64,000 nt of DNA from Comamonas testosteroni (lineage in GTDB: Bacteria; Pseudomonadota; Gammaproteobacteria; Burkholderiales; Burkholderiaceae_C). The position numbers were made by a program, and so were the translations under genes. The notes beneath the pieces were generated by a model. That model worked only from the letters and a program-made list of their open reading frames with translations. It was not told where the DNA came from and did no database searches. Positions within the stretch are counted from its first letter, which is position 1. Each line of letters begins with the position of its first letter. Below are positions 1-64,000 of this stretch, one piece after another. Location: NCBI RefSeq assembly GCF_014076415.1, contig NZ_CP043568.1, positions 5,766,001-5,830,000 of the forward strand. The letters run 5' to 3'.

Positions 1-254
1 CGCAACCGCTGCGGCGAAATCTGTAGGGGTGCCATAAAGGCAGGCGAAAACATCGTAACGCCAGAACCTTGTTCTGCCCATCGGGGCTTGTTACGCCAGT
101 AAAGGACAGGGGCTTTGACCATTGTGGAGGCAGCTTCGCCCTGATTTGAAAGAGATAGCAACAAGGGTAGGCTCTACGAGCTTTGCCCTTGAGCCAAAGC
201 AAAAAGTGCTGGCCGGTGATTTGCAAAAAGTAAGCGTTTTTACGCCTCGGGCCG
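1..254. other. Non-coding left edge, nothing identified
   Basis: This stretch lies downstream of the minus-strand exbD stop. I see no convincing coding frame, tRNA or repeat in it. On the minus strand there is a small hairpin-like stretch around 236-246 (gcgtttttacgc on the plus strand) close to the exbD stop that might act as a weak terminator. Its true context is cut off by the window edge. Confidence 0.3.
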
Positions 255-698
255 TCAGTTAATGCCAGCCTTCGATTCAGGCTCGGCCACAAAGCCGATG
301 CGCGTCAGGCCTGCTGCGTGGGCCCAGCCCATGACCTGTACCACGCGACCATAGGGAACGCTGGTGTCGGCGCGCAGTTGCACTTCGGCCTGAGGATTGC
401 GCCGCCCCAGCTCTTCCAGTTGCTGCTGCACTGCCGCATCGTCCGCCACGGCCCCCTGAATCCAGATTTCGCCGGCAGGGCTGACCTCCACCATCAAGGC
501 ATCGCTCTTGCTCACGGCAGCCTGCTGCACTGCTGCCTGCGCCTTGGGCAGCTGCACGCGCAAGGTGGCTGCCAGCATGGGAGCAGCCAGAATGAAGATC
601 ACCACCAGCACCAGCATCACATCGACCAGCGGTGTGACATTGATGGTGTTGATCGGAGTTTCCGCCCCTTGACGGCGGCTCATGCGACCGAATGCCAT
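255..698 (-). CDS. exbD: ExbD/TolR-family biopolymer transport protein
   Basis: Inner-membrane subunit that works with ExbB to pass proton-motive force to TonB for outer-membrane transport. The 147 residues have a short cytoplasmic N-terminus, one transmembrane segment at about residues 21-45 containing NVTPLVDVML with the family's essential membrane Asp, and a periplasmic domain of about 95 residues. Length is normal for ExbD/TolR. The ATG has an upstream AAAGGA. It lies 11 bp after exbB and is surely co-transcribed with it. No tonB is visible next door, so a TolR role cannot be excluded. ExbD is preferred because pal/tolB are absent and fur is close by. Confidence 0.88.
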   Translation of the reverse strand: MAFGRMSRRQGAETPINTINVTPLVDVMLVLVVIFILAAPMLAATLRVQLPKAQAAVQQAAVSKSDALMVEVSPAGEIWIQGAVADDAAVQQQLEELGRRNPQAEVQLRADTSVPYGRVVQVMGWAHAAGLTRIGFVAEPESKAGIN

Positions 699-709
699 GA
701 TGCCGTCCT

Positions 710-1369
710 TTAAGAAGCATCCACGCCGAACTGGGCATGCAGATCATGTGCAAACCCTTCCAGCACAGCCTCCAGCTGGCTGGCCGAACGCCCCAGCAGG
801 TTATAGGCCAGCACAGCAGGCAAAGCGACGGCCAGACCGGCGGCCGTCATGACCAGGGCTTCACCCACAGGCCCGGCAAGCTGAGCGATATCGACCTGAC
901 CACTGCCCGCCAGCGTTCCCAGCGCATGGTGAATGCCCCAGACCGTACCCAACAGACCCACAAACGGTGCCGTTGCACCAATGGTGGCAAGCAAGGTCTG
1001 ACCCCACTGCAGCTGGACGGATGCCTGGCCCAGAGCCTCACGCAGGCTGCGCAGCAGGCGCTGGCCCTGCGTCGCGCTTTGTGCCAGAGAGCCTTGCGCA
1101 GCCATTGCGCCCTGCGCCACGGCATCGGCCATGGCCTGCACCAGCCCCTGTCTATCCAGAGCCTTGACCTGCGCCATGGCCTGGACCAGATCGGGCATCT
1201 GCCAGAACGCAGCCACGGCCTGCGGCACGCTGCGACGCGCCACGGCCATAAACCAGAGCTTGTAGAGGATGACCACCCAGCTGAGCACGGACATCAGCAG
1301 CATCAGGGCCGCCGTCGCCCACGTGACCGCATCGCCCTCTGCCAGCCATTGCCACATTCCTGCAGACAT
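710..1369 (-). CDS. exbB: ExbB/TolQ/MotA-family proton channel protein
   Basis: Partner of ExbD in the energising complex of the inner membrane. The 219 residues show an N-terminal transmembrane helix at about 15-38, a cytoplasmic central region, and two C-terminal helices: one in ATIGATAPFVGLLGTVWGIH (about 129-148) and one at about 170-195 (ALVMTAAGLAVALPAVLAYN). These are the signatures of the MotA/TolQ/ExbB domain. The start has a GAGGTGAG ribosome site. The gene follows dapB on the same strand, separated by a terminator-like hairpin at 1395-1415, so it may also have its own promoter. Confidence 0.88.
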   Translation of the reverse strand: MSAGMWQWLAEGDAVTWATAALMLLMSVLSWVVILYKLWFMAVARRSVPQAVAAFWQMPDLVQAMAQVKALDRQGLVQAMADAVAQGAMAAQGSLAQSATQGQRLLRSLREALGQASVQLQWGQTLLATIGATAPFVGLLGTVWGIHHALGTLAGSGQVDIAQLAGPVGEALVMTAAGLAVALPAVLAYNLLGRSASQLEAVLEGFAHDLHAQFGVDAS

Positions 1370-1394
1370 CGCTCACCTCGCTCCCAGAAACAGC

Positions 1395-1415
1395 AAGGGG
1401 CCGTCACGGCCCCTT
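1395..1415 (-). terminator. Hairpin between dapB and exbB
   Basis: An 8-bp perfect inverted repeat, AAGGGGCC with loop gtcac and GGCCCCTT, lies just after the dapB stop. On the minus strand it is followed only by a broken T-run, so it may attenuate rather than fully stop transcription into exbB. Confidence 0.5.
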
Positions 1416-1429
1416 TGCAAATTGCGCAG

Positions 1430-2263
1430 TCAACGCAGATTCAGCACATCGTACATATCGTACTGGCCAGTCTTCTTGTCGGCCAGATAGGCCACGGCGC
1501 GCAGGCTGCCGTTGGCATAGCCTGCACGGCTGCTGGACTTGTGCGAGATCTCGATGCGCTCGCCGGTACCGGCAAACAGCACGGTGTGATCGCCCACGAT
1601 ATCGCCGCCGCGCACGGTGGCAAAGCCAATGGTGTCGGCCTTGCGCTCGCCGGTGTGGCCGAAGCGCTCATACACGGCGCGGTCGGCCAGCTTGGTGCCC
1701 TGGGCTTCGGCAATCACTTCGCCCATCTTCAGGGCCGTTCCAGAAGGTGCGTCGACCTTGTGCTTGTGATGGGCTTCGACGATCTCGATGTCGTAGCCAC
1801 CTTGCTGCAAGGCCTTGGCCGCCATCTCCAGCAACTTGAAGGTCACGTTCACGCCTACGCTCATATTGGGGGCGAAAACGATGGAAGTCTTCTGGGCAAA
1901 CTCGGCGATCTGCGTCTTTTGCTCATCCGAGAAGCCCGTGGTGCCGATGACCACGCCAACGCCCAGATCGGCCGCAACGGCCAGGTGCTCCATCGTGCCT
2001 TCGGGGCGCGTGAAGTCGATCAGGCAGTCGGCCTTCGACAGGGCTGCGCGCACATCGCTTTCGATCTTCAGCCCGCTGGGCTTACCCAGGAATGCAGAAG
2101 GATCGGTGCCGATGGCAGGGCTGTCAGCGCGGTCCAGTGCTGCAGCCAGCACGCAGTCGCTGCTGTTCAGAATCGCTTCGATCAGCATATGGCCCATGCG
2201 GCCGGAGGCACCCGCCACAGCAACGCGCTGAGGGGTGGAGGAATGGGTGGTGGATGCGGTCAT
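1430..2263 (-). CDS. dapB: 4-hydroxy-tetrahydrodipicolinate reductase
   Basis: Reduces hydroxy-tetrahydrodipicolinate with NAD(P)H in the diaminopimelate/lysine pathway, in the cytoplasm. The 277 residues start with a short Ser/Thr-rich lead, then the nucleotide-binding [12 protein letters not shown] (about 12-24). The catalytic [15 protein letters not shown] lies at about 163-177, with the conserved His-His-Lys and the substrate-binding SGTA. Length is typical of beta-proteobacteria. It sits between bamE and exbB, the order expected for Comamonadaceae, with a gap of about 106 bp to bamE. Confidence 0.96.
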
Positions 2264-2369
2264 GGCGCTATCACTCGATCAAATGGAGGACGGCAGGATC
2301 GCATCCACACCGTCATAAAAAGAGAGCATCCACCGCTTTCTGCAAGCGGGGAACAACCTGTTCTGATGC

Positions 2370-2927
2370 TTAACGCGATTCCAGCGGTGGATAGCTGGTG
2401 GCGGCAGGCGGCAGATTGGCCGCAGCCTGCTCGGCTTCGGTGTTATTGCGTGCGGGGTATTTGGCCAGTTGAGCTTCGCTGGCTTCCAGCTGCGGAACCT
2501 TGGGCGTGCCCTTCATGCCTTTGAGGCTGGCCACGAAATCGGCCTCGGAAGGCATCTCGTCACCTTCGGCGCGCGCAAAGGCGTCGCCATTGAAGAAGAC
2601 GGTGAGCTTGCGGATCTGCGACTCCACACCAGGGCGATTGATGGTGAACACGTATTCCCAGCGATCGCCGTGGAACACGCTGGTCACGAGAGGTGTGCCC
2701 AGGATGTCGCGAATCTGCTGACGGCTCATGCCGGGCTGCAAGGCCTCGACCTGCTCCTTGGACACGAAATTGCCCTGCACGACATCGACCTTGTAAGGAG
2801 TGACGGCATTGGCGACACGGTGCGCGGCGCCATCGATACTGTTGCAGCCGGCCAGTGCCGCTGCGATTGCCAACGTCAGGGCCAGACCTGCGCGGCTACG
2901 GGCTTGAACATGCATGGGTAATGGCAT
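2370..2927 (-). CDS. bamE: Outer membrane assembly lipoprotein BamE (SmpA/OmlA)
   Basis: Accessory lipoprotein of the BAM complex that inserts outer-membrane beta-barrels. The first 28 residues form a lipoprotein signal ending in LAGC, so Cys28 is the lipidated residue. The SmpA/OmlA domain follows (about 48-130), with GMSRQQIRDILGTPL and FHGDRWEYVF, both recognisable family motifs. The C-terminal 50 residues are low-complexity, rich in Ala and Glu, and longer than in E. coli BamE. It is divergent from fur, as in many beta-proteobacteria, with a 134-bp shared intergenic region. Confidence 0.92.
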   Translation of the reverse strand: MPLPMHVQARSRAGLALTLAIAAALAGCNSIDGAAHRVANAVTPYKVDVVQGNFVSKEQVEALQPGMSRQQIRDILGTPLVTSVFHGDRWEYVFTINRPGVESQIRKLTVFFNGDAFARAEGDEMPSEADFVASLKGMKGTPKVPQLEASEAQLAKYPARNNTEAEQAAANLPPAATSYPPLESR

Positions 2928-3061
2928 AGGGATATGATCGGGTTCATTGTAGCGGCAGGCCCCGGAGACACTTGGAGATTCCCTTTATCTGCGTGTAAAG
3001 CTTCTCCTTAAACAAGTGGGTCCAGCCTTCCATGTGCCCGTAGTCCACCAAGAGAGCCGAC

Positions 3062-3487
3062 ATGAAAAATATTGATGAACTCAAAAGCACGGGCCTCAAA
3101 GCCACTTTGCCGCGTCTGAAAATCCTGGAAATCTTCCAGAAGGGCGCCCAGCGCCACATGACGGCCGAAGACGTGTTCCGCGTGCTTCTGGACGAGCGCT
3201 CGGATATTGGCCTGGCCACGGTTTACCGCGTGCTGACCCAGTTCGAGCAGGCCGGCATCCTGATCCGCAGCAACTTCGAAAGCGGCAAAGCCGTCTATGA
3301 GCTCAACGAAGGCCAGCACCACGACCACTTCGTCTGCACCAGCTGCGGCAAGGTCGAGGAGTTCTATGACGCCGAGATCGAGAAGCGCCAGAACCTGATC
3401 GCCAAGGAAAAGGGCTGGGTGATTCAGGATCACTCCATGGCGCTCTACGGCCAGTGCGCCGAATGCGCCACACGCGCCGCCAAGTAA
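3062..3487 (+). CDS. fur: Ferric uptake regulator Fur
   Basis: Iron-responsive DNA-binding repressor of 141 residues. An N-terminal winged helix (about 1-80, with [14 protein letters not shown] and [15 protein letters not shown]) precedes the dimerisation and metal domain, which carries the His-rich [10 protein letters not shown] motif and a second C-x2-C (CAEC) near the C-terminus. These ligands are the classic Fur set rather than Zur or PerR. It is monocistronic, divergent from bamE, and closed by a terminator at 3515-3545. A good Fur box occurs elsewhere in the window at 63.7 kb. Confidence 0.96.
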
Positions 3488-3514
3488 AAACGCAAAACGC
3501 GACGGTGAATCCAG

Positions 3515-3545
3515 GGGCAGGACATGCAGATGTCTTGCCCTTTTT
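3515..3545 (+). terminator. Rho-independent terminator of fur
   Basis: GGGCAGGACAT, loop gcag, ATGTCTTGCCC forms an 11-bp stem with one G-U pair, followed directly by TTTTTAC. It lies 28 bp after the fur stop. Confidence 0.85.
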
Positions 3546-3649
3546 ACATTTGGTGAGAACTTCTTCACATAGCTCCATCAAGCCTCAAACCAAACGCGAG
3601 CCGGACTGCGTATGCTGCAGTCATTCCCGCGCTTGAGGAGACCCGGTTC

Positions 3650-5245
3650 ATGCGACTGCTACCGTTTTCACCTGTCCAGGGGCTGCTCTGTCTGGCCGCC
3701 CTCGCCTTGACCGCCTGCGCACCGCTGGCTCCCTCATCGGGCCGCCCCAGCCCCGAGGTGCTGCAGACGCTGAGCAGCAGCGCCCTGCCCGACAAGCCCA
3801 GCGCGCTGCAAAGCCAGCAATGGCTGGACAGGGTCACCTGGGGCGCCACCGACCATGATGCGGCCCGGCTGCAGCAGCAAGGCCTCAAGCGCTGGCTGGC
3901 CGCTCAGCTCAGCCCGTCCTCCGCGCCCATGCCGGCCGAGGTGCAGCAGCACATCGATGCCCTGGGCATCAGCCAGAAGCCCATGGCGCAGATCCAGCGC
4001 GAAATTGCCGACCAGCGCCTGGCCATTCGCAACAGCCAGGATCCGGAGGAGGCCGCCAAGCTGCGCAGCGAGCTGCAGCGCCAGCTCAATCAGCTCGGTG
4101 CCGAAGCCCAGAAACGCCAGATCTGGCGCGCGCTCTACTCGCCCCACCAGTTGCAGGAGCAAATGACCTGGTTCTGGATGAATCACTTCAACGTCAGCAC
4201 CCGCAAGGGCGATGTGCGCATGTGGGTGGGCGACTACGAGGAGCAGGCCATTCGCCCCCATGCGCTGGGCAAATTCCGCGAGCTGCTGACGGCCAGCATG
4301 CGCCATCCGGCCATGCTGCTGTATCTGGACAATGCCAGCAATGCCGCCGGGCGCATCAATGAAAACTACGCGCGCGAACTGCTGGAGCTGCACACCATGG
4401 GCGTGGGCAGCGGCTACACCCAGGCCGACGTGCAGGCCATGGCCCATGTGCTGACCGGTGTGGGCTTCTCCACCCGGGAGGCCGATGCCCCGCCACCCAG
4501 GCTGCGCCCCGAACGCCAGGGCGACTATCTGCGCCATGGCTTCTTCGAATTCAACCCCAATCGCCACGATTACACACCCCAGGTCTTGCTCGGCAGGCCG
4601 CTGGAAAAAAGCGGACTGGCCCAAGTCAACGAGGCGGTAGACCGCATCGTGGCCTCGCCCGTCACTGCGCGCTTCATTGCACGCAAGCTCTGCGTCTATT
4701 TTCTCGGCGACAAGCCGCCCCAGGCCGTGGTCGAGCGCACGGCCCAGGCCTTTGAGCGCAGCCATGGCGATATCGCCGTCACTCTGGCCACGCTGCTGAG
4801 CGACCCTCAGGCTCAGCAGTTCGGCCAGGGCTTCAAGGACCCGGTCCACTATGTGCTGGGCGCCACACGCCTGGCCTACGACCAGCGCGTGGCCAGCGAC
4901 GTGTCCCCGGTACAGAACTGGCTCAACCAGCTGGGCCAGCCGCTGTATGGCCACGAAACGCCCGACGGCTACCCCGTGACGCAATCGGACTGGTCCAGCT
5001 CCGGCCAGATGAATGCCCGCTTCGAGGTGGCAAGGCAGATTGGCAGCCGCGGCGCGCTGCTGTTCCGCAACAGCCCGCAGCAGCCGCTGGAGAAGCCGCC
5101 CTATCCCGACCTGGACAAGCGCAGCAGCGTACAGGCTCGCGTGCCGGCATTGGGTGTCGCCACACGCGCCGCACTGGCCCAGGCCAGGAACCCGGCGGAC
5201 TGGAACAGCTTTTTCCTCTCCGCCCCCGAAATGATGTACCGCTAA
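3650..5245 (+). CDS. DUF1800-family exported lipoprotein
   Basis: Member of the DUF1800 family, whose biochemical role is not established. The 531 residues begin with a lipoprotein signal (residues 1-22, ALTAC lipobox), so it is probably anchored in a membrane. The body is helical and contains the family hallmarks WFWMNHFNVS, ENYARELLELHTMG and a C-terminal VTQSDW with a Trp-Ser-rich end. It is followed after 11 bp by a DUF1501 gene with a strong ribosome site. DUF1800 and DUF1501 genes are very often paired, so the products probably act together in the envelope. The substrate is unknown. Confidence 0.85.
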   Translation: MRLLPFSPVQGLLCLAALALTACAPLAPSSGRPSPEVLQTLSSSALPDKPSALQSQQWLDRVTWGATDHDAARLQQQGLKRWLAAQLSPSSAPMPAEVQQHIDALGISQKPMAQIQREIADQRLAIRNSQDPEEAAKLRSELQRQLNQLGAEAQKRQIWRALYSPHQLQEQMTWFWMNHFNVSTRKGDVRMWVGDYEEQAIRPHALGKFRELLTASMRHPAMLLYLDNASNAAGRINENYARELLELHTMGVGSGYTQADVQAMAHVLTGVGFSTREADAPPPRLRPERQGDYLRHGFFEFNPNRHDYTPQVLLGRPLEKSGLAQVNEAVDRIVASPVTARFIARKLCVYFLGDKPPQAVVERTAQAFERSHGDIAVTLATLLSDPQAQQFGQGFKDPVHYVLGATRLAYDQRVASDVSPVQNWLNQLGQPLYGHETPDGYPVTQSDWSSSGQMNARFEVARQIGSRGALLFRNSPQQPLEKPPYPDLDKRSSVQARVPALGVATRAALAQARNPADWNSFFLSAPEMMYR

Positions 5246-5256
5246 GGAGGGCAGCC

Positions 5257-6477
5257 ATGCAAAGACGTCAATTTCTCAGCCTCGGCGCTGCCCTGCCGCT
5301 GTTCTGCCAGCTGGGCCAAGGTCTGGCCGCTCCCTTGCAAAGCGGCTCGCCCCGTTTTCTGCTGGTCTTTCTGCGCGGCGCCTACGACAGCAACAGCCTG
5401 CTGGTGCCTACTCACAGCGACTTCTACTATCAGGCCAGGCCCAGCATCGCCATAGCGCGCCCGGGATCGGCCGATGGTGCCCTGGCCCTGAACCCTCAAT
5501 GGGGACTGCACCCTGCATTGCAAAGCAGCCTGCTGCCGCTGTACGAACAGGGCCAGGCCTGTTTTGTGCCGTTCGCAGGCAGCAACGACCTCTCGCGCAG
5601 CCATTTCGAAACCCAGGATTCGATCGAGCTGGGCCAACCCCAGGAAGGCGGAAAAAGCTATCAGAGCGGCTTTCTGAACCGGCTGACCCGGGTGCTGCAG
5701 GCCGACAGCCAGAGCCGCACCGGCCTCAGCCCCATGGCCTTCACCGCCCAGTTGCCGCTATGCCTGCGCGGCAGCGCCCAGGTGGCGAACATGGCGCTGG
5801 CCTCGGTGCGCAAGACGGCCGTGGACGAGCAGCGCAGCCAGATCATTGCCTCCATGTACCAGGGCTCGGCACTGGAGACGCCGGTGCGCGAAGGCTTTTC
5901 GGTACAGCGCGCCGTGCAGCGCAGCATGCAGGAGGAAATGGACCAGGCCGGGCGCAATGCCATCAGCGCCAAGGGCTTCAGCCTGGTAGCCCAGCGCATG
6001 GCCCACCTGATGCGCGAGCAGTTCGACCTGGGCTTTGTCGATATCGGAGGCTGGGACACCCATGTCAACCAGGGCGCCGCCAGCGGCAATCTGGCCAACC
6101 GGCTCGGCGACCTGAGCCAGGGCCTGGCGACGTTCGCCGAATCCATGGGAGCCGAAACCTGGCGCCATACCGTGGTGGCCGTGATCAGCGAGTTCGGCCG
6201 CACTTTCCGCGAAAACGGCAACAAGGGCACGGATCACGGCCATGGCACGGCTTACTGGTTTCTCGGCGGCGGCCTGTCGGCCCAGGCCGGCGGCAAGGTG
6301 CTGGGCGAGCAGATCGAGGTCACCGAAAAAGCGCTGTTCCAGAACCGCGACTACCCCGTGCTCAACGAATACCGCTCCCTGCTCGGCGGCCTGTTTGCCC
6401 GCATGTACGGCCTGAACGCAGCGCAGCTTCAGCAGATCTTTCCGGCCTCGCAGCCCGGCAGGCTGCAGCTGGTCTAG
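5257..6477 (+). CDS. DUF1501-family protein with Tat signal
   Basis: Member of DUF1501, a family related to the alkaline phosphatase/sulfatase fold, with no defined substrate. Of the 406 residues, the first 25 form a twin-arginine type signal ([12 protein letters not shown]), suggesting export of a folded, perhaps metal-bound protein. Typical motifs are [10 protein letters not shown] near the N-terminus, [11 protein letters not shown] in the middle and [21 protein letters not shown], whose Asp/His residues would bind metal. The start has AAGGAGGG seven bases upstream. It is translated right after the DUF1800 gene and its stop overlaps the hprK stop on the other strand. Confidence 0.85.
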
Positions 6478-7433
6478 AACGACTCGCCGCTTTCCATGGC
6501 GCGGCGGTGGCGCATCACGAATTCCTGGTAGGTGTCGATGCCGCGCAGCTGCAAAATGGCATTGCGCACTGCGGCTTCCACCAGCACGGCGATGTTTCGG
6601 CCCGCCACCACCTGAATCACCACCTTGCGCACGGGCACGCCCAGCACGTCCTGGGTCAGCGGCTCGGCGGGCAGGCGCTCGTATTCGCGCTCCATGGTTT
6701 CCTTGCGCACCAGATGCACGATGAGCTTGAGCCGCATCTTGCGGCGCACCGCCGTCTCGCCAAAGATGGCGCGAATATCGAGCAGGCCGATGCCGCGCAC
6801 CTCGAGCAGGTTCTGCAGCAGCTCGGGGCATTTGCCTTCGACCGTGGTCTGGTTGATGCGGTACAGGTCCACCGCATCGTCGGCCACCAGACCATTGCCG
6901 CGCGTGACCAGCTCCAGCCCCAGCTCGCTCTTGCCAAGGCCCGATTCGCCCGTGATCAGCACGCCCATGCCCAAAATATCCATGAACACGCCGTGCATGG
7001 TGATGCGATCGGCGAAATGCTTGGACAGATAGGCACGCAGCACGTCGATGACGAAGGCCGACTGCTCCTTGGTGGAGAACAGCGGGATATGCGCGCGCTC
7101 GCACATGGAGATCAGTTCGTCGGGCGCGTCCTGACCATCGGCCAGCACCAGCACCGGCGGCTCCAGCGTGACGATGCGGGCAATGCGGCGCAGGCAGTCC
7201 TGCGAGGTGGCATTGGTCAGATAGGCGATTTCACGCTCGCCCAGCACCTGCAGACGGTAGGGATGGATGTAGTTGAGATAGCCCACCAGATCGGCACCCG
7301 AGCGGGCCGAGCGCACGGCCATCTCGTCGAAGCGGCGCTCGGAGGCGCCCAGCCCCGCTATCCACTGCCAGCGCAGGCTGGAGTTGCGAAATGCCTCGAA
7401 CAATACATCGGCACTGATGGCGCTGGGTCTCAT
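6474..7433 (-). CDS. hprK: HPr kinase/phosphorylase
   Basis: Bifunctional enzyme that phosphorylates and dephosphorylates a Ser of HPr-type PTS proteins. The 319 residues have an N-terminal domain (about 1-130), then a Walker [15 protein letters not shown] (about 157-170), and the HprK signature [19 protein letters not shown] (about 208-226). In proteobacteria it belongs to the nitrogen-related PTS, matching its place just downstream of ptsN (36-bp gap). The stop codons of hprK and the convergent DUF1501 gene overlap within TCTAGA. Confidence 0.95.
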
Positions 7434-7469
7434 GGCAAGGCCCTGTCAGTCAAGAAGAAGGGCCAGGAC

Positions 7470-7943
7470 TCAAGCCTGGGAGTTGATGGAGGACTGCCAG
7501 CTGTCGATCATGCCGTGCAGCTGCTGCGCATCGGTGGACGACTTCAGGCGCTCGCGCAACTGGCTGTCGCTGAGCAGCTCGGCGATCTCGGAGAGGATTT
7601 CCAGGTGCTTTTGCGTCGCCGCCTCGGGCACCAGCAGGAAGATCAGCAGCCCGACCGGCTGCTCGTCGGGCGCATCGAAGCCGATGGGGTTGGCCAGCTG
7701 GAACACTGCCGCCATGGGAGCCGTCAGGCCCTTGATGCGGCCATGGGGAATGGCAACTCCATGCCCCAGGCCGGTGGAGCCCAGGCGTTCGCGTGCGAAC
7801 AGGCTATCGGTGATCAGGGCACGAGACAGACCATGCAAGCTCTCAAAGAGCAAACCCGCTTCCTCGAAAGCGCGTTTCTTGCTGGTGACATCAACGCTCA
7901 CAAGCACTTGAGCGGCGGGAAGGATAGAAGCTAGGCGATTCAT
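7470..7943 (-). CDS. ptsN: PTS IIA-like nitrogen regulatory protein
   Basis: EIIA(Ntr) of the nitrogen-related phosphotransferase system; it receives phosphate on a His and regulates other proteins rather than transporting sugar. The 157 residues form one PTS EIIA type-2 domain, with the phospho-acceptor in GHGVAIPHGRI. I start it at the ATG of MNRLASILPAA because homologues begin there; an in-frame extension of 21 residues upstream looks non-coding. It is part of the hpf-ptsN-hprK block. Confidence 0.93.
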   Translation of the reverse strand: MNRLASILPAAQVLVSVDVTSKKRAFEEAGLLFESLHGLSRALITDSLFARERLGSTGLGHGVAIPHGRIKGLTAPMAAVFQLANPIGFDAPDEQPVGLLIFLLVPEAATQKHLEILSEIAELLSDSQLRERLKSSTDAQQLHGMIDSWQSSINSQA

Positions 7944-8002
7944 GGTGTGATCAACAATTATGCACCGCAGCGCTGAAAACCGTGGGGAAACCCTGATCAC
8001 CA

Positions 8003-8027
8003 TCAAAAACCGCCCCGTAGGGCGGCG
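8003..8027 (-). terminator. Terminator between hpf and ptsN
   Basis: CCGCCC, loop cgta, GGGCGG gives a perfect 6-bp GC stem at 8010-8025, followed on the minus strand by TTTTT. It sits in the 156-bp gap after hpf and would end or attenuate hpf transcripts before ptsN. Confidence 0.7.
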
Positions 8028-8099
8028 CTTTTAGCGTTGTAACAAGGCGACAGCCCTGCAACAAACCGGCGCAAACGCTGGGCTTGCGCCTCGCTTTCA

Positions 8100-8459
8100 T
8101 CAAGCTGACACCTGCGCCAGCTCCAAGCCCCCGGCATCGAGTCGCTTGGCTGTGGCACGCGGGCCTTGCTGACGAGTCTTGTAGCGCATCACCACACGGT
8201 CGAGCTTGTCGGCCAGGGCATCCACGGCGGCATAGAGGTCGAAATGCTGCGTCTCCACGAACAAGTCTTGCCCTTTTACGCGTACCGTGCAACCGGCGCG
8301 CTGTCGTTTGTCTTTTTCCTTTTGCTTGTGGACTGTGAGCAGCACCTTCACGTCCACGACCTGATCGAAGTGCCTGAGAATGCGTTCCAGCTTGGCCATG
8401 ACATAGCTGCGCAGCGAGGGAGTGACCTCCAGGTGATGCCCGCTAATCGTCAAATTCAT
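8100..8459 (-). CDS. hpf: Ribosome hibernation-promoting factor
   Basis: Binds the 30S subunit and inactivates ribosomes in stationary phase. The 119 residues begin [12 protein letters not shown] and carry the compact sigma-54 modulation/S30AE domain, including [21 protein letters not shown] and [23 protein letters not shown]. It is somewhat longer than the 95-residue short form and lacks the long-form C-terminal dimerisation domain. The start is fixed by TAAGGAG eight bases upstream; the frame stays open for another 108 codons but these are not conserved-looking. In many proteobacteria this gene follows rpoN; here the upstream region is non-coding. Confidence 0.92.
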
Positions 8460-8899
8460 AACAAAACACTCCTTAGCTCTCGGTGAAATCACTGCGGTTT
8501 CACAGCACCTGATGGCTGTGCCGCAGCCTGGCAGTTCGGAATGCGCATTCGTCTTTGCTGTGAATCCACTATGCGCCCGCCCCACGCCAAAGGCAACGAA
8601 ATGACCGTGATAGCGCAGGCTAGTCAGGGGCCTTGTTTGGCGGTTTGATGACAGGCGGTTTTGACGCCACAATGAGTGGCTTTGGCTGGCATGCGGGGGA
8701 TACGCCTTCATGCCCCATGGCCCCGATCGCAGCAGGCGCGCACTGGCAAAGACCGTGACCGTCCAAACCCCTGCCTGCGCCATTAAAATCGCGTTTTTAC
8801 GCAGCCGCCTCTCGGGCCTGCGACGCTGGCAGCCCCCGGGCTTTCAGGCGCCTGCTGACCGACTGCACGCCTGAATTGCCTGACAGCCCTATCTCGACC
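8460..8899. other. 440-bp divergent intergenic region hpf / purC
   Basis: This region holds the promoters of hpf (minus) and purC (plus). I looked for a sigma-54 type GG-N10-GC promoter before hpf and found no convincing one. No RNA gene or repeat is evident. The open frame running leftward from 8783 is the untranslated extension of hpf. Confidence 0.4.
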
Positions 8900-9817
8900 A
8901 TGACCACCCAGCCCTCCGCCCTGCATACCTCCAACATTGCCTCGCTGCCCCTGCTCGCACGTGGCAAGGTCCGCGACAACTACGCCGTGGGCGACGACCG
9001 CATCCTGATGGTGGCCTCGGACCGCCTGTCTGCCTTTGACGTGATCATGGGCGAGCCCATTCCCGGCAAGGGCGTGCTGCTGACGCAGATGGCGCTGTTC
9101 TGGTTCGACAAGCTGGGCCATATCTGCCCCAACCACCTGACCGGCGAAGCCCCCGAATCCGTGGTCAAGCCCGAGGAAGTCAAGCAGGTCGAAGGCCGCT
9201 CCATGCTGGTCAAGCGCCTCAAGCCCGTGCTGATCGAAGCCGTGGTGCGCGGTTATCTGGCCGGCAGCGGCTGGAAGGAATACCAGGAATCGCAATCGGT
9301 CTGTGGCGTGAAGCTGCCCGCCGGCCTGACCAACGCGGCCAAGCTGCCCGAACCCATCTACACCCCCGCGGCCAAGGCCGAAATGGGTGACCACGACGAG
9401 AACATCACCTACGAGCGCACCGTGGAAATGGTGGGCGAACAGCTGGCAGCCCAGATCCGCGACACCGCCATCCGCATCTACAAGGAAGCGGCCGAGATCG
9501 CGCTGACCAAGGGCATGATCATTGCCGACACCAAGTTCGAATTCGGCCTGACCGAAGATGGCACCCTGGTGCTGATGGACGAGGTGCTGACCCCCGACAG
9601 CTCGCGCTACTGGCCCGTGGAAGGCTATGAGGACGCGCTGGCCAAGGGCGAGAACCCTCCCAGCTACGACAAGCAGTTCGTGCGTGACTGGCTGGAGCAG
9701 GCACAGGTCAACGGCAAGGCCTGGGACAAGAAGGCTCCCGCGCCCCGCCTGCCCAAGGAAGTGATCGACAGGACGGCGGCCAAGTACCGCGAGGCGCTGG
9801 ATCGCCTGACCGCCTGA
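8900..9817 (+). CDS. purC: SAICAR synthase (phosphoribosylaminoimidazole-succinocarboxamide synthase)
   Basis: Catalyses the ATP-dependent joining of aspartate to CAIR in purine synthesis. The 305 residues contain [23 protein letters not shown] near the N-terminus (split across the ATP site), the SAICAR signature [21 protein letters not shown] segment, and TKFEFGL plus [15 protein letters not shown]. Length matches the longer bacterial/yeast-like class. I use the ATG at 8900; a TTG 24 bp upstream is in frame but without support. A strong terminator follows. Confidence 0.96.
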
Positions 9818-9837
9818 GCGATCAGTCCCAAGCAGAC

Positions 9838-9874
9838 AAAAGGCCCCCGGAATCGAAATCCGGGGGCCTTTTTG
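9838..9874. terminator. Terminator after purC
   Basis: AGGCCCCCGGA (9841-9851), loop atcgaaa, TCCGGGGGCCT (9859-9869) is an 11-bp perfect stem followed by TTTTGTTTT, with A residues on the other side. It can serve purC and possibly the convergent slyD. Confidence 0.92.
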
Positions 9875-9960
9875 TTTTGATAGCTGCTTGCGCTTTCAGA
9901 CAAGGGATTTCAGCTCGAAATAATGCTGAAATCCTTTGTGAGAATACGCTGACAGCTATG
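9875..9960. repeat. Dispersed GATAGCTG-type intergenic repeat
   Basis: The segment begins TTTTGATAGCTGCTTGCGCTTT and ends CGCTGACAGCTATG, so its ends are imperfect inverted copies of each other around an inner hairpin (GGATTTCAGC...GCTGAAATCC, 9906-9938). Related cores (CAGCTATCAA or its complement) occur in many other gaps, such as 22645, 28762, 31629, 31717, 33328 and 63617. This is a small, non-coding repeat family. Confidence 0.65.
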
Positions 9961-9963
9961 TTT

Positions 9964-10449
9964 TTAATGGTGGTGGCCGTGACCGCCATGCACATGCTTG
10001 TGGGCGATTTCTTCTTCGGAGGCCTCGCGCACATCGTTGACCACCGCGCTGAAGCGCAGCGCGAAACCGGCCAGGGGATGGTTGCCGTCCAGCAGCACCA
10101 CGGGGCCCTTGATCTTCACCACGTTGTAGATCTGGGGCAGGCCCTGATCGTTGGTGCCGCGCAGCTGGCCGCCCACCTTCACGCCCGCAGGGAATTCACC
10201 CTTGGGAATGGTGCGCTTGAGGCTTTCGTCGCGCTCGCCGAAGGCGTCCGCCACGGCCAGATCCACGGTCACGACATCGCCTTTTTGCTTGCCGTCCAGA
10301 GCGGCTTCGACCTTGGCGAAGATGTTGTCATAGCCGCCGTGCAGATAGGCCACGTCGCCCTTGTCCAGCAGTTTGACGGCCACGCCGCCCGCGAGCAGCT
10401 CGTGAATCTTGTAGTTGATGGTGACGGCAGTGTCTTTGGTGATGTTCAT
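9964..10449 (-). CDS. slyD: FKBP-type peptidyl-prolyl isomerase SlyD
   Basis: Cytoplasmic prolyl isomerase, chaperone and metal-binding protein. The 161 residues hold an FKBP domain with YLHGGYDNIFAKVEAALDGK near the start of the insert-in-flap region, and KTIPKGEFP-like motif in the middle. The C-terminus is a short His-rich tail (HKHVHGGHGHHH) that suits Ni/Zn binding; it is much shorter than the E. coli SlyD tail. It is monocistronic and convergent with purC. Confidence 0.92.
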   Translation of the reverse strand: MNITKDTAVTINYKIHELLAGGVAVKLLDKGDVAYLHGGYDNIFAKVEAALDGKQKGDVVTVDLAVADAFGERDESLKRTIPKGEFPAGVKVGGQLRGTNDQGLPQIYNVVKIKGPVVLLDGNHPLAGFALRFSAVVNDVREASEEEIAHKHVHGGHGHHH

Positions 10450-10526
10450 GACAATGGATTTCGAGTGGTGCGGTGCCTGAACCCGAGTCAGGCATCGCGC
10501 AAAGCTGTCATTGTCGGCGACTCGGG

Positions 10527-11510
10527 CTATTCCAGTGTCACGCCCGTGGCCTTAACCACGCCGCGCCATTTGTCCACGTCGGCGCGGATCTGCTGTGCAA
10601 AGGCCTCGGGCCTGCTGGCCACGGGCTCGGCGCCCAGGCTGCGCAGTTGCCGGGTCACCTCGGGGTCGCGCACGGCCTGGGCAACTGCGGTCTGCAGCGT
10701 GTCGAGCACCGCCTTGGGCGTTCCCGCCGGCGCCAGCAGGCCGAACCAGCCCGAGACCTCGTAGCCGGGCACGCTTTCGGCAACGGTGGGAATGTCTGCC
10801 GCCCCGGGCCAGCGCTGTGCCGTGGTCACGGCCAGCGCCCGCAGCTTGCCGCTGCGCACGAAGGCGATGGTGGACGGCAGGTTGTCGAAGCCGGCCTGTA
10901 TCTGCCCGCCCACGAGATCGGTGAGCATGGGCGATGCGCCCTTGTAAGGCACATGGGTCATGTCCACGCCCGCCATCATCTTGAGCAGCTCGGCGCTCAT
11001 GTGCGGAGAGCCGCCGGGGCTGGTCGAGCCGAAGTTGATCTGCCCGGGCCTGGTCTTGGCCAGCGCCAGCAACTCGCCCAGGGTGCGCGCGGGGACGCTG
11101 GGATGAACCACGATGATGTTGGGCGCGCTGGCCACCACGGTGACGGGCGCGAAGTCCTTGACGGCGTCATAGGGCAGGTTATTCTGCAGCGCCGAGTTGA
11201 TGCCGTGCGAGCTGGCCGTCCCCATGACCAGGGTGTAGCCGTCGGCGGCGGCCTGGGCCACGGCCACCGAGCCTATGGCACCGCTGGCGCCGGCCCGGTT
11301 CTCGACGACGAAGGGCTGGCGCAGCCGCTCGGACAACTGGGCCGCTGCCAGCCGCGCGATGATGTCCGTGGTGCCTCCTGCCGGATAGGGAACGATGATG
11401 CGCACGGGCTTGACGGGATAGGCCGGGGCCTGCGCGAAGGCCACGGCCGTGCAGGCCGCCATGGCCAGCGCTGCGGCGGCAGCCAGAGCGCGAAACAGTT
11501 GCGAGGTCAT
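10527..11510 (-). CDS. Bug-family tripartite tricarboxylate receptor (TctC-like) 1
   Basis: Periplasmic solute receptor of the TctC/Bug family. The 327 residues start with a Sec signal (about 1-26, ending VAFA), then VKPVRIIVPYPAGGTTDIIARL, the hallmark N-terminal motif (split here, residues about 31-52), and the conserved VPYKGASPMLTDLVGGQIQ and FDNLPS. I start at the ATG of MTSQLFRA because it begins the signal peptide; the open frame upstream is long but not coding. It is the last gene of an apparent operon with the two AtuA-type genes. No TctA/TctB membrane subunits are nearby, so the ligand is probably imported by partners elsewhere. Ligand unknown. Confidence 0.9.
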   Translation of the reverse strand: MTSQLFRALAAAAALAMAACTAVAFAQAPAYPVKPVRIIVPYPAGGTTDIIARLAAAQLSERLRQPFVVENRAGASGAIGSVAVAQAAADGYTLVMGTASSHGINSALQNNLPYDAVKDFAPVTVVASAPNIIVVHPSVPARTLGELLALAKTRPGQINFGSTSPGGSPHMSAELLKMMAGVDMTHVPYKGASPMLTDLVGGQIQAGFDNLPSTIAFVRSGKLRALAVTTAQRWPGAADIPTVAESVPGYEVSGWFGLLAPAGTPKAVLDTLQTAVAQAVRDPEVTRQLRSLGAEPVASRPEAFAQQIRADVDKWRGVVKATGVTLE

Positions 11511-11577
11511 TGCGGTGTCTCCTGGTGGTGTTTTTTGGAATATGCGGTGGATGCCCGTGCTGGATGTCGGTGCCAGC

Positions 11578-11952
11578 TCAGCCTGGCGCACGGCGGCGCA
11601 GCAGCGGAGCCAGCGCAGCGGGAACGAGCAGCTCGAAGCCCAGGATGGCCGCCGACAGCGCCTTGCCGTAGTTGTCCACCGACAGGCTGCGCGAGACGCC
11701 GCCGCCCAGTGCACCGTGCGCCACGAAATTCAGCGCGTGAAGGTTGTCGGCCTCGTAGCGCAGCACCTCGCCGGTGATGGCCGGGCCATGAAAGGCCTTG
11801 AAGCGTTCGGCGCTCAGCTGCTGCTTGAGCAGCGCATAGAGCTCGGGCTCGTAGGCAAACACGGCGATGTTGGAGGTATTGCCCTTGTCGCCCGAGCGCG
11901 TATGTGCCACCTGCTCCAGCGGCACCCGGATGTCCTGGTTCATGTCCTGCAT
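11578..11952 (-). CDS. AtuA-related small protein (C-terminal AtuA-like domain)
   Basis: A 124-residue protein resembling the C-terminal domain of AtuA, the acyclic terpene utilisation protein of Pseudomonas. Motifs are LEQVAHTRSGDKGNTSNIAV and a glycine-rich VAHGALGGGVSRSL. It lies 16 bp after the gene for the larger AtuA-like part and is in the same operon, so the two halves, fused in Pseudomonas AtuA, are split genes here. The reaction is unknown; a role with CoA-linked or organic acid catabolism is inference. Confidence 0.8.
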   Translation of the reverse strand: MQDMNQDIRVPLEQVAHTRSGDKGNTSNIAVFAYEPELYALLKQQLSAERFKAFHGPAITGEVLRYEADNLHALNFVAHGALGGGVSRSLSVDNYGKALSAAILGFELLVPAALAPLLRRRAPG

Positions 11953-11968
11953 GCTTTGCTCCCCCTGC

Positions 11969-13330
11969 TCAGCTCGTGAAGTAGTCGATATGCGCCGTCA
12001 CCTGCTCGCGCGGCACCAGCGAGGACCACACGCCTATCACCTCGCGCGTGCGCTCCTGGTGCGGCACTCGCTTGCCGGTGTGGGCAATCCCCGAGACCGC
12101 CATGCCGTCCACTTCGCGCCCCACCTTGACCGCCTCCTCGCGCGAACGGGTGCGTGCCGCCACGCGCACGGCCACTTCATAGGGCTCGGGCGCATCCGCC
12201 GGCGTGGCAGCGCCATGCACGGCGTTCAGACCCAGGAAGTCGATGCGCACTTCCTCGGCATCGAGCTTCACGATGCGCAGTCGCTCCTCCAGGATGCGCC
12301 TGGCCAATTGGGCGCGGCGCAGCGCGCCGGGGCCGGCGTAGAAGAACATGTCCTCGCCGATGAAACCCTCGGTGCATCCCATGGAGACCTTGAGCGTGGA
12401 TGTGCGCGGCTTGCCCGTGAGACCCGTCACGCGCACGCGATCGGGCGCCAGTTGCTCGATGCGAGCCTGCGTGAAGTCGACCACCACATCGGGCGTGATG
12501 TAGTTCGCCGGGTCGTGCACCTCGTAGAGCATCTGCTCCTTGACCGTCTGCAGGCTGATCATGCCGCCCGTGCCCTCCACCTTGGACAGGGTCACGCCGC
12601 CTTCGGCATCGACCTCGGCGATGGGAAAGGCCAGGTTCCAGGGATCGGGCACGTCCTTGAGGCCCGGGTCCGCAAAATACCCCCCGGTGATCTGGGCCCC
12701 GCACTCCATCAGATGGCCTATCGCACTGCCGGCACCCACGCGCTCGTGGTCCAGCAGGTCCCAGCCGAACTCATGCACCATGGGAGCCAGGAACAGCGAA
12801 GGATCGGCCACGCGGCCCGTGACCACGATCTGCGCGCCTTCCGCCAGAGCATCGACGATGGGAGCGGCCCCGAGATAGGCTTCGGCCGAGATCAGCGAGT
12901 GGGCAATGCTCTGCGTGGGGGCACCGGTCTCCAGGATGGTGGGGGCCAGCGACAGCACGCGGTCGGTGATCAGGCTGCCGCCCACAGCCGCCACCTTGAC
13001 GCCGGTGATGTCCAGCTCGCGCAGCAGCTCGACGATGCGCCGTGCTGCGCCCTGCGGGTTGATCCAGCCCTGGTTGGAGATGATGCGCGTGCCCTGGCGC
13101 ATGCAGGCAGGCAGCACGGCACGCATGCGGTCGTCGAGATAGGTGTCGTAGCCCGGAAAGGACGGGTCCCGTCTGGCCCTGACCTGCGCGGCGGAGACCG
13201 TGGCCTCGGCCATGGTCTCGAAGCACAGGTAGTCGAGCCGGCCACGCTCGGCATTGAGGGCGGCGGGCTCGATGCGGTCGCCCCACCAGGCGGCTCCCGC
13301 GCCTATGCGCAGGATCTTGCTGTCATTCAT
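11969..13330 (-). CDS. AtuA-family (DUF1446) protein, large part
   Basis: Member of DUF1446/AtuA, associated in Pseudomonas with growth on citronellol and related terpenes. The 453 residues begin MNDSKILRIGAGAAWWGDR with a family-typical Gly-rich start; other motifs are TRIISNQGWINP, IVVTGRVADPSLFLAPM and MEGFIGEDM-like segments. I choose the ATG at 13330 because it begins the conserved domain; 29 extra in-frame codons upstream overlap a probable operator. It leads an operon with the small AtuA-related gene and a Bug receptor, opposite a LysR gene. The true substrate here is unknown. Confidence 0.85.
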   Translation of the reverse strand: MNDSKILRIGAGAAWWGDRIEPAALNAERGRLDYLCFETMAEATVSAAQVRARRDPSFPGYDTYLDDRMRAVLPACMRQGTRIISNQGWINPQGAARRIVELLRELDITGVKVAAVGGSLITDRVLSLAPTILETGAPTQSIAHSLISAEAYLGAAPIVDALAEGAQIVVTGRVADPSLFLAPMVHEFGWDLLDHERVGAGSAIGHLMECGAQITGGYFADPGLKDVPDPWNLAFPIAEVDAEGGVTLSKVEGTGGMISLQTVKEQMLYEVHDPANYITPDVVVDFTQARIEQLAPDRVRVTGLTGKPRTSTLKVSMGCTEGFIGEDMFFYAGPGALRRAQLARRILEERLRIVKLDAEEVRIDFLGLNAVHGAATPADAPEPYEVAVRVAARTRSREEAVKVGREVDGMAVSGIAHTGKRVPHQERTREVIGVWSSLVPREQVTAHIDYFTS

Positions 13331-13424
13331 TGCGCTCGTCTCCGTTGTTCCCCCAGACCCGGGGGCTGAGACCATTCTGTACAGTCGTTTTTCAAGAGAC
13401 AACGCATGCGCGCGCACAGCGCAT

Positions 13425-13439
13425 GTGAATCAATTTCAC
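13425..13439. promoter_or_regulatory. Candidate LysR operator between atuA-like operon and LysR gene
   Basis: GTGAATCAATTTCAC is an inverted repeat with 5-bp arms that fits the LysR T-N11-A rule. It lies 18 bp before the LysR start and about 95 bp from the divergent operon, so it is well placed for autoregulation and activation. Confidence 0.55.
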
Positions 13440-13457
13440 AGGGGGCAAAGACCTTAG

Positions 13458-14345
13458 ATGGACCAGTTCGGCGAGATGACGGTATTCCTGCGCGTGATCG
13501 AGGAAGGCAGTTTTTCCGGTGCCGGCAGAAGGCTCGAGCTATCGCCTTCGGCGGTGAGCAAGCTCATCGCGCGCATGGAGGCACGCCTTGGCGTGCGGCT
13601 GTTCGAGCGGGTTGCCGCAGCCATACGCCTGACCCAGGAAGGCGAGCGCTTTCGCACCGCCAGCCAGCGCGTGGTGCAGGCCATGGAGCAGGCCGAGGCT
13701 TGTGTGCGTGTGGCCGATGCCGAAATCTCGGGCACGGTGCGCATCCATACGGCGCTGACCACGGCCAAGTACCTGGTCGCGCCACGCCTGCACCTGCTGC
13801 TGGACCGGCACCCGCGACTGCACCTGGACTTCGTCCTCGGCACGGAGCGCGGCGACTTCGTGCGTCAGGGCATGGACGTCGCCATCCACAGCGGCAGGCC
13901 TACGGAGCAGACGCTGATCGGCCGCCCGCTGATGCTCAGGCCTTGGGTGATAGCCGCGGCGCCGCAGTACCTCCAGCGTTTCGGCCATCCCGAGCAGCCC
14001 GAGGACCTGCTGCAGCACCGCTGCCTGAACTTCACCATACGCACGCAGTGGAACCGCTGGACTTTCCACGAGGAAGGCGGGCTCAAGACCATAGACATCC
14101 CCAGCCACATCGGCGCCAACCAGGGCGAACTGTTGCGCAGCCTGGCGCTGCTGGGCCACGGCGTGGTGCGACTGGCCCACTTCCATATCGCCGCCGACCT
14201 GGAGCGTGGAACCCTGGTGCCGCTGCTGCAGCAGTTCCAGGAGCGCAGCGAGGACGACCGCTTCTACCTGCTGTATCCGCGCGGCAGATCCCTGGCACCG
14301 CGCGTGCGCGCCGTAGTGGATTTCCTCGCGGGAGAGTTCGGCTGA
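13458..14345 (+). CDS. LysR-family transcriptional regulator 1
   Basis: A 295-residue regulator with an N-terminal winged helix-turn-helix (FLRVIEEGSFSGAGRRLELS, SAVSKLIARMEARLG) and a C-terminal effector domain. It belongs to the CrgA/DsdC-like group of LysR proteins judging from VRIHTAL and HRCLNF segments. It is divergent from the AtuA-like/Bug operon across a 127-bp gap holding an operator-like repeat, so it most likely controls that operon. Effector unknown. Confidence 0.9.
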   Translation: MDQFGEMTVFLRVIEEGSFSGAGRRLELSPSAVSKLIARMEARLGVRLFERVAAAIRLTQEGERFRTASQRVVQAMEQAEACVRVADAEISGTVRIHTALTTAKYLVAPRLHLLLDRHPRLHLDFVLGTERGDFVRQGMDVAIHSGRPTEQTLIGRPLMLRPWVIAAAPQYLQRFGHPEQPEDLLQHRCLNFTIRTQWNRWTFHEEGGLKTIDIPSHIGANQGELLRSLALLGHGVVRLAHFHIAADLERGTLVPLLQQFQERSEDDRFYLLYPRGRSLAPRVRAVVDFLAGEFG

Positions 14346-14494
14346 GCGGGCATCACCCCAGGCATTGCCGCGCGCAGTCGAGCAGGCAGAGCGCCCTTGG
14401 ATCTGGGCACCCGAGCAATACCGGCCTGGCAGGTGCTCAGGGAGCAGGGCCGCACGCCGGAGGCGGCCAGCTTCACGCCCTGAGCCTGGCCATA

Positions 14495-15541
14495 TCAGGC
14501 CTGGGGAGGCTGCTCGTCGACGTCGGCGCCAGGGTAGCGCGCAAAGCGGCGATTCTCGGTGCCATGCACCGGATCACTGTCCTTCCAGGGCCAGCCGCCG
14601 AACTGGGTGCGGCGATAGTCCTGCATGGCCTGCATGATCTCCTCCTGCGTGTTCATCACAAAGGGGCCATATTGCGCCACCTTCTCGCCAATCGGCTTGC
14701 CCTGCAGCAGCACCAGTTCTGCACTGACATCGCCGGTGTTGACCAGCTCCAGCTCGCGCTGAGCGTCGACATGCATGGCCAGATGGTCGTTCACGGTTTC
14801 GCCACCCACAGTCATGCTCTTGCCTACGAAGAAGTAGAGCATGCGGTGAGTTTGCTCACCTGCAGCCCTGGGCAGGGTCCAGCGGGCACCGGGCTCCAGC
14901 TCCAGCGTCCAGATGGCCACATCGCTGTCGGCCTGGGAAGCCCAGGATTCGGGTGGTGGCGGCAAGGCCTTGTCCGCACCGTCCAGGGCACCAGCCACCA
15001 CGGTGACGGTGGTTTTGCGGCCCGCCGCATCGCTGAAGCTCTGACGAGGAATCTGCTCGTTCCAGAACATGGTGAAGTGGGGCTCCACCATCTTGTTCCT
15101 CGCAGGCAGGTTCAGCCAGATCTGGAACAGTTCAAGCGGATTGGGCTTGTCGCTGCTCAGCAGCGGAAACATCTCCGAGTGCTGGATGCCCTTGCCGGCA
15201 GTGAGCCACTGCACATCGCCGCCGCCGAAGCGCGCGGCTGCGCCCAGCGAGTCCGCATGGTCGATGCGACCCTTGCGCACCAGGGTCACGGTCTCGAAGC
15301 CGCGATGCGGGTGGCCCGGGAAGCCCGGAACCGGCTCGCCGTGGTACATCGAGAAACCGTCCCTGGCACTGAAATCGCTGCCCATTTCGCGTCCCTCGAA
15401 CTCCACGGCCTGCACGCCCATCTTTCCGTTGCTGGCCGGATAGCTGTCATCGTGGTGAGCGCAGAACAGGAAGGGGTCCAGGCAGGGCCAGCGCGGACCC
15501 AGGGGGGCACTTTCCAGAATGGGTGGGCGATTCGTGGTCAT
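14495..15541 (-). CDS. Pirin-family protein 1
   Basis: Cupin-fold protein of the pirin family; some members oxidise quercetin, others act as regulators. The 348 residues contain the N-terminal cupin with HPHRGFETVTLV and GDVQWLTAGKGIQHSEMF, carrying the metal-binding His and Glu residues, and the C-terminal pirin domain. Upstream is a clean GAGGAG. It stands alone, flanked by LysR 1 and a glutathione transferase. A second pirin lies at 34.9 kb; the two are diverged. Confidence 0.88.
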   Translation of the reverse strand: MTTNRPPILESAPLGPRWPCLDPFLFCAHHDDSYPASNGKMGVQAVEFEGREMGSDFSARDGFSMYHGEPVPGFPGHPHRGFETVTLVRKGRIDHADSLGAAARFGGGDVQWLTAGKGIQHSEMFPLLSSDKPNPLELFQIWLNLPARNKMVEPHFTMFWNEQIPRQSFSDAAGRKTTVTVVAGALDGADKALPPPPESWASQADSDVAIWTLELEPGARWTLPRAAGEQTHRMLYFFVGKSMTVGGETVNDHLAMHVDAQRELELVNTGDVSAELVLLQGKPIGEKVAQYGPFVMNTQEEIMQAMQDYRRTQFGGWPWKDSDPVHGTENRRFARYPGADVDEQPPQA

Positions 15542-15688
15542 GGAGTTCTCCTCTTGAGAAGCCGCTGCCAGCTGCAGGGCCTGAAGTCTCGAAGATAAGG
15601 CCGGCCCACGGGTTTGAAAGACATCACCACTGGGACAGTACTTGCCGCTTTTGCAACAACGGCAAGCCTGTGCCGCCCGAGCCGGCGC

Positions 15689-16411
15689 TCAGCCGCGCGG
15701 CGGAATGTTCAGGCCTTTTTGCGTCGCCGGGCGGGCCATGAAGGCCTTGAGCACGCGCTGCAACTCGGTGAACCCGCTCCAGCCCACCAGCTCGGCGGCG
15801 TTGTAGCCGTTCTCGTCGACCATATTGCGCACCCAGGGCCAGATGGCGATGTCGGCAATCGTGATCTGCTCGCCCATGATCCACTCGCGGCCCTGCATGC
15901 GCTGCTCCAGCACGCCCAGCAGGCGTTTGGACTCGTTGATGTAGCGATCGCGCGGGCGCTTGTCCTCGAAGTCCTTGCCCGCGAACTTGTGGAAGAAGCC
16001 GACCTGGCCGAACATGGGTCCCACGCCGCCCATCTGGAACATCAGCCACTGCAGCGTCTCGTAGCGCGCCGCGGGGTCTGCGGGCAGCAGCGGGCTGCCG
16101 CTCTTTTCGGCCAGGTAGATCAGGATGGCCGCCGACTCGAACAGCGCCAGCGGCTTTCCGCCCGGGCCTTGCGGGTCGATGATGGCGGGAATCTTGTTGT
16201 TGGGGAAAGTGCCGACAAACTCCGGCGTGAGCTGGTCATTGGTCTGGAAGCTGACCAGGTGCGCCTCGTAGGGCAGCTGCATCTCCTCCAGCGCAATCGA
16301 CACCTTCACGCCGTTGGGCGTGGGCAGCGAGTACAGCTGGATGCGCTCGGGGTGCTGCGCGGGCCATTTGCGGGTCACGGAAAAATCGGCGAGGACTTGG
16401 GGTTGCGTCAT
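15689..16411 (-). CDS. Glutathione S-transferase family protein (YghU/YfcG-like)
   Basis: Thiol transferase or disulfide reductase of the Nu-class GST group. The 240 residues carry an N-terminal thioredoxin-fold domain (IQLYSLPTPNGVKVSIALEE, PNNKIPAIIDPQG, ESAAILIYLAEK) and a C-terminal helical domain with EWIMGEQITIADIAIWPWV. The TPNG motif in place of a catalytic Ser/Tyr is typical of YghU/YfcG proteins, which bind two glutathiones. The start is the ATG of MTQPQVLAD; 24 upstream codons are rejected as unlike the family. Monocistronic. Confidence 0.88.
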   Translation of the reverse strand: MTQPQVLADFSVTRKWPAQHPERIQLYSLPTPNGVKVSIALEEMQLPYEAHLVSFQTNDQLTPEFVGTFPNNKIPAIIDPQGPGGKPLALFESAAILIYLAEKSGSPLLPADPAARYETLQWLMFQMGGVGPMFGQVGFFHKFAGKDFEDKRPRDRYINESKRLLGVLEQRMQGREWIMGEQITIADIAIWPWVRNMVDENGYNAAELVGWSGFTELQRVLKAFMARPATQKGLNIPPRG

Positions 16412-16648
16412 GGGTTTCCTTCGGAGCGTGTTGGCAATCTCTGCGGCCCCGCAAGGGGCTGTCGGCGTGGCCTGGCAAGCCACGACACAGAGCGCCCGAG
16501 CATCCTAACGGTTGTCATGCGGCCTTGCAGGCAGCGCTGCCGATGGCTGGGATGGCCAGATGCGGGTACGCAGATTCCCTCATCGAAGCCAGTGCCTGAG
16601 CCGGTGATATTGGGTGTTTGATAAAAAAGTGAACCACGGAGACATCAC

Positions 16649-17692
16649 ATGCATCAGCTTCCTGGCAGGCCCGATTCTTTTTTCACCGGCGCAAAGGCGC
16701 CTGCTTGCACTTTGCTGCGCCGGCGGCAAGTGCTGGGCCTAGGCGCTACCGCGCTGGCTGCAGGGCTGATGCTGGCCAGCGGTGCGACCGCTGCCGCAAG
16801 CTTTCCGGAGCGCGCCGTGACGGTCGTCGTGCCATATTCGCCGGCCGGAGGCGTGGACATCGTGACCAGGCTGGTCACCACGCCCATGGCGGAGTTTCTG
16901 GGTCAGTCCATCGTGGTGGAAAACAAGCCCGGAGGCGGCACGAATATCGGCATGGCGGCAGTGGCACGCTCCGCGCCCAATGGCTATATGCTGCTGACGG
17001 CCTCGAATACGCTGACCACCAACAAGGCGCTGTACTCCAAGCTCAGCTTCGACCCGGCAGTTGACCTGATTCCGGTAGGGCGCATCGGCGAGGCGCCACT
17101 GGTGGTCGTGGTCAACGCCAGGTCACCATACAAAAGCCTGGCCGAACTGATCGCAGCGGGCAAGGCCAAGCCCGGCGCCCTGTCCTATGGCACGGCAGGA
17201 GTGGGCAGTTCGGGCCATATGGCAAGCGCCTTGCTGGAAAGGGCAGGACAGTTCAAGGGCGTCCATATTCCCTACAAGGGAGGATCCACCGCAGTGACGG
17301 ACCTGCTGGGCGGGCGTCTGGACTTCATGGCCATCAATCCGCTGGAAGTCGCGGGCCATGTGAACAGCGGCAACCTGCGCGCACTGGCGGTGCTCAACAA
17401 GAATGGCTCGCGCCTGCTGCCCCAGGTGCCTACCGCACGCTCCCTGGGTGTGGATGTACAGGCCACCGTATGGTGGGGCCTGGTAGCCCCCAAGGGAACG
17501 CCCGAGGCCGTGATCCAGACGCTGAACGCCGCACTCAACAAGGCACTGACCACGCCTGCGGTCACCCAGACGTTGGCCGATATGGGCGCCACGCCCCTGG
17601 GAGGAACACCGGCACAGTTCGGCAGCTTCATCCAGGCCGAAACCCGGGAACTAGGCGACGCCATCCGGGCCGCCGATATTCGCGCGGACTGA
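16649..17692 (+). CDS. Bug-family tripartite tricarboxylate receptor 2
   Basis: Periplasmic receptor of the TctC/Bug family, 347 residues. The long signal region (about 1-50) contains LLRRRQVLGLG, a twin-arginine like motif, and is followed by the hallmark VVVPYSPAGGVDIVTRLV. Later motifs are AGVGSSGHMAS and HIPYKGGSTAVTDLLGG. The ATG has CGGAGA nine bases upstream. No transporter membrane genes are adjacent. The next gene is a convergent LysR regulator 17 bp away. Ligand unknown, probably a carboxylate. Confidence 0.88.
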   Translation: MHQLPGRPDSFFTGAKAPACTLLRRRQVLGLGATALAAGLMLASGATAAASFPERAVTVVVPYSPAGGVDIVTRLVTTPMAEFLGQSIVVENKPGGGTNIGMAAVARSAPNGYMLLTASNTLTTNKALYSKLSFDPAVDLIPVGRIGEAPLVVVVNARSPYKSLAELIAAGKAKPGALSYGTAGVGSSGHMASALLERAGQFKGVHIPYKGGSTAVTDLLGGRLDFMAINPLEVAGHVNSGNLRALAVLNKNGSRLLPQVPTARSLGVDVQATVWWGLVAPKGTPEAVIQTLNAALNKALTTPAVTQTLADMGATPLGGTPAQFGSFIQAETRELGDAIRAADIRAD

Positions 17693-17708
17693 TGCCGGAG
17701 AAGGCCGC

Positions 17709-18593
17709 TCAGCGCAGCAACTGCCAGAACATCTGCACGCAGGGTGATGGCGCCTGCTGCATGCTGACCAGCGCGATGCGCGAATGGCGCGCGGCGTCGG
17801 CCAGCGGCTGCAGCACCACGCCGGGCGGGCAGATGCGTTCATAGACGCTGGGCACGATGGACAGCCCCAGGCCGGCGGCCACCAGCGCCAGCATGGTCGA
17901 GGTCTCGCGTGCCGGCTGGGCGATGCGCGGCACAAAGCCGGCCTCGCTGCACAGCGCCAGAATATGTTCGTGCAGACCACCGCCCAGTACGGCCGGATGC
18001 AGCACAAACGGCTGGTCGGCCAGGCTGCTCAGAGCCTGTGCCTGGCCCGCAGCCGCCTTGGCATGTGCCACCGGCAGGGCCAGCTTCAACTCGTCGCGCC
18101 ACAGCGTCTGCTCCCGGATCGGCACGGGGATGCGAAACGTCGGCGAGGGGCGCATGAAGCCGATATCGATCTGCCCGGCCGTCAATGCCGCGATCTGCTC
18201 GCCCGTGGTCATATGCTGCAGGTCCAGCTCCACCTGCGGGTGGCGGCTGCGAAAGTCGCGCAGCATGGTGGAGAACTCGTCAAACAGCGGCACCGATGCC
18301 GTGAAGGCGATGCGCAGCCGCCCCGCCAGGCCATGGGCCGCCATGCGCACCAGCTCGCCGGCCTGCTGGTGCAGCTCCACGATCTGCCGCGCCTTGTCCT
18401 GCAGCAGCAGGCCTGCCGGCGTCAGCGCCACGGCACGGCGCGAGCGCTCGAACAACTGCGCCCCCATCTCCTGCTCCAGCAGACGGATCTGCTGGCTCAG
18501 CGGGGGCTGGCTCATATGCAAGCGCTGGGCCGCACGGCTGAAATTCAGCTCCTCGGCCACAGCCAGAAAACAGGTCAGACGGCGCAAATCCAT
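17709..18593 (-). CDS. LysR-family transcriptional regulator 2
   Basis: A 294-residue regulator with a helix-turn-helix containing FLAVAEELNFSRAAQRLHMSQ and PPLSQQIRLLEQEMG, typical of the CatM/BenM/CbbR branch. The C-terminal effector domain is complete. It is convergent with Bug receptor 2 and divergent from the anion-binding lipoprotein at 18758, across a 164-bp gap with two GACGCAAA direct repeats (about 18625 and 18641). That gene is its more likely target. Effector unknown. Confidence 0.9.
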   Translation of the reverse strand: MDLRRLTCFLAVAEELNFSRAAQRLHMSQPPLSQQIRLLEQEMGAQLFERSRRAVALTPAGLLLQDKARQIVELHQQAGELVRMAAHGLAGRLRIAFTASVPLFDEFSTMLRDFRSRHPQVELDLQHMTTGEQIAALTAGQIDIGFMRPSPTFRIPVPIREQTLWRDELKLALPVAHAKAAAGQAQALSSLADQPFVLHPAVLGGGLHEHILALCSEAGFVPRIAQPARETSTMLALVAAGLGLSIVPSVYERICPPGVVLQPLADAARHSRIALVSMQQAPSPCVQMFWQLLR

Positions 18594-18757
18594 AGGACGA
18601 TTTTCGTATCAAGTCCAGACGCAAACGGTATTGGACGCAAAGACCGCAGCTTTTCACAATCCGCTCAGCCGCAGAAGCCATGACAACCGTAGCTGTCTGC
18701 GTTGATTCAATAAGGGTTCAAGGCCTATCCAGACCAGCCCGATACAGAGAGACATTG

Positions 18758-19567
18758 ATGAAGCCGTTTCCCCTTTTCACCGTCCGCCGAGCCCTGCTGA
18801 TCAGTGCCGTGGCACTGGCCGCAGGCTGCGCCCAGCAACCGGGCAGCACGCCCAAGGAGCCCGTGCGCCTCATGACCTCGGGCGGCTTCACTGAAGCACA
18901 CAAGCTGCTGGCGCCGCAGTTCACGGCCCAGACCGGCCTGGCAGTGGAGTCGGCCTATGGCTCGTCCATGGGAGCCTCGCCCACCTCGATTCCCAATCGC
19001 CTGAGCAAAGGCGAGAAGGCCGACGTGGTGATTCTGGCACGCGGCGCGCTTGACGATCTGGCCGCCAAGGGCCTGGTGCGCAACGGCACCCAGCTCGACC
19101 TGGTGCGCTCTGCCGTGGGCGTGGCCGTGAAGAAGGGTGCCCCCATCCCCGACATCAGCAGCGAGGACAAGCTGCGCCAGGTGCTGCTCAACGCCAAGAG
19201 CATTGCCTACTCGGCCAGCGCCAGCGGCACCTATTACGAAACCCAGATGCTCAGGAAACTCGGCATTCACGATCAGGTCATGCCCAAGAGCAGGAAGATC
19301 GTGACCGAGCGCGTGGGCACCATCGTGGCGCGAGGCGAGGCCGAAATCGGCCTGCAGCAGGTCAGCGAGCTGCTGCCCATCGAGGGCATCAGCTATGTCG
19401 GCACCCTGCCTGATTCGGTGCAGCACTACACCCTCTTCTCGGCCGGCACGGCCAGTACCTCGACCAACCCGCAGGGGCTGGAGCAGTTGCTCAAGTACTA
19501 CACCTCGCCAGCCGCCGCCAAGACGATTCGTGAAACCGGCCTGGAGCCCATTGCCAAGCCCCGCTGA
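18758..19567 (+). CDS. ModA/AcfC-like extracytoplasmic substrate-binding lipoprotein
   Basis: A 269-residue periplasmic binding protein with a lipoprotein signal ending LAAGC. The body has the type-2 binding fold, with MTSGGFTEAHKLLAPQF at the start, KADVVILARGAL and IGLQQVSELLPI, similar to ModA molybdate-binding proteins and related accessory binding proteins. The start is the ATG after 26 weak upstream codons. No permease or ATPase gene is next to it, and the gene is followed by a terminator. The ligand may be an oxyanion or an organic acid; this cannot be told from sequence. Confidence 0.8.
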   Translation: MKPFPLFTVRRALLISAVALAAGCAQQPGSTPKEPVRLMTSGGFTEAHKLLAPQFTAQTGLAVESAYGSSMGASPTSIPNRLSKGEKADVVILARGALDDLAAKGLVRNGTQLDLVRSAVGVAVKKGAPIPDISSEDKLRQVLLNAKSIAYSASASGTYYETQMLRKLGIHDQVMPKSRKIVTERVGTIVARGEAEIGLQQVSELLPIEGISYVGTLPDSVQHYTLFSAGTASTSTNPQGLEQLLKYYTSPAAAKTIRETGLEPIAKPR

Positions 19568-19586
19568 GCATCGCACGAACCCGCAA

Positions 19587-19622
19587 AAAAAGCCCGCCAG
19601 GCAAAGCCTGCGGGCTTTTTTG
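19587..19622. terminator. Bidirectional terminator
   Basis: AGCCCGCCAGGC, loop aaa, GCCTGCGGGCT-like arms (19591-19616) form a strong stem with A-run on the left and T-run on the right. It separates the convergent binding protein and DUF1439 gene and can serve both. Confidence 0.88.
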
Positions 19623-19633
19623 TCACCGCCAGC

Positions 19634-20215
19634 TCAGCGCTTGCTGCCCGGGCCGGCTTTCTGCACCAGGGCCACGGTCAGCCCCTGGGCGGTGACGGTA
19701 ATGGCGCCAGGCTCCATCGCCAGCGCATCGACCAGGGCCAGATCCTGGTCCTGCAGCTGATAGAGCACCACCTGGCCCATGGCCTGCTCGGCCAAGGCCG
19801 TGGCATAGGTGCCCAGCATATCGCTGAGCGCGGGCGACAGCCCTTCCATGCTGAGCTGGTTGACCTTGATCTGGTAGGCGCGCAAGGTACGGTCGGTGGG
19901 TTCATAGCGCAGCGCGAAATCGACATTGAGCAGGCCGCTGTACTGCTCCTTGAGCACCTTGCCGCTGAGCTCGGCCGGAATCACGGCGTTGAGCATATTG
20001 CGCTCGGGCAGCATGCTCAGCTGCGGCGCCTTCAGGTCCAGATGCAGCAAGCCCGCCACGGGGAACTGCCTGGGGAAGCGCCTGGCCAGCATCTCCTGCA
20101 GCTTCTGCTGGCTCACGCTCACGCTGCTGGGCACGGACTTGCCCGAGCAGCCTGTGGCAGCCATTCCCAATCCCAATCCCAATACTGTCACCGCCAACCA
20201 TGAGCGCCGATTCAT
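19634..20215 (-). CDS. DUF1439 lipoprotein
   Basis: A 193-residue lipoprotein of the DUF1439 family, unknown function. The signal ends MAATGC (lipobox near residue 23), so it is probably attached to the outer membrane. The domain starts VSQQKLQEMLARRFPRQFPV and continues with a beta-rich body (LHLDLKAPQLSMLPERN, DFALRYEPTDRTLRAYQI), similar to YceB of E. coli. The start is the ATG of MNRRSWL. Monocistronic, convergent with the gene before it. Confidence 0.85.
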   Translation of the reverse strand: MNRRSWLAVTVLGLGLGMAATGCSGKSVPSSVSVSQQKLQEMLARRFPRQFPVAGLLHLDLKAPQLSMLPERNMLNAVIPAELSGKVLKEQYSGLLNVDFALRYEPTDRTLRAYQIKVNQLSMEGLSPALSDMLGTYATALAEQAMGQVVLYQLQDQDLALVDALAMEPGAITVTAQGLTVALVQKAGPGSKR

Positions 20216-20447
20216 CACGACCACCGAACTCCGTAAAACCTGATTCAAAACCCGTGCAAACGCCTGATAAACCAACGCTGTCAGCTATGGTTTTTGAGTA
20301 CTCCATTGTCTCCGAGCCTGCTATTCCACAGAGTCTCGATGGATGATTGCAGTTCCCCATCTGACGCAATCTGCAGGTAAAAGACTGTTATCTAACGTCC
20401 GACGCCATCCGGGGTTGACTGTCAACGCAAGCAGCTGTGCATGCACA

Positions 20448-21119
20448 ATGATTCGCATGACCGCATATCCCTCTTCCCTCAGCCATGAGGCACTGACAGC
20501 CGCCGCCCAGGACACCAGCCTGCCCGAGCAGATCCTGACCCAGTGGATCGGCAGCGCCAGGCCCGGCAATGCCGATGCCCTCAAGCACAAGGCGCAGTGG
20601 TTCACCAAATCGGCAGCCTTCGACGAGGCGCTGCGCCAGCGCTTTGGCACAGCGGTGGAAGCCGCTCTGGGCGGTGCGCTGCAGCACTGGGCAACCCAGG
20701 GCCCATGGCAGCAGCTGGCGCTGGTGATCCTGCTGGACCAGTTCACGCGCAATATCCACCGCAACACCCCCAAGAGCTTTGCCGGTGACGCGCAGGCCCT
20801 GGCACTGGCGCTGCAGGCGGTGGACTCCGGCGCAGACCGGCAACTGCCAGAGGTGGCCCGCGTCTTCATGTATCTGCCGCTGGAACATGCCGAAGACCCG
20901 GCCATGCAGCAACGCAGCGTGGCCGCCTTCGAGGCTTTGCTGGAGAGCACCACGGACGCCGAGCTGCGCGACTATCTGGCCGGAACGCTGGACTACGCCC
21001 ATCGCCATCAGGCGGTGATAGCGCGCTTTTGCCGTTTCCCGCACCGCAACCACATTCTGGGCCGCGCCAGCACCGCCGAAGAGGCCGAGTATCTGGCCCA
21101 GCCCGGTTCAGGCTTCTAG
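20448..21119 (+). CDS. DUF924-family protein
   Basis: A 223-residue cytoplasmic helical protein of the DUF924 family, seen widely in proteobacteria and unassigned in function. Family motifs present are LILDQFTRNIHR, RVFMYLPLEHAEDPAMQ and a C-terminal FGRFPHRN-like stretch (here RFCRFPHRNHILGR). I start at 20448 (MIRMTAYPSS); the ATG at 20457 is equally possible and neither has a clear ribosome site. Confidence 0.85.
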   Translation: MIRMTAYPSSLSHEALTAAAQDTSLPEQILTQWIGSARPGNADALKHKAQWFTKSAAFDEALRQRFGTAVEAALGGALQHWATQGPWQQLALVILLDQFTRNIHRNTPKSFAGDAQALALALQAVDSGADRQLPEVARVFMYLPLEHAEDPAMQQRSVAAFEALLESTTDAELRDYLAGTLDYAHRHQAVIARFCRFPHRNHILGRASTAEEAEYLAQPGSGF

Positions 21120-21124
21120 GGCGA

Positions 21125-22225
21125 TCACGAGCCGCGCGTAGCCTCGCGCAACGCGGGCTCCTGGCGTGGCTTGGGCTGGCGCTCAGGTTTTTTGCCCGCC
21201 CCCAGGTCGCGGTGGCGCATGGCCCAGCGCTCCACTGTGTAGAACGACAGCGCCGACAGCGCGGTCGAGATCAGCAGGCCGACGACCACGGTCACGGGCC
21301 AGGAGTAATCGGCGCGCAGATAGCGCACCACCGGGTAATGCCAGAGGTAGATGCCATAGGACAGCTGGCCCAGCTTGATGAGCAGCGGTGCCGTCAGCAT
21401 TTCATAGACCAGTCCCGCGGGCTTTTGCACGGCCAGCAGAACGACCAGGGCCGCGCATTCCACCACCGTGATACCCCAGACCATGGCGTGCTGGTTGTCC
21501 CATTCCAGCTCCATGATCAGCGGCACGGCCAGCACAAACCACATGGTGTAGGCGCGCAGCGACTGCAGACGCTCTATCCATCGAGGGTGCTCCATCATCA
21601 GCGCCGCCAGCAAGGCGCCCGCCAGCAGCCCCGAGGCCCGCGTATCGAAACGGAAAAAGATTTCGTAGAACTGCTGGCCCTGCACCACCCAGAAGATGCG
21701 CCACAGCGTGCTCAGCAGCCACAATGCCAGCAGCGGTGCCCAGACCCGGCCAGGCGTGGCCTTGCGCAGCAGCAGGACCAGCAGCGGCGGCCAGATCAGA
21801 TAGAAATGCTCCTCCACCGACAGCGACCACATGTGCAGCAGCGTGTCTGGACTGTCGAAGAAAGCAATGCCGTAGTCGGCCAGGTAGAGGATGGAGACCA
21901 GGGCGTCCGAATAGATATCCGTGAGGTCTGGCCAGATAAAGGGCGCGAACACGCAGTACGCGACCAGAAACAGCGCCAGCGCAGGCATGAGACGGAAGAA
22001 GCGGCGGCGGTAAAAGCGCCAGTAATCGAGCTTGCCATGCTGCCGATACTCCATCAGCAGCAAGGAGGTGATCAAAAAGCCGCTGAGCACGAAGAACAGA
22101 TCGACGCCGAAGAAGGCGCCATCGAACATCGGGGCATGTGCATGCGAGAGCAGCACCAGCACAATGGCTATGCCTCTCAATCCATCGAGCGCTGGGTTGT
22201 AGCGCAGCTTGAACGCCGACTCCAC
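21125..22225 (-). CDS. Acyltransferase 3 family membrane protein (OafA/YrhL-like)
   Basis: Integral membrane O-acyltransferase that modifies surface sugars, such as O-antigen or exopolysaccharide; the acceptor here is unknown. Motifs are NPALDGLRGIAIVLVLLSH at the start (the catalytic His), FFVLSGFLIT, FYRRRFFRLMPAL and WSLSVEEHFYLIWP, all classical for the family, with about ten transmembrane helices. I use the GTG at 22225, which begins just before the conserved motif and has AAGGAAAGG upstream; an in-frame ATG at 22291 would add 22 residues. Confidence 0.85.
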   Translation of the reverse strand: MESAFKLRYNPALDGLRGIAIVLVLLSHAHAPMFDGAFFGVDLFFVLSGFLITSLLLMEYRQHGKLDYWRFYRRRFFRLMPALALFLVAYCVFAPFIWPDLTDIYSDALVSILYLADYGIAFFDSPDTLLHMWSLSVEEHFYLIWPPLLVLLLRKATPGRVWAPLLALWLLSTLWRIFWVVQGQQFYEIFFRFDTRASGLLAGALLAALMMEHPRWIERLQSLRAYTMWFVLAVPLIMELEWDNQHAMVWGITVVECAALVVLLAVQKPAGLVYEMLTAPLLIKLGQLSYGIYLWHYPVVRYLRADYSWPVTVVVGLLISTALSALSFYTVERWAMRHRDLGAGKKPERQPKPRQEPALREATRGS

Positions 22226-22291
22226 CAAAACCGGACACCTTTCCTTTCGCCCAGGCACGGGCCGGGCTTGCAGACAAACAATCACAGCCAT

Positions 22292-22663
22292 GCACAAGAC
22301 ATGGCTGAAGCAGTATTCAGAGTTTGAGCAAAGAGGCAGTAACAGCTCTTTGCAGCGACCCGGGGGTCACTGAGCGCATGAAAACGCGCTCGGGGGTGCC
22401 GGAACCTGGCAGGCGATTTGTCTGCTTCAGCTCACTGACGGTGAGACGGCAGATTGTTATGAATGCCCACAGCCAGACGGCTTGGCGTCTGTTGACAGGT
22501 GAACAGACCGGGCCAATTTGAACAGATTTTTGCCGCCGCCCCAAACCAGAGGCAGAGCTTGCCGGGCTCTGGCAGGGTCTTGGCAAGCCGTGTTAACAAT
22601 TAAGAACAAAAACAGCACGCCGCGCTCCACCCATCGGCATCATCAGCTATCAAATTCGAAGCT
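22292..22663. other. Non-coding gap with one hairpin
   Basis: About 370 bp between two minus-strand genes. It has an inverted repeat CAGACG-gcttgg-CGTCTG at 22474-22491 and one copy of the CAGCTATCAAA core at 22645-22655. Short frames here have no recognisable features. It presumably holds the acyltransferase promoter and the desaturase terminator. Confidence 0.4.
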
Positions 22664-23434
22664 TCAGGATGACTTGCGGCGCCCGCAGGCGGGTGCACTC
22701 TGGTGAACATCGCGCCACAGCAGCATCTCGGCCACGCGTTCGGACTTGTCGTCATCAAAGCCCAGCTTCTGCGCGCGCTCGGCGGGGTTGGTCCAGGTGC
22801 CGAACAGCATGTCCCACAGCGGCAGACCGTAGTTCTGCGCATGGTGGCCATGCTGATGGTGCACGGTATGCATTTCCGGGCGCTGCAGCACATAGCCAAG
22901 CCAGCGCGGCGTGCGCATGTCGGCATGGGTGAACAGGTCGAAGGCCGCCGTCAGTCCCAGAGCCACGGCTGCCGCCGCCGGGCTGGCACCCAGCACCCAG
23001 TAGCTGGAGATCACGCTCAGCAGCATGGCAGCGCAGGAGTCCAGCGGGTGGGCGTAGAACGAGGTCAGCACCTCGATGCGACGCGCGCTGTGATGCAGCT
23101 GGTGAAACACGCGCCACAGCAGGTCAGAGGCATGGGTGGCGCGATGCCACCAGTAAAAGACAAAGCTGGTGATGAAAAAGCTCAGCAGCCCCACCAGCAT
23201 CGGGTTCCAGCGTGCGCCCACATCCAGCAGCGCATGCTGGCGAATGCGCTCCTCCAGCAACCAGCCCAGCACCAGCGTGCAGACCAGCGTCAGCGCGCCC
23301 AGGGCGCTGCTGTAGATCAGCCAGCGCCGGTCGCAGAGATTGCGCGAGGCAGGCGCAATCACCTCGCGCGTGAAGACTGCCACGAACAGCAGCGCAATCA
23401 GCGGATAGACCAGGTACTCCAGCACGGCAATCAT
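22664..23434 (-). CDS. Sterol desaturase/fatty acid hydroxylase family protein
   Basis: Membrane di-iron enzyme family that hydroxylates or desaturates lipids. The 256 residues have four or so transmembrane helices and the His-box set of the superfamily: WWHRATHASD, HQLHHSARR and HTVHHQHGHHAQNYG. These eight or more His residues bind the iron pair. The substrate cannot be predicted; bacterial members act on fatty acids, carotenoids or hopanoids. It is monocistronic; a few bases separate it from the next minus gene. Confidence 0.88.
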   Translation of the reverse strand: MIAVLEYLVYPLIALLFVAVFTREVIAPASRNLCDRRWLIYSSALGALTLVCTLVLGWLLEERIRQHALLDVGARWNPMLVGLLSFFITSFVFYWWHRATHASDLLWRVFHQLHHSARRIEVLTSFYAHPLDSCAAMLLSVISSYWVLGASPAAAAVALGLTAAFDLFTHADMRTPRWLGYVLQRPEMHTVHHQHGHHAQNYGLPLWDMLFGTWTNPAERAQKLGFDDDKSERVAEMLLWRDVHQSAPACGRRKSS

Positions 23435-23484
23435 TCCCCCTGAGGTTTGCCATGCAGTCTATCGACTGGCGCCGCTCCAGTGCT

Positions 23485-24447
23485 TTATTGGGGCAATACG
23501 AACTGCTCCAGCGGCGTGTCGTTGGGCGCGGCCAGCTGTTTCTTGAGCACATCGCCCATGGGCAGGTTCAGGTTCACGTTCTTGGGCGCAATGGGCTGCA
23601 TGAACCATTTGTTGTAGAGCTTGTGCAGCTCGCCCGAACGGATCATCTGCAGGATGGCGCCGTCCACGGCCTTCTTGATCTGCGGGTCGTTCTTGCTGAA
23701 CTGGATGGCAATCGGCTCGGCACCGATCACCTCACCCACGATCTTGTAGCCCTTGGGATTCTTGCTCTGGCCGATCACGCCGGCCAGCATGTTGTCGTCC
23801 AGCACAAAGGCATCGACGCGACCCGACTCCAGCATCAGAAAGCTCTCGAACTGGTCCTTGCTCATCAGCGTCTTGAAGTTCAGCTCGTTGTCGCTGGCGT
23901 ACTTGCGCAGAATCTGCACCGCCGTCGTGCCCGTGATGGCGCCCACATTGCGCCCCTGCAGCTGCTTGAAGGAGGTGATGCCCGAGTCGGCACGCACGGC
24001 CATGCGCACCTCGCTGACATAGGTGGTCAAGCCAAACGCCACCTGCTTCTGGCGCGTGAGGTTGTTGGTCATGCTGGCGCAGTTGAAATCGGCCGTGCCG
24101 TTGTTGATCAGCGGCATGGTGTTCTGCGGCGTCAGCACCATGTATTTGAGCTGGGCCCGGGGCGCGATCGCATGCACCACACGCTCGCAGAGGTCCATGT
24201 GATAGCCGACGAACTTCTCGTTGGCACCGATCGCGTAGGACATGGGAACTGCTGCCTCTCTTACCCCCAGCACCACGGTGCCGCCAGCCTGCCAGCGCTG
24301 CAGCGTGGGCGATGCGGACAGATCCACCGCCGTATCGATACCGGAGCCGATACTGGAACTCGCCGCTTCGGTCTTGCCCGCAGCCATGGCCGAACCCGCA
24401 CATACCAGCGCTGCTGCCAGACCACCCCATTTCAACGACTTGCGCAT
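23485..24447 (-). CDS. Amino acid ABC transporter substrate-binding protein (GltI-like)
   Basis: Periplasmic binding protein of the polar amino acid family, probably for glutamate/aspartate. The 320 residues carry a Sec signal (MRKSLKWGGL...AMA), then VVLGVREAAVPMSYAIG, with the ligand-binding residues, GYHMDLCERVV and CASMTNNLTRQKQVAFG, as in GltI/DEBP proteins. An unusual Ser-rich linker (about 25-45) follows the signal. The permease and ATPase genes are not adjacent. Start chosen at the ATG beginning the signal peptide. Confidence 0.85.
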   Translation of the reverse strand: MRKSLKWGGLAAALVCAGSAMAAGKTEAASSSIGSGIDTAVDLSASPTLQRWQAGGTVVLGVREAAVPMSYAIGANEKFVGYHMDLCERVVHAIAPRAQLKYMVLTPQNTMPLINNGTADFNCASMTNNLTRQKQVAFGLTTYVSEVRMAVRADSGITSFKQLQGRNVGAITGTTAVQILRKYASDNELNFKTLMSKDQFESFLMLESGRVDAFVLDDNMLAGVIGQSKNPKGYKIVGEVIGAEPIAIQFSKNDPQIKKAVDGAILQMIRSGELHKLYNKWFMQPIAPKNVNLNLPMGDVLKKQLAAPNDTPLEQFVLPQ

Positions 24448-24460
24448 CACCCACTCCCGA

Positions 24461-24496
24461 AAAACAAAAGCGCCGAGACCTCTGGTCATCGGCGCT
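24461..24496 (-). terminator. Terminator downstream of the DTW-domain gene
   Basis: AGCGCCGA and TCGGCGCT (24469-24476 and 24489-24496) are perfect 8-bp arms around a 12-base loop. On the minus strand the stem is followed by CTTTTGTTTT. It ends the transcript of the DTW-domain gene before the binding-protein gene. Confidence 0.8.
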
Positions 24497-24602
24497 ATCA
24501 CCCACCCGATCCGGCACACACCTCATGCAGTCATGAGGCCCTGGCCCGATTGTCCGTGTTCGCTTATTGCTTTGAGTGGAATGCTTATGCCTGCACGGCG
24601 CT

Positions 24603-25427
24603 TCATGCGTCGCGTTTGGCGGGGGGCGTCCCCATCAGTTCACGCAGACGCTGGTGGATGCTGTCGGCCTCATCGACCGGCTGCTGGTGCTTGGCCTGCA
24701 GATAATGCTCGGTGAACACGCCCAGATAGCTCTCCAGCACGCGGCCGGCCTGCATATCGCCGGCATCGCCCACCAGTTCCAGACACAGGGCCGCCACCTC
24801 GCTGGTGCAGAAATGGTCGTCGCGCTTGGATCTGCGCAACTGATAGCGCGAGATCAGCTCCGGGTGCAGGCTGAGCACGGGAAAGCCATCGAGATACGGG
24901 CTTTTGCGAAACATCTTGCGTGCCTCGGACCAGGTCGCATCCAGCAGTATGAACAGCGGGCGCCTGCCGGGCTGCAGCGCGCGGCTGTCGCCGCCGTCCA
25001 GCGTCTCCACCACACGCTCGGCAGGCTCGGCATATTCGCCGGGAAACACCACATAGGGCAGCCATTGCGGATCGGCCAGCAAGGCCTCCAGCTGCGGATC
25101 CACCTCGGTGCGCGACCAGCCAAAGGCATGGGTGTCCTTCACCACATCGGCAATCAGCCAGCCCGTGTTGCTGGGCTTGAGCGGCTCGGCATCATGCATC
25201 AGCAGGCAGAAGGCCGCGCGCGTGGCCAGCTCGGGGCGCAGCGCGCACATGCAGTGCGAGGGGCGCAAACGGCAGCCCTCGCAGCGCTCGCCCTTGGGGC
25301 CGCCACGCGCCAGAAACGGACGCGTGCTGCGCGCCAGCCGGGCCTGGCGCAAGCGCGAGACGGCATGCGGAGCCAGCGTGGAGGCAACGCTTTTCTGCGG
25401 GGTCAGAGCGGCGGGGGACAAGGGCAT
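24603..25427 (-). CDS. tapT: DTW-domain tRNA-uridine aminocarboxypropyltransferase
   Basis: Transfers an aminocarboxypropyl group from SAM to a tRNA uridine (acp3U formation), the function shown for the E. coli DTW protein TapT. The 274 residues hold a zinc-binding CEGCRLRPSHCMCA, then LMHDAEPLKPSNTG, the signature DATWSEARKM, and a C-terminal RRSKRDDHFCTSEVAALCLE. These are the defining segments of the family. I use the ATG at 25427 because the conserved zinc region lies some 50 residues later; upstream codons are not family-like. Confidence 0.87.
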   Translation of the reverse strand: MPLSPAALTPQKSVASTLAPHAVSRLRQARLARSTRPFLARGGPKGERCEGCRLRPSHCMCALRPELATRAAFCLLMHDAEPLKPSNTGWLIADVVKDTHAFGWSRTEVDPQLEALLADPQWLPYVVFPGEYAEPAERVVETLDGGDSRALQPGRRPLFILLDATWSEARKMFRKSPYLDGFPVLSLHPELISRYQLRRSKRDDHFCTSEVAALCLELVGDAGDMQAGRVLESYLGVFTEHYLQAKHQQPVDEADSIHQRLRELMGTPPAKRDA

Positions 25428-25521
25428 GGAAACGGGCAAGACGGACACCAGCAGGTTCAGACAGATGCCCGGATTGTCCCGTCTTTGCCAATTCCAGTGC
25501 TGATGCTGCAGGAGCGCCTGC

Positions 25522-26295
25522 TTAGTCGCAGTCGCCCTGCTCGAAGGTCGGACCACGGCCAAAACTGAACACCGTGGGCCCGGCATTCCTGAGTCCGGCA
25601 GAGATCACGTTCCTGAAGCGGTCCGGCTCACAGTTGAAACGTGTGTCCAGCACATAGTCCTCGGACTCCGCCTTGACCATGGCATCGCGCCAGGCGGCAG
25701 TCGCATTCAGCACCTTGCCGTCCACCATGGGGGCCTGCACCGAGTAATTGATGAAGTTGGTCAAGCGCGAGCCCTTGGCCTCCAGATAGACCACGGGGTC
25801 GGCGGCATTGCCGCACAGCGTCAGGCAGTCAGCGTAGTAACGGCTGTCCAGCAAAGGCTCGAAGCCGCCAAAGGTCAGATCGCCGAGCTTGATGTCGGGC
25901 TGACCCTCGGACACGTTCAACACGCTCTTGAGCGAGAGATTGCAGCTGGGCGCGATATCGATCTCGACAGACTCGATCACCTTGTCGGCCTCGTCGCTGA
26001 CCAGGGTGATATCGCAGCCGTCGGTGCGGAACTGGTGGCGGTGGAATTCCGAACGCATGGCCGGGCCGGCAATCTTTTCCACATAGGCCAGATTCATGCC
26101 TATGGTTTCGGTGCTGAACAACTGGTCGATCACGCGCTTGGCCTGGGCGGCAGGCTGTGCCGGCGCGGGCGCCGGTGCAACGGCCGGGGCCTGTGCCGGG
26201 GCTTCAGTCTTGGAGTCCGAGCAGGCCAGAAGCAAGGCTGCGCCAGCCATGGCAGCGGTCCAGGCTGCGCAGCGTTTGATCCAGCGATGAGGCAT
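25522..26295 (-). CDS. Hypothetical lipoprotein
   Basis: A 257-residue predicted lipoprotein: signal ending LLLACSD with Cys at about residue 26, then an Ala-Pro-rich linker (APAVAPAPAPAQPAAQ) of about 25 residues, then a globular domain of about 200 residues with six or more cysteines (for example DGCDITLV, APSCNLSL, DCLTLCGNAAD, RFNCEPD). The paired Cys suggest periplasmic disulfides. I do not recognise the domain. It is monocistronic and about 70 bp downstream of the methyltransferase on the same strand. Confidence 0.75.
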   Translation of the reverse strand: MPHRWIKRCAAWTAAMAGAALLLACSDSKTEAPAQAPAVAPAPAPAQPAAQAKRVIDQLFSTETIGMNLAYVEKIAGPAMRSEFHRHQFRTDGCDITLVSDEADKVIESVEIDIAPSCNLSLKSVLNVSEGQPDIKLGDLTFGGFEPLLDSRYYADCLTLCGNAADPVVYLEAKGSRLTNFINYSVQAPMVDGKVLNATAAWRDAMVKAESEDYVLDTRFNCEPDRFRNVISAGLRNAGPTVFSFGRGPTFEQGDCD

Positions 26296-26367
26296 CTGCT
26301 TATCCTTGTGAGTTCGCAAGCCCCGCAATATAGGTGCAGGCCCCGAAATCACCAAGAACAAGAGGCT

Positions 26368-26979
26368 TCAGCCCCCAACGCACTCCAGCTCGAACAGCGG
26401 CATATCGGCCTGACGACTCAGCCATACGCCGCCGCCCAGCTCCTTGAAGTGAGGCTGCAGGCCGCGGCGGTACAGCTCGGCACGATGGCGATACAGGCGC
26501 GGGTCGGTCAGTTCCTCGTCGATGATGTCGCGCTCGTAGTCCTCACGTGCCACGGCCTCGATGTAGAGAGCGCCGCGCGACAGCCGGCCCAGATTGGCCA
26601 GTGCCTTTTTCAGATCTGCCGGGCTCAGATAGGGCAGCACGCCCTGGCAGATCACCAGATCGAAAGGCTGGCCATCTTTGGGCTGCCAATCCACCACCGA
26701 GCCCTGCTCCCAGCCATAGCGCTCGCACAGATAGGGGCTGAACTCCACGCCCTGATACTGCACGCCCGGGAAATGCGTCTGCATCGCCTCGCGCCACAGG
26801 CCTATGCCGCAGCCCACATCAAGCACACGCTGCACGGGCACGCGCAGATACGCAAGATACGAGCAGACAAACGCACCCAGCCGCCGCGCGTGCTCTGGGT
26901 CGATCACGCTGGTCTTCTTGTCAAAGTAAAAGCGCTGGTAATACGCCTCGTCAAACCACTCGTTGCTTGCTGATTGCAC
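26368..26979 (-). CDS. Class I SAM-dependent methyltransferase
   Basis: A 203-residue methyltransferase of unknown target. Motif I is VLDVGCGIGLWREAMQ; motif II-like is FDLVICQGVLPYL, followed by YIEAVAREDYERD. An N-terminal region with EWFDEAYYQRFYFDKK resembles methyltransferases acting on small metabolites. The GTG at 26979 is chosen as the start because a perfect AAGGAGG lies four bases upstream; a TTG/ATG farther up would put the ribosome site inside the gene. Confidence 0.8.
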   Translation of the reverse strand: MQSASNEWFDEAYYQRFYFDKKTSVIDPEHARRLGAFVCSYLAYLRVPVQRVLDVGCGIGLWREAMQTHFPGVQYQGVEFSPYLCERYGWEQGSVVDWQPKDGQPFDLVICQGVLPYLSPADLKKALANLGRLSRGALYIEAVAREDYERDIIDEELTDPRLYRHRAELYRRGLQPHFKELGGGVWLSRQADMPLFELECVGG

Positions 26980-27082
26980 GCAGCCTCCTTCAAAAAACAA
27001 ACGGCGCCCGAAGACGCCGCACGGCTTGGCTATTCTTGCGCCTGAGCCTTGGCGACTGGCGCACTACAACGCAGAGACGCCA

Positions 27083-27171
27083 AGCAAGAGCCGCCTCGCG
27101 GCGATGGCGCCGCCCTCCTTCCGCGAAGCGGGAAAAGGGGAAAGAGGGAAGGCGCGCAGCGCCTGAGAGGG
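27083..27171 (+). repeat. Intergenic GC-rich repeat, copy 1
   Basis: Starts AGAGCCGCCTCGCGGCGATG and goes on with a purine-rich GCGAAGCGGGAAAAGGGGAAAG-like stretch, ending in a GCGCGCAGCGCC inverted repeat. The first 20 bases match copy 3 at 59364 almost exactly and the layout resembles copy 2 at 57608. It lies in the gap between two minus-strand genes. Confidence 0.6.
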
Positions 27172-27414
27172 TTAAACCCGGCCCACTACCGACCAGCCCT
27201 TGCGCTGGTCCTGCTTGTTGTTCTCGTAGTCCCACACCGTGCCGCAGCGCTCGCAGACATAACGGGTCACCGTCGCCGTGCTCGAGCCTCGCTCCTCCTT
27301 GCGGTTGCCGCGCTGCATCAGTTCGGCATGGCCGGGGGCTTTGCGCCAGTTGCGCTGAATGCCGGCACAGGCGTCGCACAGATGGTCTTCGGCAGGAGTG
27401 GAGGTGTTGGTCAT
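27172..27414 (-). CDS. Small zinc-ribbon-like hypothetical protein
   Basis: An 80-residue protein with two C-x2-C knuckles, CDAC (about 13-16) and CERC (about 55-58), separated by a basic segment (KAPGHAELMQRGNRKEER). This is the spacing of a zinc ribbon. The C-terminus (GTVWDYENNKQDQRKG) is conserved-looking. Start chosen at MTNTSTPAEDH, which has a good position relative to the first knuckle. Function unknown. Confidence 0.6.
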   Translation of the reverse strand: MTNTSTPAEDHLCDACAGIQRNWRKAPGHAELMQRGNRKEERGSSTATVTRYVCERCGTVWDYENNKQDQRKGWSVVGRV

Positions 27415-27666
27415 GAAAAAACTACTGAATGTGGTGCAGGCCCCGGACGTCTGCCCGCGCTGCAAAACAGCCATTGTGCCGCCTGCCCCGGTTTTGCACC
27501 GGGGGCCAAAGCAGCATCACCGCTTGCAGGTCGGGCATGACCGCGCCCCATATTGCCATTCGGGGCTCAAGGCCTTGCCCTGAAAGCGCAGAAAGCTCCT
27601 GTTTTTGATCCCCACCGCTGAAGACAAAAAAGGCCGCTTGCACGGCCCTGGTTCAGTCGGCCTCGA

Positions 27667-28041
27667 TCAGGCCTTCGCGGGGCGATAGGCCAGACAGATC
27701 TTGTTGCCGTCGGGGTCGCGCAGATAGGCCAGATACATGGAGTCGCCGCGCCAGCCCGGCGCGTCCTCGATAGACACGCCGCCCGCTGCCAGGCCCGCCG
27801 CATGGGCCGCATTCACCTGATCGGTGGACTGTGCCAGAAAGCCCGTGGTCGCGCCATTGCCCGAGCTGGCCGACTCGCCGTTGATGGGTGTGGAGATGGC
27901 AAACACGCCCGTGGGGCTGCGATAGAAGAAGCGGTTCTTGTTGGCAACGCCGGGCGCAATGCCCAGCTGACCCAGCAGTGCGTCGTAAAAGCGCTTGCTG
28001 GACTCCAGATCATTTACACCCAGCATGATGTGGCTAAACAT
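27667..28041 (-). CDS. VOC (glyoxalase/bleomycin resistance) family protein
   Basis: A 124-residue single VOC domain, a fold used for metal-dependent isomerases, dioxygenases and drug binding. Motifs are MFSHIMLGVNDLESSKRFYD at the N-terminus and YLAYLRDPDGNKICLAY at the C-terminus, where the last Glu ligand of true glyoxalase I is not obvious. It is divergent from the flavin reductase gene (103-bp gap). Start chosen at the methionine before SHIMLGV. Confidence 0.85.
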   Translation of the reverse strand: MFSHIMLGVNDLESSKRFYDALLGQLGIAPGVANKNRFFYRSPTGVFAISTPINGESASSGNGATTGFLAQSTDQVNAAHAAGLAAGGVSIEDAPGWRGDSMYLAYLRDPDGNKICLAYRPAKA

Positions 28042-28144
28042 GGTTGTCTCCTGGAAAAGCCCTGTTTCGGGCGAAGATGGGAAATAGGCAAGCCATCGTA
28101 ACGGGAGCTTGCCGTCCTCTTCTGTCACCCATTTTCAGCCCACC

Positions 28145-28720
28145 ATGCTGCCAGACCATTTCACCCCGGTTCCCCTGGACAAGTCCTACCGCCTGCTCAA
28201 TCACGGCCCCACGGTCATCGTCTCGGCCCAGCATGCGGGCGAGCGCAACGCCATGAGCGCTGCCTGGGCCTGCGCGCTCGATTTCGCACCGCCCAAGATC
28301 AGCGTGGTGCTCGACAAGGCCACGCGCACGCGTGCGCTGGTCGAGGGCAGCGGCCTCTTCGCCCTGCAACTGCCCACCGTGCCCCAGGCCGCCCTGACGG
28401 TGGGCATAGGTACGGACAGCGCAGCGACCGAACCTCACAAACTCGCCAAGCATGGCGTGCAGCTTTTCGACGCACCGGGCCTGGCTGTACCGCTGGTGGC
28501 AGGCTGCGCAGCCTGGCTGGTCTGCAAGCTGATCCCCGAGCCGCATAACCAGCAAAGCTATGACCTGTTCATCGCCGAAGTCGTGGCAGCCTGGGCCGAC
28601 GAACGCGTGTTCCGCAATGGACACTGGGAGTTCGGCTCCGCGCCTGCCGAACTGCGCACCCTGCACTATGTGGCGGGCGGGCAGTTCTTCGCGATTGGCG
28701 AATCGGTGCTCGTGAAATAG
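28145..28720 (+). CDS. Flavin reductase family protein
   Basis: A 191-residue FMN-binding split-barrel protein like the reductase components of two-component oxygenases or like NAD(P)H:flavin oxidoreductases. Motifs are VIVSAQHAGERNAMSAAW and ALQLPTVPQAALTVGIGT, with ETIPEPHNQQSYDLF-like C-terminal part (LIPEPHNQQSYDLFIAEV). No oxygenase gene is adjacent. ATG at 28145 chosen over a TTG at 28109. Followed by a 247-bp gap carrying a CAGCTATCAAAATAATG repeat core. Confidence 0.82.
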   Translation: MLPDHFTPVPLDKSYRLLNHGPTVIVSAQHAGERNAMSAAWACALDFAPPKISVVLDKATRTRALVEGSGLFALQLPTVPQAALTVGIGTDSAATEPHKLAKHGVQLFDAPGLAVPLVAGCAAWLVCKLIPEPHNQQSYDLFIAEVVAAWADERVFRNGHWEFGSAPAELRTLHYVAGGQFFAIGESVLVK

Positions 28721-28967
28721 AAGGTTTCATGGCTGCATCGCTTATGCATAAAGCGATGGCAGCTATCAAAATAATGCGCACTTTGCCGTGACAGCCACGG
28801 ACACCCTCAGGCGCCCTGGCCCGCAGCGCCTGCACACCCGGGTATTTGTAACCGCCTTGATTTAGACTGCATCACTGACTGACATATCAAACAACCCGTG
28901 ACTGCAGGTGCCGTACCGCCGCATAGGGCAACGATCTCTGCTATCAATCACCGTGAAGTGACAGGCC

Positions 28968-29786
28968 ATGGCGCAAGAGTTTTTTGATCCCGTGCTGTTC
29001 ATCAAGGAAGATGCGCCGACGTCGGTCGATCTGTCGCAGACACCGTTTTTCTGCAATATCCACGGGTTCCCGCACTATTGCGCAGAGCTGCCCACAGGCT
29101 TGAAGCTGATGGAGCCTGCCACCAGCGACCCCAATGCCGCCCTCGGCAACGCATACCGCGTCCTTTCTGCGACCACCACCTACCCGGACCCCAAGTACGG
29201 CAATCAGACCAGACTGGAGTTCCAGGCCGATCGGGTCGAGTACAAGGCCATTGCAGCCACGCATAAAACTGCAGCGGCATTCGGCATGACGCTGATAGAA
29301 CCGGGCCAGGGAATTCGCATCACCAGCCCACAGCCGCATCTTTCGCTGGTCGACTATGAGTACGGCATGTTTGCCGGGCACCGCTCGCCCTATGAGGGCA
29401 CCGGCTACCGCCTGCTGGGCAAGGTCTGTACCGACCTCGAGCATCACGATTTCCCGCATGTCTTCACCTCCATCGACCCGCACCTGCCGCTGGTGATTTC
29501 GGTGGGAAAGTACTGGCCACAGCAGCAGAAAATCTGTCTCGCCGACCTCTGGCTGCCGCGTGGCATGGCCTTGTATGTGCCTCCCCGGCCCAATCTGCCC
29601 GGGCAGACTTGCCTGGATCTGCACGGCAACCGCAATGCGGCCCTGGCCTGCTGGCGCGGGATAGAGCGATCCAGCGTCAAAACCCAGACCCTGCTGCAGA
29701 CCGAGGGCGGCTATTTCTACTGGTTCTGGAACGAGCTGCCCACCACCCACCCTCTTCTCGATCTGACAGGAGCGTCCCATGCTTGA
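28968..29786 (+). CDS. Unrecognised protein coupled to a PAS histidine kinase
   Basis: A 272-residue protein I do not recognise. It has no signal peptide or transmembrane segment, is mixed alpha/beta by composition, with many aromatic residues and Pro, and ends YFYWFWNELP, an unusual aromatic run. The last 8 bp overlap the start of the histidine kinase gene, so translation is probably coupled. This suggests it is the sensor partner, ligand-binding accessory or target of the kinase, which is inference. No cofactor motif was found; candidate conserved spots are NIHGFPHYCAELP near the N-terminus and DLHGNRNAALACW. Confidence 0.7.
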   Translation: MAQEFFDPVLFIKEDAPTSVDLSQTPFFCNIHGFPHYCAELPTGLKLMEPATSDPNAALGNAYRVLSATTTYPDPKYGNQTRLEFQADRVEYKAIAATHKTAAAFGMTLIEPGQGIRITSPQPHLSLVDYEYGMFAGHRSPYEGTGYRLLGKVCTDLEHHDFPHVFTSIDPHLPLVISVGKYWPQQQKICLADLWLPRGMALYVPPRPNLPGQTCLDLHGNRNAALACWRGIERSSVKTQTLLQTEGGYFYWFWNELPTTHPLLDLTGASHA

Positions 29787-30843
29787 AGCCCGCCCCCGCC
29801 TGCGTACCCTTGAACCCGACACGGACAACGGCCTCTACCAGACGCTGCTGGAGTCCACCCTGGCGATTCCCTTCAAGATTGACTGGACCACGAAGAAATA
29901 CAGCTATATCGGCCCGCAGATCGCTGATCTGCTGGGCTGGAGTCCCGAGAGCTGGGAGACCGTGAACGACTGGGCCGAACGCATCCACCCCGACGAGCGC
30001 GAACAAACCGTCTCGCGCTGCGTGGAGCTTTGCCTGGCTGGCGTGGATCACGAGGCCGAGTACCGTGCGCTGACCAGCGACAACCGCTTTGTCTGGGTCA
30101 AGGAAGTCGTGCATGTGCTGTGCGACAAACAGGGCCAGCCCACAGCGCTGATCGGCTTCACCTTCGACATCACAGAGCAGAAAAAATCCGAGCATTTGCG
30201 GGCCGAGCTCGAGGCCCAGAAACTCTCCAACGCGCGCCTGCAGGAGCGCCTGCGCCTGACCCACGACCTGCACGACGGCCTGGGCAGCGAGCTGGTCCAT
30301 ATGATTGCGTCCGTCGAGCAGGGCAGCGATGCCCTGACCCGGCCCCAGGTGCTGTCCATGCTCAAGCTCATCCGCAACGATCTGCGCCAGAGCATAGACA
30401 GCAACGCCTCGGTCCAGGTGCGCGTGCCCGCCACTCCACAGGAATGGCTGGCCCCCTTGCGCCGCCGCTTCAACGACCTGTTCGAGGCCCTGGGTGTGCG
30501 CTGCGACTGGCAGTTTCCGCAAAGCTGGAGCCAGCCACCCAACGCGCTGCAATACCTGGCTCTGACCCGGCTGATCGAAGAGGCGCTGACCAACGTCATC
30601 AAGCACAGCCAGGCCCGTCATGTGCGCCTGTCGCTGGTGCAGCCTCAAGCGCAGGAGCTGCTGCTGGAGATCGAGGACGACGGCGTAGGCTTCGATGTGC
30701 AGGCCGTGGATGCATCGGGCCTGGGCCTAGGCATGCGCTCCATGGCGGTGCGCATTGCGCGGGTCGGTGGACTGCTGGGGATTGAGTCGTCGCCGGGGCG
30801 GACTGCTTTGACGGCGAAGGTGGTGTTGGGGGCTGAGAACTGA
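29779..30843 (+). CDS. PAS-domain sensor histidine kinase (NarL-type, HisKA_3)
   Basis: A 354-residue soluble kinase. Residues about 15-130 form a PAS domain (YSYIGPQIADLLGWSPESW, WAERIHPDERE, IGFTFDITEQKK). A short coiled-coil leads to the HisKA_3 phosphorylation site LHDGLG with His165, and the C-terminal ATPase has an EALTNVIKHSQA N-box and a GLGLGMRSM G-box. The start has CAGGAG and overlaps the preceding gene. No response regulator is adjacent. From the phosphorylation site onward it is strikingly similar to the kinase at 44668, so it may share that kinase's response regulator at 43975. The signal is unknown. Confidence 0.87.
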   Translation: MLEARPRLRTLEPDTDNGLYQTLLESTLAIPFKIDWTTKKYSYIGPQIADLLGWSPESWETVNDWAERIHPDEREQTVSRCVELCLAGVDHEAEYRALTSDNRFVWVKEVVHVLCDKQGQPTALIGFTFDITEQKKSEHLRAELEAQKLSNARLQERLRLTHDLHDGLGSELVHMIASVEQGSDALTRPQVLSMLKLIRNDLRQSIDSNASVQVRVPATPQEWLAPLRRRFNDLFEALGVRCDWQFPQSWSQPPNALQYLALTRLIEEALTNVIKHSQARHVRLSLVQPQAQELLLEIEDDGVGFDVQAVDASGLGLGMRSMAVRIARVGGLLGIESSPGRTALTAKVVLGAEN

Positions 30844-30925
30844 GCTTTTTTGCGCTTTAGGGCTTGCCTAGCTTACGGCTATAGCTATTCTTTTTAGCAC
30901 CTTGCTTGGTTTGAGTTCTGAGGCC

Positions 30926-31140
30926 GGGTCTCGCCCCGGCAGGCGAGTTACTTTCGTGTTCACGCACGAAAGTAACCAAAGAACGTGCCCCGACTGTCCG
31001 CGTCCCTACGCTTCGCTACGGGCAAACCTGCGTCACGCCATTCAGTCTGCGGTGCGGCAAAACTCGCTTTGCGCTTCGCGCGCCGCTCAAACAGGTTGCC
31101 GCAAGTCAGAGCACGCTGCATTGGCACTCTTCGGTGCCAA
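30926..31140 (+). repeat. Structured intergenic element, copy A
   Basis: In order it has GGGTCTCGCCCCGGCAGGCG, a 12-bp perfect hairpin GTTACTTTCGTG/CACGAAAGTAAC (30947-30976), CCTACGCTTCGCTACGGGCA, GCGGCAAAACTCG, TCAAACAGGTTGCCGCA and a second hairpin TTGGCAC/GTGCCAA (31121-31140). The same blocks recur in the same order in copy B on the other strand. Confidence 0.75.
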
Positions 31141-31339
31141 TACCCGCAGCCTGAACCGCGTGCCGCAGGCGCAGACACACGGGGGAATGCGGGAGCGGGC
31201 GGCCTGCAAGAGTTATGACGAAATTGGCTTCTAGCCCAATCAAAAATTGCGGTTGCAGCTATCAAATTTGATTGAAGCTATCTTTGGGTATCTCGCCCCT
31301 TTTGCCCACGCCGGCGACGGCAAGCTCTTGGGGCTGGCA

Positions 31340-31550
31340 GTTGCACCGCAGAGTGCAACTGCATCGTCATCCAATCTGCGGCGACCTGTTTGAACGGAGC
31401 GCTGAAAGCGCGAAGTGAGTTTTGCCGCACAGCCCCAAGAGCTTGACGGCGCAGGTTGCCCGCAGCGAAGCGGAGGGTCGTGGGCAGCAGGGGCTGGCTC
31501 TTTGCCTACTTTCTTGCGAAGAAAGTAGGTCGGCTGGCGGGCCGAGACCC
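31340..31550 (-). repeat. Structured intergenic element, copy B
   Basis: Read on the minus strand it starts GGGTCTCGGCCCGCCAGCCG, then a hairpin CTACTTTCTT/AAGAAAGTAG (31506-31528), CCTCCGCTTCGCTGCGGGCA, GCGGCAAAACTCAC, TTCAAACAGGTCGCCGCAG and a hairpin GTTGCAC/GTGCAAC (31340-31359). Loop and flank sequences differ from copy A while stems are kept by paired changes. Confidence 0.75.
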
Positions 31551-31723
31551 GCCTTCTGTCAGCCGACAAGGCATGTCCCCGGAACAAAAAACTCAAGCCA
31601 AATCGAACTTAGCACAAGGCAAACCAAGAGCTGACAGCTATCAAAACAAGAAGGGCATGCGGCCCACCAAGAACCACATGCCCAATCAGCCTCAAACCCA
31701 GGCGCACAAAGCGCCATCAGCTA

Positions 31724-32731
31724 TCAATATTCGAGGCAGATCTTGCCGAAATGCCTGCCAGCGGCCTGGTGCTCGAAGGCCGCCACCATCTGCTCCAGTG
31801 GATAGCGGCTGTCGATCACGGGTTTCCAGCCGAAGTTCTCCAGCGCGCGCACCATGTCCTGCTGCTGCTCGCGGCTGCCGACGATCAGGCCCTTGAGGGT
31901 TTGCTGCTTGCGCATCATCTCCACCGTGGGCACGGCGCCCGCAAAGCCGGTCAGCACGCCGATCAGCGCGATATGACCGCCCACGGCGCAGGCGCGAATG
32001 GATTGAGGCAGGGTACCGGGGCCACCGACCTCGACCACGATGTCGGCACCGCGACCGCCGGTGGCGGCCAGCACGGCGTCGCCCCATTCGGGCTGCTCCT
32101 TGTAGTTGATCACCAGATCGGCCCCCAATGCCTTGAGCTGCTCGGCCTTGGCCGCGCTGGAGGTGGTGGCGATGACGGTGGCGCCCATGCTCTTGGCCAT
32201 CTGCAGCGCAAAGATGGAAACGCCGCCCGTGCCCAGCACCAGCACGGTGTCGCCGGCCTTGAGATGCCCGTCCACCACCAGCGCACGCCAGGCGGTGAGG
32301 CCGGCCGTGGTCAGCGTGGCGGCCTCGGCATGGCTCCAGCCCTTGGGTGCATGGGTAAAGCTGGTGGCGGGCAGGTTCACGAACTCGCGTGCAAAGCCGT
32401 CCACGCCGTCGCCGGGTACGAGCTGGAAGTCGGAGGGCACATGGCGGCCCGACAGCCATTGCGGAAAGAAGGTGGAGACCACGGCATCGCCCACGGCAAA
32501 TTCCGTCACGCCTGCGCCCACGGCCGTGACCAGACCAGCGCCGTCTGCCATGGGAATGCGGCCGTCGGCCGCCGCGCCGGGGCGGCGCACCACGCCCAGG
32601 TCGTGGTAGTTGAGCGAACTGGCGTGAATACGCACCTGGATCTCGCCCGCAGCAGGCGCCGCAGGTGCGGGCAGGTCGACAAGCTTCAGGTTTTCAAAAC
32701 CGCCGGGGGCGGCCAGTTGCATGACTTTCAT
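31724..32731 (-). CDS. Zinc-type alcohol dehydrogenase family oxidoreductase (MDR superfamily)
   Basis: A 335-residue NAD(P)-dependent oxidoreductase. The GroES-like domain (about 25-115) is followed by a Rossmann fold with VLVLGTGGVSIFALQMAKSMG. The catalytic zinc cysteine/histidine set is not evident, which suggests a quinone reductase-like, zinc-free enzyme. Start chosen at MKVMQLAAPGG, with the open frame farther up rejected. It is divergent from an HxlR regulator with a palindromic operator between them, so it is the probable regulated gene. Natural substrate unknown. Confidence 0.88.
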   Translation of the reverse strand: MKVMQLAAPGGFENLKLVDLPAPAAPAAGEIQVRIHASSLNYHDLGVVRRPGAAADGRIPMADGAGLVTAVGAGVTEFAVGDAVVSTFFPQWLSGRHVPSDFQLVPGDGVDGFAREFVNLPATSFTHAPKGWSHAEAATLTTAGLTAWRALVVDGHLKAGDTVLVLGTGGVSIFALQMAKSMGATVIATTSSAAKAEQLKALGADLVINYKEQPEWGDAVLAATGGRGADIVVEVGGPGTLPQSIRACAVGGHIALIGVLTGFAGAVPTVEMMRKQQTLKGLIVGSREQQQDMVRALENFGWKPVIDSRYPLEQMVAAFEHQAAGRHFGKICLEY

Positions 32732-32799
32732 GGAGTGCTCCTCAAGAGGGTGAAACAGATGCTCTGCATGGTGCCGTCTATGCACTCCAGCCGCCAGTA

Positions 32800-32815
32800 C
32801 CAACATATTTGTTGG
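32800..32815. promoter_or_regulatory. Palindromic operator, HxlR candidate
   Basis: CCAACATATTTGTTGG is a 16-bp perfect palindrome placed in the 163-bp gap between the divergent oxidoreductase and HxlR genes, 69 bp from the former and 79 bp from the latter. HxlR-type winged-helix dimers bind such sites. Confidence 0.6.
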
Positions 32816-32894
32816 GTAGTATTAAAAATGTAAGCAATGCATGACTACGGGCCGGCGCTACGATGTTGGCGTCCAGAACTGCAGCGAGGTGCCC

Positions 32895-33305
32895 ATGAAA
32901 CGATTGAACAGCAAGAGCGGCTGCGCCGTGGAGGTGACGCTGTCGGTCATGGGCGGCACCTGGAAGCCCATCATCCTGTTCCAGCTGCTGCATGGCAAAA
33001 AGCGCTTTGGCGAGCTGAGCCGTGCCATCCCCGGCATCACCCAGCGCATGCTGACGCTGCAGCTGCGCGAGCTGGAAGAGGCCGGCATTGTGGAGCGCAC
33101 GGTGTATGCCGAAGTGCCGCCGCGCGTGGACTATGCGCTGACCGAGCTGGGCCGCAGCCTGCAGCCGGTGCTGATCGCCATGCGCAACTGGGGCATCGCA
33201 TACAGCAAGAACTTTGCTCAGGCCGAGGCCGAGGCCGAGCCCATGCATGACACAGATCAGAACAGCGCAAGCTGCCTTCCAGACTTGAAGCAGAAACAGG
33301 CTTGA
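32895..33305 (+). CDS. HxlR-family transcriptional regulator
   Basis: A 136-residue winged-helix regulator of the HxlR family. Motifs are CAVEVTLSVMGGTWKPIILF, RFGELSRAIPGITQRMLTLQLRELE (split recognition helix region) and VDYALTELGRSL. Members of this family respond to reactive electrophiles or quinones. I use the ATG at 32895; another ATG at 32841 would add 18 residues. It probably controls the divergent oxidoreductase through the palindrome at 32800. Confidence 0.88.
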   Translation: MKRLNSKSGCAVEVTLSVMGGTWKPIILFQLLHGKKRFGELSRAIPGITQRMLTLQLRELEEAGIVERTVYAEVPPRVDYALTELGRSLQPVLIAMRNWGIAYSKNFAQAEAEAEPMHDTDQNSASCLPDLKQKQA

Positions 33306-33354
33306 ACGCCTACCCATCAAGCGTCAACAGCTATCAATTCCAATAAATCAACAG

Positions 33355-33389
33355 CAAAAAGCCCGCAGGCTGCAAAAGCTTGCGGGCTT
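33355..33389 (-). terminator. Terminator of the pirin/hydrolase operon
   Basis: AGCCCGCA and TGCGGGCT arms (33360-33367 and 33381-33388), extended by internal GC pairs, are followed on the minus strand by TTTTT. It ends the operon whose last gene stops at 33409 and may also serve the HxlR gene. Confidence 0.85.
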
Positions 33390-33408
33390 GGGTCTGAAGC
33401 AGCAGGGC

Positions 33409-34038
33409 TTACTTGCCGGCGGTCAGCGTGGTGTAGCTGTTGATCAGGTTGCGGTAGTCAGGGATGTGGTTGGAGAACAGAGTCCCCAAGCCCTCGATAT
33501 CGTTGCGCCAGTCGCGGTGCAGCTCGCAGGCCGCGCCGAACCAGGTCATGAGCTGGGCGCCGGCCTGCTCCATGCGGCTCCAGGCGGCCTGCTGGGTCAT
33601 GCTGTTGAAGGTGCCAGAGGCATCGGCAATGACGAACACCTCGAAGCCTTCTGCCAGTGCCGATAGCACGGGGAAAGCCACGCAGACCTCGGTCACCACG
33701 CCGGCCACGATGAGCTGCTTCTTGCCCGTGGCCTTGACGGCCTTGACGAAGTCCTCGTTGTCCCAGGCATTGATCTGGCCGGGACGGGCGATATAGGGAG
33801 CCGTGGGAAATTTCTGCTTGAGCTCGGGCACCAGGGGCCCGTTGGGGCCGATCTCGAAGCTGGTGGTCAGAATCGTGGGCAGCTTGAAGTACTCGGCCAT
33901 GTCGGCCAGGGCCAGCACATTGTTCTTGAACTTGTCGGGGTCGATATCGCGCACCAGGGACAGCAGGCCGGTCTGATGATCCACCAGCAGCACGGCGGCA
34001 TTGTCCTTGTCGAGGCGAATATAGGGTTTGTTGCTCAT
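33409..34038 (-). CDS. Isochorismatase-family hydrolase (YcaC-like) 1
   Basis: A 209-residue cysteine hydrolase. It has AVLLVDHQTGLL with the catalytic Asp, KKQLIVAGVVTEVCVAF with the catalytic Cys, and an intervening Lys, the triad of the family. The group includes nicotinamidase-like and YcaC-like hydrolases; the substrate is not known. The ATG has AAGGAG seven bases upstream. It is the third gene of a minus-strand operon, 39 bp after its tandem paralogue, with which it shares a 68-bp stretch that is identical but for one base. Confidence 0.9.
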   Translation of the reverse strand: MSNKPYIRLDKDNAAVLLVDHQTGLLSLVRDIDPDKFKNNVLALADMAEYFKLPTILTTSFEIGPNGPLVPELKQKFPTAPYIARPGQINAWDNEDFVKAVKATGKKQLIVAGVVTEVCVAFPVLSALAEGFEVFVIADASGTFNSMTQQAAWSRMEQAGAQLMTWFGAACELHRDWRNDIEGLGTLFSNHIPDYRNLINSYTTLTAGK

Positions 34039-34077
34039 GACGATCTCCTTCAGAGGTAGTGGAGGGGGTGAGGAAAA

Positions 34078-34773
34078 TCAAACGCGCCGGGAATCCAGCA
34101 CTTCGTGGTTCTGGATCACTTCCTGCGCCTTGGCGTAGCTTTCAATCAGCAACTGGTAGTTGGGGAAGATGCCTGTATAGGCCTGGGCCCACTCGGCCGC
34201 GTCGTCGCGGTTCCAGGTCTTTTGCAGCTCCGAGGCCACGGCCGCGGTATCCATGGGCACCACACCGGCCTGCAGCATGCGGGCCAGAGTGATTTCCTCG
34301 GCCATCTTGGAGTAGGTGCCCGACGCGTCGATGACGGCAAACACCTGGTAGCCATCGGCCACGGCAGCGATGGAGGGAAAGGCCATGCAGACGCTGGTGA
34401 TGGTGCCGGCGATGATGAGCTGCTTCTTGCCCGTGGCCTTGACGGCCTTGACGAAGTCTTCGTTGTCCCAGGCATTGATCTCGCCCTTGCGTGCCACGTA
34501 GGTGGCGTGAGGTGCGTTCTGGTGTATTTCGGGAATCAGCGGACCGTTGGGGCCCTGAGGCACGGAGGCCGTGGTGATCACGGGGATCTTGGCCAGCGAA
34601 GCGATCTTGGCCAGCGTGCTGGCCAGACGGCGCAGCGTGGTGAACGGCATATCCTGCACGGTCTGGAACAGGCCGCTCTGGTGGTCGATCAGCAGCATGG
34701 CCACGTTGTCGGGATCAATCACGGGCTTGGCGCCGTTGAAATTGGCGGGGATGGCTGCGGTCTGGATGCTCAT
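34078..34773 (-). CDS. Isochorismatase-family hydrolase (YcaC-like) 2
   Basis: A 231-residue hydrolase with the same triad: AMLLIDHQSGLFQ, a Lys in the middle and KKQLIIAGTITSVCMAF with the catalytic Cys. It is slightly longer than its neighbour at both ends (N-terminal MSIQTAAIPANFNG, C-terminal QNHEVLDSRRV). Good ribosome site AAGGAG. Middle gene of the operon with the pirin gene upstream and hydrolase 1 downstream. The pair arose by tandem duplication. Substrate unknown. Confidence 0.9.
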   Translation of the reverse strand: MSIQTAAIPANFNGAKPVIDPDNVAMLLIDHQSGLFQTVQDMPFTTLRRLASTLAKIASLAKIPVITTASVPQGPNGPLIPEIHQNAPHATYVARKGEINAWDNEDFVKAVKATGKKQLIIAGTITSVCMAFPSIAAVADGYQVFAVIDASGTYSKMAEEITLARMLQAGVVPMDTAAVASELQKTWNRDDAAEWAQAYTGIFPNYQLLIESYAKAQEVIQNHEVLDSRRV

Positions 34774-34862
34774 GGAAGTCTCCTTGGAGTTGGGTGCGAA
34801 GGCAGAGGTCTCGCTCCCCGGCCGCATCGCTGCAGGGCCGGGGATACGGTGGCACTGAGGGC

Positions 34863-35783
34863 TCAGTGGTTCGGCACGGCCGTGGGCGCATGGCGCTCGG
34901 CCGCCGGAATGCGGCCGAACTGGCCGCTGCGGAAGTCCTCCAGCGCCTGCTGGATTTCCTCGTCGCTGTTCATGACGAAGGGGCCGTAGCCGACCACGGG
35001 CTCGTCAATCGGCTCGCCTGACAGCCAAAGCAGCGTGACGTCGCTGCTGGCTTCCAGATGCACGCTGTCCGCAGCGCGATCCATATGCACCAGCTGTCCG
35101 GCGCGGGCAATCTCCTGTCCGTTGACCAGCAGCGTGCCGTGCAGCACCACCAGCGCCAGCGTGCGGCCGGCCCGGGCCTGCAGCTCGGTGGCTGCTCCGG
35201 CGTTCAGCCTCACATCCCAGACATCAATGGGCGTGAAGGTCTTCGCCGGGCCGCGATAGGCAGGCCCCTCGCTGCCAAGGTAGTCACCGGCAATGACACG
35301 CAGATGACCCGCACCGTCCGCCAACGCGACCTGCGGGATGTCGGCATTCAGCAGGGTCTGGTAGCCGGGGGCGGACATCTTGTCCCTGGCCGGCAGGTTG
35401 ACCCACAGCTGCACCATCTCCAGCGGGCCGCCGCTCTTGGCAAAGGCTTCGGAGTGGTACTCCTCGTGCAGGATGCCCGAGGCCGCCGTCATCCACTGCA
35501 CGTCGCCGGGGCCGATGGTGCCGCCGGCGCCCGTGGAGTCGCGGTGGGCCACTTCACCCTCGTAGACGATGGTCACGGTCTCGAAGCCGCGGTGCGGATG
35601 CGTGCCCACGCCGCGCCGCACCGTGGTGGGCGTGAAGTTCTGGGGACCGGCGTGATCCAGCAGCAGAAAGGGGCTCAGGGCCCTGCCGTGGTCGCCATAG
35701 CTGAACAGCGAGCGCACCGGAAAGCCATTGCCCACCCAGTGGGGTCGGGGAGCTTCGTAGACACCCAGGATTTTCTTGAGCAT
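34863..35783 (-). CDS. Pirin-family protein 2
   Basis: A 306-residue cupin-fold protein. The N-terminal cupin carries VGTHPHRGFETVTIVYEG and GDVQWMTAASGILHEEYH, which hold the metal-binding His and Glu. The C-terminal pirin domain is complete. The start at MLKKILGVYEAP has a good AAGGAG. It leads the operon with the two hydrolases and is divergent from LysR 3, a common genomic arrangement for pirin genes. Compared with pirin 1 it is shorter by about 40 residues. Confidence 0.88.
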   Translation of the reverse strand: MLKKILGVYEAPRPHWVGNGFPVRSLFSYGDHGRALSPFLLLDHAGPQNFTPTTVRRGVGTHPHRGFETVTIVYEGEVAHRDSTGAGGTIGPGDVQWMTAASGILHEEYHSEAFAKSGGPLEMVQLWVNLPARDKMSAPGYQTLLNADIPQVALADGAGHLRVIAGDYLGSEGPAYRGPAKTFTPIDVWDVRLNAGAATELQARAGRTLALVVLHGTLLVNGQEIARAGQLVHMDRAADSVHLEASSDVTLLWLSGEPIDEPVVGYGPFVMNSDEEIQQALEDFRSGQFGRIPAAERHAPTAVPNH

Positions 35784-35914
35784 GACATTTCTCCTTGCGG
35801 CTGGCCTGCGGTCCCTGTGGATGCCGCAGGCGTTGAACATGGAGAAAGTATGAATTTGGAACGATGACTTGAGTAGCCCACAATATTCAGCCTCAGAGTT
35901 CTATTTTTAAAACG

Positions 35915-36826
35915 ATGAAGCTGCCCGATCTCAACGAGCTCTACTACTTCGCCCAGGTGGTCGAGCATGGTGGATTCGCACCTGCAGGCCGCGCCCTGGG
36001 GCTGCCCAAGTCCAAGCTCAGCCGCCGCGTGGCCCTGCTCGAAGAGCGCCTGGGCGCGCAATTGCTGCTGCGTTCCACGCGCAGCTTTGCCGTGACCGAG
36101 GTGGGCAAGCGCTACTACCAGCACTGCCGCGCCATGCTGACCGAGGCCGAGGCCGCCGAAGAGTCGGTGGCGCTGGTGCATTCCGAGCCCTGCGGCAAGG
36201 TGCGCATGAGCTGCCCCGTGGCCTTGCTGGCCTCACGCGTGGGTCGCATGCTGGGCGAATTCATGCGCCAGTACCCGCGCGTGGAGCTGCAGGTAGACGA
36301 GACCAACCGGCGCGTGGACGTGGTCGGCGAGGGGCTGGATCTGGCCCTGCGCGTGCGCCCGCCGCCGCTGCAGGACAGCGATCTGGTGCTGCGCACGCTG
36401 GCAGAGCGCCGGCAATGCCTGGTGGCCGCACCCGAGCTGCTGCAGCGCCTGGGTCAGCCCGGCGGCCCCATGGACCTGTCGGCCTGGCCCAGCCTGGACA
36501 TGGGCGGCCTGCAGGAAACCCACCGCTGGGTGCTGCACGGACCCGACGCCGTGCGCGCCGAGGTCAGGCACCAGCCGCGGCTGGTGACGCAGTCCATGCT
36601 GGCCCTGCGCGATGCGGCTCTGCTGGGCGCCGGGGTGGTCCAGCTGCCCAGCATGTTCGTGCGCGAGGACCTGCGCAGCGGCACGCTGGTGCAGGTGCTG
36701 CCGGGCTGGGAGCCGCGCTCCGAAATCATCCACGCCGTCTACGCCTCGCGTCGCGGTCAGCTGCCCGCCGTGCGCGCCCTGCTCGACCATCTGGCCCAGT
36801 CCTTCAGGACCTTGTCGGAAGAATGA
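35915..36826 (+). CDS. LysR-family transcriptional regulator 3
   Basis: A 303-residue LysR regulator of the CrgA/PrdR-like group. The helix-turn-helix lies in YYFAQVVEHGGFAPAGRAL and KSKLSRRVALLEERLG; the effector domain follows from about residue 90 (GKVRMSCPVALLASRVG). It is divergent from the pirin/hydrolase operon with 131 bp between the starts, so it most likely regulates it. I did not find an unambiguous palindrome in that gap. Confidence 0.9.
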   Translation: MKLPDLNELYYFAQVVEHGGFAPAGRALGLPKSKLSRRVALLEERLGAQLLLRSTRSFAVTEVGKRYYQHCRAMLTEAEAAEESVALVHSEPCGKVRMSCPVALLASRVGRMLGEFMRQYPRVELQVDETNRRVDVVGEGLDLALRVRPPPLQDSDLVLRTLAERRQCLVAAPELLQRLGQPGGPMDLSAWPSLDMGGLQETHRWVLHGPDAVRAEVRHQPRLVTQSMLALRDAALLGAGVVQLPSMFVREDLRSGTLVQVLPGWEPRSEIIHAVYASRRGQLPAVRALLDHLAQSFRTLSEE

Positions 36827-36867
36827 GCATCAAAACCGCCTGCAGCAATTTCTGGGTAAGCGCCGCA

Positions 36868-36886
36868 AGCTATCGAAACGATAGCT
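36868..36886. terminator. Hairpin between LysR 3 and glutathione peroxidase
   Basis: AGCTATCG-aaa-CGATAGCT is a perfect 8-bp hairpin in the 66-bp gap between convergent genes. There is no clear T-run, and the arms contain the GATAGCT core of the dispersed repeat, so it may be a repeat remnant acting as a terminator. Confidence 0.45.
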
Positions 36887-36892
36887 AAAGCA

Positions 36893-37378
36893 TCAGCCCA
36901 GAGCCGCCTGGATATCGTCCGCCAGCTTCTCGGGCTTGTCCTGGGGCGCGTAGCGGCGTATCACCTGCCCGTCGCGGCCCACGAGGAATTTGGTGAAATT
37001 CCATTTGATGGACTTGGTGCCCAGCACGCCCGGCGCTTCAGAGGTGAGCCAGCGGTACAGCGGATGCGCACCGTCGCCGTTGACTTCGATCTTGTGCATG
37101 AGCGGGAAGCTGACGCCGAAGTTCAGCTCGCAAAAGCTCGCGATCTCGTCATCCGAGCCTTTTTCCTGGGCACCGAACTGGTTGCAGGGAAAGCCCAGCA
37201 CCACCAGGCCCCGGTCCGCATATTGCTCGTGCAGTGCCTGCAAGCCTTTGTACTGGGGCGTGAAGCCGCAGGCACTGGCGGTATTCACGATCAGCAATAC
37301 CTTGCCCTGGTACTGCGACAGAGGAATGCTGCGCCCCTGGATGTCGGTGGCTTCAAAGTCATAAACGCTGTTTGCCAT
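36893..37378 (-). CDS. Glutathione peroxidase
   Basis: Reduces peroxides with thiols in the cytoplasm. The 161 residues show the family core KVLLIVNTASACGFTPQYKG, with a Cys in place of selenocysteine, LGFPCNQFGAQE with the partner Gln, and IKWNFTKFLV with the catalytic Trp/Asn. This is the Cys-type, thioredoxin-using class common in bacteria. I choose the ATG at 37378, at the start of MANSVYDFEA, as homologues begin there. Confidence 0.93.
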   Translation of the reverse strand: MANSVYDFEATDIQGRSIPLSQYQGKVLLIVNTASACGFTPQYKGLQALHEQYADRGLVVLGFPCNQFGAQEKGSDDEIASFCELNFGVSFPLMHKIEVNGDGAHPLYRWLTSEAPGVLGTKSIKWNFTKFLVGRDGQVIRRYAPQDKPEKLADDIQAALG

Positions 37379-37584
37379 GCTGATCTCCCGCCAAAGTGAA
37401 GCCCCAAGCTTAAGGCCGTCGGCAAAACATCTCACCATTGGAAACAAGCCTGCGCAGCCACGCCACGGAGACAATACCGGGGCTGCGACCATAGAAAAAC
37501 CGATCCCCGCAAGCAGAGCGCCTGTTTTTTGGGCATTCTTCGCAGTCTTGCCTTCTTGCGGCCCTTGGCGGGCTGCCTTGCAAC

Positions 37585-40113
37585 GTGCGTTTGTCCTTGA
37601 ACGAATTGAAAGAAAAATGGGTAGCTCAGGCCACGGCTCTGTGGATGCGCGCTCGCGCCAGCACTGCCGGCCAGCGCATTGCGGCCCTGCCCTGGTGGCG
37701 TCGCTGGCCGACGCGGCGTGAATGGCGGTGGTTTGCCGCGGCCTTGCCGGTGCTGTTTGTCGTCTATGTGCTGCTGCTGATTCCGTTCACGCCCAGCATC
37801 AGCGACATCCGCAAGGCCAAGCTCGAGCAACCGGCCCAGATCCTGAGCGCCGACGGCAAGCTGATCGGAGAGTTCAAGCGCAGCAACCGCCAGTGGGTGC
37901 CGCTGGAGCAGATTTCGCCAGCCGTGGTCAAGGCACTCGTGGCCACCGAAGACCATCGTTTCTACGAGCACCATGGCATGGACTTCACGCGCACCGTGGG
38001 TTCGGTCATCCATACGCTGGGCGGCAATCCCCAGGGCGGCTCCACCATCACCCAGCAGCTGGCACGCAATCTCTATCCCACGGAAATCGGCCGCGCCCGC
38101 AATGTGAACCGCAAGCTCAAGGAGGCGATCACGGCCTTCAAGATCGAGGCGCTCTACACCAAGGACGAGATTCTCGAGACCTATCTGAACACCGTGCCCT
38201 TTCTCTACAACGCCTATGGCATAGAGATGGCGGCGCGCACCTATTTCGACAAGCCGGCGGCCAAGCTCACGGTGCTGGAAAGCGCCACGCTGGTGGGCAT
38301 GCTCAAGGGCAATGCCTATTACAACCCCGTGATCAACCCCGACCGCGCGATTGCCCGGCGCAACACCGTGCTGAGTCAGATGGTCAAGCGCGGCGAGCTC
38401 AAGGACGATGAGTTCGAGCGCCTCAAGAAGCGCCCCATGCGTCTGGACTTCGAGCGCCAGGAGGAACCCACGGGCATGGCGCCGCATTTTTCCCAGCAGC
38501 TGCGCAAATGGCTGATCGCCTGGGCCGACAAGCACGACTACAACATCTATACCGACGGTCTGGTGGTGCGCACCACTCTGGATTCGCGTCTGCAGACCTG
38601 GGCGCAGCAGGCCGTGAACCGCCAGATGCATACGCTGCAGGGCATTGCCAACAACAACTGGAGCCACCGCGACGGCTGGAGCGCCGAGAACGCCCTGGTG
38701 CTGCAGCTGGTGCGCGAGACGGAAGCCTTTCGCAAGCTCGCCAGAAGTGGCAGGCCTTCCGACATCAGCGAGGAAGAGGCGCTCAAGAAGCTGCTGGCCG
38801 ACAAGGCCTTCATGAGGCAGCTGCGCGAGGACAAGACCCGCGTGCAGGCCGGCTTTCTGGCCATAGACCCGCGCACCTCGGCCGTTCTGGCCTGGGTGGG
38901 AAGCCGCGACTATGCCCAGGATGCGTTTGACCATGTGGCCCAGGCACGCCGCCAGCCCGGCTCCACCTTCAAGCCCTTTGTCTATGGCGCAGCCCTGCAG
39001 CGCGGCGCCAGGCCCGATGACACACGCAAGGACGAAGCCGTGGAAATCCAGCTGCCCGGCGGCGAAGTCTGGCGCCCCAGCGACGCCGTCGAGCCCACGG
39101 GCGTGCCCATGAAGCTCAGCGATGCGCTGGCCTATTCCAAGAACACCATCACTGCCGAGCTGGGCCAGGAAGTGGGCATGGACCGCGTCATCAAGCTGGC
39201 CCGCGGCCTGGGCGTGCGCCAGAGCCCGCTGGAGCCCGTGCCTTCGCTGGCACTGGGCTCCAGCCCCGTCACGCTGCTGGAAATGGTCAACGCCTACGGC
39301 AGCATCGCCAACTCCGGTCGCTACATCCCGCCCCAGCTGGTCACCCGTATCGAGAATGCCGATGGCGAGCTGCTGGCCGAATTCACCCCGCCCAAGCCCG
39401 ATCAGGTCTGGGACGAGGAGGAGAACTACGGTCTGCTGGAGATGATGCGCGCCGTGATCGACAAGGGCACGGGCCGCGCGATTCGCAAGCAGTACGGCAT
39501 TCGCGCCGATGTGGCCGGCAAGACCGGCACCACCCAGGGCAATGCCGACGGCTGGTTCATCCTCATGCACCCGCAGATCGTGGCCGGCGCCTGGGCCGGC
39601 TTCAACGATGCGCGCATCACGCTCCGGAGCGACCAGTGGGGCCAGGGCTCGCGCAGCGCCCTGCCCATGGTGGGTGACTTCATGTCGCGCGCCATGCGCA
39701 GCCCGCTGCTCAATGCCAAGGCCCGGTTCACCGAGCCCAACACCAGCCACTGGTGGAGCGATCTGGTCGGCCGCCTGCGCGACAAGGTTCAGGAATGGAG
39801 CGGGCCCGCAGATGAGGGCAACGACCCCGATCGCACAGCGCCGACAGCACCTACCCATCCAGCGCCCAACAGGAGCAATGGCAGCGAGGTCGACATCATA
39901 GAGAGCACGCCTGCAGCGCCGCCCTCGACCGGCGGCCAGCCGGCGCCGGCCGACAGCGGCGCCCAGCCGCCTGATCTCGACAGCAGCCCCGGACTGGCAC
40001 CCGGCGAGATGATGCCGGCACCGGCCAGAACTCCCGCGCCTTCAAGCTGGAGCGATATAGGCACACCGCTGCCGCCAGCGGCGCCGCTGAATGCGCCGCA
40101 AGACAGCCCATAG
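37585..40113 (+). CDS. mrcA: Class A penicillin-binding protein (PBP1A family)
   Basis: Bifunctional peptidoglycan glycosyltransferase and transpeptidase anchored in the inner membrane. The 842 residues have a cytoplasmic basic start, one membrane anchor (about 50-68), a glycosyltransferase domain with catalytic Glu122 (ATEDHRFYEHHG) and GGSTITQQLARNLY, then a transpeptidase domain with GSTFKPF (Ser about 460), SKN (about 518) and KTGTT (about 646). Residues from about 755 are a Pro/Ala-rich, probably disordered tail. The start at 37585 is a GTG; I keep it as no better ATG exists upstream of the anchor. Confidence 0.92.
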   Translation: MRLSLNELKEKWVAQATALWMRARASTAGQRIAALPWWRRWPTRREWRWFAAALPVLFVVYVLLLIPFTPSISDIRKAKLEQPAQILSADGKLIGEFKRSNRQWVPLEQISPAVVKALVATEDHRFYEHHGMDFTRTVGSVIHTLGGNPQGGSTITQQLARNLYPTEIGRARNVNRKLKEAITAFKIEALYTKDEILETYLNTVPFLYNAYGIEMAARTYFDKPAAKLTVLESATLVGMLKGNAYYNPVINPDRAIARRNTVLSQMVKRGELKDDEFERLKKRPMRLDFERQEEPTGMAPHFSQQLRKWLIAWADKHDYNIYTDGLVVRTTLDSRLQTWAQQAVNRQMHTLQGIANNNWSHRDGWSAENALVLQLVRETEAFRKLARSGRPSDISEEEALKKLLADKAFMRQLREDKTRVQAGFLAIDPRTSAVLAWVGSRDYAQDAFDHVAQARRQPGSTFKPFVYGAALQRGARPDDTRKDEAVEIQLPGGEVWRPSDAVEPTGVPMKLSDALAYSKNTITAELGQEVGMDRVIKLARGLGVRQSPLEPVPSLALGSSPVTLLEMVNAYGSIANSGRYIPPQLVTRIENADGELLAEFTPPKPDQVWDEEENYGLLEMMRAVIDKGTGRAIRKQYGIRADVAGKTGTTQGNADGWFILMHPQIVAGAWAGFNDARITLRSDQWGQGSRSALPMVGDFMSRAMRSPLLNAKARFTEPNTSHWWSDLVGRLRDKVQEWSGPADEGNDPDRTAPTAPTHPAPNRSNGSEVDIIESTPAAPPSTGGQPAPADSGAQPPDLDSSPGLAPGEMMPAPARTPAPSSWSDIGTPLPPAAPLNAPQDSP

Positions 40114-40273
40114 CGCGGTTTTCAGCCACATGCCCCACTGGGCTGTCGAATAACTGGTCCAATTGCAGACCGATACCCGCCAGCAGGCCTCCCACCAGGA
40201 GGCCGCTGGCGGATTTGTTTTCGCCGGGCATGAAACCCACATGCCGAAAGCGCTGCGCCGACCCGGAGCCGAC

Positions 40274-41764
40274 ATGACCGCCAATACGCCAACCATCGTC
40301 ACCTTTGCCATCTACCTGCTGGGCATGCTGCTCATAGGCTGGGCGGGATACAAAGCCACGTCCAACCTGTCCGACTACATCCTGGGCGGGCGCAGTCTGG
40401 GCTCGGTGGTCACGGCCCTGTCGGCCGGGGCATCGGACATGAGCGGCTGGCTGCTCATGGGCCTGCCCGGGGCGGTGTTTGCCACCGGCCTGTCGGCCTC
40501 GTGGATTGCCATCGGTCTGTGCATCGGTGCCTGGCTCAACTGGCGCTTTGTCGCGGCACGCCTGCGCGTCTATACCGAGAAGGTGGGCAATGCGCTGACA
40601 TTGCCCGATTACTTCACCAACCGCTTCGAGGATGGCAGCAGCCTGCTGCGCATCGTCACGGCGCTGGTGATTCTGGTGTTCTTCACCGTCTACTGCGCCT
40701 CCGGCGTGGTCGCCGGCGCCCGCCTGTTCGAGTCCATGTTCGGCATGGACTACCAGACAGCCCTGTGGGTAGGCGCCGTGGCCACCATGGCCTATGTGTT
40801 CATCGGCGGCTTTCTGGCCGTGAGCTGGACCGACACCATCCAGGCCTCGCTGATGATCACCGCGCTGATCATGGCGCCGCTGATGGTGATCTATGCCGAC
40901 GGCGGCGTGGGTGCCAGCAGTGCCATCATCGAAACTGCGCGCAGCGGTGCCTTCGATATGTTCCAGGGCCAGGGAGCGATCGCCATCGTCTCCTTGCTGG
41001 CCTGGGGTCTGGGCTACTTCGGCCAGCCCCACATTCTGGTGCGCTTCATGGCGGCCGAGTCGATCAAGACCATTCCCAACGCACGCCGCATCGGCATGAG
41101 CTGGATGGTGCTGTGCCTGGGCGGCGCCGTGGCCGTGGGCTTCTTCGGCATTGCCTTCTTTGCCAGCCGCCCCGATATCGCGGTGAACGTCAACGGCAAC
41201 CATGAACTCGTGTTCCTGGAAGTCGCCAAGCTGCTGTTCAACCCCTGGATCAGCGGCGTGCTGCTGGCCGCCGTGCTGGCGGCCGTGATGAGCACCCTGT
41301 CCTGCCAGCTGCTGGTCTGCTCCAGCGCCCTCACGCAAGATATCTACAAGACCTTTCTGCACAAAAACGCCAGCCAGAAGCAGTTGGTCTGGTTCGGCCG
41401 CGCCATGGTGTTTGCCATTGCCGTGATAGCCATCCTCATTGCGCAAGACCCCAAGGCCAAGGTACTGGGCATGGTCAGCAATGCCTGGGCCGGTTTTGGC
41501 GCCGCCTTCGGCCCGCTGGTGCTGATTTCCCTGCTCTGGGCCCGCATGACGCGCAACGGCGCGCTGGCCGGCATGGTTGTGGGCGCGGTCACGGTGCTGG
41601 TCTGGCAGCATTACCAGTGGTTCAGGCTCTATGAAATCGTTCCCGGGTTTACGTTGTCCGCTATCGCAATCATAGTGGTCAGCCTGCTGGACAAAGGACC
41701 TTCGGCCACGATCACGGCCAAACACCGCGAGGTGGAGGCTGAAATCGCTGCCCACGGCGAATAA
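40274..41764 (+). CDS. putP: Sodium/proline symporter PutP
   Basis: Inner-membrane Na+:solute symporter, of the SSS family. The 496 residues have about 13 helices and family motifs GYKATSNLSDYILGGRSLG, GASDMSGWLLMGLPGA and FGQPHILVRFMA, which identify the proline subfamily. ATG at 40274 has CGGAGCCG upstream; an open frame farther up is not used because it lacks hydrophobic start features. It stands alone with a terminator downstream; no putA is in the window. Confidence 0.92.
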   Translation: MTANTPTIVTFAIYLLGMLLIGWAGYKATSNLSDYILGGRSLGSVVTALSAGASDMSGWLLMGLPGAVFATGLSASWIAIGLCIGAWLNWRFVAARLRVYTEKVGNALTLPDYFTNRFEDGSSLLRIVTALVILVFFTVYCASGVVAGARLFESMFGMDYQTALWVGAVATMAYVFIGGFLAVSWTDTIQASLMITALIMAPLMVIYADGGVGASSAIIETARSGAFDMFQGQGAIAIVSLLAWGLGYFGQPHILVRFMAAESIKTIPNARRIGMSWMVLCLGGAVAVGFFGIAFFASRPDIAVNVNGNHELVFLEVAKLLFNPWISGVLLAAVLAAVMSTLSCQLLVCSSALTQDIYKTFLHKNASQKQLVWFGRAMVFAIAVIAILIAQDPKAKVLGMVSNAWAGFGAAFGPLVLISLLWARMTRNGALAGMVVGAVTVLVWQHYQWFRLYEIVPGFTLSAIAIIVVSLLDKGPSATITAKHREVEAEIAAHGE

Positions 41765-41785
41765 ACGCTGTCACGCCCCTGCCCA

Positions 41786-41819
41786 AGCCCTGCCCGGCCA
41801 TGCCGCCAGGGCTTTTTTG
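41786..41819 (+). terminator. Terminator of putP
   Basis: AGCCCTG and CAGGGCT arms (41786-41792 and 41807-41813) with inner GC pairing, followed by TTTTTTG. Confidence 0.85.
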
Positions 41820-41941
41820 TCGTCGAAAACCGCTCTCCAGGCTGCACAAAAAATAGGCGCAACTTGCATTTTCAGGGCCTATCCGTCACACTTGCGGGTC
41901 GAAATTTCAGGCATTACCTGAGATTCTGAAAGGTTTAGTGA

Positions 41942-42361
41942 ATGCTCAAGGCCGCTGCAGCCAAGGTATATCAGACGGGTTTAGCGTTGATGCTGGGTGC
42001 CGCTTTTGCGCTGGCATCCCCTGCGGCTTTGGCGCGAAAAGCGCCCGAAGTCGGTGCCACCGTTCCCGGCTTTGAGACCGTGAGCCTGGCCGATCTGCCG
42101 CGCGAAGGCCGCACCACCTATGGGCGAATCCTCCAGGGCGGTCCGTTTTCCAGCGACAAGGACGGCACAGTTTTCGGCAACCGTGAGCGCATACTTCCGC
42201 GCCAGGCCAGAGGCTATTACCGCGAATACACCGTGCGCACGCCAGGCGCGAAAAACCGGGGTGCACGACGCATAGTCTGTGGCGGCTTGCAGCCCCAGGT
42301 TCCCGATGCCTGCTTCTACACTGGCGACCACTACAACAGCTTTCAGCAAATCGTCCAATGA
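41942..42361 (+). CDS. Secreted guanyl-specific ribonuclease, barnase family
   Basis: A 139-residue exported ribonuclease of the N1/T1/barnase family. Residues 1-31 are a Sec signal (cleavage after ALA). The mature part has FGNRERILP, and the catalytic set Glu95 (GYYREYTV), Arg109/Arg110 (GARRIVCG) and His130 (TGDHYNSF), all where barnase has them. Two Cys (113, 124) may form a disulfide. The next gene on the same strand encodes a barstar-like inhibitor, 142 bp downstream. It probably degrades RNA outside the cell for nutrition, though antagonism of neighbours is possible. Confidence 0.9.
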   Translation: MLKAAAAKVYQTGLALMLGAAFALASPAALARKAPEVGATVPGFETVSLADLPREGRTTYGRILQGGPFSSDKDGTVFGNRERILPRQARGYYREYTVRTPGAKNRGARRIVCGGLQPQVPDACFYTGDHYNSFQQIVQ

Positions 42362-42503
42362 AGTTAAAAGATGCCCTCCAGGCCCGCCATACAGCGGCTT
42401 TTGACCTCTTGAATTCCGCAGCGGCGGTTTGCGCAGACAGCCTGCAGCGCTGTCAGTACCGACTCTGCCACCAGTTTTGATGTTTTTAGAAAGAATCACG
42501 GAG

Positions 42504-42929
42504 ATGGACACGCCACTTCGTAAGCCCTCGGAAACACCGTTGCGCAATGTTCGCCCGAACATCGTGCAATCCATTCGCGCCTATCGCATTCCTGATCTTC
42601 AGGCAGCAGCAGAGGCGCTGGGCTCCCATTTCCTCTATGCCAATCTGGCCCATGCCCAGACCAAGGCCGATGTTTTCGAGCTGCTGTCCACCCAGTTCTA
42701 CCTGCCGGCACACTTTGGCAAGAACTGGGATGCGCTTTATGACTGCATGACCGACCCGATCAACAAATCCGGCCCGCAACCCGGTTTTGTGGTGGTGCTC
42801 GACCAGATTCCGACCACTCCCAAGTTCGACAAGGAAGTGCGCGAGCAGTTGCTGGACGTGTTCCGCGATACTGCGGACTTCTGGGCAGAGCGCAAGATTC
42901 CCTTCCGCTGCTTTTACTCATTCCTGTAG
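42504..42929 (+). CDS. Barstar-family ribonuclease inhibitor
   Basis: A 141-residue cytoplasmic inhibitor of barnase-like RNases that protects the producer. The barstar fold occupies about residues 30-141, with the signature LPAHFGKNWDALYDCMTDP and a final IPFRCFYSFL. There is no signal peptide. An N-terminal extension of about 25 residues precedes the domain. I use the ATG at 42504 (GGAG just upstream and AGAAAG farther up); the ATG at 42480 is an alternative. Cognate partner of the RNase gene just before it. Confidence 0.9.
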   Translation: MDTPLRKPSETPLRNVRPNIVQSIRAYRIPDLQAAAEALGSHFLYANLAHAQTKADVFELLSTQFYLPAHFGKNWDALYDCMTDPINKSGPQPGFVVVLDQIPTTPKFDKEVREQLLDVFRDTADFWAERKIPFRCFYSFL

Positions 42930-42957
42930 GTCGGCTGCTGCGGCGCACACAACACAA

Positions 42958-42986
42958 AATGCCCGCCTTGAATGCGGGCGTTTTTG
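42958..42986 (+). terminator. Terminator of the barstar gene
   Basis: GCCCGC, loop cttgaat, GCGGGC (42961-42979), then GTTTTTGC, with AAAA on the left. It lies between the convergent barstar and TerC genes and may serve both. Confidence 0.85.
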
Positions 42987-43003
42987 CTTTCAGAACCAAA
43001 GGC

Positions 43004-43696
43004 TCAGGCGGGGCGGCCCTGAGCTGCGGCCTTGAGTTGCATCCACTTGCCCATTGCAATCACCAGCACGGCGCCACAGGCGGCCGCTGCGTAATGCGCC
43101 CAGGGATTGGTCCGTACAAAACCTTCGAGCATATGGTCGCTGGTGATGGTTTCGCCGGCCACCCAGCCAATCAGTGCCGCGCCCAAAGTGACGATGGCCG
43201 GAAAACGCTCCATCAGCTTGATCATCAGCGTGGAGCCAAAGATGACCAGCGGAATGCTGATGGCCAGGCCCAGAATCAGCAGCAGCATATCGCCGCCCGC
43301 TGCAGCAGCCACGGCGATCACATTGTCCAGACTCATGACCAGATCGGCGAGCAAAATGGTGCGAACGGCAGCCATCATGCCCTGCCTGGCCACACTGCCG
43401 GAATCCTCTCCTTCATCTTCGCCCTTGAGCAGGCCCACGCCAATCCATAGCAGCAGCAGGCCACCGATCACCTCGACGAATGGCAGCTGCATCAGCTTGG
43501 CTGCCACCACTGTCAAGGCAATACGCAACACCACGGCGGCGCCGGAGCCGAACAGCACCGCTTTCTTCTGCTGCTGCGGCGGCAGGCCACGTGCGGCCAG
43601 AGCGATGACCACCGCGTTGTCACCCGAGAGAATGATGTTGATCCAGACGATCTTGAACAAGCCGATCCAGAAATCGGCACCGAGCATGGCATCCAT
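43004..43696 (-). CDS. TerC-family membrane protein
   Basis: A 230-residue integral membrane protein of the TerC family (about seven helices), whose members are linked to tellurite resistance and metal, especially manganese, export. Motifs are VWINIILSGDNAVVIALAARG and ILLADLVMSLDNVIAVAAAA, both with the conserved acidic/Asn residues in membrane helices. A charged loop KGEDEGEDSG follows the third helix. ATG at 43696 has AGGAAT seven bases upstream. Two stable hairpins lie in its leader. Confidence 0.88.
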   Translation of the reverse strand: MDAMLGADFWIGLFKIVWINIILSGDNAVVIALAARGLPPQQQKKAVLFGSGAAVVLRIALTVVAAKLMQLPFVEVIGGLLLLWIGVGLLKGEDEGEDSGSVARQGMMAAVRTILLADLVMSLDNVIAVAAAAGGDMLLLILGLAISIPLVIFGSTLMIKLMERFPAIVTLGAALIGWVAGETITSDHMLEGFVRTNPWAHYAAAACGAVLVIAMGKWMQLKAAAQGRPA

Positions 43697-43718
43697 GGAA
43701 AATATTCCTGAGTTCTCT

Positions 43719-43767
43719 GTCCGTTGCACCTTGAACGGACAAACGCCCGGCATTGCAAAGCCAGGCG
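43719..43767 (-). promoter_or_regulatory. Tandem hairpins in the leader of the TerC gene
   Basis: Two stems lie back to back 23 bp before the start: CGCCTGGC/GCCGGGCG with one G-U pair (43744-43767) and GTCCGTT/AACGGAC (43719-43740), the latter directly before the ribosome site. They could form a translational switch. The known Mn riboswitch consensus is not visible. Confidence 0.4.
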
Positions 43768-43974
43768 TGATCAATGCGTGGAAGTTTAGCCAACTGCCTC
43801 TTGGAGCCGCTGTCGGCGTATTGCTTCTGACGTCATGGGAATTGCAGGCCACGGAGTTCGCTTCCGTTTTGGGACAGACTCCGCAGGCACCTCAAATTAC
43901 CAGTTTTCAGTGATAGCCAAGCGACTTGATCTCGGTAACAGTGGGATACGAAAACCAGCGGCACCTCACACAAT

Positions 43975-44667
43975 ATGGCAGAGACTTTTTCCCTCCCTAC
44001 AGAGTCCATTCTCCCCAGCCCCTTGATCGTGGTGGAGGATGAGCCGTTGATCCGCAATCGGCTGGAAAGCATTTTGCATGGCCTCGGATATGCGGATGAT
44101 GCTCTCATCTTTGCTGCAACCCTGGGGCAGGCACGCGCCCGGCTGGCGGAGCATCCGGTCGCCATGGCACTGGTGGACCTGGGCTTGCCCGACGGCAGCG
44201 GCATAGAGCTGATCAGCCAGTTGCGGGCCGCCGACCCCGGCATGGGAATTCTGGTCATCTCGGCATGGAGCACTGAAGACGCCATTCTCTCGGCGCTGCG
44301 CGCCGGGGCCAACGGCTATGTGCTCAAGGAGCGCGACGACCTGGAGGTCACCCTGTCCATACGCAGCGTGCTGCGCGGCGGCGCGCCCATCGACCCTTTC
44401 ATTGCACGGCGCATCATTGCCGAGCTGCAGCCTTCCCAGCCCACGGAAGCGCACAAGGAGATGCCGCCCGAAGCCATACTCAGCGCCCGCGAAATCCAGA
44501 TCCTCAAGCTGGTTGCAGACGGCATGACCAACCGGGAGATCGCAGAGTCGCTCTTTCTCTCGCGCTACACCGTGGAATGCCATGTGAAGAACATTTACCG
44601 CAAGCTGGCCGTGCCTTCGCGCACCAAGGCGGTCAGCGAGGCCCGGGCACGCGGTTTGCTTAGCTGA
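43975..44667 (+). CDS. NarL/FixJ-family response regulator
   Basis: A 230-residue two-component regulator. The receiver domain (about 16-130) has the acidic pair VVEDEP, the phospho-acceptor Asp68 in MALVDLGLPDGSG and the conserved Lys in GYVLKERDD. The C-terminal LuxR-type DNA-binding domain begins LSAREIQILKLVADGMTNREIA and ends SRTKAVSEARARGLL. The stop codon abuts the start of the kinase gene, so the two form one transcription and translation unit. Confidence 0.92.
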   Translation: MAETFSLPTESILPSPLIVVEDEPLIRNRLESILHGLGYADDALIFAATLGQARARLAEHPVAMALVDLGLPDGSGIELISQLRAADPGMGILVISAWSTEDAILSALRAGANGYVLKERDDLEVTLSIRSVLRGGAPIDPFIARRIIAELQPSQPTEAHKEMPPEAILSAREIQILKLVADGMTNREIAESLFLSRYTVECHVKNIYRKLAVPSRTKAVSEARARGLLS

Positions 44668-46569
44668 ATGATCAAGCGGCCGGCTCTCATGCTCCGCCTG
44701 ATATTTGCGCTCGTCATGGGCTGGAGTTGCGGCGTGGCCTGGGCACAGGAGCTCAGGCCTCAGGACCAGCTCTGTGAACCGCGCATTGTGGCCCGCCAAT
44801 CGGCCAAGGCACTGCCCGAGGGGCCTCCACCCGATGCGGCCTTGCTGCAATGGGTGGATGTGCAGGGGCTGGATGACTGGACTCAGCGCTGGCCCGGCTA
44901 TGACGGTGCAGCCTGGTACCGCATCGATTGGGAGAGCCCCTGCGGGCGCGATCAGCCCGTGGCGCTGGCCGTCGTCAATATCGTGATGGCGGGCGAGGTG
45001 TTCGTGAATTCAGAACTGATCTGGCGCGATCAAGCGCTGGTGGAGCCGCTGAGCCGCAGCTGGAATATGCCACGCTACTGGCTGCTGCCCAAGGCGCTGC
45101 TCAAGGAGCAGGGCAACAGCATCTGGGTGCGCGTCCACGGGCTCAGCAGCCAGACGCCAGGCCTGGGACGGCTGCGCATAGGCCATCCAGCCGAACTCAA
45201 GCAATGGACGGCACAAGCCACCTGGAACCTGCGCACCATTTATATGGTCTGCATCACGGTCAGCCTGGTGCTATGCCTGCTGTTTTCGTTTGCCTGGCTC
45301 CACAACCGCAATCAAAAACTCTATGGCTGGTACGCACTCAATCTGATGTGCTGGGCACTGATGCTCTGCTTTATGGTCATGACTGATCCCTGGCCCTTCA
45401 GCAGCACGCCGGCCTTTGCCAAGGGAAATCTTCTGGCTTTCATTGCATTTACCTACACTTTCTGCATTTTTACGCTGCGTTTTGCGGAGTTGCGCCTCAT
45501 ACGCCTGGAACGTACGCTGGCCGGCATATGCAGCCTCTGTGCTGTATTCGCACTGTCTGTGCCCGATGCACAGGTAGCGCTGAGCCGGGCCGTCTGGCTG
45601 CTGATGTTCTGTCTTTGCGCTCTGGTCTGCCTGCTGTTTCCACTGCGCGCGCTGCAGACACGCACGCCAGCCCACATCGTTTTCAGCCTCTGCTTCGTGC
45701 TCTACCTGGCCATCGGCGTGCATGACCTGCTGCTGCTGACCAAGGCCTTGGATCACAATCTGACGCTGATTCCCTACACGACCTTGCTGAGCATGCTGGT
45801 GATCGCGTGGTTGCTGGGGCGACAGGTCGTGTGGAATATGCGCCGCATCGAGCACTTCAACCACGAACTCAGTCTCACCGTCACACAGGCCTGTGACGAC
45901 CTGAGCCAGACCCTGGAGAGGGAACACCATCTGGCTCTGAGCCACTCCCGCCTGCAGGAGCGTCTGCGCATTTCCCAGGATCTGCACGACGGTCTGGGCG
46001 GATCTCTGGTGCGCTCCATTGCCCTGGTCGAGCAGAGCAGCACCCCTTTGCCCAATGCCCAGGTTCTGTCCATGCTCAAGCTCATGCGTGACGACCTGCG
46101 CCAGATGATTGATACCGGCACCAGCGCCGCCATCCAGGTTCCCGAGACACCCATGCAATGGCTTGCTCCGCTGCGCCACCGCTTTGCACGGCTGTTCGAG
46201 GAGCTGGACATTCAGGTGAAGTGGCGTCTGCCCGAATACTGGGCTCACGCGCCCAGCCCCATTCAGTGCCTGACGCTGACCCGTGTGCTGGAAGAGGCAT
46301 TGACCAATGTCATCAAGCACAGCCGCGCCAGCCAGGTCCAGGTTCGGCTGGAGACTCCCGACTCCAGGGAGTTGCAGCTGCAGATCGAGGACAACGGCAC
46401 AGGCTTTGATTTGGATAGCACACAGATCAACAGCATGGGCGTTGGCATGCGCAGCATGCTGGCGCGACTGGAGCGCCTGCAAGGCACTCTGGTCATACAG
46501 TCACGCCCCGGCCGCACCGAACTGCAGGCGAGCCTGCCACTGTTCGGCAAGGTACAGCGCCACACCTGA
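44668..46569 (+). CDS. Membrane sensor histidine kinase (7TM-DISM type, HisKA_3)
   Basis: A 633-residue sensor. Residues 1-26 are a signal peptide, then an extracytoplasmic domain to about residue 185, seven membrane helices at about 190-395 (ending LGRQVVWNMRRIEH), a coiled segment, the HisKA_3 site DLHDGLGG with His440, and an ATPase with EALTNVIKHSRA and a GVGMRSML loop. This is the layout of 7TMR-DISM receptors. The start ATG follows the response regulator stop by zero bases. Its kinase core is a paralogue of the one at 29779, while the sensor parts differ completely. Confidence 0.9.
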   Translation: MIKRPALMLRLIFALVMGWSCGVAWAQELRPQDQLCEPRIVARQSAKALPEGPPPDAALLQWVDVQGLDDWTQRWPGYDGAAWYRIDWESPCGRDQPVALAVVNIVMAGEVFVNSELIWRDQALVEPLSRSWNMPRYWLLPKALLKEQGNSIWVRVHGLSSQTPGLGRLRIGHPAELKQWTAQATWNLRTIYMVCITVSLVLCLLFSFAWLHNRNQKLYGWYALNLMCWALMLCFMVMTDPWPFSSTPAFAKGNLLAFIAFTYTFCIFTLRFAELRLIRLERTLAGICSLCAVFALSVPDAQVALSRAVWLLMFCLCALVCLLFPLRALQTRTPAHIVFSLCFVLYLAIGVHDLLLLTKALDHNLTLIPYTTLLSMLVIAWLLGRQVVWNMRRIEHFNHELSLTVTQACDDLSQTLEREHHLALSHSRLQERLRISQDLHDGLGGSLVRSIALVEQSSTPLPNAQVLSMLKLMRDDLRQMIDTGTSAAIQVPETPMQWLAPLRHRFARLFEELDIQVKWRLPEYWAHAPSPIQCLTLTRVLEEALTNVIKHSRASQVQVRLETPDSRELQLQIEDNGTGFDLDSTQINSMGVGMRSMLARLERLQGTLVIQSRPGRTELQASLPLFGKVQRHT

Positions 46570-46626
46570 GTACAGAGCTCCGCGTCGTCTCCCCAGAGCA
46601 TCTGGTAACTGCGCTAAGCTTTCTGC

Positions 46627-47823
46627 ATGCCCCTGCTTATCGACGGAACACCGTATGAAGACGGCGTCTTCACCCTTGAGCTGACGCCTGACGCGCCGCA
46701 CAGACTCAAAACCAGCCCCGGTCAGGGCAGCCTGACCCTTGGCCCCAGGACGCTGTTGAAAACAGCGGACCTGTGGCTGCCTGTCGACGCCTGCGTGCTC
46801 TGGTCCTGCTTTGACCCCTTTGCCACGCCCGCTGGCTCACCCTGGCCGCGCAGCTTCTACTACACGGGCAATGACAGCGGCTTCTTCACGTGGGCGCAAC
46901 TGCGCCCTATCGAAAACTTCAGCTGGCACCCGCAGCTGCTGCAGGATGTACATATCGACGCCAGCCAGTCACAGATTCGCGAGCTGAGCATTCATCTGCA
47001 AGCGGGCAATCAGGGCCACATCCACCTGAAGCTGCCGCAGCAGGGCATGCGCCTTCATCTGCAGGGCAATCTGGAGCAAATCACCGTCACCGCAGGCCTG
47101 CCTGAAAGCCTGAGTTTGAGCCCGGCCACCAGCAAGAACCCGGCCGACGAAGCCTTTCAGCTGCCCGACATGGGCAGCCTGAAACAGGTCGCCACGCTGG
47201 AGCTGAGCAATGGCGCAGGAAAACAACCCATTTCGCTGCAAAACCTGCTGCAGTTTTCGAAGCTGGAATCGCTCTCCCTGTGGGGTAACCACAGCGATTT
47301 GGCCCAGCTTTCTTCATGCACGCAGCTCAAGGCGCTATCACTGCGTTTTATGCGCAATCTGTCGGGACTGCCTGCGCTGCAAACCTGGCCGGAGCTGGAC
47401 TTCTTCATCGCCTACAACGTGGAAGAAGCCGCCGGAAAACGCCTGCGCCAGCAGCTCAAGGAGCGCACCAAGGCACGACCCTGGGCCGGCTACACATCTG
47501 TCAGCCAGCTGCGCAAGCCTGAATGGTGGGCCAAGGAATATGGGCGGCCATTTTCGGGCTGGCCCGCAGCCCGCGCCAGGATTGCGCATGCAGCTTACGA
47601 GCTGGCCGAACGAGAAATTGGCAAAGCCAGCAGCCTTGGCCATGTGCAAGCTGCACTGACGACCTTTGCCGCCCGCTTCAACACAGTCAAAGGCATTGAA
47701 ACCAGCGAGCGTGAAGACCTGGGGCTGGCCGTGCAGCAACTGGCACAACTGCCTGCGGCACTGTCACTGAATCTGACGGATGAGCAGGCCCAGCAGTGGT
47801 TTGATGAAAACCGCGATTACTAG
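46627..47823 (+). CDS. Hypothetical protein with leucine-rich-like repeats
   Basis: A 398-residue cytoplasmic protein. The middle (about 115-290) has repeating LxxLxL-type units, for example LKQVATLELSN, LQNLLQFSKLESLSLWGN and LSSCTQLKALSLRFM, consistent with an irregular leucine-rich repeat. The C-terminal part is charged and helical (QQLKERTKARPWAGY...WWAKEYG). There is no signal peptide. Function unknown; the fold suggests protein binding. It is 57 bp downstream of the histidine kinase and may be co-transcribed with it. Confidence 0.75.
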   Translation: MPLLIDGTPYEDGVFTLELTPDAPHRLKTSPGQGSLTLGPRTLLKTADLWLPVDACVLWSCFDPFATPAGSPWPRSFYYTGNDSGFFTWAQLRPIENFSWHPQLLQDVHIDASQSQIRELSIHLQAGNQGHIHLKLPQQGMRLHLQGNLEQITVTAGLPESLSLSPATSKNPADEAFQLPDMGSLKQVATLELSNGAGKQPISLQNLLQFSKLESLSLWGNHSDLAQLSSCTQLKALSLRFMRNLSGLPALQTWPELDFFIAYNVEEAAGKRLRQQLKERTKARPWAGYTSVSQLRKPEWWAKEYGRPFSGWPAARARIAHAAYELAEREIGKASSLGHVQAALTTFAARFNTVKGIETSEREDLGLAVQQLAQLPAALSLNLTDEQAQQWFDENRDY

Positions 47824-47837
47824 CGCCTACCTAGCGA

Positions 47838-48968
47838 TTACCTAGCGGCCGCAGGATCGACCTGCGCAATGATGCCGCCTCCCAGGCAGACATCGCCGTC
47901 ATAGAGCACGGCGGACTGACCAGGGGTGACGGCCCATTGCGCTTCTGGAAAGTCCAGGCGAAAGCCTGCATCCGTGGCCTGGGAAATCAGCGCAGGCGAA
48001 TCGGGCTGACGGTAGCGGGTCTTGGAGCCGTAGGCCTTGCCCTCGGCCGGGGCATGGCCGGCCACCCAGCTGACCTGATCGGCCAGCAAGGCATGCGACT
48101 GAAGCAGTGGATGGTCATGGCCCTGCACCACGCGCAGAATGTTCTTGTCCATTTCCTTGCGCGCCACAAACCAGGGCGCATGGTCGCCCGCACCACGGGC
48201 GGCGCCCTTTTCCTTGACGCCGCCAATGCCCAGACCCGAACGCTGGCCCAGCGTGTAGAAGGACAGGCCCACATGCTTGCCCAGCTTGCGGTTGCGGTCG
48301 TCCAGGATGAGACCCGGCTCCTTGCTGATATAGCGGTTCAGGAAGTCGCGGAACGGGCGCTCGCCAATGAAGCAGATGCCCGTAGAGTCCTTCTTCCTGG
48401 CATTGGGCAGGCCGATCTCTTCGGCGATGCGACGCACCTCGGTCTTGTGCAGCTCGCCCACGGGAAACATGGCCTTGGACAGCTGGGCCTGGTTCAGGCG
48501 GTGCAGGAAATAGCTCTGATCCTTGCTGTTATCCAGGCCCTTGAGCAGCTCGAACAGCTGGGTGGACGGATTCTGGCGCACGCGTGCATAGTGGCCGGTG
48601 GCGATCTTTTCTGCTCCCAGGCGCATGGCGTGGTCCAGGAAGGCCTTGAACTTGATCTCCGCATTGCACAACACGTCCGGGTTGGGCGTGCGACCGGCCT
48701 GGTACTCGCGCAGGAACTCGGCAAACACGCGGTCCTTGTAGTCCGCGGCAAAGTTCACATGCTCGATCTCGATGCCGATCACGTCGGCCACGGCCGCCGC
48801 ATCGACAAAGTCGATATTCGACGAGCAGTACTCGCTGTCGTCGTCATCTTCCCAGTTCTTCATGAAGATGCCGACGACCTCGTGGCCCTGCTTTTTGAGA
48901 AGATAGGCGGTGACGGCGGAATCCACACCGCCCGACAAACCCACCACGACACGCTGCTTGTTGCTCAT
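47838..48968 (-). CDS. mnmA: tRNA-specific 2-thiouridylase MnmA
   Basis: Forms 2-thiouridine at position 34 of Lys, Glu and Gln tRNAs using ATP and a persulfide relay. The 376 residues have the PP-loop [16 protein letters not shown], the catalytic [12 protein letters not shown]ys and [11 protein letters not shown]ys, and a C-terminal beta-barrel. Length is standard. It is divergent from LysR 4 with only 53 bp between starts. Confidence 0.96.
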
Positions 48969-49021
48969 AGGTATGCGATTATCCCAGCGCCCGTCAACTG
49001 CTGCGGGCGTGAGGATTTGCC

Positions 49022-49960
49022 ATGGAACTGCGCCAGCTACGCTACTTTGTACGAATTGTTGAACTGGGCTCCATGAGCCGGGCAGCGCTGGATCTGGACA
49101 TGGTGCAGTCGGCGCTGAGCCAGCAGATCAGCCGCCTGGAGTCCGAACTCTCGACGCGGCTGCTGCAGCGCACACCGCGTGGCGTCACTCCTACCGAGGC
49201 CGGCCAGGCCTTTTTCCATCAGGCCCAGCTGACCCTGCGCCATGCCCAGCAGGCCATTCACGCGGCCCAGCAGGCGCGGCTGTCGGGTGCCGTCAGCATC
49301 GGCCTGTCGCCCACGATTGCCTCGGTACTGGGCCTGCCGCTGATGCGAGCCATGCGCGAGCGCTACCCCGAGGTGAGGTTGCACATGGTGTCGGCCCTCT
49401 CAGGGCATCTGACGAGTCTTCTCAACGCCAGACAGCTGGATCTGGCCATCCTTTTCGATACTCAGAGCGCCAGACGATGGAGCGTGATGCCTCTGCTGGA
49501 AGAGCAGCTGTTTCTGATCCAGTCGCGCCAGCAACCGGTGGCGCCGCAGATTCAGCATGAAGTGCCCATCAGCCTGGAGCAGCTGCAGCAAGTGCCGCTG
49601 ATCCTGCCCTCGGGCAGCCACGGCCTGCGCAGCTCCATCATGGCCTCGTTCACCAGTGCCGGTTTCCAGTCGCAGATGGCCATGGAGATCGACTCGCTGA
49701 CCCTGCTGATGGAAGCAGTCGACGCCGGCATGGGCGCCACGGTCCAGCCCTGGTCAGCCGTGGGCATGTACCGTGATGCAGCCGAGCGTTTTCAGTGGTC
49801 CCAGATAGCCGATGACTCGGTGCGGCGCAAGGCCGCCCTGTGCAGCCTGTCGGACGACGAGCTCTCTCCCGCCGCCCTGGCGGCACGCGTTGTCTTGACG
49901 GACTGCGCGCGCCATCTGGTGCATTCGGGAGTCTGGCGGGGCGCGTCGCTGACGGATTGA
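49022..49960 (+). CDS. LysR-family transcriptional regulator 4
   Basis: A 312-residue LysR regulator of the Nac/Cbl/TcuR-like branch: [20 protein letters not shown] (helix-turn-helix start) and [21 protein letters not shown] (split recognition region), followed by a complete effector domain. It precedes a GntP permease and the tcuAB genes on the same strand, with two similar inverted repeats in the gap, so control of that locus is likely. In Salmonella the tricarballylate genes are controlled by a LysR protein, TcuR. Confidence 0.88.
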
Positions 49961-50272
49961 GCCCCCGTATTCCGGGCAGAGGATGAATGCGACGCTGGCT
50001 TTCCATGGGCGATGCCGGGAAATCAAGGCTCAGGCCTTACGTAATTTCCACAGCAACTTTGTTGTCATGTGAAGCTCATACCTCATGGCAAACCTAGATC
50101 TTCATTACAACATTGCTGTTGCGCCCCCTGGGCCGCATCTCGACATCCTTCTTGCACCACGCCGACGGCGCCAGCCTACAGCGGGTGCGAGTGCGCTTTT
50201 TTAATATGAGCCTTGCCTCGTGCTGGATGTGAAGTGCGCTTCAGGACAGCCAGCCAAAACCAAGGTTCATTT
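49961..50272. other. Regulatory gap before the GntP permease gene
   Basis: 312 bp without a gene. It contains CAACTTTGTTG (50054-50064) and CAACATTGCTGTTG (50108-50121), two related inverted repeats about 45 bp apart. No further structure was recognised. Confidence 0.45.
50054..50121. promoter_or_regulatory. Paired inverted repeats, LysR operator candidate
   Basis: CAAC-ttt-GTTG and CAACA-ttgc-TGTTG. Read in opposite senses, both contain ACAGCAA followed by TGTTGT, so they look like two copies of one operator arranged head to head. They lie 150-220 bp before the permease start. Confidence 0.45.
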
Positions 50273-51658
50273 ATGACATCTCTCGATATTCAGTTGCTGC
50301 TGACCGCCCTGGTCAGCGTGCTGGTGCTGGTCGCCTTGATCGTGTCACGCATCAAGCTGCACCCGCTGCTGGCCCTGCTCATCGTCTCGGTAGGCGTCGG
50401 CTTTGCCACCGGCATGGAGCCGGAATCCATCGTCAAGCAGCTAACCAACGGCGCAGGCAAAACGCTGGGGGCCGTGGGTGTCGTGATCGCGCTGGGCGCC
50501 ATGCTGGGCAAGATCCTGGCCGATGCAGGCATCACCGAGCAGATCGCCGAAGCCATTCTCAGGCACTCCTCGGATCGCATGATCCCCTGGGCCATGACCC
50601 TGGTGGCCTTCATCGTCGGCATCCCCATGTTCTTCGAGGTCGGCCTGGTGGTCATGCTGCCGCTGATCTTCAGCGTGGCGCGCAAGCTGGAAGGCCAGGC
50701 CCGTTTCAGGGGCTCGGCCTATGTCTACGTCGGCGTGCCCGTGATCTCGGCACTGGCGGCCATGCACGGCATGGTTCCGCCCCATCCCGGCCCCCTGACC
50801 GCCATCGCCACCCTCAAGACCACGGTCGGCCCGACCATGCTGTACGGCTTTCTGGCGGCGATTCCAGCCATGGTTCTCGGCGGCCCGCTGTATGGCGCCT
50901 TCATCGCCCCGCGCATGAGCACCAAGCCCGACCAGGCCTTGCTGGACCAGTTCACCATCACCGAGAAAGCCACTGCCGGCCAGCAGCCCAGCATCGCCCT
51001 GGGCGTGCTGGCGGCCCTGCTGCCCGCCATTCTGATGCTGATCCACGCCGTCGCCGAGATGCTGCTGCCCAAGGATGCGGCAGCCATGCATGTGGCCAGC
51101 TTTCTGGGCAATCCCCTGATCGCCATGCTGCTGGGCGTGCTGTTCGCCATCGTGGCCCTGGTGATGGCCCGTGGCGGCGATACCGAAAAGCTGCGCGACG
51201 CTCTGGGCAAGAGCCTCAAGCCGATTGCCTCCATCATCATGATCATTGCCGGCGGCGGCGCCTTCCAGCAGATGCTGACCAGCGCCAAGGTCGGTGATGC
51301 CATCGTCCATCTGACCCAGCAGTTCGCCTTCCCGCCGCTGATCCTGGGCTGGCTGATCGCCATGCTGCTGTCCGTCTCCACCGGCTCGGCCACCGTGGGC
51401 ATCGTGGGCGCTGCCGGCCTGCTGGCGCCGCTGGCCGGGGCCGACCCCAGCCTGAACCTGCCCCTGCTGGCCCTGTCCATCGGCTGCGGTTCGCTGTTCT
51501 TCAACTATGCCAACCACGCCGGTTTCTGGATGGTCAAGGAGTCCTTCGGCATGACCATGGGCGAAGCCACCAAGACCATCTCGGTCGTGCAGTCCATCGT
51601 GGCCGTGGTGGGCCTGATCATGGTGCTGCTCTTCAACGCACTCGTCACCGTGCATTGA
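50273..51658 (+). CDS. GntP-family permease
   Basis: Inner-membrane proton symporter of the GntP family, 461 residues and about 12 helices. Motifs are KLHPLLALLIVSVGVGFATG, IPMFFEVGLVVMLPL and the conserved GSATVGIVGAAG region. GntP proteins carry gluconate and other sugar acids, and some homologues carry citrate-like acids. Its place before tcuA and tcuB suggests it imports the substrate of TcuA, replacing TcuC, the MFS carrier of Salmonella; this is inference. ATG at 50273 with AAGG upstream. Confidence 0.88.
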   Translation: MTSLDIQLLLTALVSVLVLVALIVSRIKLHPLLALLIVSVGVGFATGMEPESIVKQLTNGAGKTLGAVGVVIALGAMLGKILADAGITEQIAEAILRHSSDRMIPWAMTLVAFIVGIPMFFEVGLVVMLPLIFSVARKLEGQARFRGSAYVYVGVPVISALAAMHGMVPPHPGPLTAIATLKTTVGPTMLYGFLAAIPAMVLGGPLYGAFIAPRMSTKPDQALLDQFTITEKATAGQQPSIALGVLAALLPAILMLIHAVAEMLLPKDAAAMHVASFLGNPLIAMLLGVLFAIVALVMARGGDTEKLRDALGKSLKPIASIIMIIAGGGAFQQMLTSAKVGDAIVHLTQQFAFPPLILGWLIAMLLSVSTGSATVGIVGAAGLLAPLAGADPSLNLPLLALSIGCGSLFFNYANHAGFWMVKESFGMTMGEATKTISVVQSIVAVVGLIMVLLFNALVTVH

Positions 51659-51770
51659 GGCTGGCCGTCCAGGCCACACCGGGGCTGCAGCGCAGCGGCC
51701 CCGGTGCCTGCCGCCGGGCCGCAGCCTGTGGCGCATGACGGCATGCGTGCCGCCTTCCGCCTGCGGCAGA

Positions 51771-51793
51771 ACCAATCCATCACGATTGGTGAT
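51771..51793. promoter_or_regulatory. LysR-type operator before tcuA
   Basis: ACCAAT-N8-ATTGGT (51771-51790) overlaps ATCACGATTGGTGAT (51779-51793), which fits the T-N11-A rule. It lies about 160 bp before the tcuA start, in the 293-bp gap after the permease gene, whose rest shows no other structure. Confidence 0.5.
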
Positions 51794-51951
51794 ACCCCCA
51801 TCCCCCAGCCCCGCTGCACGGTTGAGGCGGTGCTCACTACAGTGGCGTTCAACTCCAATCTGACCCTGCCAACCGCGCTCCGGTAGCGGAAATGACAGAG
51901 GACATCCACCCACGTTGAACCGCTGCAGGCACCGCCCCGTGGCAGCCCATC

Positions 51952-53403
51952 ATGAAAACTGAAGCCTTTGACACCGATGTACTCGTCATCGGTGGCGGCA
52001 ACGCCGCCCTGTGCGCCGCGCTGATGGCGCGCGAAGCAGGCAGCCGTGTGCTGCTGCTTGAATCTGCACCGCGCGAATGGCGCGGCGGCAACTCCGGCCA
52101 CACCCGCAATCTGCGCTGCATGCACGATGCGCCCCAGGACGTGCTGGTCGAGGCCTATCCCGAAGAAGAGTACTGGCAGGACCTGCTCAAGGTCACGGGC
52201 GGCCTCACCAACGAGCATCTGGCACGCATGGTGATCCGGGCCTCCTCGACCTGCCGCAGCTGGATGCGCAGGCATGGCGTGCACTTCCAGCCACCGCTGT
52301 CGGGCGCGCTGCATGTGGCACGCACCAATGCCTTCTTCATGGGCGGCGGCAAGGCGCTGGTGAATGCCTATTTCCGCAGCGCCGAAAAGCTGGGCGTGGA
52401 GATCCGCTACGAGTCGCCCGTGGACAAGCTCGAAATCGAGAACGGCCGGTTCCAGGCCGCCTGGGTCAAGACCAAGGATGGGCGCCAGCGCATCACGGCC
52501 AAGAGCTGCGTGCTGGCGGCGGGCGGCTTCGAGTCCAACCGCGAATGGCTGCGCGAGGCCTGGGGCCAGAACGAGCGCGGCGAATGGCCGGCCGACAACT
52601 TCATCATCCGCGGCACGGCCTTCAACCAGGGCGTGCTGCTCAAGCATATGCTGCAAGAGCAGCAGGCCGACGGTCTGGGCGATCCCACGCAGGCGCACAT
52701 GGTGGCCATCGATGCCCGCGCTCCGCTGTACGACGGCGGCATCTGCACGCGTATCGACTGCGTCTCGCTGGGCGTGGTGGTGAACCGCGATGCCCAGCGC
52801 TTTTATGACGAGGGCGAGGACTTCTGGCCCAAGCGCTATGCGATCTGGGGCCGCCTGGTGGCCCAGCAGCCCGGCCAGGTCGCCTACTCCATCATCGACA
52901 GCAAGGCCATAGGCCGCTTCATGCCGCCGGTGTTCCCTGGCGTGAAGGCCGACTCCCTGCCCGAGCTGGCACAGAAGCTGGGGCTGGATGTGGACCGCTT
53001 CATGGCCACCCTCGACGCCTACAACAGCAGCTGCAAGGTCGGCCATTTCGACCATACCGCGCTGGACGACTGCCACACCGAAGGCCTGGCTCCCGCCAAG
53101 ACGCACTGGGCTCGCCCGCTCGACACCGGCCCCTACTACGGCTATGCGCTGCGCCCCGGCGTGACCTTCACCTATCTGGGCCTGAAGGTGGACGACACCT
53201 CCGCCGTGCGCTTCAGGGACCAGCCCAGCCAGAACCTGTTCGTGGCCGGCGAAATGATGGCCGGCAATGTGCTGGGCAAGGGCTACACGGCCGGCGTGGG
53301 CATGTCGATAGGCACGGCCTTTGGCCGCATTGCCGGACGCAATGCTGCTCTCGCGGCTGCCGGCAAACCCGCTATCCATGGTGCCGTCAAGGACGAGGTC
53401 TAA
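51952..53403 (+). CDS. tcuA: FAD-dependent tricarballylate dehydrogenase TcuA
   Basis: Flavoprotein that oxidises tricarballylate to cis-aconitate in Salmonella. The 483 residues have the dinucleotide fold VLVIGGGNAALCAALMAREA at the N-terminus, a fumarate-reductase-type core (GGNSGHTRNLRC, AAGGFESNREWL), and the C-terminal GEMMAGNVLGKGYTAG flavin-binding motif. Length matches the family. It is followed after 3 bp by tcuB, which passes the electrons to quinone. The real substrate here may be tricarballylate or a related acid. Confidence 0.92.
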   Translation: MKTEAFDTDVLVIGGGNAALCAALMAREAGSRVLLLESAPREWRGGNSGHTRNLRCMHDAPQDVLVEAYPEEEYWQDLLKVTGGLTNEHLARMVIRASSTCRSWMRRHGVHFQPPLSGALHVARTNAFFMGGGKALVNAYFRSAEKLGVEIRYESPVDKLEIENGRFQAAWVKTKDGRQRITAKSCVLAAGGFESNREWLREAWGQNERGEWPADNFIIRGTAFNQGVLLKHMLQEQQADGLGDPTQAHMVAIDARAPLYDGGICTRIDCVSLGVVVNRDAQRFYDEGEDFWPKRYAIWGRLVAQQPGQVAYSIIDSKAIGRFMPPVFPGVKADSLPELAQKLGLDVDRFMATLDAYNSSCKVGHFDHTALDDCHTEGLAPAKTHWARPLDTGPYYGYALRPGVTFTYLGLKVDDTSAVRFRDQPSQNLFVAGEMMAGNVLGKGYTAGVGMSIGTAFGRIAGRNAALAAAGKPAIHGAVKDEV

Positions 53404-53406
53404 ATC

Positions 53407-54615
53407 ATGAGCATCCAATCCCTGCAAGAATTGGGCAAGGAAGCCCAGACCCTGGCCACCGGCAAGGTGATTCCCATCCTCCCCGCCCCAACGGAAACCG
53501 CTGCCGAAGACGAGGTGGCGCGCGTGATGCAGATCTGCAATGCCTGCCGCTATTGCGAAGGTTTCTGCGCCGTGTTCCCGGCCATGACGCGCCGTCTGGA
53601 GTTCGGCAAGGCCGATGTGCATTACCTGGCCAACCTCTGCCATAACTGCGGCGCCTGCCTGCACGCCTGCCAGTACGCACCGCCGCATGAATTCGGCATC
53701 AACATCCCCAAGGCCATGGCCGAAGTGCGCGGCCAGACCTATGCCGACTATGCCTGGCCGCCCGCCTTGGGCAGGCTGTACCAGAAGAACGGCCTGACCC
53801 TGTCCCTGGCACTGGTGGCCGGACTCTTCCTGTTCCTGGCGCTGGCCGTCGCGGCGCAAGGTGGCATTGGCCAGCTGTGGAGCGGCAATCTGGGCAACAA
53901 CTTCTACAACCTGTTCCCGCACAACCTGCTGGTCGGCATCTTCGCGCCGGTGTTCCTGTTCGTGGTCTTCGCGCTGTTCATGGGCGTGCGCCGCTTCTGG
54001 AAGGACGTCAAGCCCGCCACCAGCAATGTGGATGTCAGCGGCCCCGCCGCTGCCGAAGCCACGCATGACGTGCTGCGCCTGAAATACCTGGACGGCGGCC
54101 ATGGCGACGGCTGCCACAACGAGGACGACGAGTACACCTTGAAGCGCCGCCGCTTCCACCACCTGACCTTCTACGGCTTCATGCTGTGCTTTGCTGCCAC
54201 CGGCCTGGCCACGGTCTATCACTATGTCTTCGATCTGCCCGCTCCCTACGAGCTGCCCAGCCTGCCCAAGATTCTGGGCGCCCTGGGCGGCGTGAGCCTG
54301 ATGATCGGCACGGCCGGGCTGTGGATGCTGAACCGCGCTCGCCACCCGCTGCATGGCGATGCCAAGCAAAAGCCCATGGACCTCGGCTTCATCGCCCTGC
54401 TGTTCCTGGTGGCCGCAAGCGGTCTGGCGCTATGGCTGGGCCGCGCCACGCCGGCGCTGGCACTGCTGCTGTGCCTGCACCTGGGCGCCGTGATTGCGCT
54501 GTTTGCCACCCTGCCCTACGGCAAGTTTGCCCACGGCGTGTTCCGCACGGCTGCGCTGCTGCGCCACAACACCGAAAAGCGCGAGCCCAGCCCCATCGGC
54601 CTGGGCGCTGATTGA
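53407..54615 (+). CDS. tcuB: Tricarballylate utilisation protein TcuB (iron-sulfur membrane protein)
   Basis: Re-oxidises the flavin of TcuA and passes electrons to the quinone pool. The 402 residues have two 4Fe-4S clusters: [11 protein letters not shown] (about 44-54) and [11 protein letters not shown] (about 78-88), then about six membrane helices with His residues that may bind heme. The domain order and length match Salmonella TcuB. The gene starts 3 bp after tcuA. Confidence 0.92.
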
Positions 54616-54705
54616 GCGAGCCCCATGACAGGCACGCATGCCGTGCCTGCTTTCAGAAAAATCAGCCGGAATACCGGCATTCCTTTCCGACCAAGGAGAC
54701 ATCCC

Positions 54706-55689
54706 ATGATGAACAAACGCCATTTCCTGCGCGCCACGGCCGTGGCCGCCTCCCTGCTGAGCCTGGGCTCGGCGGCACAGGCTGCACCCGACTGGCTGCC
54801 CAACAAGCCCGTGACCCTGGTCGTGGGCTTTGCCGCTGGTGGAGCCGCCGACGCAGCGGCGCGCATGATTGCCAAGAAGCTGGGCGAGAACATCGGCCAG
54901 ACCGTGGTGGTGGACAACAAGGGCGGTGCGGGCGGCAATATCGCCCACCAGTTCGTGGCCAAGGCACCGACCGACGGCTCGGTGCTGCTGTTCGGCTCCA
55001 TCGGCCCGCTGACGATTGCGCCCCACATCATGAAGGTGGGCTACAACCCCTTCACCGATCTGGCGCCCATCTCGGGCGGCGTGAACTTCCCCAATGTGCT
55101 GGTGGTGCACAAGGGCGCGGGCGTGAAGAACCTGGCCGAGTTCGTGGCCAAGGCCAAGAAGAGCCCCGGCAGCGTGGACTATGCCTCCACCGGCGCGGGC
55201 TCGGCCTCGCATCTGGCGGGCGAGCTGTTCAACCAGCGCGCTGGCGTGGAGATGGTTCACGTGCCCTACAAGGGCGGCGCACCGGCCCTGCAGGACCTGC
55301 TGGGCGAGCGCGTCACCTCCTACTTCGCCGCACCCCCGACGGCCCTGCCGCATATCGAGACCGGCAAGCTGATTCCGCTGGCCACCACCGGCCTGACCCG
55401 CCCCGCCTACATGCCCAATATTCCCACCGTGGCCGAAGCGGGCTTCCCCGGCTTCGAGGCGCTGAACTGGTATGCCTTCGTCGCCCCCGGCAAGACCCCC
55501 ACGCCCGTGCTGGACCGCTGGAACCTGGAAATCGTCAAGGTGCTCAAGGACCCTGCAGTGGCCGAGGCGCTCAAGGTCCACGGCCTGACACCCCAGCCCA
55601 CAACCCGCACCGAGTTCGCGGCCTTCATGAAGAAGGAATACGAGCAATGGGGCAAGGTGGTCAAGGAACGCAAGATCACCCAGAACTGA
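54706..55689 (+). CDS. Bug-family tripartite tricarboxylate receptor 3
   Basis: Periplasmic receptor of the TctC/Bug family, 327 residues. The signal (MMNKRHFLRATAVAASLLSL) ends AAQA; then KPVTLVVGFAAGGAADAAAR, and later VPYKGGAPALQDLLGERV. The start ATG has AAGGAG seven bases upstream. It is the last gene of the tcu locus and would bind a tricarboxylate such as citrate or tricarballylate. The membrane components of a TTT system are not present here. Confidence 0.9.
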   Translation: MMNKRHFLRATAVAASLLSLGSAAQAAPDWLPNKPVTLVVGFAAGGAADAAARMIAKKLGENIGQTVVVDNKGGAGGNIAHQFVAKAPTDGSVLLFGSIGPLTIAPHIMKVGYNPFTDLAPISGGVNFPNVLVVHKGAGVKNLAEFVAKAKKSPGSVDYASTGAGSASHLAGELFNQRAGVEMVHVPYKGGAPALQDLLGERVTSYFAAPPTALPHIETGKLIPLATTGLTRPAYMPNIPTVAEAGFPGFEALNWYAFVAPGKTPTPVLDRWNLEIVKVLKDPAVAEALKVHGLTPQPTTRTEFAAFMKKEYEQWGKVVKERKITQN

Positions 55690-55812
55690 GAGCGTGCTGG
55701 CAGTCCCGCTGGCGCCGATGCATCAGGCATGAGTGGGACGCAGCCCAGGTCGGGGACGGCGAGCAAGGGCCTCGCCGACACCCACCATGCCACGGGGAAG
55801 CCGGGCAACAGC

Positions 55813-56310
55813 TCAGACGGTGATGGGCTTTTTCTCCACGGGAGCCTCAAAGCCCACGCACAGACGGTTCCAGACATTGATGCAGCCGATCGCGTAGCTG
55901 AGCTCCACGATTTCGCGCTCGCTGAAGTAGGGGCGCAAGGCCTCGAAGTCCTGCGGCCCGGGATGGGCCTGGCTCAGCTGCGTGCAGCGCTCGGCCCAGT
56001 TCAGCGCGGCGCGCTCGCGCATCTCGAACAATTCCACCTCGCGCCAGACCACCACGCTGTTGATGCGCTGCAGGTCCTCGCCGCGCGACAGCAGCTCGCG
56101 CACATGCATGTCCACGCAGAAAGCGCAGCCGTTGATCTGCGAGACGCGCAGATAGACCAGCTCCAGCAGCTGCACGCCGAGGCTGGAGCGCGCGATCAGG
56201 GCGTTGAGGCCGGCCTGCGCCTTGTAGAGCTCGGGGGCCAGCGCACGGAAGTCCAGGCGCGGCGCGGGGATGGCAATAGGGTTGGCGGCGGGATTGGCGA
56301 TGTCGGACAT
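55813..56310 (-). CDS. Carboxymuconolactone decarboxylase/AhpD-family protein
   Basis: A 165-residue protein of the CMD/AhpD family. The redox-active pair is Cys62 and Cys65 in GCAFCVDMH, with His69, as in AhpD-type alkylhydroperoxidases. It is the usual genomic partner of ECF41 sigma factors, and its promoter (56366-56395) matches the one before the sigma gene at 57.5 kb. Good AAGGAG before the ATG. It probably reduces peroxides or acts as a redox sensor of the sigma factor. Confidence 0.92.
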   Translation of the reverse strand: MSDIANPAANPIAIPAPRLDFRALAPELYKAQAGLNALIARSSLGVQLLELVYLRVSQINGCAFCVDMHVRELLSRGEDLQRINSVVVWREVELFEMRERAALNWAERCTQLSQAHPGPQDFEALRPYFSEREIVELSYAIGCINVWNRLCVGFEAPVEKKPITV

Positions 56311-56365
56311 GTGAATACTCCTTGAGGGACATTGCAGGCCCGCCCCAGCGGCCGGCCCATACCTC

Positions 56366-56395
56366 TTAGACGCGGCAGCGCTGCGGTTTGTGACA
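56366..56395 (-). promoter_or_regulatory. ECF41-type promoter of the CMD gene
   Basis: On the minus strand TGTCACA (56395-56389) and CGTCTAA (56372-56366) are separated by 16 bp. The -10 end lies 56 bp before the start codon. ECF41 promoters are described with a TGTCACA -35 and CGTC -10; the same element precedes the sigma gene. Confidence 0.8.
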
Positions 56396-56551
56396 GGCCT
56401 GGCCGTTCATCGCCGGGTTATCAATAGACATAGCTCCTATCGCCCGGTGTAAAACAAATTCAGCAATAAAACCATCTGAATCTGTTGATTGACTTGCGGT
56501 AACAGCTATTGCTTTCTTCGCCTTCTGCGACGGGCGTCGCCCATCAGGCCA

Positions 56552-57475
56552 TCAGGCACCCGGCACGAGCACGCGGGTCAGCTTGTCCGGATTGCGCAGC
56601 GTGTAGATGCGCCGGATCAGTCCGTCCTCGACCAGCAGCGTCTGCACCGACTCCACCTGGCCATCCACGCAGCGCACCAGACCCGGCAGGCCGTTGACCC
56701 GCGCCAGATGCAGGGTCTGCTCCTGCCCGTCGCGGCGCAGGCGTCGGGCCGTGGCGAAATACAGCAGCGCCAGGCGGCGCCCGGTTTCCAGCACGCGGCC
56801 AAAGGAAGCCACCTTGCCGCCGCCGTCGCTGATCAGCGCGGCATCGGGCGCGAAGAGCGCCTGGATCTGCGCCAGATCGCCGCCCCGCGCAGCCTGGGCA
56901 AAGCGGCGCAGCAGCTCGGCATGGGCCTGTGCGGGCGCCTCGAAGCGCGGCCGTCCGGCCTTCACATGGGCACGCGCGCGGTGCACCAGCTGGCGGCAGG
57001 CGGCCTCGCTGCGGCCCAGCGCCTGGGCCACTTCGGCATAGTCGGCATCGAAGACCTCACGCAGCAAAAAGGCCGCGCGCTCCTCGGGCGTCAGCTGCTC
57101 CAGCACGAACAGCAGCGCCGTGGAGACGTCATGGGCCTGCTCCAGCAACTCCTCGGCCGAGGGAGCGGCCTCGGTCCAGGGCTGGACCAGCGGCTCCGGC
57201 AGCCAGAAGCCCGCATAGTGCTCGCGCTCCACACGCAGGCGCCGCAGCCGGTCTATGGCCAGCCGCGTGGCCGTGGTCACCAGCCAGGCCTCGGGCTGGG
57301 CAATGGCGGCGCGCTCGCTGTCCTGCCAGCGCAGCCAGACATCCTGCACCAGGTCCTCGGCCTCGGCGCGCTGGCCCAGCATGCGGTAGGCCAGCCCGAA
57401 CAGGCGCGGGCGATGGCGCTCGAAATCCTGCAGTCCCGCATCGGCGGACGGCGCAGCGTGGGAAGTGGGGCTCAC
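56552..57475 (-). CDS. ECF41-type RNA polymerase sigma factor (SigJ-like)
   Basis: A 307-residue alternative sigma factor. Region 2 (about 23-90, with GLAYRMLGQRAEAEDLVQ), the linker motif WLPEPL (91-96), region 4 (about 125-172, LTPEERAAFLLREVFDADYAE) and a C-terminal SnoaL-like domain with DGGGK (217-221) and NPDKL (295-299). These C-terminal motifs define ECF41, in which the extension replaces an anti-sigma factor. GTG start with GGAGACATCAC before it. It is surely autoregulated: its promoter has the same -35/-10 pair as the CMD gene next to it. Confidence 0.93.
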   Translation of the reverse strand: MSPTSHAAPSADAGLQDFERHRPRLFGLAYRMLGQRAEAEDLVQDVWLRWQDSERAAIAQPEAWLVTTATRLAIDRLRRLRVEREHYAGFWLPEPLVQPWTEAAPSAEELLEQAHDVSTALLFVLEQLTPEERAAFLLREVFDADYAEVAQALGRSEAACRQLVHRARAHVKAGRPRFEAPAQAHAELLRRFAQAARGGDLAQIQALFAPDAALISDGGGKVASFGRVLETGRRLALLYFATARRLRRDGQEQTLHLARVNGLPGLVRCVDGQVESVQTLLVEDGLIRRIYTLRNPDKLTRVLVPGA

Positions 57476-57531
57476 GTGATGTCTCCTGCAAATAGGCCGG
57501 GCCAGCCACCCAGTGTGACAGGCCCCAAGCC

Positions 57532-57561
57532 TTAGACGCAGAACCAGCGCACTTTGTGACA
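57532..57561 (-). promoter_or_regulatory. ECF41-type promoter of the sigma gene
   Basis: TGTCACA (57561-57555), 16-bp spacer, CGTCTAA (57538-57532) on the minus strand. The -10 end lies 57 bp before the GTG start, as in the CMD promoter. A further TGTCACA at 57520-57514 has no -10 partner. Confidence 0.8.
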
Positions 57562-57607
57562 GGGTGCCGGCTTAAAACCGGCGCGCCCTGAGCCAGAGAC
57601 ACCGAGG

Positions 57608-57672
57608 AAGGGCCGCCCCGCACCGAAGGTGTCGTCCCCTTGGGGGGAAGCGGCGCCGCCGCTCATGGGGGA
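57608..57672 (+). repeat. Intergenic GC-rich repeat, copy 2
   Basis: GGGCCGCCCCGCACCGAAGG, then TCCCCTTGGGGGGAAGCGGC and GCCGCTCATGGGGGA. The TCCCC...GGGGGAAGCGGCG-N-GCCGC order is the same as in copy 3. It fills the space between the sigma promoter and the gamma-glutamyltransferase stop. Confidence 0.6.
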
Positions 57673-57674
57673 CC

Positions 57675-59291
57675 TCAATACCCCACCGCGCACCCGTCCT
57701 TGCGCGGATCGGAGCCCGCGATGTAGTGCTCGCCCTCGCGCAGCACCAACTGGGCGCCGCCAAAGGCGAACACGCCATGGCCGGCCTCGACGCCGACCTC
57801 ATGGCCGCGTGTGCGCAGCTGCTCGACGACGGCGGCATCGAAGGACGGCTCCACGGCCACGCCCTTGCCGCCGGTCACGCGCCAGCGCGGTGCATCGGCC
57901 GCAGCCTGCGGGTTCTGGCCGTAGCGCAGCACGCGCAGCGCCATCTGCAGATGGCCCTGGCTCTGCATGGGTCCGCCCATGACGCCGAATGCCATTTGCG
58001 GCCTGCCGTCGGCATGCATGGCAAAGGCCGGAATGATGGTGTGCGAGGGGCGCTTGCGCGGGCCGACCTGGTTGGCATGGCCAGCCTCGGTGCTAAAGCC
58101 GTGGCCTCGGTTCTGCAGGCTGATGCCCGTGCCCGGCACGACCACGCCCGAGCCGAAGCCCATGTAGTTGGACTGGATGAAGGAAACCATCATGCCGCTG
58201 GCATCGGCCGCCGCCAGGTAGACCGTGCCGCCGGGACGCGGTGCGCCATAGCTGGGCAAGCTGGCCTTGTCACGGTCAATGAGCTGGGCGCGTTCGCGCA
58301 GGTAGTCGCGGTCCAGCAGTTGCGCAGGAGTGACGCGCATATGCTCCAGGTCGGCGTTGTACTGGTGCAGGTCGGCAAAAGCCAGCTTCATGGCCTCGAT
58401 CTGCAGGTGCACGCTGTCCACGCCGTCCAGCGGCTGCGATCCGATCGGATCGCCACCCGCACCCAGCTCGTCCAGCATGCCCAGCGCCATCAGCGCCGCA
58501 ATGCCCTGGCCGTTGGGCGGAATCTCGTGGATCACCGAGTCGCCGAACTTCTGCGACACCGTTCCCACCCAGTCGGCCTGGTGCGCGGCCAGGTCTTGCT
58601 CGCTCATCACGCCACCGCAGGCCCGCGAATGCTCGACCATCTTCCTGGCCAGCGCCCCGCGGTAGAAGGACTCGCCCATGGTGGCGGCAATCTCCTCCAG
58701 CGTGCGCGCATGGGCTTCACTCCTGAATACCTCACCGGCCCGGGGCGCGCGGCCGCCTGGCAGAAAGCACTCGGCAAAGCCGGGCTGGTCGCCCAGTTTC
58801 TTGCCGCCCAGCTCCCAGAGCGTGGCAATCGTGGGCGAGACCGCGAAACCGTTGCGTGCATAGGCTATGGCGGGCTGGGCCACCTGCGCGAAGGGCAGCT
58901 TGCCGAAGCGCTTGGACAGCGCCACCCAGGCCGACACGGCACCCGGCACGGTCACGGCGTTCCAGCCCTTCTCCGGTATGCCGCCCAGCTGGGCAAAGTA
59001 GTCGGGCGTCCAGCCCGCAGGCGAGCGGCCCGAGGCGTTGAGGCCGTGCAGCTCCTTGCCGTCCCAGACGATGGCAAAGCCGTCGCTGCCGATGCCGCAG
59101 CCCGTGGGCTCGACCACGGTGAGCGTCATCGCCGCGGCCAGCGCCGCATCCACGGCATTGCCGCCTGCCTGCAGCATGGAGAGGCCGGCCTGCGCGGCCA
59201 GCGGCTGCGAGGTACTGACCACGTTGCGCCCCAGCACCGGCGAGCGGTGCGAGGCATAGGGAAGCGTCCAGTCCTTGACGAGGTTGGTCAT
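57675..59291 (-). CDS. Gamma-glutamyltransferase family protein
   Basis: Ntn-hydrolase that cleaves gamma-glutamyl bonds, of glutathione or other amides. The 538-residue precursor would self-cleave before Thr356 (GGTVYLAAAD), giving a large subunit of about 355 and a small one of about 183 residues. GGNAVDAALAAAMTLTVVEP at about 43-62 and FGVMGGPMQSQGHLQ are family motifs. No signal peptide is present, so it seems cytoplasmic, like YwrD-type enzymes. It is just downstream of a Bug receptor on the same strand (146-bp gap with repeat copy 3). Substrate may be a gamma-glutamyl compound brought in by that receptor. Confidence 0.9.
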   Translation of the reverse strand: MTNLVKDWTLPYASHRSPVLGRNVVSTSQPLAAQAGLSMLQAGGNAVDAALAAAMTLTVVEPTGCGIGSDGFAIVWDGKELHGLNASGRSPAGWTPDYFAQLGGIPEKGWNAVTVPGAVSAWVALSKRFGKLPFAQVAQPAIAYARNGFAVSPTIATLWELGGKKLGDQPGFAECFLPGGRAPRAGEVFRSEAHARTLEEIAATMGESFYRGALARKMVEHSRACGGVMSEQDLAAHQADWVGTVSQKFGDSVIHEIPPNGQGIAALMALGMLDELGAGGDPIGSQPLDGVDSVHLQIEAMKLAFADLHQYNADLEHMRVTPAQLLDRDYLRERAQLIDRDKASLPSYGAPRPGGTVYLAAADASGMMVSFIQSNYMGFGSGVVVPGTGISLQNRGHGFSTEAGHANQVGPRKRPSHTIIPAFAMHADGRPQMAFGVMGGPMQSQGHLQMALRVLRYGQNPQAAADAPRWRVTGGKGVAVEPSFDAAVVEQLRTRGHEVGVEAGHGVFAFGGAQLVLREGEHYIAGSDPRKDGCAVGY

Positions 59292-59360
59292 ATCTAAGTC
59301 CGATCAGTGATTCATGGGCGTGGCGTCTAAAGCTGACACGCTCCAGGCCAGAGGCATCGA

Positions 59361-59429
59361 GCAAGAGCCGCCTCGCGGCGAGGATGCCGTCCCCCTCCCA
59401 GGGGGAAGCGGCGTAGCCGCACAGGGGGT
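59361..59429 (+). repeat. Intergenic GC-rich repeat, copy 3
   Basis: GCAAGAGCCGCCTCGCGGCG, a hairpin CCCCCTCCCAGGGGG (59391-59405), AAGCGGCGTAGCCGC, then CAGGGGG. Shares its first half with copy 1 and its second half with copy 2. Confidence 0.65.
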
Positions 59430-59437
59430 TTCATACG

Positions 59438-60448
59438 TCATTCCAAAGTGATGTGGTTGTCCCTGATGACCTTGGCCCAGCGCGCGCTGTCGGCCTGCAC
59501 CATGGCCGCGAACTGCGCGGGCGTCTGCGGCTTGGCGGGCTCCACGCCCTGCTTGGCCAGGCTGGCGATCACCTCGGGATTCTGGATGGCGCGGTTGAAG
59601 GCCTGGTTGATCCGGCCGACCAGCTCGGGCTTCATGCCGGCCGGGCCGTAGACACCGAACCAGGTGACCGAGGAATAGCCTGGCAGGCCCGATTCGGCCA
59701 CCGTGGGCAGATTCGGAGCCAGCGTGCTGCGCCTGTCGCCGGTCACGGCCAGGGCACGCAGGCGGCCGCTGGCCACATGGGGCATGCCCGTGGGAATGGA
59801 GTCGAACAGCAGATGCACCTGGCCTGCCGCCAGATCGGTGATCGATTGCGCGGTGCCCTTGTAGGGCACATGGGCGAGCTGTATGCCGGCCTGCGCAGCA
59901 AAGGCGGCGGTGTTCAGGTGCACGATGGTGCCGTTGCCGCTGCTGGCGTAGTTGAGCTTGCCGGGGTTGGCCCTGGCATAGGCCATCAGCTCCTGCACGC
60001 TCTTGACCGGCAGCGAGGGCGTGACCAGCAGCACGCTGGCCGCGTCCGCCGTATGCGCGATGGGACTGAAGTCCGTGTCCGCCTTGTAGGCCAGCCTGGG
60101 CATCAGATGCGGCGAGATGGCATGCGTGCTGCTGGTGGTGAACAGCAGCGTGTAGCCGTCGGCCGCCGCCTTGGCGGCCTCGGCCGTGCCTATGGTGCCG
60201 CCTGCGCCGGGCCGGTTGTCGATGACCAACTGCTGGCCCAGCTCCTGCGATACGCGCTGCGCGATCACGCGTGCCACCAGATCGGTGGCGCCGCTGGCCG
60301 GAAACGGCACGATCACGCGCACCGGTCGGCCGGGCCAGGCGGCCTCGCCCTGGGCCAGGGCCGGCAAGGCCAGCAAGCCGCCGGCCACGGCCGCAGCGGC
60401 CTGGAGCCACTGGCGACGCGTCGTTGAAACAGTAAACCGTGCCCGCAT
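59438..60448 (-). CDS. Bug-family tripartite tricarboxylate receptor 4
   Basis: Periplasmic receptor of the TctC/Bug family, 336 residues. The signal (about 1-33) has TTRRQWLQAAAAVAG, a twin-arginine-like motif, ending LALPALAQG. Then RPVRVIVPFPASGATDLVAR, HVPYKGTAQSITDLAAGQV and VLFDSIP-like motifs. Start at the ATG of MRARFTVSTT; the open frame 84 codons upstream is antisense to the divergent LysR gene. It forms an apparent operon with the gamma-glutamyltransferase gene. Ligand unknown. Confidence 0.88.
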   Translation of the reverse strand: MRARFTVSTTRRQWLQAAAAVAGGLLALPALAQGEAAWPGRPVRVIVPFPASGATDLVARVIAQRVSQELGQQLVIDNRPGAGGTIGTAEAAKAAADGYTLLFTTSSTHAISPHLMPRLAYKADTDFSPIAHTADAASVLLVTPSLPVKSVQELMAYARANPGKLNYASSGNGTIVHLNTAAFAAQAGIQLAHVPYKGTAQSITDLAAGQVHLLFDSIPTGMPHVASGRLRALAVTGDRRSTLAPNLPTVAESGLPGYSSVTWFGVYGPAGMKPELVGRINQAFNRAIQNPEVIASLAKQGVEPAKPQTPAQFAAMVQADSARWAKVIRDNHITLE

Positions 60449-60523
60449 GGGAACTCCCGCAGAAATGGAGGGCTGGCCGCTGCCTGGCGACCATCGAACG
60501 GGAGATCTTAGAAAACCGGGGCA

Positions 60524-60546
60524 TTTGCCGCTATCGGCAAATTTGC
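60524..60546. promoter_or_regulatory. Operator-like palindromes between Bug 4 and LysR 5
   Basis: TTTGCCG-ctat-CGGCAAA (60524-60541), a 7-bp perfect inverted repeat, overlaps GCAAATTTGC (60537-60546). They lie in the 158-bp divergent gap, about 60 bp before the LysR start. Confidence 0.6.
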
Positions 60547-60606
60547 AAGCCATCGTTGCCGAAAAAGCAAACCGGGCACAATGGCGATTTGCTTTCACCG
60601 ACTGCC

Positions 60607-61527
60607 ATGCCCGAGTCCCGCCATTTGCTGCTGCAAGACACCGCGCTGCGCTACTTCCACGAAGTCGCACAATGCGGCTCGCTGAGCGAGGCTTCGGCAA
60701 GACTGCATGTGGCGGCCTCGGCCATCAGCCGCCAGATCGCGGCGCTGGAGGCGCGGCTGGGTACGCCGCTGTTCGAGCGCCACCCGCGCGGCATGGTGCT
60801 CAACGCCGCCGGCGAGATCCTGGCCGATCATGCGCGCCGCGCGGGGCTGGACGCCGAGCGCGCGCTGGACGAGATCAAGGCCTTGCAGGGCCTGCGCAGC
60901 GGCAAGGTGCGCATCGCCAGCTCCGATGCCTTCGCCAGCGAATTCCTGCCGCGCCTGTGCGCTGCCTTCCAGCGCGAGCACAGCGGCATCGTCTTCGAGG
61001 TGACGGTGCTGCCCACGCACGAGGTTTCCGGTGCCGTGCGCACCGGCATGGCCGACATAGGCCTGTGCTTCAGCCGGGCCCCCGAGCCCGGCATCACCGT
61101 CGCCTGCCGCGTGGCCGCGCCCGTGCTGGCTCTGGTGGCATCCGGCCATGAGCTGGCGCAGGAGCGCAGCGTGGCACTGGCCAGGCTGGTGCGCTATCCG
61201 CTGGCACTGACACCGCCCAGCACGGCCGTGCGCCAGCTGCTGGACGCCGCCTGCAGCCGCCAGGGACTGATGCTGGTGCCGGCCCTGGAGAGCAATCACG
61301 GCAAGACGCTGCTGAACTTTGCGGCCCAGGGCACGGCGGTTGCCGTGGCCAGCGAAATCGCCGCCCGCGACATGGTGGCCACAGGCGCGCTTGTGGCCGT
61401 GGCGCTCAGCGACCGTGGCATGGATCTGCGCGATATCGAGGTGCAGACCCTGGCCGGCCGCACGCTGCCGCATGCGGCGCAGTCCTTTCTGGAGCTTTTG
61501 CAGCTGCGCCTGCCTGCCGCCTGGTGA
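60607..61527 (+). CDS. LysR-family transcriptional regulator 5
   Basis: A 306-residue LysR regulator. The helix-turn-helix is in YFHEVAQCGSLSEASARLHV and ASAISRQIAALEARLG, and the effector domain begins about residue 95 (SGKVRIASSDAFASEFLPRL). It is divergent from Bug receptor 4 and the gamma-glutamyltransferase gene, with the palindrome at 60524 between. The ATG at 60607 is chosen; 56 upstream in-frame codons overlap the operator region and look non-coding. Confidence 0.9.
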   Translation: MPESRHLLLQDTALRYFHEVAQCGSLSEASARLHVAASAISRQIAALEARLGTPLFERHPRGMVLNAAGEILADHARRAGLDAERALDEIKALQGLRSGKVRIASSDAFASEFLPRLCAAFQREHSGIVFEVTVLPTHEVSGAVRTGMADIGLCFSRAPEPGITVACRVAAPVLALVASGHELAQERSVALARLVRYPLALTPPSTAVRQLLDAACSRQGLMLVPALESNHGKTLLNFAAQGTAVAVASEIAARDMVATGALVAVALSDRGMDLRDIEVQTLAGRTLPHAAQSFLELLQLRLPAAW

Positions 61528-61549
61528 TACGGCAGCCGCTCGCGCCGAC

Positions 61550-62446
61550 TCAATCCGGCTTGGGGCGCAGTACCAGCCATAGTGACAGCGCAATCAGCCC
61601 GCCCCCCATGGCATGAGCGACGGTCAAGGACTCATCGAGCAGGGCCCAACCCCAGAGCACTGCAAACACGGGCACGATAAAGGTCACGGTCAGCGCCTTT
61701 TGCGGGCCTTCATCGGCAATCAGCCGGAAATACAGCACATAGGCCAGAGCCGTGCTCAGCAAGCCCAGCAGCGCCACATTGCCCCATGCCAGCAGAGGAG
61801 CGGCCTGGAGCCTGGCCAGCATGCCGGGCTCCAGTGCCATGTCGATGAGCAGCGCCGGCGTCAGTACCATCAGCGCACCGAGCTGGCTGATGAAAACGGC
61901 GGCGCGCGTGTCCACGGTCGCATTGGCACCGGCCAGCCTGAGCGTCAGATAGCTGGAAAACGCATAGCAGACCGTGGCCACAAAACAGGCCGCCATACCA
62001 CCCAGCACGGCACTGCTGAGATCCAGCGGCCCGGCCTGGGCCAGCACCGCCACGCCGCCAATCCCGAGCAGCACGGCAGCCACACGCGCGGGCGTAATCG
62101 CCTCGGCAAACACCAGCGCCCCCACCACGGTAGCAACCAGTGGCGTGGTGGCATTGAAGATGGCGCTATAGCCCGATGGCAGCACCTGGGCCGCCAGCGC
62201 GTACATGAGAAAGGGGATGCCGGAATTGATGACGCCCAGCCCCAGCAAGGGCCAAAGATAGCGTCCCGGCCTGGGCCGGTAGCCCATGGCAAACAACGCT
62301 GCGCCAAGGCCCAGCGCTGAAAACAGGCCGCGTCCCACGGCCGTGGGCACGGCCCCCAGATGGGGTACGGCCACGCGCATGAATAAAAAACTGCCGCCCC
62401 AGAGGGCGGCCAGTGTCATGAGTCGGATCAGGCTGGCAACAGACAT
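61550..62446 (-). CDS. DMT-family (EamA) transporter
   Basis: A 298-residue inner-membrane exporter of the drug/metabolite family with ten helices in two EamA repeats: LAALWGGSFLFMRVAVPHLG opens the first, and a second ends about residue 290. Typical motifs are SGIPFLMYALAAQVLPSG and YVLYFRLIADEGPQKA. Members export amino acids, purines and similar small molecules. The start may be the ATG at 62446 or 62455. Monocistronic and convergent with LysR 5. Confidence 0.88.
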   Translation of the reverse strand: MSVASLIRLMTLAALWGGSFLFMRVAVPHLGAVPTAVGRGLFSALGLGAALFAMGYRPRPGRYLWPLLGLGVINSGIPFLMYALAAQVLPSGYSAIFNATTPLVATVVGALVFAEAITPARVAAVLLGIGGVAVLAQAGPLDLSSAVLGGMAACFVATVCYAFSSYLTLRLAGANATVDTRAAVFISQLGALMVLTPALLIDMALEPGMLARLQAAPLLAWGNVALLGLLSTALAYVLYFRLIADEGPQKALTVTFIVPVFAVLWGWALLDESLTVAHAMGGGLIALSLWLVLRPKPD

Positions 62447-62504
62447 ACAGGGCATTGTGCACAGCCCCGGCCTGCACGCCTGTGACAACTGCCGAAGGCC
62501 AATA

Positions 62505-63062
62505 TCAGTGAATCTGCACCAGCACATCGTCCAGCGTGGCACCGGCCTCTTCGGGCACCGGGCGCGTCAGCTGCGGCACCTTGTAGATGCTGGCATCGGC
62601 ATGAATGAGGCCTATGTCATAGCGCTGGCCGGCCAGATAATCACCCACCGACTCCAGCACGATGGGGCTGCGATGCAGATGCTCGGTGGCCTTGAGCTCA
62701 TCGAGCGAGAGCCAGACGCTGCGCACGATGCCGTCGTCCAGACGGCGCTGGGCATGGTGCACGCCCAGATCGCCCGTGAAGGCAAAGCGCAGATAGGTAA
62801 TGTCCGAGCCCGTGCGCGTGCGCACAAAACGGTTCATGTAGATGCCGACCAGGGCCGTGGGCGTGAAACTGTAGGCTGTCTCCTCCATGACTTCGCGCAC
62901 ACAGGCATCGACAGGGCTTTCGGAAGGGTCGAGATGACCGGCCGGCGTGTTCAGACGCAGTCCATCCGCCGTTTGTTCTTCCACCAGCAAAAAACGGCCA
63001 TCGCGTTCGATGATGGCCGAGACAGTCACATTGGGTTTCCAGCGATTGGGCATGGCCGGCAT
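62505..63062 (-). CDS. Nudix hydrolase
   Basis: A 185-residue pyrophosphohydrolase. The Nudix box is at about residues 42-64: GHLDPSESPVDACVREVMEE followed by Thr, matching G-x5-E-x7-RE-U-x-EE. The N-terminal VTVSAIIERDGRFLLVEEQT is typical of NudJ (phosphatase NudJ/YmfB-like) members. It may hydrolyse thiamine pyrophosphate or nucleoside phosphates. Start at the ATG at 63062; 63053 is the alternative. Confidence 0.9.
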   Translation of the reverse strand: MPAMPNRWKPNVTVSAIIERDGRFLLVEEQTADGLRLNTPAGHLDPSESPVDACVREVMEETAYSFTPTALVGIYMNRFVRTRTGSDITYLRFAFTGDLGVHHAQRRLDDGIVRSVWLSLDELKATEHLHRSPIVLESVGDYLAGQRYDIGLIHADASIYKVPQLTRPVPEEAGATLDDVLVQIH

Positions 63063-63088
63063 TATCCTTGTCCCGAACCGACGATGTG

Positions 63089-63601
63089 TCAGATAAATCC
63101 CACCATATAGAGCGCTCCTTCGCCGTAACTGGCCAAATGTTGCTGCTGCGCAGCATTTGTCACGGATTCGACCACATAGCCTTGACGCTCCCAGTAAAGC
63201 CGTGATCCCTGCACCGAAACCAGTGCCGTGCGCTGCACACCGCGCGCTCTGGCCTGCGCCTTCAGGGCCTGCACCATGCGCCGCGCCAGGCCCTGACCGG
63301 CCGCAGCCTCGGACACGGCCATATCGTGCAGATAGAGCACGCTGGCGTCGTCATATTCGGCAAAGTCGCCATTGAGCGGCGTGATGGCTCCGGGGCGCGA
63401 CCAGTAGGCCGCCAGATAGGCCACCAGCTCGCCCCCTTGCTCGGCCGCCCAGGAACAATGCCCGGCGGTGCGCAAACGGCGCACAAACACCTCGCGCGGC
63501 TCGGCAAAGTCCGCGCCATAGCAATGCTGCTGTATGTGCATCACGGCATCCACATCGTCCGCGCCCAGCGCGCGCAGCAGGATTGGCATCGATCCGGACA
63601 T
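63089..63601 (-). CDS. GNAT-family N-acetyltransferase
   Basis: A 170-residue acetyl-CoA-dependent transferase. The acetyl-CoA site is in VSEAAAGQGLARRMVQALKA (Q-x2-G-x-A/G motif) and the C-terminal ALVSVQGSRLYWERQGYVV completes the fold. The substrate is unknown. The start is the ATG at 63601, not the TTG just before. It lies 27 bp after the Nudix gene start, on the same strand, so the two are probably co-transcribed. Confidence 0.88.
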   Translation of the reverse strand: MSGSMPILLRALGADDVDAVMHIQQHCYGADFAEPREVFVRRLRTAGHCSWAAEQGGELVAYLAAYWSRPGAITPLNGDFAEYDDASVLYLHDMAVSEAAAGQGLARRMVQALKAQARARGVQRTALVSVQGSRLYWERQGYVVESVTNAAQQQHLASYGEGALYMVGFI

Positions 63602-63798
63602 CAAATACTCTCAAATCAATAGCTGTCAACGATTACCAGTCAATGGCTGGCTACCAGTTTCAATCAAACTCAGGCACATAGCTTAGCAAGCCGTTCATCT
63701 CGCATCAGTGTGTAGGCGCTATCGCAATAGTAATGATTCTCAATTGGAAATTCGTATCGACCCTCCCTACCATTCATACATCGCTCAGGGAGAAACAG
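63602..63798. other. Divergent gap before the DUF2061 gene
   Basis: Holds promoters of the GNAT gene and the DUF2061 gene, an AATAGCTGTCAACGATTACCA copy of the dispersed repeat (63616-63636) and a Fur box at 63729-63747. Confidence 0.5.
63729..63747. promoter_or_regulatory. Fur box
   Basis: AGTAATGATTCTCAATTGG; on the other strand the core is TGAGAATCATTA, which matches 12 consecutive bases of the classical Fur consensus and about 13 of 19 overall. It is centred some 60 bp before the DUF2061 start. Confidence 0.65.
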
Positions 63799-64000
63799 AT
63801 GACACGCTTGATCAAGACATTGCGCCAGAACCAGCTCACGCTGACCAAGACCGCCAGCTACTACGTGATCCACATCACCGTGGCCGCCTGCGTCGCCTAT
63901 GCCGTGACCGGCAATCTGATTGCCTCGCTGACGCTGAGCCTGCTGGAGCCCACAGTCCAGGCCTTTGCCTTCTTCTTCCATGAAAAAGTCTGGGAGCGCC
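63799..64000 (+). CDS. DUF2061 membrane protein, 3' truncated by the window
   Basis: The frame opens at an ATG with AGGGAGAAACAG just before it and runs off the window end after 67 codons. The product starts MTRLIKTLRQNQLTLTK, followed by a hydrophobic stretch with YYVIHITVAACVAYAVTG and NLIASLTLSLLEPTVQA, which is the DUF2061 pattern of two membrane helices. Function unknown. The Fur box upstream suggests it, or the operon it begins, is iron-regulated. Confidence 0.75.
   Translation, partial: MTRLIKTLRQNQLTLTKTASYYVIHITVAACVAYAVTGNLIASLTLSLLEPTVQAFAFFFHEKVWER

Follow-up and report, generated by a model that had tools for sequence, protein, structure and literature searches.

How does an ECF41 sigma factor gene that shares an identical promoter with a CMD partner gene work: which genes does it serve, how is the sigma factor held in check and what part does the CMD protein play? 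The question is raised by a locus on the minus strand of the 64,000-nucleotide stretch of Comamonas testosteroni DNA analyzed here (the window), which a preliminary description had read as a compact, autoregulated stress unit with the cysteine pair of the CMD protein as a possible redox input. In the direction of transcription, its genes, promoters and intervening DNA are as follows.

57532..57561, minus strand: ECF41 promoter TGTCACA-N16-CGTCTAA before the sigma gene, with its +1 predicted at 57526; kept in 13/13 clade genomes
56552..57475, minus strand: ECF41 sigma factor gene, 307 aa, GTG start; sigma2, WLPEPL linker, sigma4 and a C-terminal extension with DGGGK and NPDKL
56405..56535, minus strand: AT-rich interspersed element, lying after the sigma stop and before the CMD promoter; two further partial matches in the genome
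56366..56395, minus strand: ECF41 promoter TGTCACA-N16-CGTCTAA before the CMD gene, with its +1 predicted at 56360; kept in 13/13 clade genomes and 6/6 sister-clade genomes
55813..56310, minus strand: CMD/AhpD-like partner gene, 165 aa, ATG start, AAGGAG Shine–Dalgarno-like stretch, CxxC

The sigma protein passed the cut-off of NF007214 (SigJ; 320.4 bits, cut-off 271) and, only narrowly, that of TIGR02957 (SigX4; 325.5 bits, cut-off 323.25). SigJ is named as an ECF41 member in the accessible text of a review (PMC8999054), and this is the basis for equating the two models with ECF41. Pfam returned sigma regions 2 and 4 plus a sub-threshold PhyR sigma-like match, and approximately 137 residues remain after the sigma4 match as the C-terminal extension, for which ECF41 members should have roughly 100 aa or more. 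WLPEPL, DGGGK and NPDKL, from which the preliminary description had called the family, are all present and are conserved or nearly so among 22 aligned proteins, with a few variants of WLPEP. Its further call of a SnoaL-like tail stood in part: DGGGK and NPDKL are in place and PDB 5xe7 (SigJ) matches residues 13–300 (E 6.7e-48), that is, the sigma domains and the tail, but no SnoaL domain was returned by Pfam at E 0.001. Judged by its sequence, the assignment of the gene to ECF41 (SigJ-type) is secure. Among 13 sigma matches in this genome, it is the one above the family cut-off, the best of the other 12 scoring 45 bits. The closest named locus among the best 80 of 360 belongs to a Comamonas sp. 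metagenome bin (sigma identity 96%). One congeneric genome (L040) carries a sigma homologue with one in-frame TAG.

The CMD protein was matched by PF02627 (67.7 bits), TIGR00778 (51.2 bits, cut-off 27.8) and the structures PDB 7xw1, 2ijc and 2o4d (named PA0269), at E 5e-35 to 1e-34. It contains NGCAFCVDMH, and the CxxC, with Asp and His, is invariant among 16 aligned proteins. The immediate neighbors of the sigma gene are CMD downstream and a gamma-glutamyltransferase gene upstream, and neither of these two is an anti-sigma gene.

That the two genes carry the same promoter at matching distances, as first described, was confirmed: measured from the element's last base to the start codon's first, TGTCACA-N16-CGTCTAA lies 56 bp before the CMD ATG (56310) and 57 bp before the sigma GTG (57475). 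A promoter of the form TGTCACA-N16-CGTC upstream of COE and ECF41 genes is reported in the accessible text of Wecke et al. 2012 (PMC3426412). TGTCACA-N14-18-CGTC matched twice in the window, compared with an average of 0.09 matches in 100 shuffles, none of which gave two. The bare heptamer was found five times versus 5.78 expected; being at chance level, TGTCACA alone means nothing. Across the genome (5.95 Mb), TGTCACA-N15-17-CGTC gave six matches and its reversed control also six; the short motif is therefore not rare and cannot alone define a regulon. The exact TGTCACA-N16-CGTCTAA, for which the preliminary description had suggested a genome scan, occurs nowhere else. The continuation CGTCTAA was seen only at the two locus sites, the other four genome matches reading CGTCTTA, CGTCAGC, CGTCGAT and CGTCGGC. 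Could the matching elements have arisen by chance in a GC-rich genome? The equal counts of motif and control would allow it; against this, both full CGTCTAA elements lie at these genes and both are kept in 13/13 clade genomes although the spacer varies, which makes chance very improbable.

The extent of the regulon was assessed by comparing genomes. The sigma gene was found in 29 of 120 related genomes searched, its own included. In the 13 genomes of the window's clade (own included; sigma identity 86–99%), both elements and a downstream CMD gene were present without exception. TGTCACA-N15-17-CGTCT was found at 29 sites in these genomes, 26 of them the two locus sites and three elsewhere, compared with five for the reversed control. 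From these counts, the regulon in the window's clade would essentially comprise the sigma and CMD genes only. Two of the three extra sites are a site before an HlyD-type adaptor gene. In the window's own genome, the only extra site in an intergenic region, G000:C1:220163-220189 (L001, L159), is 75 nt from the start of such an HlyD-type efflux adaptor gene, next to which a MerR-type gene runs divergently. Six of the 13 genomes searched carry the adaptor (E 1e-120 or better), and the site is exact in two of these and degenerate in a third; the other three have no exact element and differ in upstream sequence. A wider regulon in this genome that includes the adaptor was set aside as a weak candidate only, its site being poorly kept among relatives.

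Two repeated elements were also observed at the locus. The AT-rich element (56405–56535) has two other partial copies in the genome (identity 76% and 81%), one of which ends approximately 26 bp upstream of the ECF41-like motif at G000:C1:220163, a spacing nearly as at CMD. The GC-rich element GGGGGAAGCGGCG-N2-5-CCGC-N1-6-GGGGG is present in exactly ten genome copies (reversed control 0), and two of its copies (57643–57671 and 59401–59428) flank the gamma-glutamyltransferase gene.

The part played by CMD can be approached through a sister clade in which the pair is separated. In six such genomes (sigma identity 82–84%), no CMD gene was found within 1.5 kb on either side of sigma (6/6); the CMD orthologue (73–77% identity) lies on another contig, or approximately 152 kb off in the single-contig genome, and keeps an exact ECF41 element in 6/6. 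TGTCACA-N15-17-CGTCT gave nine matches in the six genomes (six at CMD, two at sigma and one elsewhere; control one), and the remaining four sigma genes carry a variant of the element. Because the promoter is retained in all six genomes in which CMD lies away from sigma, this arrangement suggests that CMD would be a target in trans, and it speaks against a linked sensor.

In redox-sensing anti-sigma systems (RsrA/ChrR-like), the partner inhibits the sigma factor. If CMD were such a sensor or anti-sigma factor, its CxxC would sense an oxidant and release sigma, and the invariant cysteine pair with Asp and His in the 16 aligned proteins, as well as the adjacency of the genes in 13 clade genomes, would fit. 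Separation from sigma in 6/6 sister-clade genomes, with the promoter kept as for a target, argues against this, as do three points in the accessible text of PMC3426412: co-expression of YdfG with Ecf41Bli in B. subtilis made no significant difference to sigma output (data not shown there), truncating the extension changed sigma activity, and approximately one-third of the published ECF41 genes lack a COE neighbor. We regard this role of CMD as very unlikely, and the redox input first proposed for its cysteine pair is not supported, published partner co-expression having left sigma activity unchanged.

The reading that we prefer, and consider very probable, is that of an ECF41 sigma factor self-inhibited by its extension that activates itself and its CMD partner through the shared elements. 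The extension at the C-terminus would hold sigma inactive, with no separate anti-sigma factor, until a signal relaxes this hold; sigma would then direct RNA polymerase to TGTCACA-N16-CGTC before its own gene and before CMD, with positive autoregulation and CMD induction as the outcome. We infer promoter recognition, control by the extension and the start sites from published relatives. The SnoaL-like extension is described as inhibitory in the accessible text of a review (PMC8999054). C-terminal control was tested in B. licheniformis and R. sphaeroides, and partial removal of the extension raised activity while full removal abolished it, according to the accessible text of PMC3426412. In the same text, the COE gene is the only detected target in both species. 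Autoregulation, already claimed in the preliminary description, is a published ECF41 property and is supported here as a prediction by the element before the sigma gene itself. The term stress unit was a guess: in the accessible text of PMC3426412, deletion and over-expression strains showed no significant difference with peroxide and paraquat, and phenotype arrays gave no reproducible phenotype.

The two products are unlikely to be made in equal amounts. In the 13 clade genomes, sigma starts with GTG in 12 and TTG in one, behind a conserved leader, and CMD starts with ATG behind an AAGGAG/AGGAG-like Shine–Dalgarno stretch; CMD is therefore probably made in excess of sigma. A terminator scan found none in the stretch from the sigma stop to the CMD promoter (its two matches lie elsewhere), so the sigma transcript may read through into CMD.

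The beginnings of the two messages were then considered. The ninth base after CGTC was taken as the predicted +1, following S. meliloti, in which the motif of an ECF41 pair lies 9 nt upstream of the mapped transcription start site (TSS) and CMD is the single target, according to the accessible text of PMC3616915 and PMC6180224. Two leaders would result.

57476..57526, minus strand: predicted sigma mRNA leader; the third TGTCACA (57514–57520) forms the 5′ arm of a possible hairpin, 57499–57525
56311..56360, minus strand: predicted CMD mRNA leader; begins with an AUG at the predicted +1 and may form a hairpin, 56336–56358

The preliminary description had pointed to a third TGTCACA without a −10 element, and the heptamer is indeed there, with no CGTC at the right spacing. 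It would occupy +7 to +13 of the sigma mRNA if the +1 is at 57526. An exact copy is found in 12/13 clade genomes, 40–41 bp below the first, as might be expected if it were the −35 of a tandem sigma promoter (P2) near the GTG. However, a CGTC-like −10 was absent at 15–18 bp below the heptamer in all 13 leaders (0/13), and a second promoter was judged unlikely for this reason. The rest of the leader, including GTGGC, is also conserved, which a −35 alone does not predict, and L027 lacks the heptamer yet retains most of the fold. The third TGTCACA is most likely part of a strongly conserved sigma leader rather than a second promoter.

Whether the leaders fold into functional 5′-terminal structures (for stability or translational control) is doubtful. 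The sigma leader can be drawn as GGGGCC-U-GUCAC-ACUGG-GUGGC-U-GGCCC. Its core stem-loop was predicted in 13/13 leaders over a longer span and in 12/13 from the predicted +1, and the CMD core stem-loop in 12/13 and 13/13, respectively; in addition, leader sequence is strongly conserved and, in one distinct row, a G-C pair of the CMD leaders is replaced on both sides by A-U. Against a functional fold, stability is approximately that expected from base composition (mean z over 13 leaders each, −1.04 for sigma and −0.57 for CMD; window leaders −1.57 and −0.77), and no pair of the named sigma structure changes on both sides. RNAalifold's own sigma structure has one such pair. The CMD stem is 95.2% paired over 20 leaders (13 distinct), and its covariation was equaled in 216/500 shuffles. 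The hairpin was accordingly dropped as a proven structure, shuffles and covariation controls giving no support beyond composition. Folding models leave a sigma leader hairpin possible and weakly supported.

In 17 of 20 CMD leaders from two clades (L017–L025, L028, L076 and L196–L201), an AUG stands exactly at the predicted +1 (window 56358–56360), with the CMD start approximately 50 nt further on. A conserved upstream peptide from this AUG is unlikely, as the frame is not kept. In the window, 54 codons follow the AUG in a frame other than that of CMD, whereas several relatives have it in the CMD frame; of the six sister-clade genomes, five have a frame of 14 to 37 codons and one has the AUG in frame with CMD. 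A possible upstream open reading frame overlapping the sigma GTG in the window's leader was likewise discarded, its frame being lost in relatives with a 2-nt insertion (alignment judged by eye).

Start codons were surveyed in 109 loci with a sigma gene (29 related genomes and the best 80 of 360), unconditioned on the start codon, using the relaxed motif [TC]GTCAC[AGT]-N15-17-CGTC. The motif was present at 43 sigma genes, and the 66 without it were not used. Fourteen of the 43 belong to the window's clade (L017–L029 and L076), with 59–61 nt from CGTC to the start. Among the other 29, an in-frame start codon lies 8–10 nt after CGTC in 21, and 16 of the 29 have no start codon later than 10 nt and are predicted to give leaderless sigma mRNA. 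Such genes occur in, for example, Delftia, Variovorax, Azohydromonas, Piscinibacter, Hydrogenophaga, Paraburkholderia, Xanthomonas, Stenotrophomonas and Nonomuraea. On the leaderless reading, the sigma start codon would lie at or within 2 nt of the predicted transcription start in many beta- and gammaproteobacteria, as well as in at least one actinobacterium; the call assumes the start site from S. meliloti.

CMD genes differed. The element was found at 32/42 CMD genes. Outside the clade, none of 18 (0/18) has an in-frame start at 8–10 nt; all 18 have a later start codon, at 23–85 nt, and five also have one at 0–6 nt. Within the clade, the Shine–Dalgarno-led ATG of CMD at 56 nt is joined by a second in-frame ATG at 8 nt in 6/14 genes, which counts against a clean rule. 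The Fisher value for the asymmetry between sigma and CMD, 6.7e-5, is too small because the survey contains partly redundant loci: a single Comamonas/Delftia cluster accounts for seven of them, including L030 and L077 with an identical promoter stretch, and there are three pairs of relatives, L038/L039, L088/L089 and L111/L132. By eye, approximately ten lineages stand each way. When exact elements only were counted in the 80 named loci (best 80 of 360), 33 loci held 42 elements, and ATGs in any frame peaked at 8 and 9 nt after CGTC (six and five, compared with at most four at other offsets up to 59). A pattern search of 399 order-level genomes gave 30 matches in 24 genomes and ten reversed-control hits; it demands ATG by design and was therefore excluded from the leaderless count.

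From this survey we propose, tentatively and with rather less than even confidence, that ECF41 units may give the regulator and its partner different message starts, an often leaderless sigma and a leadered CMD, which would give low loop gain, and that the window's clade may keep the gain low through its GTG/TTG start and a conserved, possibly structured leader. No statement that ECF41 mRNAs are leaderless was found in the passages of the ECF41 literature accessible to the search, which left subscription papers mostly outside, and some details of how the sigma and CMD messages begin look unreported.

While the locus itself repeats the published ECF41 design, the comparative detail could matter. 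The sister clade offers a natural hint that CMD would be acted on in trans rather than serve as a linked sensor. The asymmetry between leaderless sigma and leadered target would provide a simple idea of how a self-activating sigma factor without an anti-sigma factor avoids runaway expression, and it is these unequal message starts that merit closer attention.

The layout, shared promoter and autoregulation of this unit are already known for ECF41. A literature search, from which subscription papers were mostly out of reach, found no paper treating ECF41 and Comamonas together. According to the accessible text of PMC3426412, the hallmarks of ECF41 are the WLPEP linker, the C-terminal extension and CMD partners with CxxC. 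Ecf41Bli/YdfG and RSP_0607/RSP_0606 resemble the window's pair, in the same text, in their WLPEP linker, long extension, CxxC CMD protein, lack of an anti-sigma factor and TGTCACA −35; their −10 is TGTT or CGTC, and no target other than the COE gene was detected for them. Unlike in the B. licheniformis and R. sphaeroides loci, sigma here precedes CMD and each of the two genes has its own element. This arrangement has also been reported: in 53 loci with sigma upstream of COE (the >ECF> >COE> class), the element was found at 14 sigma genes and 24 COE genes, and at both in approximately 20%, as given in the accessible part of the paper. The S. meliloti pair RpoE9/SMb20029 is likewise ECF41, with CMD as sole target and the same motif; unlike in the window, its CMD gene comes first and the pair is likely cotranscribed (PMC6180224, accessible text). 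At the protein level, M. tuberculosis SigJ (PDB 5xe7) resembles the sigma factor over the sigma domains and tail (residues 13–300), and PA0269 (PDB 2o4d) resembles CMD over residues 17–154 (E 1.1e-34).
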